From an uncultured Verrucomicrobiales bacterium (GTDB lineage Bacteria; Verrucomicrobiota; Verrucomicrobiia; Verrucomicrobiales; Akkermansiaceae), in assembly GCA_913060685.1 (NCBI GenBank), contig CAJXVQ010000010.1, positions 1-33,382 on the forward strand: a stretch of 33,382 nucleotides of DNA, in the 5' to 3' direction. The translations under genes and the position numbers were made by a program. The notes beneath the pieces were generated by a model. The model saw nothing but the letters and a program-made list of their open reading frames with translations. It did no database searches and had not been told where the DNA came from. Of this stretch, positions 1 to 33,382 are shown in pieces; within the stretch, counting starts at the first letter, position 1; the number at the start of each line of letters is the position of its first letter.

Positions 1-49
1 ATCTACACAGAGTAGATCGTCGGCAGCGTCAGATGTGTATAAGAGACAG
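1..49 (+). other. Nextera/Tn5 sequencing adapter (P5 side), non-genomic
   Basis: This is library adapter, not organism DNA. Positions 1-8 match the end of the Illumina P5 arm. Positions 9-16 (agagtaga) are the i5 index, which I recognise as S504. Positions 17-30 are the Nextera read-1 adapter and 31-49 (agatgtgtataagagacag) are the Tn5 mosaic end. Genomic sequence starts at base 50. The reverse complement of the same adapter and index closes the contig. Confidence 0.98.
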
Positions 50-246
50 GTTTTCTTGGGCACTCACTTCTCATGGTTTTCCCATGGCTGCTCCCACGAC
101 ATCCCCCACTCTGTCATCCTGACAATTTAAAAAACAATTCCTCGCTCCTTCTTCCTCCTGATCACCCTCCTCCACACACTCAAAGGCCTCCTCTTCGACT
201 CCTTCAGCCTCCGGAAGAAAATCGCTTCAAGCTCACGAGCCCGCAG

Positions 247-1296
247 CTACTTGATCTCCTTCCGCTTCCCGTTCCCGTCCACCATCGTGAGCTGCCCTCC
301 GGTCATCTCGGCAATCGTCTTGAGATCCTTCTCCGCCCTGGGCTGCATGAGCGCGACGCAGTTGATCACAACGCCCATTTTCTTGGCCCGTGTCCCAATC
401 TCCTGGGCCCACGCAGCGGAGCCACTCGCAGCCCCATCGGTCATAAAGTAAATCATCTGGGGAGCGGGATCCATATCCAGAGCCATATTGAGCGGGTTGT
501 TCCAAACCGTTCCGCCACTCAGCGAAGACTCCTTCACAATTTTGGTCAGTCGATTGACTTCTTTGTCGTCAATCGTCCACCAGGGAACCTTCTGCTTCGG
601 CCCATCATGCACCCACTTGGAATGCCCCCCTCCGGTCTTCCATTTGAACTTCTTCCCTTTCTTCGTCGTGACCACGCCTCCTTTGACCGTGTCACCCGCC
701 ACCCAGGCAGGTCCGGAAAAGAAAACCATGCCAATCTGAAGCCCGTTCTTCATCGTGCTGAGTGACTGGGCCAGTTCGGCTCGCATCAGTTTGTGCCGGT
801 CCTGACCCTTCATTGATGACGAAAAGTCGATCACATACGCGATCCGCTCGGCCCGCACAGTCTGGCCAAAAAAGGTCGCACCACCGCCACCACCAAAGCC
901 ATCACCGTCTCCCCAACCGGCTCCAAAATCATCTCCAATCCCAATATCCATCGAAATATCTTCGACGACAATCTCAGGGACCGGAATCGCCGTCGGCGCC
1001 GTCGATTGAGCCACGATCATCTTCGAAGCGGCCATACTTGGAGCAGAGGGCTTCTTCCGGACATTGATCTGCACCTTGGGCTTCACGATCACCTTCTTGG
1101 GCTCCGATTCCCCGGAGTAGGCCACCAGCACCGGCTTCTCGACCGGATCGACCGCCATCAAAATCACCGCCAGAATCAGTCCAATCAAAACCATCAGGAG
1201 GAGTGCCGTAATCAAGCTCACCAAAGTTGCGGTCCGCTGCTGGCGTCTTAGGACAGAACGGGGGGTTGGCGTGGCGACTTGTTCGGGTTGGCTCAT
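247..1296 (-). CDS. Membrane-anchored von Willebrand factor A (vWA) domain protein
   Basis: The product is a 349-residue membrane protein with one transmembrane helix (about 24-49), a Pro/Lys-rich stretch (about 50-110), a Gly/Asp-rich linker (about 118-140) and a C-terminal vWA domain (about 150-345). The metal-ion-dependent adhesion site is visible: D157-x-S159-x-S161, T263 and D287 in MTDG. The helix has a short, Arg-rich cytoplasmic N-terminus, so the vWA domain is probably periplasmic and binds a partner through a bound divalent metal. The partner is unknown. The gene is divergent from the DUF3592-like gene. A small dyad (aagga-acga-tcctt, 1302-1315) lies in its leader, just before the start. 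The 197 genomic bases downstream (50-246) show no recognisable gene. The family assignment is firm; the function is not known. Confidence 0.9.
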   Translation of the reverse strand: MSQPEQVATPTPRSVLRRQQRTATLVSLITALLLMVLIGLILAVILMAVDPVEKPVLVAYSGESEPKKVIVKPKVQINVRKKPSAPSMAASKMIVAQSTAPTAIPVPEIVVEDISMDIGIGDDFGAGWGDGDGFGGGGGATFFGQTVRAERIAYVIDFSSSMKGQDRHKLMRAELAQSLSTMKNGLQIGMVFFSGPAWVAGDTVKGGVVTTKKGKKFKWKTGGGHSKWVHDGPKQKVPWWTIDDKEVNRLTKIVKESSLSGGTVWNNPLNMALDMDPAPQMIYFMTDGAASGSAAWAQEIGTRAKKMGVVINCVALMQPRAEKDLKTIAEMTGGQLTMVDGNGKRKEIK

Positions 1297-1448
1297 AGCT
1301 TAAGGAACGATCCTTGGTCAGAAAGCTTAGCGGATTCCAACACCGATGCAAGGCCGCCGGAGAAATCGCCTGCCCGCGGGACGGTATTGCATAAACCCCA
1401 CCTCCTTTCGTGACTCGCCCGTCCATTTTAGAATAGGATGACGCCGCG

Positions 1449-2723
1449 ATGATCAAGCGAGTCTTCACCCTCACCACCGGCGGCCTTTTGGTCATCGTTC
1501 TTGGGATCATCGTAGCAGGCCTAACTCTCTGGTTATCAGAAATAAACGAGAGATTCCTGAAGGATGGCATCACGCGGGAAGGCCGGATCATCAGCCGCCA
1601 CGACTCTCCCACTGATCCCAAACAGACCCTCAACGTCCGGGCGGACATATCGACCAACGCCAATGAGGTCCTCATTCGTATCGTCAAAGTCGAAGTCCCG
1701 GTCGACATCTTTGAAGAATCACCGGTGGGCTCGAAGATCGCTCTCCTCATCCTCCCGGGAGACCCTCCCTCGGTGCGCCTGAAAACCAAAATCGAGGACG
1801 CATCTTTCAGCACCGGCTACTTTCTTGCCCTCGCCATGATCATCCTCGGCCTCCCCCTCATTTGGTTGGATCGCCGGCAAGGAAAGCCACGCCTCATCCG
1901 CAAACCCGAGCCGCCGGACTTTCTCCGCAAGGTCACCGCCAAAACCACCACCCTCTACGATGGCGCTTTCGAATTTTCCTACGCCGAGGAAAAAAACCGC
2001 ATCTCCCTCATCGATGGGACCTCTCTCCGCATCAACCAATATCGCCCCCTTTCCGAACTCGCCTCTGCCCTCCCGGAGGACGATCTCCTCGAAGTTCTCC
2101 GATCCGCCAAGAGCGAATGGAATATTCCAAAAGACACCCCCGGCAAGGAAACACTCGCCGGCCTGGTCAAGCGTCGCGAGATCACGGGCGCGGACCAATT
2201 TTTCATCAATGGCGACTACCTCGGCATCCTCTTCCGGGATGAAGTTGACACCGGACACTGGTCCTCGTGGGTTCGGGGCGTCTGGCAACTGTCCCCTCTC
2301 GGCAGGCTCCTCGCAGATCTGCTCTCCTGTGATCCTGCCCGCGCTCGCATCGCGGCCGAGGAAGTCCTCTATCATGAGGACACCGCGTCTATCGCCCCGC
2401 TGACCGACCATGCCAGCCTCATCCGCCGCGCAGCTGTCGGCTCACACGATGATCGGGAGATCATCATTCTCGCCGCCGACCTTCTGAAGGCCCTTGGCGA
2501 AGGAATCTGTCCCTGCCGGATCTACACCGATTCCTCACACTTCTCGCCCGAACTCCTCCTTCGCAAAAAGAAAATGCGGAAAGTTGGAATTGATGAAGAC
2601 GGTGAGGCCAACAGCAACGTCGCCCACGATCTCGCCTGCACCTGCTGCAGCCGCGAGTATACTGTCGCCGCCAAAGTCAGAGCGGGAGTTCCCCTCTTCG
2701 AGTGGCAGGAGACGGCCGGCTGA
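1449..2723 (+). CDS. Two-helix membrane protein with DUF3592-like domain and C-terminal Cys cluster
   Basis: The 424-residue product has two transmembrane helices (about 9-30 and 122-140). They flank an extracytoplasmic segment whose VGSKI...PGDPPSVRL region resembles DUF3592 domains. The cytoplasmic C-terminal 280 residues match no family I recognise. They end with C354-x-C356 and C397-x-C399-C400, arranged like a zinc or Fe-S site, about 40 residues apart. The start is the only good one before the first helix; a weak GGA lies about 10 nt upstream. The gene shares a 152-bp divergent region with the vWA gene and converges on the lipoprotein gene. Function is unknown, and metal binding is an inference from Cys spacing only. 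Confidence 0.85.
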   Translation: MIKRVFTLTTGGLLVIVLGIIVAGLTLWLSEINERFLKDGITREGRIISRHDSPTDPKQTLNVRADISTNANEVLIRIVKVEVPVDIFEESPVGSKIALLILPGDPPSVRLKTKIEDASFSTGYFLALAMIILGLPLIWLDRRQGKPRLIRKPEPPDFLRKVTAKTTTLYDGAFEFSYAEEKNRISLIDGTSLRINQYRPLSELASALPEDDLLEVLRSAKSEWNIPKDTPGKETLAGLVKRREITGADQFFINGDYLGILFRDEVDTGHWSSWVRGVWQLSPLGRLLADLLSCDPARARIAAEEVLYHEDTASIAPLTDHASLIRRAAVGSHDDREIIILAADLLKALGEGICPCRIYTDSSHFSPELLLRKKKMRKVGIDEDGEANSNVAHDLACTCCSREYTVAAKVRAGVPLFEWQETAG

Positions 2724-2812
2724 AATACCTGCAAGCACTTTTTCGATTCTCTGGAAGCCGGGAAGAAGTAAAGACACCCCGGTCAGAGCCATCGGGCATC
2801 TCTGACCTACAA

Positions 2813-2846
2813 AAAACCCACCAAAGCAGGCGCTCCGGTGGGTTTT
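2813..2846. terminator. Bidirectional rho-independent terminator
   Basis: A perfect 10-bp stem (aaaacccacc, 2813-2822, with ggtgggtttt, 2837-2846) encloses a 14-nt loop. On the minus strand the stem runs into six T residues, so it best ends the lipoprotein transcript, 51 bp after that stop codon. On the plus strand there are four T residues, so it may also stop the 1449-2723 transcript. It sits between two convergent genes, as expected. Confidence 0.85.
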
Positions 2847-2896
2847 AAAAAAATCGTGGGATTCAGCGATTACACGCTAGTTCCCGGTAACTCAAG

Positions 2897-3268
2897 TTAC
2901 TCAGTGACTCCTTCGACCGCTTCTTCGACCGCCTCAGCAGCAGCTTCACCAGCTCCCTCAACGGCTTCAACTGCCTCACCGGCTTTTTCGACAGCTCCTT
3001 CGACAGCTTCCTCGACAGCTTCTTCGGCGGTCTCACCAGCTCCTTCGACACTCTCTTTGACGGTCTCGACGGCCTCACCAGCAGCAGCGCCAGCTTCCTT
3101 GGCCTTTTCCCCGACAGTTTCACCGACCTTGGTGGCGGCTTCTTTGGCGTCGTCCGTGGCAGATTCAGCGGCTTCTTTGGTCTTTTCCTTAGTCTCTTCG
3201 CTGCAAGAAATTGCAAAGAAAGAAATTCCGGCCAGAGCCGAAAGGAGGATGGTTTTAGTAAGTTTCAT
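2897..3268 (-). CDS. Small Ala/Glu-rich repetitive lipoprotein
   Basis: The 123-residue product has a lipoprotein signal peptide: a Lys-containing N-terminus, a hydrophobic core and lipobox A-I-S-C with lipidated Cys22. The mature part is almost only Ala, Glu, Val, Gly, Lys and Thr, with recurring units such as EAVEEAVEGA. This predicts a long, acidic, amphipathic helix or coiled coil. A Lys-containing first third (about 23-70) is followed by an almost Lys-free acidic tail. It is probably a membrane-attached periplasmic rod or spacer, in the manner of Lpp or LEA-like proteins; this is inference. Homology searches will be misleading because of low complexity. The gene has its own terminator downstream and a leader hairpin upstream, so it is probably monocistronic and could be abundant. 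Confidence 0.8.
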   Translation of the reverse strand: MKLTKTILLSALAGISFFAISCSEETKEKTKEAAESATDDAKEAATKVGETVGEKAKEAGAAAGEAVETVKESVEGAGETAEEAVEEAVEGAVEKAGEAVEAVEGAGEAAAEAVEEAVEGVTE

Positions 3269-3276
3269 TGTTTTTT

Positions 3277-3305
3277 GTTTTAGGGGTTCCCCAAGAACCT
3301 AAAAC
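3277..3305 (-). promoter_or_regulatory. Leader hairpin directly upstream of the lipoprotein start
   Basis: An imperfect inverted repeat pairs gtttta (3277-3282) with taaaac (3300-3305) and ggttc (3285-3289) with gaacc (3295-3299), with a GG bulge and a 5-nt loop. In the minus-strand mRNA it ends 8 nt before the ATG, and the spacer is only A-rich (AAAAAACA) with no Shine-Dalgarno. It is not a terminator, since it is followed by A residues. It may protect the mRNA 5' end or gate translation. Confidence 0.45.
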
Positions 3306-3381
3306 ATTAATTACGAAAATCCACAAGAAATATTGAAGATGCCCGGGGCCACGGACAAAATATCGCCGCAAGAATCGGCTG

Positions 3382-6120
3382 TTATTGGCCGAAGTGTGCC
3401 CGGAAACTCTCGCCGTCCTGCCCCACTCCCTCGATTTCCGCATCAACGGCTTCCAATTGGGTTTTTAACCCGCCATCTTCAAGGGTCTTACGCAGAGCAA
3501 GGAGTTTGTTCAGGTAATTGAGACGAAGCGCCTCCAGTTTCGCGTCGACATCCTTCTTCTCCCGGGTCTGGCGTTCCCTCGCTTTGGCCAAATCCTGAAA
3601 AACTTCGGGGGCAAAACCACCCAGATCAATTTCACGGCTCAGATCACCATCCTTCGGAATTCTATCCTCCAACCCGCCATGGGCCCGCTCAAATCTTTTC
3701 TTGTTATTCCCGGAAAGCAGACGGAACCAGGTGTTCACATCAGAGATAAAGGAATCGCGATTCCCGAGGAGATACTTGCGATAGTCATCAACTTCCTTGG
3801 TCACGAGCCGGCGCCCAATTCCCCGTAGTTTTTGAAGCTGTCGGTTTTCCGCGCCATTGCCAGCAGGAGGAGCCGGGGCCGCGTCGGAGTCGGTGCTCCA
3901 CTCGATCAAGAAGCCGGTGGCGTTCCCATCACCGGGATTGGCATCATCCCATCCCGCCCCGGCAGATGCCTTGAGATAGCGAAGCGCGCGGTCCGATGGG
4001 CCACCGTCAGGGGAGTTGGGAGCCCAGTAGGCTTTCTCCCATGGCTCCCCGGTAATCCAGAGCCAGTCGCCCTCTTTCAAACGACCGCCAAGCCAAACGG
4101 ACTGATCTGGAAGCAGCGAGCTGTCGAGGAAGTCTCGAAGGAAAAAGGCCTCCAAAGTCTCGGAAACCACCGCAAGGTGACCATCCGCCGAGCTGGCAAT
4201 GAGATCAGCTTCGTCCCACGAGACTGATCTATGCACGAGGAGGAAATTGCGATTTTCGTGAGCCACCGTCGTGGGGGGCCAGGCGGGACTCGGAGACCCA
4301 AGTGTCGGGACAAGGCGTTCCAGCTGGGAGGCCAGAGAGCCGGCGTTCTTACCATTCTTGGACCACTGAATGACAAAGGGGTTCTTTTCCGCATTGGGCC
4401 GGGCCCTGATCACTCCGCTGTTACTGAGGGAGGCGCATGACCCCAGAGTCGTGCCGGGATCTTTGAGCTTCCATGGCTCGCCCGTGACCCAGGCCCAGTC
4501 TCCGCGTCCCCGGGCACCGCCGCCAATCCAGACCCGCTTCAGCTCGGTGCCCATATTCTTCGCGAGAACATCAATGTCAGCCTGGGTGGTCGGGGTGGCA
4601 AGATGAGCTCCGTGCAGCTCGGCAAACTCGGCCGCTTCGGTCCAAGTCATGGGACTCTTAACGAAGAAGAGAAAGTGACTGGAGCGGTCGATGGTATTAT
4701 CGGGAAAACGATCACGCCTTCCGTTGTAAAGAGCGGTACGGAACTCCGCGAGCCGCTCCATGGGGGTCTTGGCGTTCTCAATGTCAAGCAGCCGTTGACG
4801 CTCGATTTCACGGGCCGCCTCACGAACCTTTTCCTCCTTGGCCAGCTCTGCGAGGCGGACGGCGTCCCGCTTGGCTTTCTCACGCGCCGCTTCGCGTTCG
4901 GACTCTTCATTCTTTTCCTTCACCTCCGTTGCATCACGCTCGGCACTCATCCTCTCCTGCTTCTTTTCATAGAGACCCCAGGTGAAGATAATGATCGGGA
5001 TGAGGACGGCGATAATCAGCAGGTTCCTGATGACCGGCCAATTACTCCCAGTCTGTACTGAGATGGCCGGGACCGCGGGAGCACCTGCCGGAGCCGCCGC
5101 CTCCTTCCGGGCAGGAGGGGATTTGGGCAGAGGCTTCAGCCGGGATTGAGGCTCGCTCCCTGCTTTTGGAAGCGGCACGAGCTTGGGCTTGGGCTTGCCA
5201 TCATCACTCTTGTCGGAATCCCTATCGCTGGTCAGGCGGCGCTTCAAAGTTGTCGCCCCGGCTTTGTTTGGGCGATCCGCTCCGGAACGCAGGGCCCGTT
5301 GGCCACTTGTGCCAATGGTCGCAAGAACTTTCTGCAATTCATCGGCCATTTCATCCGCATTCTGGTAACGGAGGGCAGGGTTCCGACGAGTGGCTTTTTT
5401 GAAAATCGGGTCAAGACGTCGGTCGCACTTGGTAATGGAGGACGGTGGGCTCGCCGGCTCCTCGGGCATCTTTCCTGTCAGGAGTTCATAGAGGATCACC
5501 CCCACCGCGAAAATATCCGAAGGCACCCCCACCGCTTTGGCATTGGAAAAAATTTCGGGAGCAGCATAGCCGGGCGTCCCGAAAATCGGGCCATCCTCGG
5601 CGTCCTCCGAATCACTGGCTAAAGCGAGTCCAAAGTCCCCGATCTTGGGCTTGGCATTGGGATCAAGGAGGATATTGGCCGGCTTGATATCACGGTGGAC
5701 GATACCCGATTCATGGGCGTGTCCGAGACCGCGGCAAATCCCAATGATCAGCTCAATCGCAGTGGCTTGATCAATCGCCTTACCATAGCTGGAGTAGTAA
5801 AGAGACTTACCCGCAACCAGTTCCATCACGATAAATGGCATCCCGTTGGCCTCACCAAAGTCATAGATCCCGATCAAATTGACATGATTCAATTTCGCCA
5901 TGGATCTGGCTTCTGCCTGAAACTGGTTCCGAAATGATGGATCTTCTCCAAACTCCTCGGGCAAAAGTTTAATCGCAACGGGGCGATCGAGTGAAAGTTG
6001 GGTGGCCTTGTAGACGGCACCCATCCCGCCGGTGGCGATCAAGGAGGTGACCTCATAGCCATCAAGAAACTTGCTGAGCTCGGAGGGTTCCGGGGGATCA
6101 AATTGGATGGGATCGCTCAT
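3382..6120 (-). CDS. Receptor-like Hanks-type Ser/Thr kinase with two C-type-lectin-like domains
   Basis: The 912-residue product has an N-terminal cytoplasmic kinase domain (about 22-270), a Lys/Pro-rich linker, one transmembrane helix (about 362-382) and a charged coiled coil (about 385-445). Two C-type-lectin-like domains (about 478-588 and 622-742) and a C-terminal helical segment (about 755-912) follow. Kinase residues are intact: glycine loop 29-36, K51, H142-R143-D144, K146, N149, D162-F-G and A187-P-E. The lectin domains show the fold's WIGG/WLGG and WVTGEPW/WITGEPW signatures but lack the paired cysteines of animal lectins. By topology the lectin part is extracytoplasmic, so it may sense a glycan or surface ligand. 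The C-terminal region is a tryptophan-containing helical domain I cannot name. Such architectures occur in Planctomycetota/Verrucomicrobiota. The ligand and target are unknown. Confidence 0.92.
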   Translation of the reverse strand: MSDPIQFDPPEPSELSKFLDGYEVTSLIATGGMGAVYKATQLSLDRPVAIKLLPEEFGEDPSFRNQFQAEARSMAKLNHVNLIGIYDFGEANGMPFIVMELVAGKSLYYSSYGKAIDQATAIELIIGICRGLGHAHESGIVHRDIKPANILLDPNAKPKIGDFGLALASDSEDAEDGPIFGTPGYAAPEIFSNAKAVGVPSDIFAVGVILYELLTGKMPEEPASPPSSITKCDRRLDPIFKKATRRNPALRYQNADEMADELQKVLATIGTSGQRALRSGADRPNKAGATTLKRRLTSDRDSDKSDDGKPKPKLVPLPKAGSEPQSRLKPLPKSPPARKEAAAPAGAPAVPAISVQTGSNWPVIRNLLIIAVLIPIIIFTWGLYEKKQERMSAERDATEVKEKNEESEREAAREKAKRDAVRLAELAKEEKVREAAREIERQRLLDIENAKTPMERLAEFRTALYNGRRDRFPDNTIDRSSHFLFFVKSPMTWTEAAEFAELHGAHLATPTTQADIDVLAKNMGTELKRVWIGGGARGRGDWAWVTGEPWKLKDPGTTLGSCASLSNSGVIRARPNAEKNPFVIQWSKNGKNAGSLASQLERLVPTLGSPSPAWPPTTVAHENRNFLLVHRSVSWDEADLIASSADGHLAVVSETLEAFFLRDFLDSSLLPDQSVWLGGRLKEGDWLWITGEPWEKAYWAPNSPDGGPSDRALRYLKASAGAGWDDANPGDGNATGFLIEWSTDSDAAPAPPAGNGAENRQLQKLRGIGRRLVTKEVDDYRKYLLGNRDSFISDVNTWFRLLSGNNKKRFERAHGGLEDRIPKDGDLSREIDLGGFAPEVFQDLAKARERQTREKKDVDAKLEALRLNYLNKLLALRKTLEDGGLKTQLEAVDAEIEGVGQDGESFRAHFGQ

Positions 6121-6151
6121 GAAATTAGGGAAGGTGGGGCGCAGACTGGCG

Positions 6152-6188
6152 AATCAAGGGATCTGCGGCAATCCTTGATTTCCGCAGA
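6152..6188. promoter_or_regulatory. Two interleaved inverted repeats in the kinase/haemoglobin divergent region
   Basis: Repeat A pairs aatcaagg (6152-6159) with ccttgatt (6173-6180). Repeat B pairs tctgcgg (6162-6168) with ccgcaga (6182-6188). Both are perfect and both have 13-nt spacers, and the arms alternate A-B-A'-B'. In RNA the two stems would exclude each other, because the 1-nt and 2-nt connectors are too short for a full pseudoknot. In DNA they could be overlapping operators. The element lies 29 nt before the haemoglobin start and 31 nt before the kinase start. Confidence 0.5.
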
Positions 6189-6217
6189 AAGCACCCCCAG
6201 CCTCAGTCATAGCGATC

Positions 6218-6613
6218 ATGAACGAGGAATTAATCTATGCCACTCTGGGAGAAGAGGGTTTTACCCGCCTGACTCACGAATTCTACAAGCGCATGAAAAT
6301 TGATGATCTCGTCGGCCCCATGTATCCCGATGATGATTGGGAAGGTTCCGAAGAACGACTTCGGAACTTCCTGCTCTTCCGGTTTGGGGCGGACCAGAGA
6401 TATCTCGTCAAACGAGGACATCCCCGCCTGCGCGGACGCCACATGCCTTTCAAGATCGGCATCGCAGAGAGAGATCGCTGGATGAAACTCATGGGCGAAG
6501 CGGCTGAATGTGTCATCGCGGACCAGGGCATTCGCACTTCGGTCATGGAATTCTTCGCTCAAGTCGCCGACTTCCTTCGCAATCAACCTGAGAACCCGAC
6601 GGCCCATGCCTGA
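6218..6613 (+). CDS. glbO: Group II truncated haemoglobin
   Basis: The 131-residue product has the length and motifs of group II (trHbO-like) 2-over-2 globins. FYKRM lies in the helix-B region, and YPDDD leads to an ERLRNFLLFRFG helix. RLRGRHMPFKIGIAERDRWM carries the likely proximal histidine (H in RGRHMPF) and the family's conserved F-helix/G-helix sequence. It binds haem and handles oxygen, NO or peroxide in the cytoplasm. The stop overlaps the start of the rhomboid gene (6606-6613), so the two are probably one transcript. The upstream interleaved repeats may regulate it. The symbol is by family resemblance; trHbO proteins are also named yjbI. Confidence 0.9.
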   Translation: MNEELIYATLGEEGFTRLTHEFYKRMKIDDLVGPMYPDDDWEGSEERLRNFLLFRFGADQRYLVKRGHPRLRGRHMPFKIGIAERDRWMKLMGEAAECVIADQGIRTSVMEFFAQVADFLRNQPENPTAHA

Positions 6614-7265
6614 TTCCCTGCTGAAGCAAAGAATGCCGGTCGTGATCCTCCTCGTGGTGATCACAATCATCACGCTCCTCGATTGGGCCTACACGAGACC
6701 CGATTATTCTCCCAATCCGCAGAGCTTCATGATGGTGCCGACCAATGTCGTCGAGGCTTGGGGAAATGCGCTGAAAGGAGATTACTCCGGGAGAACTCTC
6801 TTCGATCTTTCCACCACCCTCACCGCCGGATTCCTGCACGGCAACATGGGCCACCTTTTCGGGAACATGCTTTTTCTCTGGCTTTTCGGAGTGGTGGTGA
6901 GCGAACTCTGCGGATGGCGCTGGATGGTGGCGGCCTTCCTGATCACCGTCATCGGCGGGTCGGTGGGACAAATTCTCTTGGACCCTGAGAGCCCGATTCC
7001 GGTCCTCGGAGCCAGCGGAGGCCTCATGGGATTGATGGGATTCTATTTCGGGCTCGCCCTCCAACGGCCACGACCAGACTCACATGTCTGGCCTCTGGCC
7101 CGCCCGGTCAATTCGTCACAACTGGCCGCAGCGGGTGCCGTAGGAGTCTTTCTTGACTTCATGGGCGTAATCGATGGCATTCAAGGGATTGCCTTTGGAG
7201 CCCACATCGGAGGCTTTGTCACCGGGATCATCCTGAGTGTCGTGGCCGACCGTTTCGTTCGCTAA
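6606..7265 (+). CDS. Rhomboid family intramembrane serine protease
   Basis: From the ATG at 6606 the product is 219 residues with about six transmembrane helices. Rhomboid signatures are all present: H83-x-x-x-N87 in helix 2 (GHLFGNM), catalytic S137 in GASGG, and H200 in AHIGGF of the last helix, which completes the Ser-His dyad. It should cut transmembrane helices of unknown substrates in the inner membrane. An upstream in-frame ATG at 6510 would lie well inside the globin gene and is unlikely. The chosen start overlaps the globin stop by 8 bp, which suggests translational coupling. Its stop TAA (7263-7265) overlaps the stop of the convergent dabB-like gene (7262-7264). Confidence 0.92.
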   Translation: MPDSLLKQRMPVVILLVVITIITLLDWAYTRPDYSPNPQSFMMVPTNVVEAWGNALKGDYSGRTLFDLSTTLTAGFLHGNMGHLFGNMLFLWLFGVVVSELCGWRWMVAAFLITVIGGSVGQILLDPESPIPVLGASGGLMGLMGFYFGLALQRPRPDSHVWPLARPVNSSQLAAAGAVGVFLDFMGVIDGIQGIAFGAHIGGFVTGIILSVVADRFVR

Positions 7266-9130
7266 GAGGATCGATAAGCGGTCTCGTGGTAGCCTTTTTC
7301 GTGAGGTCCAAGGAAAAGCCGTGAGTAAATCCGGAAGATCACCAGCCCATCCATGATGAGATTCAGCACGATCAGGATGAGCAGCGGAAACTGGTTCTCA
7401 TGAATGTGTCCCAACATCAAATCCTCACCGATAAAGGTCGGCGTGACCGGAAAGCCCGCGAGCCCCAGGCAAGCGAATACGAAAAGGAAGGCCAACCTCG
7501 GATACTCAAACGAGTGTCCGTGAAACTTCGCCAACGAGACATCTTCGCCATTGTTACGCATCCGGTTAATGATCCAAATCCCGATCACCGCGGAAACGAC
7601 GATGCCACTCAGGTAGAGATAGACCTGGCTCATGTCGAACTCCTCGTTGAAGCTAAAAGCAAGAGCCTGATAAAGCTGGTTCACCACGATGAGAGCCCAT
7701 GCGTTGAGAGCGGAACGCCGCTCAACAAAGGCCTGCAGGATGAAAATGAGCCCAAAGAAGGCAAAGGCCTCCGGCAAATAACGCAAAAGACTCTCGGGAA
7801 CAACCTCCTTGTGATACGCCGCCCACGCTCCCATCAAAAACGGAGGGAGGGCAAGAATGTAGGTGTTCTGGGTCCCCAGTTTCCCGAAGAAAGCACCCGC
7901 CTTTTTCAAGGGTCGCCAGAGGAACCGGAACATGAACCGATCGAGGTTGAATTCCTTAATCCCCAGGGTGTATATCGATAGCTTGAGCTTATTGATCAAT
8001 CCTTCCGTTTCCTGTGCCGCCGGCTTCGAGAAGTGGAAGAACTGGTTGTGGATCTGGTAGTTCAGAACCGAAGGAGACACGAGCAACTGGTGACTCCGGA
8101 GCAACGCGTTGCAAATAAAATGCGCAATCGCCACCCAATACAATCCCATCGCGACCTCGATAAACATGAGCCCGATCTGAGCCACCGACGAATAGGCGAT
8201 CTGCGTCTTAATCGTCGACTGCACCCGGCCGATCAGGGTCGCCACGATGCACGTGGAGAGACCCACCAACCCGATCAACACGCAAAAGACGACATTGTCC
8301 TCCCAAAGCGGAGAGGTCCGGATCAGCAGGAACACTCCGATATGAACCGACAGCGATCCATAAAAAATCGCGCTTGAAGTCGTGGGCCCCTCCATCGCCC
8401 GCGGTAGCCAGTAGGAAAACGGCACCTGCGCCGACTTCACCATCGCCGCCAACAGGAAAGTTGCCGGGATGAAAAACTCATAAAATCCATGAGCCATGAT
8501 GTGCGGCTGCGCATCGTTCAAACCATTCATCTCCGCGAAGTTAATGCTCCTCCCAAAGTAGTGGTGACACACCCAGATTCCCAGGAGCATGGAAACATCC
8601 GCGACACGGTAAAGTGAGACCACCTTTACCGCATTCTTCACCGGCAGATACCGCTCGCGATAGAAGCTGATCAGGAAAAACGAGGTCACCCCGATGATCT
8701 CCCACCCCACAAAAAGCACCTCCAGATTCCCCGCCAACAGGACAACCATCAAGCCGCAATAGAAGAACTTCAGGATATTAAAGAAGCGCTTGAAGCCTTT
8801 CTCACGATGAATGTAGGTCCGGCTAAAGACCACGATGATGCCGGTGAGAAAGGTCGAGAGCAGGATGTAAGCGAGCCCATAACCATCGAGGAAGAAAGTC
8901 AGAGCAAATTCCGACTCCTTGGCGTGGTATAACACCGGCCCTTTCACCAGGACCGACGCCATCCCGCCTCTCAACCACATCACCAGCAGCGCAATCGCCG
9001 CCAGCATATTTACCGCCACTCCCAAAATCGCAGAACCGTAGATCGGATTCTCACGATGATTGGAAAAACAAAACCCGATCAGCAAAGCCACTACGGGCGC
9101 CGTCAGGAGGGTATAAATCAAAATTTCCAT
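7262..9130 (-). CDS. dabB: NuoL-like membrane subunit of DAB inorganic-carbon pump (DabB-like)
   Basis: The 622-residue polytopic protein belongs to the NADH dehydrogenase 5/NuoL/MrpA proton-translocating family. Charged residues needed for proton transfer in NuoL are at matching places: E144 in GWE, K232 in MVKSAQVPF and K308 in TIKTQIAYSSVAQIG. The motif after K232, MEGPTTSSAIFYGSLSV, replaces the usual His-containing GPTPVSALIHA, so it belongs to a diverged branch. No other complex I genes are nearby. It follows dabA by 29 nt, which matches the DAB system, in which DabB powers DabA by cation flux. It is longer than the classic DabB (about 550 residues), with the extra part in the C-terminal half. 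There is no good Shine-Dalgarno at its start. Confidence 0.85.
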   Translation of the reverse strand: MEILIYTLLTAPVVALLIGFCFSNHRENPIYGSAILGVAVNMLAAIALLVMWLRGGMASVLVKGPVLYHAKESEFALTFFLDGYGLAYILLSTFLTGIIVVFSRTYIHREKGFKRFFNILKFFYCGLMVVLLAGNLEVLFVGWEIIGVTSFFLISFYRERYLPVKNAVKVVSLYRVADVSMLLGIWVCHHYFGRSINFAEMNGLNDAQPHIMAHGFYEFFIPATFLLAAMVKSAQVPFSYWLPRAMEGPTTSSAIFYGSLSVHIGVFLLIRTSPLWEDNVVFCVLIGLVGLSTCIVATLIGRVQSTIKTQIAYSSVAQIGLMFIEVAMGLYWVAIAHFICNALLRSHQLLVSPSVLNYQIHNQFFHFSKPAAQETEGLINKLKLSIYTLGIKEFNLDRFMFRFLWRPLKKAGAFFGKLGTQNTYILALPPFLMGAWAAYHKEVVPESLLRYLPEAFAFFGLIFILQAFVERRSALNAWALIVVNQLYQALAFSFNEEFDMSQVYLYLSGIVVSAVIGIWIINRMRNNGEDVSLAKFHGHSFEYPRLAFLFVFACLGLAGFPVTPTFIGEDLMLGHIHENQFPLLILIVLNLIMDGLVIFRIYSRLFLGPHEKGYHETAYRSS

Positions 9131-9159
9131 TGAATCAGTTTTCTAAATTTTCTCGGCCC

Positions 9160-11685
9160 TTAGGCCTCTTCGTAAACGTGGACCGGAATATTCTCCTTCG
9201 TCGCATCCAGGATGTAGTTCGACTTCATCTCCGGGTGCGAGTGAATCGCCTTCTTGATGTCCTCGACTTTCGAAACCTCGGCAATCGGTTCATACTTGTG
9301 AAACTCCCCGTCCCGGAAGGAGTAAAGTTCCCCGTCTTCCGGCGACGACACCACAAGATGAAGCCAGCCCTTCACAAACCATTCCCGGTTCGCGGGGGAG
9401 TCATTTAAGATCCGCAGAACGACCTCGGGGCTATGCTCGACCAACATGAGCAAACGAACCGGATCATGGTTCTCGATCATCTGCAAAGGCAGTCCGGGCC
9501 GGAGATCTCCGTCGCTGCTATTCGCCACCCCGATCAGACCGACGACATTATGCGGCAGCTTGGTCCCTGCCCCCATCTTCTCGATATCCATCCGGGAAAA
9601 ATAATACTCCAGATTGATCCCCCCGCAGACGATCGGCAGCGGAGCCAGCACCTTGGCGAGAACCTCGCCATCAGGATCCTGACGGTAGTCGTAGGATTGC
9701 AGGAAAGCCCGCCGGTCTAGGAAAAGCCCCTTGATCCGATGCCGCGTTCCGACAAAGCAAAGCGCATTGGTGCCATGCCCCAGTTCGGGGCGCGGCTCAA
9801 AGTAGGAATGTGAGCGCTTCTTGATCGCCTGCCGGATCTTTTTGATATCCTGATTGGTATTGATGGACGCAAACCGCCGGGCTCGCTCCTTGGCATTCAG
9901 GTCGAGAGCCTCTTCAATGACAGCGAGATTCTCTTCGTGCTTTTCCTTGTGGACCGCTGAAAACGCGGACCGGTCATAGTAACCAATTTCATCACTTGCG
10001 GTATCATGCATCGCCGCCAGAAAATGCGTCGTTTGCGGAATCTCAATGCCCTTGTTTTTCAGAATATTTCGTACTTCAGGATGATTTGCCATAAAAGCAA
10101 AGACGCGTGCATTCGGTGCACCGGGCCGTCCGCTGCACGCCCCGCAATCGTGGGCGCCATGGTGGGGATTGTTGGCACTGCTGCTCCCATGAGCCATGAT
10201 ATAAACGATATCGGCAAAGTCCGTGATCAGGCCTATGCCCCGCAATATGCCTTCCACCACGTCCGCCATCTCGGGCACGGTGTAGCCAACCTGCGCATCA
10301 TGTTCGACCAGCGAGGGGTCCTCGCACTCGATCAAGAGCTTCCCGTTCACATCCATGTGCGCAAAGGCATCGGCAATGTCCGCCCGCATCGAAGGGCGCA
10401 AAAGATCCAGCACCATTCGCGCGCCCGACATCAAACCGAGCGAGAGGGATGAAAAGAAACCACGAAAGAAGGTGTGCAATTTCTTGTCATGGAAAGGGAC
10501 CGAGCCATGCGAATGGGTCGTTTCCACCTCCTTGATCAGATGCTTCGGCGTGACCGGAACCGGGCAGTTCTTTTCAACGAACTGCCCACCGAATGGCTGG
10601 AAGTAGATTGCCACTCCGAAAAATCCCGGAGCCCCGTAGGTGTCACAATTCGGATCAACCGACTCGAGATGACGCCGAAGCGAACACTCGCGGTCATCCA
10701 CACAGAAGATGGCTTGGAAGCTCGTCTCCTTCTCAATCTGCCGCCTCTTCTGCTTGTTCAAGTATCCCACTCCCGCGAGCACGCGATCGTAGTAGTCCCA
10801 CTCGAAGGCGAGTTGCCAGAGCTTCAACACCTCTTCCATCTCACCCGTCGGCACCTCGGCAAAGTAATCCTCCGACTTAAGCGCTTGATCCTCCCCCAGG
10901 GGCTTCCACCCCCCGGGCAGTTCCTGATCAATCGCATCGATCTCCAACAACAACTCCAGCATTACGAAATCCCGCAGCTCGATCTTCTTTTCGTAAAAAA
11001 GCGTCCCCGGTTGGTCCTCGATGGCATTGATGATGCCACTCCATCCCTTGTGCGTGAACTGCTGGTCGAGCACATATTGCTCGTAGAGTTCTTCCCGCCC
11101 CACCACGATCTTCAGCAAAGCTTCGAGGCTCAGTCCGTCATCCATGAGCAGGTCTCTGACCCGCTTCGAAGTGAAGAAACTGCTAAAGCTGTTCTTCTCG
11201 ATCGTTCGAATGGCCTCGATCAAGCCCCGGTCTTCAAAGGGGAAATGCCAAAGCGAAATTCCCTGGTCAAGATAGCTGCAAATGATCCGAAAAAGAAGCG
11301 GCTGGACGCGATCATCCAGGGAACATTTCAACCGCGGCTTCCATGCCTCCCGCAAGCTCCCGATCCGGGGCTCGTAGGTGTGGGGATAGTTGCCATTCAG
11401 CATCTTCTCCTTCCACTCCTTCACCGCGTCCGCGCCTTTCTCCTCACGGATCACGCGCTCCACAAAATCCACCTTAATCCGGCCGGCTTCATGGAGTTTG
11501 CGATATTCGTTAAAGCTAAAAGTCGCCTTGATCCCGAAAATTCGCGATGCCGAAAAAATCGCCTTAAAGAACTCCTGATCCTGCATGGCGTGAAGCGGAT
11601 TGTGGTGCACAAAATCTTTCAACGCCGCCTGCGTGGGCAGGTAGTGTTTCAGCCGATCGAACAAGCGGTCCTTGTCAAAACTCAT
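9160..11685 (-). CDS. dabA: DabA-like zinc subunit of DAB inorganic-carbon pump (DUF2309/UPF0753)
   Basis: The 841-residue soluble protein belongs to the DUF2309 family, now known as DabA, a beta-carbonic-anhydrase-like protein. It is thought to hydrate CO2 one-way to bicarbonate when coupled to DabB. The known zinc and catalytic residues are present with the right spacing: C328 and D330 in FCVDDRE, H499 in MAHGSS and C514 in AHDCGAC. The H-to-C distance of 15 is the same as in the Halothiobacillus protein (H524, C539). There is no signal peptide or membrane helix; it should sit at the cytoplasmic face of the membrane bound to DabB. The start overlaps the sulP stop (ATGA, 11682-11685) and has a good Shine-Dalgarno (agggggaaaaacg before ATG), so it is translationally coupled to sulP. 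Confidence 0.93.
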   Translation of the reverse strand: MSFDKDRLFDRLKHYLPTQAALKDFVHHNPLHAMQDQEFFKAIFSASRIFGIKATFSFNEYRKLHEAGRIKVDFVERVIREEKGADAVKEWKEKMLNGNYPHTYEPRIGSLREAWKPRLKCSLDDRVQPLLFRIICSYLDQGISLWHFPFEDRGLIEAIRTIEKNSFSSFFTSKRVRDLLMDDGLSLEALLKIVVGREELYEQYVLDQQFTHKGWSGIINAIEDQPGTLFYEKKIELRDFVMLELLLEIDAIDQELPGGWKPLGEDQALKSEDYFAEVPTGEMEEVLKLWQLAFEWDYYDRVLAGVGYLNKQKRRQIEKETSFQAIFCVDDRECSLRRHLESVDPNCDTYGAPGFFGVAIYFQPFGGQFVEKNCPVPVTPKHLIKEVETTHSHGSVPFHDKKLHTFFRGFFSSLSLGLMSGARMVLDLLRPSMRADIADAFAHMDVNGKLLIECEDPSLVEHDAQVGYTVPEMADVVEGILRGIGLITDFADIVYIMAHGSSSANNPHHGAHDCGACSGRPGAPNARVFAFMANHPEVRNILKNKGIEIPQTTHFLAAMHDTASDEIGYYDRSAFSAVHKEKHEENLAVIEEALDLNAKERARRFASINTNQDIKKIRQAIKKRSHSYFEPRPELGHGTNALCFVGTRHRIKGLFLDRRAFLQSYDYRQDPDGEVLAKVLAPLPIVCGGINLEYYFSRMDIEKMGAGTKLPHNVVGLIGVANSSDGDLRPGLPLQMIENHDPVRLLMLVEHSPEVVLRILNDSPANREWFVKGWLHLVVSSPEDGELYSFRDGEFHKYEPIAEVSKVEDIKKAIHSHPEMKSNYILDATKENIPVHVYEEA

Positions 11686-13298
11686 CGTTTTTCCCCCTTG
11701 GTTTTTCCTGCCCGCTTGCGCGCGGCCTGCGGGTGCGCTGACATTGGCGTCAGGCTATCCAGGCCGATAAACGCAACCTTTCCCCCGGCTCTCGTGTAGT
11801 CTTCCTCAAAGTGATGCAGATTCTGCATCACCGAGTGGTCCATCACCACGGTCCTGGCAAAATCCAGGCGGACTGTCTTGCCTGCTGGCAGCTTCCTGAT
11901 TGCCTCTTTAATGCCGAGATAGTTCGTGAAAATCGCAGCATCTCCGAGATGCAAGGTGACCTCGTCGCCCGCGCCCTCGACCTTCACCCCGGCCCGGAAA
12001 AGGGACTTCAGGGAAGCTCCGCGGAAAATGTGAATGATCGCCTTGAGCAACATGCCCGCCGCGATTCCGATGAGGAGATCTTCGAACAAGGTGAAGAAAA
12101 TCGTGGTCACAAAAATGGCCAACTGCTCAGGCCCCACTTTGAGCATGTGGGTGAATTCCTTCGGATGTGCCAACTTGATGCCTACCGCGATGAGCATCGC
12201 TGCCAAAGCGGCATTTGGGATCATCTCAAGCACCTGATAGGCCAGTAGGACCGAAAGGAGAAGAAAGGCTCCATGAAAAAAGTTCGCCCATCGCGTGCGC
12301 CCTCCCTGGGCCACGTTTGCCGAGCTACGGGCCACCTCCGAAATCATCGGCAGTCCACCCAACACGCCTGCCAGCGAGTTGCAAATTCCAATCGCAATCA
12401 TGTCCTTGTTGGGATCCGCCTTTCGTTTCCACGGATCAAGCATGTCGATCGCCTTCACCGTGAGGAGACTTTCCAGACTTCCCACCAACGCGACCATGAT
12501 GACGAATTTCACAAAGATCCCCGTCCGGGAAACCCCCTCTATACTGACATTGATGCCCACCTGCTCCACGATCTTGCCCACCTTGACCAGGGTGTGGTCC
12601 GGCGCACTATTTTGCAGATCCATGGCCAGTCCGGTGGGAATGGCAAAAAGAAGCACCAGCAGCGGTGCCGGGATCTGCTTCAACATGGGATGCTTCACAA
12701 ACCCCCACCCCATCATGATGACCAAACTCACCCCGCCAATGATGCTCACCTGGGGATCAAGATTGGCAAAAAACGAAGGGATCGCCCCCAGTAAAGCAAT
12801 CGGCCCTTTGCCCGAAGAAATCGAAGGATCGACGTTCAGCAAGACCGGAACCTGCTTCGCGATGATGATAAAACCAATCGCGGCCAGCATACCGTGCACC
12901 GCTGAAAGAGGGAAAATATCCACAAATTTCCCCCACTTCAGCAGGCCGAAAAGGATCTGGACCACACCCGCCACCACCATCACTCCGAGAGCGAGACGCC
13001 AACCCTCGACGCCGCCCCCGAAGGCCCCCACCGCATCTGCCAAAATTACGATCAACCCGGCCGCCGGCCCCTTGATCGAGAGTTGTGAGCCCGTCAAAAA
13101 GGTGGCCACAAGGCCACCGATAATCGCCGTCAAAACCCCCATGATGGGCGGGAATTCCGAGGCTGAGGCGATTCCCAGGCTCAGTGGGAGCGCCAGTAGA
13201 AAGACCACAAACCCCGAGGTCGCGTCTTTGGAAAAATTCTGTTTCAAGCCTTCCAGCCCGTCTTTGGGGATGGAACGCAAGTCCTGATGATTGTTCAT
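11682..13298 (-). CDS. SulP/SLC26-family anion (probably bicarbonate) transporter with STAS domain
   Basis: The 538-residue product has a SulP transmembrane domain (about 24-430) and a C-terminal STAS domain (about 443-525, with DFARTVVMDHSVMQNL). The N-terminal region has typical SulP segments such as LALPLSLGIASASEFPP and GSQLSIKGPAAG. SulP proteins carry sulfate, bicarbonate or other anions. Because this gene is fused by a 4-bp overlap to dabA, bicarbonate is the most likely substrate, as in BicA; this is inference. It is the first gene of the operon. The leader carries a hairpin (13331-13352) and a LysR-type dyad (13376-13392). No Shine-Dalgarno is visible at its ATG. Confidence 0.92.
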   Translation of the reverse strand: MNNHQDLRSIPKDGLEGLKQNFSKDATSGFVVFLLALPLSLGIASASEFPPIMGVLTAIIGGLVATFLTGSQLSIKGPAAGLIVILADAVGAFGGGVEGWRLALGVMVVAGVVQILFGLLKWGKFVDIFPLSAVHGMLAAIGFIIIAKQVPVLLNVDPSISSGKGPIALLGAIPSFFANLDPQVSIIGGVSLVIMMGWGFVKHPMLKQIPAPLLVLLFAIPTGLAMDLQNSAPDHTLVKVGKIVEQVGINVSIEGVSRTGIFVKFVIMVALVGSLESLLTVKAIDMLDPWKRKADPNKDMIAIGICNSLAGVLGGLPMISEVARSSANVAQGGRTRWANFFHGAFLLLSVLLAYQVLEMIPNAALAAMLIAVGIKLAHPKEFTHMLKVGPEQLAIFVTTIFFTLFEDLLIGIAAGMLLKAIIHIFRGASLKSLFRAGVKVEGAGDEVTLHLGDAAIFTNYLGIKEAIRKLPAGKTVRLDFARTVVMDHSVMQNLHHFEEDYTRAGGKVAFIGLDSLTPMSAHPQAARKRAGKTKGEKR

Positions 13299-13330
13299 AA
13301 ACTATAAATCTTAAAAATGGAGAAAGAGAT

Positions 13331-13352
13331 CCGGGCATGCACCATGCCACGG
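13331..13352 (-). promoter_or_regulatory. Leader hairpin of the sulP-dabA-dabB operon
   Basis: The sequence ggcatg (13334-13339) pairs with catgcc (13343-13348) around a 3-nt loop. It extends by ccg/cgg (13331-13333 with 13350-13352) across a one-base bulge. It lies 33 nt before the sulP start on the minus strand and is not followed by a T-run, so it is not a terminator. It could be a protein site or an mRNA stem. Confidence 0.35.
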
Positions 13353-13375
13353 AAGAAAAAAGGCAACGGCTTGGC

Positions 13376-13392
13376 CGTATTTCTCCAATACG
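13376..13392. promoter_or_regulatory. Dyad CGTATT-N5-AATACG, possible LysR-type operator
   Basis: A perfect 6-bp dyad with a 5-bp spacer lies 78 bp upstream of sulP. It contains a T-N11-A core (13378-13390), the form bound by LysR-type regulators such as CbbR and CcmR that control CO2 uptake genes. A second, weaker dyad (accaa 13394-13398 with ttggt 13408-13412) follows. No regulator gene lies beside the operon, so assignment is tentative. Confidence 0.35.
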
Positions 13393-13425
13393 TACCAACA
13401 CTCGTCTTTGGTCAAAAACTGCAAT

Positions 13426-13857
13426 CTAGCAGTCGACCTTCAAGCGACAGAAGAGCAAATAGCGCTTCGTCGCGAGGTCTGGTGATGACGTGCGGCCACC
13501 TGCGTCAGTGCAGTACCGCGAAAGAGCAAAAAGCTCTTTTGTTGCAGAATGAACATCTGATTCCTCATCCTCCTCGGTCTCCTCTTCGCACACGGCGTGT
13601 CTCTCATTGCAGCTGAAAACTGCATTCGAAAAACACCCCCGGGCATGGTCGGTATCACCCTGAACCATTCGCGGGTGACCGTCACCAAGATCCACTCCGG
13701 CCTCAAGAATTGAGCCAAAGCCCACGCCGAGCCCGACGATCAACAAAAGCGTGCCGAGAACTGATTTCACAAAATGGTAGGTGTCTGAAATCACAGAGGA
13801 GAGGGCCGAGAGACAACCACTAAAGCTCAAGAACTCAATCCTTTTTTTCGGCAGCAA
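13426..13857 (-). CDS. Hypothetical ORF with one hydrophobic segment (doubtful)
   Basis: This 143-codon open frame occupies most of the gap (13299-13885) between the sulP operon and the APC permease, on the same strand as both. Its first third holds a plausible transmembrane helix (VLGTLLLIVGLGVGFGSIL). The rest contains a Cys/His-containing stretch and an EEETEEDEE run, which is the antisense of a CTC-rich stretch. It matches no family I know. Third-position bases are mixed, and a competing plus-strand frame (13549-13713) has a much stronger GC bias at third positions. It may not be a gene. Confidence 0.22.
   Translation of the reverse strand: MLPKKRIEFLSFSGCLSALSSVISDTYHFVKSVLGTLLLIVGLGVGFGSILEAGVDLGDGHPRMVQGDTDHARGCFSNAVFSCNERHAVCEEETEEDEESDVHSATKELFALSRYCTDAGGRTSSPDLATKRYLLFCRLKVDC
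13549..13713 (+). pseudogene. Possible small exported protein broken by an in-frame TGA
   Basis: The frame reads ATG AAC ATC TGA, then continues open for 50 codons to a second TGA at 13711-13713. After the first TGA the peptide begins with a signal-like segment (FLILLGLLFAHGVSLIAAEN). A mature-like tail with one Cys and the strand-like sequence GMVGITLNHSRVTVTKI follows. A single C-to-T change of CGA (Arg) would explain the stop and would give a normal signal peptide start. Third positions are mostly G or C. I see no stem after the TGA that could act as a selenocysteine signal. The strong A/T hairpin at 13521-13539 sits just before the ATG. It may be a decayed gene, or chance. Confidence 0.28.
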
Positions 13858-13885
13858 CAGATGAGCGGGACAGCAGGAACCGGAC

Positions 13886-15211
13886 CTACCCTGCCTTTGC
13901 CTCCAAAACCGTGCGATGTCGCAACCTCGATTGGATCAAGGCGCAGGCAATCAAGATCGTATAGATCGCCAGGGTGGAGACCAATTGCCATGGAGCGTGC
14001 ATGAACTGAAAAATAAAAATTAGTGCCCCGGCCACGAAAAGGCAAATCATGGCGGCCAAGGTCAGGATCACATGCGACCCGGTCTCCCGGCGTTTTTTAA
14101 AATTGGCAAGAGCCATAAGGAACGAAACGATGATGAAGGTGACGCTTCCGAACTCCAGGATGATCTGTAATCCCCCCCCAAGGACCAAGAGGAACGCCAG
14201 CACGAACATCGTCCAGATGGCGTTGCTTGGAATATGGCCCTTGATGCGAACGCGCAGCGCCTTGGGGAAATAGCCATCGTCGGCGATCACGGCCATCAAG
14301 CGCGAAGCCCCGAAGAGCGTGCCACTGATGGCGCTTGAAGTGGCGAGCAGGGCGCCAAAGACAACCGCGAAGTAGCCGATCTTACCCACGATCTTCTCCG
14401 AGCCTGTCGCGAGGGCATACTCCTTTCCCTCGATGAGATCCGCCATGGGGATGGTCGCCAGGGCGCCCAGGGCAAGGACCACGTAGAGCAAGGTGGCGAC
14501 CGCGATCGAGCCGTAGATCGCCCGCGGGATATTTCTCTGCGGCTCGTCCACCTCGTTGTAGGCATGAATAACGAGCTGAAAACCCTCGTAGGCCACGAAA
14601 GTCACCGAGGCGATCATGATGATCGCCATCCATGAGGTCCCCACTTCGATGAACGGTAGGACCTTGCTGGCCTCGCCTTTACTGACAAGTAATCCTGAAA
14701 TCAGAATCAGGAGGAGGATCTTGGTGTAAACCATCACGTCCTCCAGCCGACCCATCCCCTTCACGCTGATCAGATTCACGACAGCGAAAAACAGGAGCAC
14801 CGATCCGGCCACAAGCGGACGAATCCACGAATCGCTGGTGACGGCAAGTGCGGCGCAGAAATAAGACGAGAAGGTGAAGGCATACAGGGCCAAGGTGCTG
14901 ATATAACCAAATGAAACAAAAAAACCGATCACCGCTGCGGCAAAATGTGATGAGGGAAAAGTCTTCTTGAAGAAGGAATAGGTGGCTCCTTCATCCTTAT
15001 AGAGAAGCGCGAGTTTCACGTAGGAGTAGGCGGCGCACAAAGCGAGCATGCCGCCAATGAAGATTGCGACCGGCGTGGATTTACCGACAACTTCAACCGA
15101 TACCCCAAGGATCGCGAAGATGCCGCCGCCGACCATCCCGCCCAGCGCAATGGCAATCAACTCGATAACCCCAAGTGGGCGCTTTCGCTTCGTGACTGGA
15201 ACGTCTTTCAT
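13886..15211 (-). CDS. APC-superfamily amino-acid permease
   Basis: The 441-residue inner-membrane protein has about 12 hydrophobic helices. Helix 1 contains the broken-helix substrate motif GGMVGGGIFAILG (about 24-36), which in APC transporters binds the amino-acid backbone. SGTLFGASRLMAVIADDGYFP in the helix 8 region is also typical of the family. It imports or exchanges an amino acid or amine by proton or substrate coupling; the substrate cannot be told from sequence alone. It stands alone on the minus strand, about 590 bp upstream of the sulP operon, so it is probably not part of it. Confidence 0.9.
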   Translation of the reverse strand: MKDVPVTKRKRPLGVIELIAIALGGMVGGGIFAILGVSVEVVGKSTPVAIFIGGMLALCAAYSYVKLALLYKDEGATYSFFKKTFPSSHFAAAVIGFFVSFGYISTLALYAFTFSSYFCAALAVTSDSWIRPLVAGSVLLFFAVVNLISVKGMGRLEDVMVYTKILLLILISGLLVSKGEASKVLPFIEVGTSWMAIIMIASVTFVAYEGFQLVIHAYNEVDEPQRNIPRAIYGSIAVATLLYVVLALGALATIPMADLIEGKEYALATGSEKIVGKIGYFAVVFGALLATSSAISGTLFGASRLMAVIADDGYFPKALRVRIKGHIPSNAIWTMFVLAFLLVLGGGLQIILEFGSVTFIIVSFLMALANFKKRRETGSHVILTLAAMICLFVAGALIFIFQFMHAPWQLVSTLAIYTILIACALIQSRLRHRTVLEAKAG

Positions 15212-15281
15212 TGTATGGGTTCTCTTGAGCCTTCTGACATGGATCTAAAAAGCATCCCGGCTGCCTGCAGGGCCCTCCGAC

Positions 15282-15509
15282 TCAAGGGTGGCCTTCTCTT
15301 TTCCTTTGGCTTTGGATACCAATGTCAAAGCCCACCACCCGCTGACGGAAAAACCGGACAGCTCGGAAGTTGTGAGACGTCTGGAAACTACACACCGCCC
15401 CGACTAACTCAAGCGCGGTCAGCGCTTGGGTGTGCAAGGCATGCCATAGAATCGCGTGAAAGGGCAGATCCCAATGCTTCAGCCGCCGGAGAAAAGACAT
15501 CCAGATCAC
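15282..15509 (-). CDS. Hypothetical 75-residue ORF downstream of folE (doubtful)
   Basis: The ORF starts 32 nt after the folE stop on the same strand and fills most of the roughly 330-bp gap (15212-15541) before the permease gene. The peptide is basic (many Arg, His and Phe) and has no domain, signal peptide or membrane helix that I recognise. Third-position GC is only moderate. An inner start (ATG at 15500) is equally likely. I see no other gene in the gap; a small dyad (15410-15428) lies inside it. Confidence 0.18.
   Translation of the reverse strand: MIWMSFLRRLKHWDLPFHAILWHALHTQALTALELVGAVCSFQTSHNFRAVRFFRQRVVGFDIGIQSQRKREGHP
15410..15428. repeat. Dyad CAAGCGC-N5-GCGCTTG, copy 1 of a motif flanking folE
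   Basis: A perfect 7-bp inverted repeat has spacer ggtca. The core cggtcagcgct recurs at 16212-16222, on the other side of folE, again as the right half of a GCGC-containing dyad. It could be a short palindromic dispersed repeat. Two copies are too few to be sure. Confidence 0.3.
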
Positions 15510-15541
15510 GGACCGTCGGCAAGCGTGCTTGCGCCCTCGGA

Positions 15542-16162
15542 TTACGAACGCTGGATCAAGTTCAGGACCTCTTCACGGGATGCCGAATTTGAGCGGAAAA
15601 TTCCGCGCATTGACGATGTGACGGTGCGGGCCCCGGGCTTCCGGATTCCCCGCATCGACATGCAGAGGTGCTCCGCTTCCAAAACGACGGCGGCTCCGCG
15701 CGGGGCCAGTTTTTCCTCGATGGCATTGGCAATTTCCCCGGTCAAACGTTCCTGCACCTGCGGACGACGCGCAAAGCCATCGACGAGCCTCGCCAGCTTG
15801 GACAGGCCGGTGATATGGCCGTCTTTTTGCGGTAAATAAGCCACGTGGGCCTTTCCAAAAAACGGAATGAGATGGTGCTCACAAATCGAGTAAAAGGAAA
15901 TATCCCGCACCACGATGATCTCATCGTGCTCCACCTGAAAGGTCTTCTCAAGATGACTGGCGGGGTCTTCGTGGAGACCACTGCAAATCTCGCCATACAT
16001 CCGCGCGACTCTCGCCGGGGTGTCGAGCAAACCATCGCGGTTTGGATCTTCACCAATTGCAGCAAGAATCTCATGCACCGCTTTTTCGATACGGTCGAAG
16101 TCGAAGTCTTTGGGATCTGTCATCACGTTTGTGTCAACGACTCTTACACGATCAACCGCCAT
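15542..16162 (-). CDS. folE: GTP cyclohydrolase I
   Basis: The 206-residue enzyme converts GTP to 7,8-dihydroneopterin triphosphate and formate, the first step towards folate and pterins. The zinc site is complete: C94 and H97 in CEHH, and C167 in LCMSMRG. The [13 protein letters not shown] motif near the N-terminus and [10 protein letters not shown] are classic. Length is usual for the type IA family. A start at the second Met (position 14, coordinate 16123) would give 193 residues; the first 13 residues are not conserved in the family, and neither start has a Shine-Dalgarno. The gene is 51 nt downstream of the acyltransferase gene and probably shares its transcript. Confidence 0.96.
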
Positions 16163-16203
16163 TTGGCCAGCGGACCAAGAAGAAACTCCCCAAACCAGGC
16201 AAG

Positions 16204-16222
16204 GAGCGCCCGGTCAGCGCTC
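16204..16222. repeat. Dyad GAGCGC-N7-GCGCTC, copy 2 of a motif flanking folE
   Basis: The inverted repeat covers the stop codon of the acyltransferase gene (16214-16216). It shares the stretch cggtcagcgct with the copy at 15410-15428. On the minus strand it lies between the acyltransferase and folE genes. No T-run follows, so it is not a simple terminator. Confidence 0.3.
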
Positions 16223-17395
16223 TCTCCGCTTTCTGGAGGGCAATCGACCCCGGGCAAAGGGCTTCTCAACGAAGAGATAGACAAAGCCGCAGCCGATGAT
16301 AATCAGGACCGTCATTCCGCTGAGAATCAAGGCGTTCATTGGCCAATTCCCCTTGGTGTAAGGCACCAGGTTTCCCAGAATGTAGGGACCAAAAATGGTG
16401 TGGATGAAGAAGTTATGAAAAAGGTAAATGGTGTAGCACATCATCCCCACCGCCGTGACCCAGCGGTTTCGGAATCCGACTCCAAGAATACGGCTCGTCA
16501 AAACACACCAAAATGCCAGGAGCAGGACAAAGGGCCGGGGGCTCACCTCGAAATGGTAATCGATGAGGACAAAGACCGCGATCCAAGCCGGGATGCCAAT
16601 CAGATCCGACCAATAGGTGCCGCCTTTTTCGCGAATGCCGCGGAGGCCCGGTGACAAATAGAGATCGGCGAGAAGGAGGCCGGGGAGAAACCAGTTGAGC
16701 TGCCGGATCACGGTGTAGTGCCAGAAGCTGTTGCTGAAGGCCGGCCATGAACCGCCGCAAAACTGATCAACAGCGAGAATCCCTAACACGAGGATCGACC
16801 GGCGCAGGACCTTGGGGAGCGCAAAGATCCGGCAAAGGAGAGGAACGATGAGGTAGAATTGCACCTCAATCTCCAGCGTCCAGGCCACGAAGAGAAGCGG
16901 ATTATGCTGACCATCGTAGATGAATCCATGGGCGTAGATGAGGCCGGCTAAATAGTTGGGAAGCCGGGCAAGCCCGCTTTGATAGAGGGTGATGGAGAGG
17001 ATGAAAAAGAAGGTGAGGGCGATGATATACGGGATCTCGATCCGGATGAGCCGACGCTTGAAGTAGTTTTTGACCAAGGGTTTCTCCTCGCCGAGAAGGT
17101 AGTGCGCAGCATAGGGCAGGGAGAGAACGAGCCCGGAAATGAGGAAGAAAATCTGGACCCCAAACCAGCCCCGCCCGATGAGAGCGTGAGGCACATGAGC
17201 CAGAGCCGTCCCGGAGTCGGTCGCGAGAAGCTCGGGAACCGTCGAGGGCTCATTCCCGGAGGTAAAGAATCCGTGCGAATGAAAGAGCACGACCAGCACA
17301 ACGGCGAGACAGCGCAGACCATCGATCTCAGGGAGATACCGGCCCGAGGAGGTGCGACGCTTAAAAGGCGCAAGAATACGATCGGACCAGGACAT
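16214..17395 (-). CDS. Acyltransferase family 3 membrane protein
   Basis: The 393-residue polytopic inner-membrane protein has about ten helices. It starts with YLPEIDGLRCLAVVLVVLFH, the hallmark of acyltransferase-3 proteins, with the likely catalytic His39. A later GWFGVQIFFLISG segment is also typical. Such proteins acetylate or otherwise acylate surface sugars, lipopolysaccharide or exopolysaccharide. The acceptor is unknown and no glycosyltransferase genes are near. The stop of the upstream pseudouridine synthase and this ATG overlap as TGATG (17397-17393), and a GTG one codon earlier (17398) is an alternative start. AGGAGG lies only 2 nt before the ATG, which is closer than usual. Confidence 0.92.
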   Translation of the reverse strand: MSWSDRILAPFKRRTSSGRYLPEIDGLRCLAVVLVVLFHSHGFFTSGNEPSTVPELLATDSGTALAHVPHALIGRGWFGVQIFFLISGLVLSLPYAAHYLLGEEKPLVKNYFKRRLIRIEIPYIIALTFFFILSITLYQSGLARLPNYLAGLIYAHGFIYDGQHNPLLFVAWTLEIEVQFYLIVPLLCRIFALPKVLRRSILVLGILAVDQFCGGSWPAFSNSFWHYTVIRQLNWFLPGLLLADLYLSPGLRGIREKGGTYWSDLIGIPAWIAVFVLIDYHFEVSPRPFVLLLAFWCVLTSRILGVGFRNRWVTAVGMMCYTIYLFHNFFIHTIFGPYILGNLVPYTKGNWPMNALILSGMTVLIIIGCGFVYLFVEKPFARGRLPSRKRRER

Positions 17396-18141
17396 CACCT
17401 CCTCTTCTTTCCCGAATCTTTCTTCGGCGGCTCGGGCTTGGGTGCCGCGGCCATGCTGTAAAATGTCGCCGGCACCGGAGCCTTAAAAGTCATCCGTTTC
17501 CCGCTGAAAGGATGATCGAAAGTCAGGATCTGGGAATGAAGCGCGAGCCGCTTGCAATCACGGATCTTACGGCCGTATTTGCTATCACCCACAATTGGCC
17601 ACCCTTTGTCCGCGAGATGAACCCGGATCTGATTCTTACGGCCCGTGAGGAGGTTGATCTCCATCAGGGCGCGATCGCCCACCTCCTTGATGACCTTGTA
17701 GCGGGTCTGCGAGAGCTTGCCTTTCCGTTTATCCTTCGTCTCAAAGACCCGGCGGGCTTCATTCTCGGCGAGATAGCTCTCGATCAGCCCTTCGGCTGGA
17801 TCGGGATGCCCTTCCACGAAAGCGAGGTAGGTCTTCTCCGCCTTCTCCCAATTGCCCTGCAAGGTGAGCTTGGCTTCCTCGGTCCGCGCAAAAACGAGAG
17901 CGCCGGAGGTATCGCGATCAAGACGATGCACGATGAAAATGCGCTCACGGGACTTGTAGTTCCCCTTTTTGACATAGTCATCGAGGGCCGCATGGGCCGT
18001 GCGTCCATTATCGCGACCCGTGCCCATCGTGAGTAAGCCCGCCGCCTTATTGACGACGATGATGTCACGATCCTCATGAAGAATATCCAAGCCCATGGGC
18101 TGGTGCTTCTTCCTCACTCGCTTTTTTTTCTCCCCGGCCAC
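17395..18141 (-). CDS. RluA-family pseudouridine synthase
   Basis: The 248-residue enzyme converts uridine to pseudouridine in rRNA or tRNA. The catalytic motif is HRLDRDTSG (72-80) with the nucleophile-like D75. LLTGRKNQIRVHLADKGWPIVGDSKYG is the conserved C-terminal RNA-modifying motif. It lacks an S4 RNA-binding domain, as in RluA, RluC-short and TruC forms, and has Lys/Arg-rich tails at both ends that may bind RNA. The exact RNA target cannot be assigned. It heads the rluA-like/acyltransferase/folE cluster and is divergent from the DUF1592 gene across 163 bp. Confidence 0.93.
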   Translation of the reverse strand: MAGEKKKRVRKKHQPMGLDILHEDRDIIVVNKAAGLLTMGTGRDNGRTAHAALDDYVKKGNYKSRERIFIVHRLDRDTSGALVFARTEEAKLTLQGNWEKAEKTYLAFVEGHPDPAEGLIESYLAENEARRVFETKDKRKGKLSQTRYKVIKEVGDRALMEINLLTGRKNQIRVHLADKGWPIVGDSKYGRKIRDCKRLALHSQILTFDHPFSGKRMTFKAPVPATFYSMAAAPKPEPPKKDSGKKRR

Positions 18142-18304
18142 GCCCCAGACTGGTCCGGTTTCGGCTGACGGGAAAGAGAAAGATCACGGGGATGGAGACA
18201 CTTTGCAGATCGCAAGCAACTCAAAATCCCCATGAACACCGTTGCTGGGATCAAAGAAAATCCGATCCTTGTCGTGAAGGATTCCAGATGTGTAAGCTTT
18301 CCTC

Positions 18305-20536
18305 ATGCTCAAAGTGCTTTGGTTCCTTGCCCTGCCTTTACCGGTCGTCCATGCCGCGCTGGATGAGCAGGTCGTAAATTTTTTGGAGCAGCACTGTTAC
18401 GACTGTCACGAGGCCGGGACCACCAAGGGCGGACTGCGTTTGGATGATCTCGCTGCAGATTTCACGGAGGGAGGCAGTATCGACATCTGGCAGGAAGTCC
18501 TTGAGAAACTGGAGACCGAAGAGATGCCTCCCAAGAAGAAGGAAAAACCTGCCACCGCGGACCGCCAGCAGCTCATGGAATGGATTCGGGCACGATTTGC
18601 CGAGCACGATATCGACCCGGTCATTGATCACAAACGCCGTTCCCCGGAATTCGGAAATCATCTCGATCACAAGGCACTCTTCGATGGATCCCATCAAGGC
18701 CACGCCTTTTCACCGCCGCGCCTGTGGAGATTCGGACCGCACGCGTATGATCGTTTCATCAAGGATGTGAGAGGATTACGCCACGCCACGACCATTCACC
18801 AGCCCTTCGCGATTGATGAAAGCAAGGGGGTGATCGCCGATTACGCGGCCAAGCACTTTGCCGATTCGGCAACGCTCCAACTCCTCATGATGAACTGCCG
18901 GTCCATTGCAGAGTATCAGACCACCGGGATCCTCAAGCGGGAGCACGACGGAAAAATGCACCGACATCAGAACACGCCCGATCCCTTCCGGGTGATTCTT
19001 GAGAACGAGGAGTCGCCGGACCAAGCGCAATTGAAGACCGCCATCGCCTGGGAATATCAACTCGTCTTGGAACGGGAACCTTCCGAAGAAGAAATGACCT
19101 CGACTTTGGCTTTCTGTGAAAACGCCATGCGCACGGCGGGAAAGAAGCGAGGTCTCCAGGCGACCTTGGTCTCCATCATGCTCAAACCGGAGGCGGTTTA
19201 TCGCATGGAGATTGGATTGGGAAAAACCGATGTCCACGGGCGGCGACGACTCTCCTCAATCGAACTGGCATTCGCTCTCTCTTTTGCCCTGATGGACCGG
19301 GGCCCCGGCAAGGTCCGCGTCGGCGGGGAGTCTCTACTCGATCTGGCCCGGGAGGGGAAGCTTGAGAGTCCTGGGCAGATCCGATCAGTCGTGAAAGGCA
19401 TCCTCGATGAGAACGACATGTCGACAGCCGACTTCACGATGTTTGCCCGGGACCATAAGATCCGAAACACCCGGGTGCTTCGCTTCTTCCGTGACTTCTT
19501 CGGCTATCACCACGCACCGCGCGTCTTTAAAGATGAGAACCGGATTGGCATCGATAGTGGTTTCGATACCAGGAAGATCGTGAATGACTGCGATCAATTC
19601 GTCATGAACATCTTTGATAAGGACAAGGATGTCCTTCGACGATTGCTCACGAGCAATGACTATTTCGTGGCATACCCCGGTTCCTTCGAGAAGTTCGAAA
19701 AGGATCTGGGCTACATTCGCAACAACAAGAACGATCAAAATTTCAAGTTTAACAAGAGCTACATTGAACGCACCGAAGCAGCGGGGCGCACTCCCATCCC
19801 CATCGAGGGACCATCGAGCCGGAAATATGTCGGCTTCTACAACATTGATCACGAGGCGTGGGATTACCCCACGGAGCAACCGTTCCCCCTTCCCAAAGAA
19901 GAACGTGCCGGCATCCTGATGCACCCCGCTTGGCTCATCGCCTGGTCGGGGAACTTCGACACCGACCCCATCCGCCGGGGCAAATGGATCCGTGAACATC
20001 TTCTGGCCGGAACGGTTCCTGAAATTCCAATCACGGTGGATGCCGTCATCCCGGAGGATCGGCACAAGACACTCCGCGAGCGGCTCACCGCGACCACCGC
20101 CAAGTCGTGCTGGAATTGTCACGAAAAAATGAACCCCCTCGGCCTTCCCTTTGAGAACTTCGATGACTTTGGCCGATTTCGTAAGAGTGAAATGTTGGGA
20201 GAATTACTCAGTATCTTTCCCGACCGACACCGGAAAGCGACCAGCGTGCCGGTCGACACAAGCGGCGCCATCACCGGGAGTGGAGAGCGGGCTTTGGAAG
20301 GAGAGGTGGCGAACGCTTTCGAAATGGTCCACAAACTCGCTGACTCCGATCTAGTGAGACAGTCTTTCGTTCGTCATACCTTCCGCTATTGGCTGGGACG
20401 TAATGAATCTTTCCATGACTCGCCCACCCTCATCGCGGCGGACCGCGCTTACACCGAAAATGGCGGAAGCATGAAAGCACTCATCGCCTCGCTCCTCTCT
20501 TCGGATTCCTTTCTCTACCGCAAATCCCAGCCATGA
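18305..20536 (+). CDS. Exported PSCyt1/DUF1592/DUF1588/DUF1585 cytochrome-like protein
   Basis: The 743-residue product has a signal peptide (cut near 17-18) and a cytochrome-like PSCyt1 domain with haem motif C31-x-x-C34-H35 and the family's MPP motif. A region in the place of DUF1587 is poorly conserved. DUF1595 (about 245-300), DUF1592 (about 315-430), DUF1588 (about 535-640) and DUF1585 (about 665-740) follow. DUF1588 has a second haem motif, C602-x-x-C605-H606 (CWNCH). The family is highly expanded in Planctomycetota and Verrucomicrobiota. A periplasmic redox role, perhaps in polysaccharide use, has been proposed but is not proven. The stop overlaps the start of the DUF1552 gene by 4 bp (ATGA), the usual pairing. 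Confidence 0.93.
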   Translation: MLKVLWFLALPLPVVHAALDEQVVNFLEQHCYDCHEAGTTKGGLRLDDLAADFTEGGSIDIWQEVLEKLETEEMPPKKKEKPATADRQQLMEWIRARFAEHDIDPVIDHKRRSPEFGNHLDHKALFDGSHQGHAFSPPRLWRFGPHAYDRFIKDVRGLRHATTIHQPFAIDESKGVIADYAAKHFADSATLQLLMMNCRSIAEYQTTGILKREHDGKMHRHQNTPDPFRVILENEESPDQAQLKTAIAWEYQLVLEREPSEEEMTSTLAFCENAMRTAGKKRGLQATLVSIMLKPEAVYRMEIGLGKTDVHGRRRLSSIELAFALSFALMDRGPGKVRVGGESLLDLAREGKLESPGQIRSVVKGILDENDMSTADFTMFARDHKIRNTRVLRFFRDFFGYHHAPRVFKDENRIGIDSGFDTRKIVNDCDQFVMNIFDKDKDVLRRLLTSNDYFVAYPGSFEKFEKDLGYIRNNKNDQNFKFNKSYIERTEAAGRTPIPIEGPSSRKYVGFYNIDHEAWDYPTEQPFPLPKEERAGILMHPAWLIAWSGNFDTDPIRRGKWIREHLLAGTVPEIPITVDAVIPEDRHKTLRERLTATTAKSCWNCHEKMNPLGLPFENFDDFGRFRKSEMLGELLSIFPDRHRKATSVPVDTSGAITGSGERALEGEVANAFEMVHKLADSDLVRQSFVRHTFRYWLGRNESFHDSPTLIAADRAYTENGGSMKALIASLLSSDSFLYRKSQP

Positions 20537-21942
20537 CCCCCACTCGTCGACATCTTCTCAAAGGACTTTCGCTAGGCGCTGTCTCACCTCTCCTCATGCC
20601 ATTCGTGAGCCGACTCCGGGCCGAGGGAACGACAGCAGGCGTGCCCAAGCGTTTCCTCTTCGTCGTAAAATCGAGTGGACTCACCCCTGCTGAACTCGTC
20701 CCGACCGAACTCGTTTCAACGATGGTAAAACCGGGCGAAAAAGAAGGTTGGCCCGAGGAATTAAAGCGCACCGACAAGTTGCTCGATCTGCCGCTCGCGA
20801 GCTATGAACTCCCGGGTTCGCTCCGCGCCCTAAAACCCTTCAAAGATCAATTGACGATCTTACAAGGACTCTCCGGCAAGATGTGCCGCGGGGGTCACTC
20901 GGCCTGGTATGGCGCTCTGGGCTGCTATCACACCGGTGATGAAGGCAACCCGGGACGCCCCGTCTCCGCAACCATTGATGGTCTGCTGGCCCGCGCCCTT
21001 CCGGCAATCTTTCCTCACATTGGCTTAACCCTTGGAGGCAAGGTTCTTTCGGGAGTCAAAGACTCCGTCGTCTACCCCGGCATCTCCGCGCTCGATATCG
21101 ACCGGCCTCTCCCCTATCAGGCAAATCCCGCCATCGCCTTTCAGAGTCTCTTCGGCGTGGCGGCCACGGGGAAAGACGCGGCGGCGGAACAGGAAGTGCA
21201 AGCGATGTTGCTTGACCACATGGTGGGCGATATCAAGCGCGTCCAGGGCGCGATTGGAAACGAGGATCGGGAAAAACTGGATCATTACCTGGGAGCATTC
21301 GAGGGCCTCCAGGATCGCAGTCGACGGTTGAAGGGCATGGAAGCCAGGATTCGAAAGCATACCCCCGAGGTCTCCGACAAATACACTTCGGAGGTGGAGA
21401 CCGATCGCCTGGAAGCCCACTTTGACATGGCAGGGGCCGCGCTCATCTCGGGCATCTCAAACGTCGTGACCGTCCGCGCCGACACTCTGGACGTAACCTA
21501 TCGTGGCCTCGGGATTTCCAAGCACGTTCACGGCCTGGGACACGCGGAGTCGGTCAACGGGATGACGTCGGTCGAAGCCCGCCGCCGCATCCGCACCTTT
21601 CACCTCGACCAGATCGCTCGCGTGGCGGCCAAACTCAAAGCTGTCCCTGAAGGAGACGGCACGATGTTGGACAATACCCTCATCGTCTACCTCAGTGATG
21701 CCGCCGAGAAGCACCACGGGAGTTGCCTGGAATGGCCCTTTATCCTGTTAGGCGGACTGGCGGGATCTGGCGGGCGCTATCTCCAATACCCCGGTTATGG
21801 AGCCGAAGGTCACCGCACCATCGCTAATCTCTACAACACCTTGATGCACGCAGTGGGCAAGCCCCGGGATCAGTTCGGGCGTCTCGACGTCAATCTTGCC
21901 AAGAGCCTCCAACGCGGCCCCTTGGCCGAGTTAATGACCTAA
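20533..21942 (+). CDS. DUF1552 family exported protein (Tat-type signal)
   Basis: The 469-residue product starts with MTPTRRHLLKGLSLGAV, a twin-arginine-like signal (R5-R6) that implies export in a folded state. The rest matches DUF1552, including LQGLSGKMCRGGHSAW and YLSDAAEKHHGS. The latter resembles metal-ligand motifs of the alkaline phosphatase/sulfatase-like superfamily, of which DUF1552 and DUF1501 are thought to be distant members. The molecular function is unknown. It is translationally coupled to the upstream DUF1592 gene and probably works with it in the periplasm. An 88-bp gap without a strong terminator separates it from the convergent xanthine dehydrogenase-like gene. A weak palindrome (ctcgcgcgag, 22010-22019) is the only structure there. 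Confidence 0.92.
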   Translation: MTPTRRHLLKGLSLGAVSPLLMPFVSRLRAEGTTAGVPKRFLFVVKSSGLTPAELVPTELVSTMVKPGEKEGWPEELKRTDKLLDLPLASYELPGSLRALKPFKDQLTILQGLSGKMCRGGHSAWYGALGCYHTGDEGNPGRPVSATIDGLLARALPAIFPHIGLTLGGKVLSGVKDSVVYPGISALDIDRPLPYQANPAIAFQSLFGVAATGKDAAAEQEVQAMLLDHMVGDIKRVQGAIGNEDREKLDHYLGAFEGLQDRSRRLKGMEARIRKHTPEVSDKYTSEVETDRLEAHFDMAGAALISGISNVVTVRADTLDVTYRGLGISKHVHGLGHAESVNGMTSVEARRRIRTFHLDQIARVAAKLKAVPEGDGTMLDNTLIVYLSDAAEKHHGSCLEWPFILLGGLAGSGGRYLQYPGYGAEGHRTIANLYNTLMHAVGKPRDQFGRLDVNLAKSLQRGPLAELMT

Positions 21943-22030
21943 CTTCAAGAGCCCCAAGTGTGTTACGAAACGAGCAATCGCCGCTCCTGTTGGGTGTGCC
22001 GGCATTCGGCTCGCGCGAGTCGAGAAATTT

Positions 22031-25000
22031 TCAGATCATGCTTTCCATGCCCGGAAGCACGGCGCCAACCCGGTCAACACTGGCCGGGAAATCCATCGGA
22101 AATTCGCCACTCAGACCGTGCTCAAGCCGGGCCGCCCGAACGGCTTCCTTGGTGGCGAAATACACACTGAGCCCGAGCTGCACGTTGCTCTCGCCGATGC
22201 CCTTGGAATTGTGAAGACCGGAGTGGCCCGGGTCGTGATTGAGTAACTCGATGTCCCAGTCAAGCGGGATGTCACCGGGGCCCGGGATCTTGTAGCTGGA
22301 GACATTGTTTGAAACGAGCTCGCCCTTCCCGGTATAGATCATCTCTTCTGTCATGTAGTAGCCGACCCCAAAGAGAAACCCACCTTCTGCCTGACCGATA
22401 TCCAGAAGGGGATTGAGACTTTTCCCACAGTCCTGAACAATGTTGCACTTGATGATCCGGTAGTGCCCGGAAAGCACATCAATCTCAACGACGGAAACGG
22501 CAGCTCCCCAAACGAAAAAATAGGAAATATCTCCCTGCTGTTTTTCATAGTCGTAGACGAGACGGGGGGCATTGTACACCCCGGTTTCGGTGAGGGATTT
22601 CCCCTCGAGATAGGCCGCCGCCACCTTCTCTTCAAAATTTCCCTCGTAGCTTCCCAGGGTGTCTTTCAGGTTTGCGCAGGCCCTGAGGATGGCTTCTCCG
22701 CACAGATCCGTGGACACCATGCTGGTTGGCGGAGTGTTGGGGATAAGATCGCTCTGGGTGTCGGTGACCTCCACATTCTCCAGGGAAATGCCGAGGGTAT
22801 CGGCTGCCACCTGGGCCATGCGCGTGTTGATTCCCTGGCCCATCTCGATGCCGCTATGAGTGACACTCACCGTGGCGTCACGATGAACGTGAATGAGCGC
22901 AAGCCCCCGGTTGATGTCATCCGTCTGGATGAATCCCATGTTGCCCTTGGAGCCTACGATGGCGATGCCCCTCTTCGTGTAGGTGTGCGAGTGGTTGTAT
23001 TCGTCTATCTCCAGCTTGAGTTTTTCGTAATCGGCCTTTTCCACCACGCGATCCCAGCACTTTGCCATGATATCATCCCTGATCTCGGTTTTGGTGATGG
23101 TGTGATCGCCCTTCCGGTAGAGATTTCTTCGTCTCAAAAGATTGGCATCCAATTCCAGAACACTGGCTCCGTGATCCATGACCGTTTCCACCACCGCCGA
23201 AGCCTGGGGTTTGCCAAACCCGCGCGTCGAAGTGTTCGATCCCACATTGGTTTTCAGGCATCGCCCGTGAACGCGGACATTTTCAATGTGATAGCAACTG
23301 TCCATGAGGAGAGTTGCCGTTTCGGTAATATCGGCGCTGTAGTCGTTTGAAAAACCGCCACTCAGATGGAAATCCACCTCCAGCGCATTGATCTTCCCGT
23401 CGGGGAGAAAACCCGCTTTATACTTCGCATGGGAATAACCTCTTCCGGGACAGAAGGCCATGTCCTCTTTGCGCTCGAGGGTGAGTTTCACCGGCGATCC
23501 CGAAAGACGAGCGCCGAGGGCGGCGATGGCAGCGATGGGTCCGGCGCGCAGTTGTTTCCCACCAAATCCGCCTCCGAGACGCCCGACGCGGACATCGATA
23601 TGGTTTTGTTTCAGATCGAGAAGTGACGACACGTGATCCACCACATTGGAAGGACTCTGAGTGGAACTGTAGATCAGCAATCCTTCGTCCTTTGGGATCG
23701 CGAGGGCAGACTGCGGTTCGAGATAGAAGGCATACTGGCCGCAAAGGCTCAGCTCTCCTTCCACCACCCTTTCACTATCGGAAAATCCCTGCTCAAGATC
23801 TCCCTGTTTCACAAGATAACCCTCGGGGTTTCCATGGAAGGATTTTGCTTCGAGGGCATCGTGGATGGTGATCAGAGGTTTCTCCTCCTCCACAACCACC
23901 TTCACAAGCTGTTTGGCTTCTTTGGCGGCGGCGAGGGATTTTGCCACAAGGATGGCCACGGGTTGGCCGACGTAATGGACCCGCTCGCTGGCGAGGACCT
24001 CTTCGTCTTCAACCCGGAATCCGAACAGGTTCTTTCCCGGGATATCCTTTGCAGTGTAAACACCCTCCACGTCGGGGTTTTCCAGGGCTTCGGAAGCATC
24101 GATGGACAGGAGCCTTCCCCGTGCCGTCGGCGAGGGGATGATGGTTCCGTAAAGACAGTTCGGAATTTCATGATCGACACTGTAACGGGCGGCACCGGTG
24201 GTCTGAAGATTTGCGTTCTGGTGGGGAATGGCCTTCCCGAGAATCCCGTCAGTGCGTTCCGAAAAGCTCCCCTGGGCCCGGTGGGCGACAGCCGGGTATC
24301 GGGAGATGAGTTCCCCTTCATCGGGATTGGTTTCAGCAGCGAAGCTACCGCCTTCTTTGAGAAACCGCGCCCTGAGGGCGGACTGAAAACGCCTCAGGAT
24401 GGCTATGGACATGCGCACCTGATAGGCGTGGACCCGTTCGGGAAGCGGGTTGTCGATTCCAGCCTCGATTTCTGACTTTAAGACGGAAATCGCATCCTTG
24501 AGATGGCTCTTGGCCAGATGGCTGCCTTCGAGAAACTTCTCGGTTTCAACCGCCCGGAAACCGGAAGGTCCAATTCCGGAATAGCTGAGAATAAAATCAT
24601 GAAAAGTCTTCTTCTCCGGATCAAACCTGGCGGACAAAGCGCCGCTCAGATAGGTGATGGAGTCTGTCCGATGGCGGGCATACTTGTAGCTTTCCACATG
24701 GGAGTTCCCCGAATCTTTGGGAACCGTCACCGAAACGAGGAGTGAGTTTTGCGGCAGGGCAAAACCGGGACCGGTGATCTCCAGCTCTTCTTCTCCATCG
24801 GGCGTGCTGAAGTTCAGAACTGCCCGGGCCGCGATCCACACGGGCACCAGATCCCCGTAGGCATTGAAGCTGATGATTCCTCCGCCGATGGTGGCATGGT
24901 TACGGATCTGGGTGTTGGCAAAATAACGGCATTGATTGGAGAGCGCCCTGAGCGCGGAATCCGGACTCTCGCGGAAGGCATCATACACCTCTTCGATGGT

Positions 25001-25819
25001 GACTCCGGCACCGAGAACCACGCGATCGCCCTTGTCGGAGATTCCCTTCAGTTCGGAAACACCTTCAAGGAGCGTTTTTCTGTCCGGATGTTGAAACGCA
25101 TACTTCTCGAGATAGCCCACGTCGGTGTTTCCCGAAACATACTGGATTCCCGACTGCATGGCCTCGTCCTTTCCCACCGGCAAGTGCCAGCTGGTTCTCC
25201 GTCCCCTGATTTCATGGCTTTGAGCGGGTTCCTTGTATTCATCGGGAAAGATCTCGTCGAACCTTTTGGTCCGCTGGTAATCTTCCCGCCACTTGGTGAC
25301 GCGGGTCTCTCCTTCCAGCGGATCTTTGCAGAAAACCGACGCGGCATCGAGGATGGGCCGATAGCCCGTGCAGCGGCAAAGGTTGCCATCATAGAGCCGT
25401 TCGAGATCCTTTTTGGAAAGCTCCTCTTCCGTGTTCAGCCGGGCTTCGAGGGTCATGATAAAACCCGGTGTGCAGAAGCCACACTGGGTGGCTCCCAGTT
25501 CCCTGAATGCCTCACAGATGGGATGGCTTTCGTTTTCCGTCAGCTTCGAAAGACCTTCGACGGTCGTGATGTTTTTCCGGTGAACCGAGGCCAACGGAAT
25601 GAGACAGCTGGCACTCGATCGGTGAATCGCTCGCCTCTTCCCTTCATCCCAGTGACTGAGGATGACGGTGCAGGCGCCACACCCCCCTTCGGAGCATACC
25701 TCCTTGGTTCCGGCCCATCCGGTCTGCCGTAAAAACTGAAGCAGATTGAATCCCAGCTCCGCCGAGCCTTCTTCAACAATTACGCGTTTTCCGTTAAGGT
25801 GAAATTCGAGATTTGCCAT
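22031..25819 (-). CDS. Single-chain xanthine dehydrogenase/aldehyde oxidase-type molybdoflavoprotein
   Basis: The 1262-residue protein has the full eukaryote-like layout in one chain. A plant-type [2Fe-2S] domain (C42, C47, C50, C72) is followed by a second [2Fe-2S] domain (C113, C116, C148, C150), an FAD domain (about 200-490) and a molybdopterin domain (about 530-1262). Cys positions nearly equal those of bovine xanthine dehydrogenase. The catalytic glutamate is present (E1210 in KGIGES), as is the substrate-site Arg (R866 in TRGFG). However, the Glu that binds purine in xanthine dehydrogenases is Gln here (Q756 in GGFGGKQLR). The substrate may therefore be an aldehyde or other heterocycle. 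No signal peptide is seen, so it is cytoplasmic. No XdhC or Moco genes are in the window. Most bacterial relatives split these domains over two or three subunits. Confidence 0.94.
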   Translation of the reverse strand: MANLEFHLNGKRVIVEEGSAELGFNLLQFLRQTGWAGTKEVCSEGGCGACTVILSHWDEGKRRAIHRSSASCLIPLASVHRKNITTVEGLSKLTENESHPICEAFRELGATQCGFCTPGFIMTLEARLNTEEELSKKDLERLYDGNLCRCTGYRPILDAASVFCKDPLEGETRVTKWREDYQRTKRFDEIFPDEYKEPAQSHEIRGRRTSWHLPVGKDEAMQSGIQYVSGNTDVGYLEKYAFQHPDRKTLLEGVSELKGISDKGDRVVLGAGVTIEEVYDAFRESPDSALRALSNQCRYFANTQIRNHATIGGGIISFNAYGDLVPVWIAARAVLNFSTPDGEEELEITGPGFALPQNSLLVSVTVPKDSGNSHVESYKYARHRTDSITYLSGALSARFDPEKKTFHDFILSYSGIGPSGFRAVETEKFLEGSHLAKSHLKDAISVLKSEIEAGIDNPLPERVHAYQVRMSIAILRRFQSALRARFLKEGGSFAAETNPDEGELISRYPAVAHRAQGSFSERTDGILGKAIPHQNANLQTTGAARYSVDHEIPNCLYGTIIPSPTARGRLLSIDASEALENPDVEGVYTAKDIPGKNLFGFRVEDEEVLASERVHYVGQPVAILVAKSLAAAKEAKQLVKVVVEEEKPLITIHDALEAKSFHGNPEGYLVKQGDLEQGFSDSERVVEGELSLCGQYAFYLEPQSALAIPKDEGLLIYSSTQSPSNVVDHVSSLLDLKQNHIDVRVGRLGGGFGGKQLRAGPIAAIAALGARLSGSPVKLTLERKEDMAFCPGRGYSHAKYKAGFLPDGKINALEVDFHLSGGFSNDYSADITETATLLMDSCYHIENVRVHGRCLKTNVGSNTSTRGFGKPQASAVVETVMDHGASVLELDANLLRRRNLYRKGDHTITKTEIRDDIMAKCWDRVVEKADYEKLKLEIDEYNHSHTYTKRGIAIVGSKGNMGFIQTDDINRGLALIHVHRDATVSVTHSGIEMGQGINTRMAQVAADTLGISLENVEVTDTQSDLIPNTPPTSMVSTDLCGEAILRACANLKDTLGSYEGNFEEKVAAAYLEGKSLTETGVYNAPRLVYDYEKQQGDISYFFVWGAAVSVVEIDVLSGHYRIIKCNIVQDCGKSLNPLLDIGQAEGGFLFGVGYYMTEEMIYTGKGELVSNNVSSYKIPGPGDIPLDWDIELLNHDPGHSGLHNSKGIGESNVQLGLSVYFATKEAVRAARLEHGLSGEFPMDFPASVDRVGAVLPGMESMI

Positions 25820-26021
25820 GGGGATGACCCTATCTGACCGGTCTCACCCGTCCACTCCTGTCTCGCCCCCCGTGTCACCGGATTGGACAGGGGGTCCTCG
25901 ATCCACTCGGCAGGAAACCCAGAAAATAGGAGGCAGGGCGGAATGCCGCTGTCCGACGATTACCGGCGCCCGCCCCCTCTCCCATCCCCTTAACGGCATC
26001 GTCAATCGCTCCACCTCAAAA

Positions 26022-26141
26022 GAAAATCCCGGGCAGGTGTATCTTTACGTAGGCTCGAAAAATAACACCGGTTCCCTGGAGATTGACAAGGCTGGCCTGC
26101 CGAATGGTTCCCTCTACGGAATCCAAGTTGCCATTACCCAG
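26022..26141 (+). pseudogene. Fragment resembling a PhoX/DUF839-type beta-propeller protein
   Basis: In the 344-bp gap between the xanthine dehydrogenase-like gene and the CHRD gene, about 40 codons on the plus strand encode a convincing protein core. It starts at NPGQVYLYVGSKNNTG and continues through IDKAGLPNGSLYGIQV. I recall this pattern (GQVYVYVGxKxxTGxxIxKAGLxNGxLYGV) from exported PhoX/DUF839-like propeller proteins. Upstream and downstream the frame continues with unrelated, low-quality sequence, and no start or domain partner is visible. It is probably the relic of a deleted gene. Its 3' end abuts the CHRD gene stop. The rest of the gap (25820-26021) shows nothing else. Confidence 0.5.
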
Positions 26142-26163
26142 TCATCAGAGAGCAGAGGTGCCC

Positions 26164-28509
26164 CTAAAATTCCTCGACTCTGAAATACTGTCCGGGGTTG
26201 CCAGCGATATCAAATGACTGGGTATACTGCGTGGTAGCGCCTTGGCTCTGAATACCGTCCTGAAGTTCGATCCAATCAAACAGATTGTTCGAAGAAAATA
26301 GGGAATACTCCCGGTTCGGCCGCGAATTCCATTTCAGGTTGACCTCACCAAGAGCGGTGTTGACCGTGATGTCGGTGATCTGGAATGGAATGGGTGGGGC
26401 GGCAGGGCCAATGGGGGTGAGCTCCCCGCTCGCGAGGTCTGCAATTTGTTGAGCCGAAAGAACGGTATCCCACACCGCGACGTCATCAATTTGACCCAGG
26501 AAGAAGTTTCCCGTGGCGTCCTGGATTCCGCCTCCACCGATGTTGAAGAAAAACGCGGAAGAGGGGGCACCCCCGGAAGCGCCCGAACCGGATTCCACAC
26601 CATCAAGGTAAAGTTTGCGCTCGGTGGCACTGTTCGTCACCAAAATGTGGACCCAGTCTTCGGTTGTGGGTCCGAACACGACACCACCCGCTTGCATCAC
26701 GCCACCCTGGGCCGACCAGTATTCAATTTGGCTGGGATTGATCATCCCGAACTCGATGGTATCATTCTGACCCCACAACCCCGTTCGGTTTCCCAATTGT
26801 GGATCGTCCATTTTGACCCAGCCCGACATCGTAAATTCGGCAAGTCCATTGAGCAGCGACGCCGCGGTGGTCACCGAGTCATCAAGTCCATCAAACTCAA
26901 TGGCGAAGTCTCCCGGCTCCCCGGTGTGTCCATCCACAAACACCGCCCCACCATTGACCGTGCCATGGTTGAGGTTGGTCGACAAATCTGCAGTGGGCGT
27001 GACTTCGTCATCGAATGACCAGTATCCGATGACGGGAGGAAGCGGTGGAAAATCGGCTCCGTTCGTCGGGTTGGTGCCCAGGTCAATCTCGACACTGTCG
27101 CTGAATCCATCGGCGTCGGTGTCGGCGAGATTGGGATTGGTTCCGGGCGAAGCCGCATTGACGAAGGTCATGGAATTGTCCTCGACACTGTCTTCGAGCC
27201 CATCGCCGTCGGAGTCTGAATTCAGCGGGTCGGTTCCGGTATCGGTGCTACTGACATAGGTTCCGGTATTGGTCTCCACTCCGTCGCCCAGGGTATCGTC
27301 ATCCGAATCCTCGTCCTGGGGATCCGTCCCATTTAGAAACTCGTCGAGGTTACTTACCATGTCGCTATCAAGGTCACCCGCCGCATCATCCATTTCCTTA
27401 TCGAGGCCATTGGCCTCTTCATAAGAATCCGGCATGCCGTCGCCATCAAGGTCTGCGAGCGAAGTGATGGTGATGGAGTCCAGCTCCCAGTTTGGGGTCA
27501 TCGTTCCCACCGCGCCCTGGTCATTGGCCATCAGGAACTGGAACTGGACGGTGTCACCGGCACCCAATGAAAACGGGCCGGCCGTGCTCGTGATGTAGGT
27601 TCCCGCCGGATGCCCGGGAGAGATTCCGCCAAATCCAATCAATCCGCCGAGGGCGTGCGCCCCGATGAGGCTACCGGTGTTGTAGCCGTTCCCGGTGAAC
27701 TCGTCACCTTCGACATACCGAAAAGATCCTCCATTGACGCTGATAAACACCCCGCCTCCATCCCAATCGCCACCCTCAATATCGTAGCGATGATCAAAGC
27801 TCAGAACGTATCCCCCATCCGCCTCGACGGTAAGCTCCGGACTGGTCAATCTGGTATGCTCGTTGGCCAATCCATTTTCCGATCCATCTGTCGACCAGGT
27901 GCCGGCTACCGCATCGTGGGCCCACGGATCCGTGTGATCGTTTTCGTTGGTGACAGTAAACCCTCCGTCGCCATCGGAAAAATCTTCCGATAGCAGGGTT
28001 ACGGTCTGCGGAAGGGCCACCAGATGTCCCCGAATTTCACCTCCGCCATTGGTGCTGGTGTGCACATTGATATAGCTGCGTCCGGCCAGGACGTCGTCGG
28101 CTGCCCCCTGGGTCAGACTGAGTATTCCGATAAAGGATCCGTCGCTGGGGCTGGTGCCGAAGCCTGGAAGACCTCCCAGAACGCCCGCATTGTCGGTGAA
28201 TCCGCCGGGAGCCGCATTCGCCGTGGAGCCATGGAGGTGCAGATTGGTGACCGTGCTGCTGAGGTCGGTAAAGCCGTTACCCGATCCCCAGCGAATATCG
28301 ATGGAGATCTCATTGGTGTCGGTGTCGAGGGTGATCCCGCCTGGTCCGATACCGCCGGTTCCCGGGATGCCATTGACGGTTCCGTTGACGTTGGTGGAGA
28401 GCAAACCCCCACCTCCGTTCCCATCGAGCTTGAAGGTGATAATGTCGGCTTGTGCCGTCACTCCTGTAAAAAGGAGGCCGACTGTGGTCAAAGTTAGATT
28501 GAGTTTCAT
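26164..28509 (-). CDS. Secreted CHRD - TSP3 - LamG multidomain protein
   Basis: From the ATG at 28509 the product is 781 residues: a signal peptide (cut after about 22), a CHRD domain (about 25-165, with LHLHGS and GEIRGHLV) and a jelly-roll-like segment (about 170-350). Calcium-binding thrombospondin type 3 repeats follow (about 353-485, several DxDxDG motifs), then a LamG/concanavalin-A-like domain (about 494-692, IGYWSFDD to DDVAVWD). A C-terminal fibronectin-like module (about 708-781) ends the protein. It is likely extracellular, and its calcium-bound spacer and lectin-like fold suggest adhesion or glycan binding. It has no PEP-CTERM tail, although such proteins often have one in this group. 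An in-frame ATG at 28542 would add 11 residues before the signal and is less likely. It sits downstream of two sulfatases. Confidence 0.9.
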   Translation of the reverse strand: MKLNLTLTTVGLLFTGVTAQADIITFKLDGNGGGGLLSTNVNGTVNGIPGTGGIGPGGITLDTDTNEISIDIRWGSGNGFTDLSSTVTNLHLHGSTANAAPGGFTDNAGVLGGLPGFGTSPSDGSFIGILSLTQGAADDVLAGRSYINVHTSTNGGGEIRGHLVALPQTVTLLSEDFSDGDGGFTVTNENDHTDPWAHDAVAGTWSTDGSENGLANEHTRLTSPELTVEADGGYVLSFDHRYDIEGGDWDGGGVFISVNGGSFRYVEGDEFTGNGYNTGSLIGAHALGGLIGFGGISPGHPAGTYITSTAGPFSLGAGDTVQFQFLMANDQGAVGTMTPNWELDSITITSLADLDGDGMPDSYEEANGLDKEMDDAAGDLDSDMVSNLDEFLNGTDPQDEDSDDDTLGDGVETNTGTYVSSTDTGTDPLNSDSDGDGLEDSVEDNSMTFVNAASPGTNPNLADTDADGFSDSVEIDLGTNPTNGADFPPLPPVIGYWSFDDEVTPTADLSTNLNHGTVNGGAVFVDGHTGEPGDFAIEFDGLDDSVTTAASLLNGLAEFTMSGWVKMDDPQLGNRTGLWGQNDTIEFGMINPSQIEYWSAQGGVMQAGGVVFGPTTEDWVHILVTNSATERKLYLDGVESGSGASGGAPSSAFFFNIGGGGIQDATGNFFLGQIDDVAVWDTVLSAQQIADLASGELTPIGPAAPPIPFQITDITVNTALGEVNLKWNSRPNREYSLFSSNNLFDWIELQDGIQSQGATTQYTQSFDIAGNPGQYFRVEEF

Positions 28510-28610
28510 GTGTGGAACGGTGGCTTGTGGATAAATGGTCAAGCACCAATGATGCCAAGACCGAACCTATGTGTATCACGACTGCATGGGCCTCGGCAAA
28601 GGCGGAATTC

Positions 28611-28638
28611 ATATTCCGGCGTTTTAGGGCCGGAGTAT
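28611..28638. promoter_or_regulatory. Hairpin between sulfatase 1 and the CHRD gene
   Basis: The sequence atattccggc (28611-28620) pairs with gccggagtat (28629-28638) with one G-U, around an 8-nt loop. It lies 101 nt after the sulfatase stop and 102 nt before the CHRD start on the minus strand. No T-run follows, so it may be a processing or protein-binding site rather than a terminator. Nothing else is seen in the 229-bp gap. Confidence 0.35.
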
Positions 28639-28738
28639 TCCAGTGCTCCCTGGCCTACTCACTCAGCCCTCTCTCACCTCCCAATCTCCGAAACAGCGCC
28701 CCCAAGCCTCCCACTCAAAAAGCGAAATTCTGGCAAGC

Positions 28739-30358
28739 TTACTTCGTCCGGGGAGGAAATACCGCCTTTGTTTTCACGCTCGTGGTGTTGCGCATTTTGG
28801 TTTGCCACTCCTTGGGCTTCGTCGGGAGAACGGTATCATCGCCGTAGCCTTTTTGCAGTTCGAGGAGTTGCTTGCGGATGTCTCCAATCAGTTCCTTCTT
28901 CTCCGGGTTCCCGTAGAGGTTTTTCAACTCATCGGGGTCCGTTTTGAGGTCGTAGAATTCCCATTCGCCAAATTCATAGAAGTTGATGAGTTTATACCGA
29001 TCGGTCCGAATACCATTGTGGCGGGGAACCTGATGGTAGGAGGGATACTCGTAGTAATGGTAGTAGATGGACTTTCTCCAGTCAGCTGGCTTGGTTCCCT
29101 TCATGAGTGGAACGAGCGATTGGCCCTGCATATCTTCGGGGATTTTTGCTCCGGCCATCTCGAGGAAGGTCTGCGCGTAGTCGAGATTTTGGACGAGGTC
29201 GGTGTTGCGTGATCCGGGCTTGATGACTCCGGGCCAGGAGACAATGAGAGGCATCTTTAAAGATTCCTCGTACATCCAGCGTTTGTCGTACCAGCCATGG
29301 TCGCCGATATAGAAACCCTGATCAGAGGAGTAAACGAAGATGGTGTTGTCAGCAAGACCCTCGTCTTCAAGGGTTTTGCGGAGGCGGGCAAGGTTTTCAT
29401 CGACGCCTTTAATGCTGCGGAGGTAGTTCTTGGCGTAGCGCTGGAACTTCCAGCGAACGAGGTCGCGGCCGGTGAGCTTGGCCTCGCGGAAGGCTTTGTC
29501 CTTGGGACCATAGGCCGCGCGCCAGACCTTGAGTTGCTCCGGAGTCATGCGCTTCATGTTCACGTAAGCGGAGCGATCTTCGCTGGGGCGGCGTTGTTTG
29601 GGAACTTCGAGGTCGGGGGTCAGGTCGGTGAAGAGGTCGTGGTCGAGATACATGTGGCGCTCGATTTCCATCTCCTGATGCTGCGCGGGAATGCGGCCTT
29701 CGTATTGGTCGAAAAGGGTGGTGGGCTCGGGAATTTCGATATCGTCGTAAAGATGCAGGTGTCGCAAAGCGGGCATCCAGGTCCGGTGCGGAGCCTTGTG
29801 CTGGCACATGAGCATGAAGGGCTTGCCGAGGGCTTTTGATTCCTTGACGAACTCAATGGCCATGTCGGTGACAATATCGGTGCAGTATCCCGGGACAACC
29901 TTGCGGCCTTCGGGGGTGATCATGGCGGGGTTGTAGTAGTCGCCTTGTCCTGGAAGGACGGCCCACGAATCGAATCCCTGGGGCTTCCCTTTGAGGTGGG
30001 ATTTCCCGTAGAGAGCGGTGTGATAGCCGGCGGCGCGGAGAATTTTAGGGAAGATTTGTTGGTTCCAATCGAAGCTGTTCCCGTTGTTCATGAAGCCATT
30101 GATGTGGCTGTGTTTGCCACTCATGATGACGGCGCGGGACGGCCCGCAGATCGAGTTGGTGCAGAAGGAGTTCTCAAAGAGCATGCCGTCGGCGGCGAGC
30201 TTGTCGATTTCCGGGGTGGGGTTGACGGATTTGAGCCAGCCGTTGTAGGCCCCGATGGCGTGGGGCGCGTGGTCGTCGGTGAAGAAAAAAACGATGTTGG
30301 GTTTCTTCGCGTGGGTGATCGCGACAAGAGGAAGTAAAAGAAGGAGCAGAAGCTTCAT
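28739..30358 (-). CDS. Exported type I sulfatase, N-acetylglucosamine-6-sulfatase-like
   Basis: The 539-residue product has a 17-residue signal peptide and a type I (formylglycine) sulfatase fold. The active-site motif is C71-G-P-S-R75, whose Cys is oxidised to formylglycine. D28 and D29 (FFFTDDH) bind calcium. Sequence around the motif (NSICGPSRAVIMSGKHSHINGF, and FPKILRAAGYHTALYGKSHLK) resembles family S1_11 enzymes that remove 6-O-sulfate from N-acetylglucosamine; this substrate call is tentative. It acts in the periplasm or outside the cell on sulfated glycans. No maturase gene is in the window. It is 100 bp downstream of a second sulfatase on the same strand. Confidence 0.93.
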   Translation of the reverse strand: MKLLLLLLLPLVAITHAKKPNIVFFFTDDHAPHAIGAYNGWLKSVNPTPEIDKLAADGMLFENSFCTNSICGPSRAVIMSGKHSHINGFMNNGNSFDWNQQIFPKILRAAGYHTALYGKSHLKGKPQGFDSWAVLPGQGDYYNPAMITPEGRKVVPGYCTDIVTDMAIEFVKESKALGKPFMLMCQHKAPHRTWMPALRHLHLYDDIEIPEPTTLFDQYEGRIPAQHQEMEIERHMYLDHDLFTDLTPDLEVPKQRRPSEDRSAYVNMKRMTPEQLKVWRAAYGPKDKAFREAKLTGRDLVRWKFQRYAKNYLRSIKGVDENLARLRKTLEDEGLADNTIFVYSSDQGFYIGDHGWYDKRWMYEESLKMPLIVSWPGVIKPGSRNTDLVQNLDYAQTFLEMAGAKIPEDMQGQSLVPLMKGTKPADWRKSIYYHYYEYPSYHQVPRHNGIRTDRYKLINFYEFGEWEFYDLKTDPDELKNLYGNPEKKELIGDIRKQLLELQKGYGDDTVLPTKPKEWQTKMRNTTSVKTKAVFPPRTK

Positions 30359-30395
30359 TCGTCGAAACTAGAGAAACGAAAAAGATTTGTCCAGC

Positions 30396-30415
30396 GAGGG
30401 AGGCATGATTCCCTC
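30396..30415. terminator. Weak hairpin between the two sulfatase genes
   Basis: The sequence gaggga (30396-30401) pairs with tccctc (30410-30415) around an 8-nt loop, 44 nt after the upstream sulfatase stop on the minus strand. A T-rich stretch (atcttttt) begins only about 8 nt after the stem, so it is at most a weak terminator or attenuator. It sits 38 nt before the downstream sulfatase start. Confidence 0.3.
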
Positions 30416-30458
30416 AGAGAGGTCATTTGACGGATTTTGGCGATGGTAAGAAGAGAGG

Positions 30459-32255
30459 CTATTCGCGGTCGGTTTCGGCTTTCTTGTCAACCCGTTCGAG
30501 AACAAGAGAGTAGACGTCGATTCCCCGCTCCCCGACCAAGTTCGGTGCAGTGAGAGTAAGATGATCCCGCCCTGTCTTCAGGGTGAGAACACCAAGATCG
30601 AGGGGCTTGAAATCCTTCACCAAGTAGTGCGATTTGGCGACGCGTTCTTTTGATTTGTCCCAGAGGGGCGGATCGAAGGCCTCCGTGACGGTGGTTTCGG
30701 TCGTCGCGTGGCCCCACGCGAGGCGGATCCCGGCGCCGACGTTTGGCGCAGGACAAGTGTAGTAGACGGTCGCCCGATACTCCCCTGCCCTGCCGACCTT
30801 GATGTCCCAGGTGATCGAGTCGTCCGGGTGTGTCCAGTTTGTGAAGAAGGAATTGTTCGGGGCCTTTGAGCTCCGCTGAATGGTGCCGTGAGGGATTCCA
30901 TCCCGAGCGGGCAGCGTCGTCGATTCCGCATATCCGACGGTAAACGGCCGATCGGCATTGGCGGCGAAGTGTTTGTCGGCTTCGAGGCGATAGGCGGCCA
31001 AGGCGTTGCGAAGTTCTGCGGCGATGGCAGGATGTTTGCCGGCAACATTATCACGCTGCCCCCGATCCTTGTAAATGTCGAAGAGCGCGCCTCTCTCATC
31101 CATGCGATATCTCGTGGTGCGAACGGTCGTGCGCTTTTTCCCCCAGACACTGAAGAGTTGGCGATCAGGCCATTCGACGTTGGGATCTCCCTGCAGCAGG
31201 CCTGCGAAACTCCGTCCTTCGACCGGTTTCGCCGTTTTGGCGGGCACCCGGGCCAGCTCGGTCAGGGTTGGGAGCAAATCGATGGCACCGGCAACTTCGG
31301 CAATCGTCCGGCCGGCGGGGATGTGACCGGGCCAACGAATCAGAAAGGGGGAACGCAGCCCCCCTTCATCAGTGCTCCCCTTCTTGCCCTTCATTCCGCC
31401 ATTCCAGCGGAAGCTGTTGGGCCCGTTGTCAGAGAAGTAGACCACGATGGTTTCCTCCCGCAGTCCGAGGGTATCCAGTTTTTTGAGGATGCGACCGACG
31501 TTCCAATCGATATTCTCACACATCGCAAGGGCGGCCCGGGTTGCGGGAAAGTCTTCCTTTTTCGGGTCACGATTTCGCATCGCCGGATCGAGACCGTCGA
31601 ACTTCTCATAGAAATTGTCATCGACGTAAAAGGGCGAGTGCGGCGTGTTGAAGGGCACGTAGCAGAGGAAGGGGCTTTCGTGGTGTTCCTCGATAAAGCG
31701 GAGGGCATGATCGGTGAGATCGTCCGTGAGATATCCCTTTCCCTTCACCTGCTTCCGGTTGTGATCCAAGGGCGGGCTGAAGTAATGCCCCCAATGCCCT
31801 GAGGTGAAACCGTAGAATTCATCAAACCCGCGGTCGAGTGGATGATAGGGCGCTTGCGTGCCGTTGTGCCATTTCCCGAAGGCTCCGGTGGCATAGCCTC
31901 CCGCCTGAAACAGGTCGGGCAAGGTGGTTTCGTCTGGATTCAGTCGGCCCGTTCCCTCACTCACGCCACTCACTCCCGTGCGGAAATGATAGCGCCCCGT
32001 CAGGAACTCGGCCCGGGTCGGAGCGCACACCGCGCACACGTAGAAATTCTCGAGCATCGCTCCATCTCTCGCCAACGAATCGATATTCGGGGTCGCCAGG
32101 TTTGTGTTTCCGTGGACGCTCAAATCGCCCCAACCCTGGTCATCGGCCAAAAAGATGACGAGATTCGGCCGCCGTTCTTCCGAGGAGAAAGAACTGGCTG
32201 GAGCCAGGAAGAGCAGTCCGGCAAAGAGGCCAATAGGAAGGGAGAATCGACTCAT
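30459..32255 (-). CDS. Exported type I arylsulfatase-like sulfatase with C-terminal beta-sandwich
   Basis: From the ATG at 32255 the product is 598 residues. It has a signal peptide (cut near 25), a sulfatase domain (about 29-440) and a C-terminal galactose-binding-like beta-sandwich (about 470-595), probably for glycan binding. The formylglycine motif is C77-A-P-T-R81 (VCAPTR), and D38-D39 (FLADDQG) start the calcium site. FGKWH and VVYFSDNG are typical. An upstream ATG at 32270 adds five residues but lies inside an inverted repeat, so 32255 is preferred. Substrate is not determined. It heads a probable transcript with the second sulfatase and perhaps the CHRD gene, suggesting a sulfated-polysaccharide module. 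Confidence 0.92.
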   Translation of the reverse strand: MSRFSLPIGLFAGLLFLAPASSFSSEERRPNLVIFLADDQGWGDLSVHGNTNLATPNIDSLARDGAMLENFYVCAVCAPTRAEFLTGRYHFRTGVSGVSEGTGRLNPDETTLPDLFQAGGYATGAFGKWHNGTQAPYHPLDRGFDEFYGFTSGHWGHYFSPPLDHNRKQVKGKGYLTDDLTDHALRFIEEHHESPFLCYVPFNTPHSPFYVDDNFYEKFDGLDPAMRNRDPKKEDFPATRAALAMCENIDWNVGRILKKLDTLGLREETIVVYFSDNGPNSFRWNGGMKGKKGSTDEGGLRSPFLIRWPGHIPAGRTIAEVAGAIDLLPTLTELARVPAKTAKPVEGRSFAGLLQGDPNVEWPDRQLFSVWGKKRTTVRTTRYRMDERGALFDIYKDRGQRDNVAGKHPAIAAELRNALAAYRLEADKHFAANADRPFTVGYAESTTLPARDGIPHGTIQRSSKAPNNSFFTNWTHPDDSITWDIKVGRAGEYRATVYYTCPAPNVGAGIRLAWGHATTETTVTEAFDPPLWDKSKERVAKSHYLVKDFKPLDLGVLTLKTGRDHLTLTAPNLVGERGIDVYSLVLERVDKKAETDRE

Positions 32256-32263
32256 AAAAAAGG

Positions 32264-32297
32264 GTCTCATTGAGACAAGCGGGTCTCAAGCAGAGAC
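32264..32297. promoter_or_regulatory. Tandem GTCTC/GAGAC inverted repeats upstream of the sulfatases
   Basis: Two dyads, GTCTC-N3-GAGAC (32264-32276) and GTCTC-N5-GAGAC (32283-32297), have left arms 19 bp apart, close to two helical turns. Both left arms lie within a longer direct repeat, GGGTCTCA. They lie just upstream of the sulfatase start and 137-170 bp from the divergent GTG-start gene. They look like a two-site operator, but no cognate regulator is in the window. Confidence 0.45.
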
Positions 32298-32433
32298 TCC
32301 TTCCAGAAAGCTATCTTTTTAAAAACACCTCATTCAAATTTCATCTTGCGGCTTTCATTCCCCAATGAACTGTCCACAACGGCGGTCAACCAAGGACTCG
32401 ATCCCGTCTTAAAATTTCCAACTTAATCCAATC

Positions 32434-33335
32434 GTGAAACATTTTCTCCAAGCTCTCACTCTCGTGATCGCGGTGGCAAGCCAGCCACTCGCGGCACAAA
32501 CAAGGTGGAGCCACTCTTTTAAAGTCGCCGACGCTTCCACGCCACCCTTTGAACTCGGATTCCTTGCCCCCCTGCGCCCCGATAACTCCGGATACGCCCT
32601 CAATGGATTCGCCTCCCGCCCCAATCCAAACGATCCCGCCACTCCGGCCGAAATCCAATACCTCTCCCGCTTCGACCACTCGGGCCAAAACCTCTGGAAC
32701 ATCGCCCTGGAACCCGGAGGTGCTGCCAGTGGTCTCAACCTCGTCCCGCTCGGTACTGCCCCGGATCTTCTCTTCGCCGCCTACAACGAAGCTCCCACGG
32801 CCAATGCCTTCCGCCTCGGCCTTTTCCGCGGAAGCGACAACGCCACCATTTTTGCCAAACGCTTCGAAACCAGCGTCGGTGAGCCGCACGCCGTCGAGTT
32901 CTTTGATGACACCCGCATCGGTGCCACCATCGACCGCGGACAGAGTCTCGACTCCGTTGTCTTCGACCAATCCGGCAACACCGTCTTCCACAAACGCTAC
33001 TCTTCCCCTGGTTTTGCAACGTCGACACGCTTCAACCCCCAGTTCTTTGTTCGCCGCTTTCTCCCCGATCGTAATGCCTACCTCACCTCCGTCAGCAACA
33101 CGTCCGACTTTCCCAAGCAGCTCACTCTCATCTCCTATGTGACCGACCTCGCAGGCGAGGTCACCTCCAGTAGCTCCTTTCAGTTTGCCCCGGAAATCAT
33201 CGGAGCCTTTCCCATTCCCTCCAATCTCCCGGACGGCGGGATGCTCTACCACTTTGTTGGATATTTCGACGGAATCACCGCCGGCGGAATACCTGTCCCC
33301 GTCACCCACCTCATCAAAATCAATCCGGATGGAAG
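32434..33335 (+). CDS. Exported hypothetical protein, GTG start, 3' truncated by contig end
   Basis: An open frame of about 300 codons starts at GTG 32434 and runs to the adapter junction without a stop. It begins with a good signal peptide (MKHFLQALTLVIAVASQPLAAQ). In-frame stop TAA at 32410 and no ATG upstream make the GTG the only sensible start. The mature part is rich in beta-strands and has recurring Asp-x-x-Gly turns (FDHSGQNLW near 80, FDQSGNTV near 177, TDLAGEV near 237, NPDG near 299). This suggests a beta-propeller or similar repeat fold; that is inference. Third positions are strongly C/G-rich, as expected for coding DNA. The 307-codon antisense frame (32386-33309) is its shadow. 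I recognise no named family. Confidence 0.85.
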
Positions 33336-33382
33336 CTGTCTCTTATACACATCTGACGCTGCCGACGATCTACTCTGTGTAG
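33336..33382 (-). other. Nextera/Tn5 sequencing adapter (read-through), non-genomic
   Basis: Positions 33336-33354 are the reverse complement of the Tn5 mosaic end, 33355-33368 the read-1 adapter, 33369-33376 the same i5 index (tctactct) and 33377-33382 the P5 arm. Genomic sequence ends at 33335. In one plus frame it yields the familiar artefact peptide SYTHLTLPTIYSV. Confidence 0.98.

Follow-up and report, generated by a model that had tools for sequence, protein, structure and literature searches.

We found that SulP anion transporters are linked far beyond chance to the DabA proteins of one clade, here called A-first, in which dabA precedes dabB, and that an operon of this kind, sulP-dabA-dabB, lies on a contig of an uncultured Verrucomicrobiales bacterium. 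The SulP and the A-first DAB are very likely functional partners, judging from gene neighbourhoods and fusions, and the operon is probably a bicarbonate-supply module of a heterotroph without RuBisCO, which would belong to a distinct SulP-coupled DAB subfamily. This putative subfamily is marked by the A-first order, a SulP of its own, the lack of the finger glutamate of DabA, NuoL-like ion pairs in DabB and a Glu-Asp pair in DabB. The window, meaning the whole stretch of DNA that was analysed, is the entire contig C10, 33,382 nucleotides long, of a 6.93 Mb genome that is 93.6% complete.

Organisation of the sulP-dabA-dabB operon

The three genes are consecutive on the minus strand from 13298 down to 7262, sulP and dabA overlapping in an ATGA and dabB following downstream after a gap of 29 nt, which bears out the operon proposed in an earlier note on this DNA.

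11682-13298, minus strand: sulP, operon gene 1, SulP/SLC26-type anion transporter, 538 aa (PF00916 match)
11682-11685, minus strand: ATGA, start of dabA overlapping the stop of sulP (read from the sequence)
9160-11685, minus strand: dabA, predicted CO2-hydrating subunit, 841 aa (PF10070 match; match to DabA2 of 9rd0)
7262-9130, minus strand: dabB, NuoL-like membrane subunit, 622 aa (PF00361 match; AlphaFold model; Foldseek match to NuoL)

All three products are recognised by Pfam models, SulP in its core (PF00916, residues 22-398, 197.6 bits, cut-off 23.2, E=3.6e-58), DabA (PF10070, 700.9 bits, cut-off 25, E=2.9e-210) and DabB (PF00361, 143.7 bits, E=9e-42). DabA additionally matches DabA2 of PDB entry 9rd0 in sequence (E=1.6e-65). 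A Foldseek search of the DabA model against the PDB (copy to 8 April 2026) gave a best E of 0.23, with DAB2 not among the matches listed, nor among those listed for the DabB model; this poor result is no argument against the family, and the sequence match to 9rd0 stands.

The nearest upstream neighbour on the same strand is an amino-acid permease gene, which ends ~590 nt before sulP, and a rhomboid gene on the opposite strand lies downstream, tail to tail with dabB. The window gave no matches to Rfam models and no tRNAs, and a promoter scan of it scored no better than shuffles. Elsewhere in the window, we observe a PSCyt/DUF1588-DUF1585 gene and an HXXSHH (DUF1552) gene overlapping by 4 nt (18305-21942), as well as two sulfatase genes close to the contig end (28739-32270).

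Linkage of SulP and DabA within the order

DabA was found in 75 of 240 genomes of the window's order. The DabA tree and gene neighbourhoods separate an A-first clade of 46 rows, in which dabA precedes dabB, from a B-first clade of 41 rows, in which dabB comes first. The B-first clade is DAB2-like, its member L093 scoring 648 bits against DabA2 versus 225 bits for the window DabA. A SulP gene lies within 3 kb of 41 of the 46 A-first DabAs versus 3 of the 37 B-first DabAs for which dabB was found (Fisher P=2.8e-14, an optimistic value since the sequences are related by descent and so dependent), and two of the five A-first exceptions sit on short contigs. The linkage also holds when SulP is taken as the starting point: of 41 window-type SulPs, 34 have a DabA no more than 3 kb away, and DabA is present in 39 of the 40 genomes with a window-type SulP (P about 1e-22). 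In one genome of the same genus (G167:C54:39687-42093), sulP is kept beside short, frame-shifted dabA remnants, which represent either a decayed operon copy or an assembly fault.

Relatives beyond the order and SulP-DabA fusions

For the wider scan we used one genome per species (GTDB r220) and kept the best 80 relatives, which are mostly Bacteroidota, the rest being Verrucomicrobiota, Nitrosomonas and a small number of other bacteria. The earlier note had made its reading depend on the SulP-dabA pairing being conserved in relatives, and the pairing is conserved, since, on top of the A-first counts within the order, SulP is either fused or no more than 3 kb away in 64 of these 80 relatives, in upstream, downstream or divergent positions. 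When counting only the 56 relatives with at least 2.5 kb on each side, SulP is near or fused in 45; the remaining 16 of the 80 have no near SulP, 11 of them with at least 2.5 kb on each side. Furthermore, SulP and DabA form a single ORF on five separate contigs, four of which (L112, L115, L117, L119) encode proteins of 1383-1408 aa with an N-terminal SulP and a C-terminal DabA, while the fifth (L053), from the window's order, encodes a fusion of 1430 aa with 81% and 74% identity to the window SulP and DabA, respectively. The distances of SulP and DabA are correlated (Mantel r=0.42; none of 2000 permutations reached this value). Gene overlap and fusions suggest that SulP and DabA may sit together in the membrane.

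In the tree, the window falls within a mostly Bacteroidota group of 13, in which SulP is upstream in 7, fused in 5 and downstream in 1; taken by itself, the tree suggests transfer of the operon from Bacteroidota. Composition gives no sign of recent import, the GC content of the trio matching that of the neighbouring genes. In plasmid records, all DabA matches are below 60% identity.

Pairs of dabA-dabB that belong to the window's clade and have no SulP occur in L125 (labelled Candidatus Kaiserbacteria) and L132 (labelled Candidatus Saccharibacteria, a complete chromosome), and DABs are unexpected in such reduced genomes. In Nitrosomonas mobilis (L175:3-6117), a second set of dabA-dabB and a third gene lies directly upstream of the SulP-linked one.

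Two types of SulP and the residues of the pocket

The SulP/STAS label of the earlier note holds for the SulP core and is weak for the tail, which scores 13.9 bits against STAS, under the Pfam cut-off of 22.6, and is STAS-like at best. The best family model is the general sulP model TIGR00815, which extends to residue 510 and stays below its own cut-off. The best PDB sequence match is BicA (6ki1), the cyanobacterial SulP bicarbonate transporter, with which the operon protein shares its family; unlike BicA, it has Glu for the BicA Asp, and Arg324, Lys76 and Glu321 in the pocket. Against the NCBIfam BicA equivalog it scores 130.4 bits and does not reach the cut-off of 880, and we assign it to PF00916, outside the BicA equivalog. 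Because the BicA model is so far below cut-off and Glu replaces the BicA Asp, the substrate of SulP is unreadable from sequence; the pocket residues allow no such reading either, Glu276 and Arg324 being common to many SulPs. Two other residues distinguish the DAB-linked proteins:

13071-13073, minus strand: sulP codon for Lys76 (TM3), a mark of DAB-linked SulPs (residue comparison)
12336-12338, minus strand: sulP codon for Glu321 (TM10), a mark of DAB-linked SulPs (residue comparison)

Window-type SulPs have Lys76 in 46/48 and Glu321 in 48/48 cases, and a divergent set has them in 27/27 and 28/28. Ser/Thr and Val take these places in a second type of SulP near DABs and in the CA-paired SulP of the host, and among the SulPs examined the Lys76/Glu321 signature is confined to DAB-linked ones. 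Across the 80 relatives, a beta-CA gene is near 16 of 19 second-type SulP loci versus 1 of 44 window-type loci, the types being assigned by score (Fisher P=4e-11). From this gene context, DabA beside the window-type SulP seems to occupy the place of the beta-CA beside the second type. In some relatives SulP, beta-CA and dabAB are found together at a single locus, and a SulP-CA fusion is present in L051.

One SulP of Thiomicrospira pelophila and its DAC each rescue CA-null E. coli, and another of its SulPs does not (PMC12628692), so that finding a SulP among inorganic-carbon genes does not prove bicarbonate transport. That the operon SulP imports bicarbonate is nonetheless what we consider reasonably likely. 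Animal SLC26 relatives swap bicarbonate for other anions, which favours a different reading, in which SulP is an exchanger that lets the bicarbonate formed by DabA-DabB out and sulfate or chloride in, the DAB then powering anion uptake or pH control. The unusual Lys76 and Glu321 in the pocket speak for such an exchanger, as do the two sulfatases of the window, which would release sulfate. We judge it unlikely, given that the loci of relatives that hold SulP, beta-CA and dabAB fit carbon supply more simply and that the sulfatases are ~15 kb off and outside the conserved gene set.

Some DAB-linked SulPs, 720-766 aa in length, have ~200 additional residues at the C-terminus (L116, L145, L146, L158, L168, L172, L174, L181); this extension had no Pfam match in the two scanned, L174 and L116. 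Additionally, in several Bacteroidota a gene between sulP and dabA likely encodes, by eye, an outer-membrane beta-barrel, which may be a porin that admits the same substrate, and the one such protein scanned had no Pfam match. Its positions are:

L145:5571-6935, likely beta-barrel gene
L161:5618-6970, likely beta-barrel gene
L154:5566-6939, likely beta-barrel gene
L171:2270-3601, likely beta-barrel gene
L131:5594-6259, likely beta-barrel gene

Catalytic and coupling residues of DabA and DabB

The sites in dabA and dabB that bear on hydration and coupling are the following.

10690-10704, minus strand: dabA codons 328-332, zinc ligand C328 and dyad D330/R332 (alignment to C351/D353/R355)
10144-10191, minus strand: dabA codons 499-514, zinc ligands H499 and C514 (alignment to H524/C539)
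10396-10470, minus strand: dabA codons 406-430, finger region without DabA2 Glu444 (alignment of 163 DabAs)
8699-8701, minus strand: dabB codon for Glu144, the NuoL Glu144 equivalent, Ile151 in DabB2 (114/114 A-first DabBs)
7421-7426, minus strand: dabB codons for Glu569-Asp570 in a PTFIGEDL-type motif of the extra C-terminal part (conservation; helix break in the model)

The active site of DabA is intact, as the earlier note had read it, with C328, D330, H499 and C514 aligning exactly with C351, D353, H524 and C539 of DabA2 (9rd0), and R332 aligning with R355, the fifth required residue of DabA2 (PMC13144422). Both the zinc ligands and the Asp-Arg dyad, which DAB2 needs for function (PMC13144422), are invariant across the 163 aligned DabAs. 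At the finger, the window DabA has Leu in the column of DabA2 Glu444, a residue found in 0/126 A-first DabAs and in 36/37 B-first DabAs, with Asp in the remaining one; Ala or Gln at this position abolishes DAB2 activity (PMC13144422). The loss of Glu444 could mean altered or absent coupling, and it counts against the reading of the operon as a supply module.

In DabB, the Glu144 of NuoL is kept in 114/114 A-first proteins, where DabB2 has Ile151, and the positions equivalent to DabB2 H260 and K347 are Tyr and Arg, while Lys232, Lys308, His337 and the full NuoL ion-pair set are retained. With coupling residues that differ from those of DAB2 in every A-first sequence checked, the DAB2 mechanism cannot simply be copied. 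The AlphaFold model of DabB (pTM 0.84) matches NuoL over the full length in Foldseek, and the rmsd is high once the second half is included, so that the helix break near 559-563, before the PTFIGEDL-type motif, is a prediction and not a superposition. This motif is conserved in the extra C-terminal part of the window DabB, and we hypothesise that its Glu-Asp may replace the finger Glu, by analogy with Lys399-Asp400 in NuoL. In several related operons, where DabB is 450 aa, a separate third antiporter-like gene bears a GYCAEDL motif. The third gene of the related A-first operons L050, L043, L071, L039, L040, L047, L051 and L075 is NuoL/M-like, encodes about 440-540 aa and has a GLPGTLGYCAEDL-type motif.

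These residues also bear on a reading in which A-first DabA-DabB is an uncoupled membrane-bound carbonic anhydrase, or a regulator, that serves SulP, with SulP alone doing the uphill work. It draws on the absence of Glu444, essential in DAB2 (PMC13144422), from all 126 A-first DabAs and on the Tyr and Arg in DabB, and we hold it to be quite unlikely, as the DabB lysines, His337 and NuoL ion pairs are kept, the gained Glu-Asp motif may stand in for the finger Glu, and Arg preserves the charge at K347, even though changing K347 to alanine is harmful in DabB2.

Inorganic carbon in the host genome

The absence of RuBisCO, which the earlier note had reported for the window, extends to the whole 93.6%-complete genome, where PF00016, for the RuBisCO large subunit, has no match, unlike in an autotrophic CO2-concentrating mechanism. 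PEP carboxylase, a bicarbonate-using enzyme, is present. The proposal of a heterotroph supplied with bicarbonate is thereby supported in these two respects, and a heterotroph that needs bicarbonate for carboxylation is the simple reading of the host. The genome also encodes one beta-CA and one alpha-CA, so the operon is not the host's sole CO2/HCO3- enzyme, and three SulPs besides that of the operon. A second host locus, L197 (G000:C150), has sulP followed by a beta-CA gene after a 5-nt gap (3945-6163), without dabA; at the end of L197, about 9520-9567, where contig C150 stops, a Nextera adapter (CTGTCTCTTATACACATCTCCGAGCCCACGAGAC) remains as an artefact of assembly.

Proposed function

Bicarbonate transport, its direction, energy coupling, contact between the proteins and the purpose of the module are what we infer as follows. 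CO2 would enter the cell by diffusion and be hydrated in the cytoplasm, one way, at the beta-carbonic-anhydrase-like zinc site of DabA, and DabB, as a NuoL-like proton channel, would couple this hydration to the membrane potential. The dedicated SulP would import bicarbonate from outside, so that DabA and SulP would both fill a cytosolic bicarbonate pool from which PEP carboxylase and further carboxylases would draw, and leaking CO2 would be recaptured by DabA. A stronger version, in which SulP-DabA-DabB is one physical machine with a bicarbonate gate and the proton-coupling role of the DabA finger residue has passed to the Glu-Asp of DabB, is conceivable, and we put it forward only tentatively. 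It is very unlikely that SulP carries sulfate or another nutrient and is merely co-regulated with the DAB, for example in a low-nutrient response, with no common substrate: SulP is a mixed-substrate family, and the top model is the general one, below its own cut-off, but the fusions, the two-way linkage, the several gene geometries across phyla and the signature confined to DAB-linked SulPs all stand against it.

Relation to known systems

Like DAB2/DAC of Halothiobacillus neapolitanus (9rd0), the operon has a PF10070 DabA with the same five catalytic residues, a NuoL-like DabB and adjacent genes. Unlike DAB2, it has the order dabA-dabB and a linked or fused SulP, its DabA is without Glu444, and its DabB has Glu144, Tyr/Arg for H260/K347 and, at 622 aa, an extra C-terminal segment. 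By sequence, it is assigned to the DAB/DAC family, outside the DAB2 subtype by the two features tested, Glu444 and Glu144. The earlier note's description of DAB pumps as two-gene systems does not always apply, as DAB1 of H. neapolitanus has a third small membrane protein besides DabA and DabB (PMC13144422).

MpsAB of Staphylococcus aureus likewise consists of DabB/DabA homologues in a heterotroph and is required for growth in air CO2 (PMC6689103); unlike the operon, it comes with no mention of SulP in the MpsAB paper PMC8552792, and the likeness is one of description. SulP-CA fusions and sulP-beta-CA pairs resemble the operon in joining SulP to a C-terminal or neighbouring carbonic-anhydrase-type enzyme, but the operon has DabA as the enzyme, paired with the membrane subunit DabB, and a SulP of the Lys76/Glu321 type. 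In a 2024 review, SulP and DAC are two tools dealt with independently of each other (PMC10880623). In the open-access literature we found no account of a sulP-dabA-dabB trio or of SulP-DabA fusions, although an earlier mention elsewhere is possible, and the SulP-linked A-first DAB is apparently a branch, not described before, of a machinery already known to supply bicarbonate.

Overall, the A-first clade, which is common in Bacteroidota and also occurs in Verrucomicrobiota, has its own SulP, fusions and different coupling residues. DAB pumps have been elucidated chiefly on the DAB2 type from chemolithoautotrophs. If the proposed reading is true, the exchange of the finger Glu for the Glu-Asp of DabB would offer a handle on how DABs are coupled to the membrane potential, and the fused SulP-DabA would be a single-protein transporter-enzyme for structural work. 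The operon may also be of use for engineering compact bicarbonate systems, and it would suggest how heterotrophs of CO2-poor places obtain bicarbonate.
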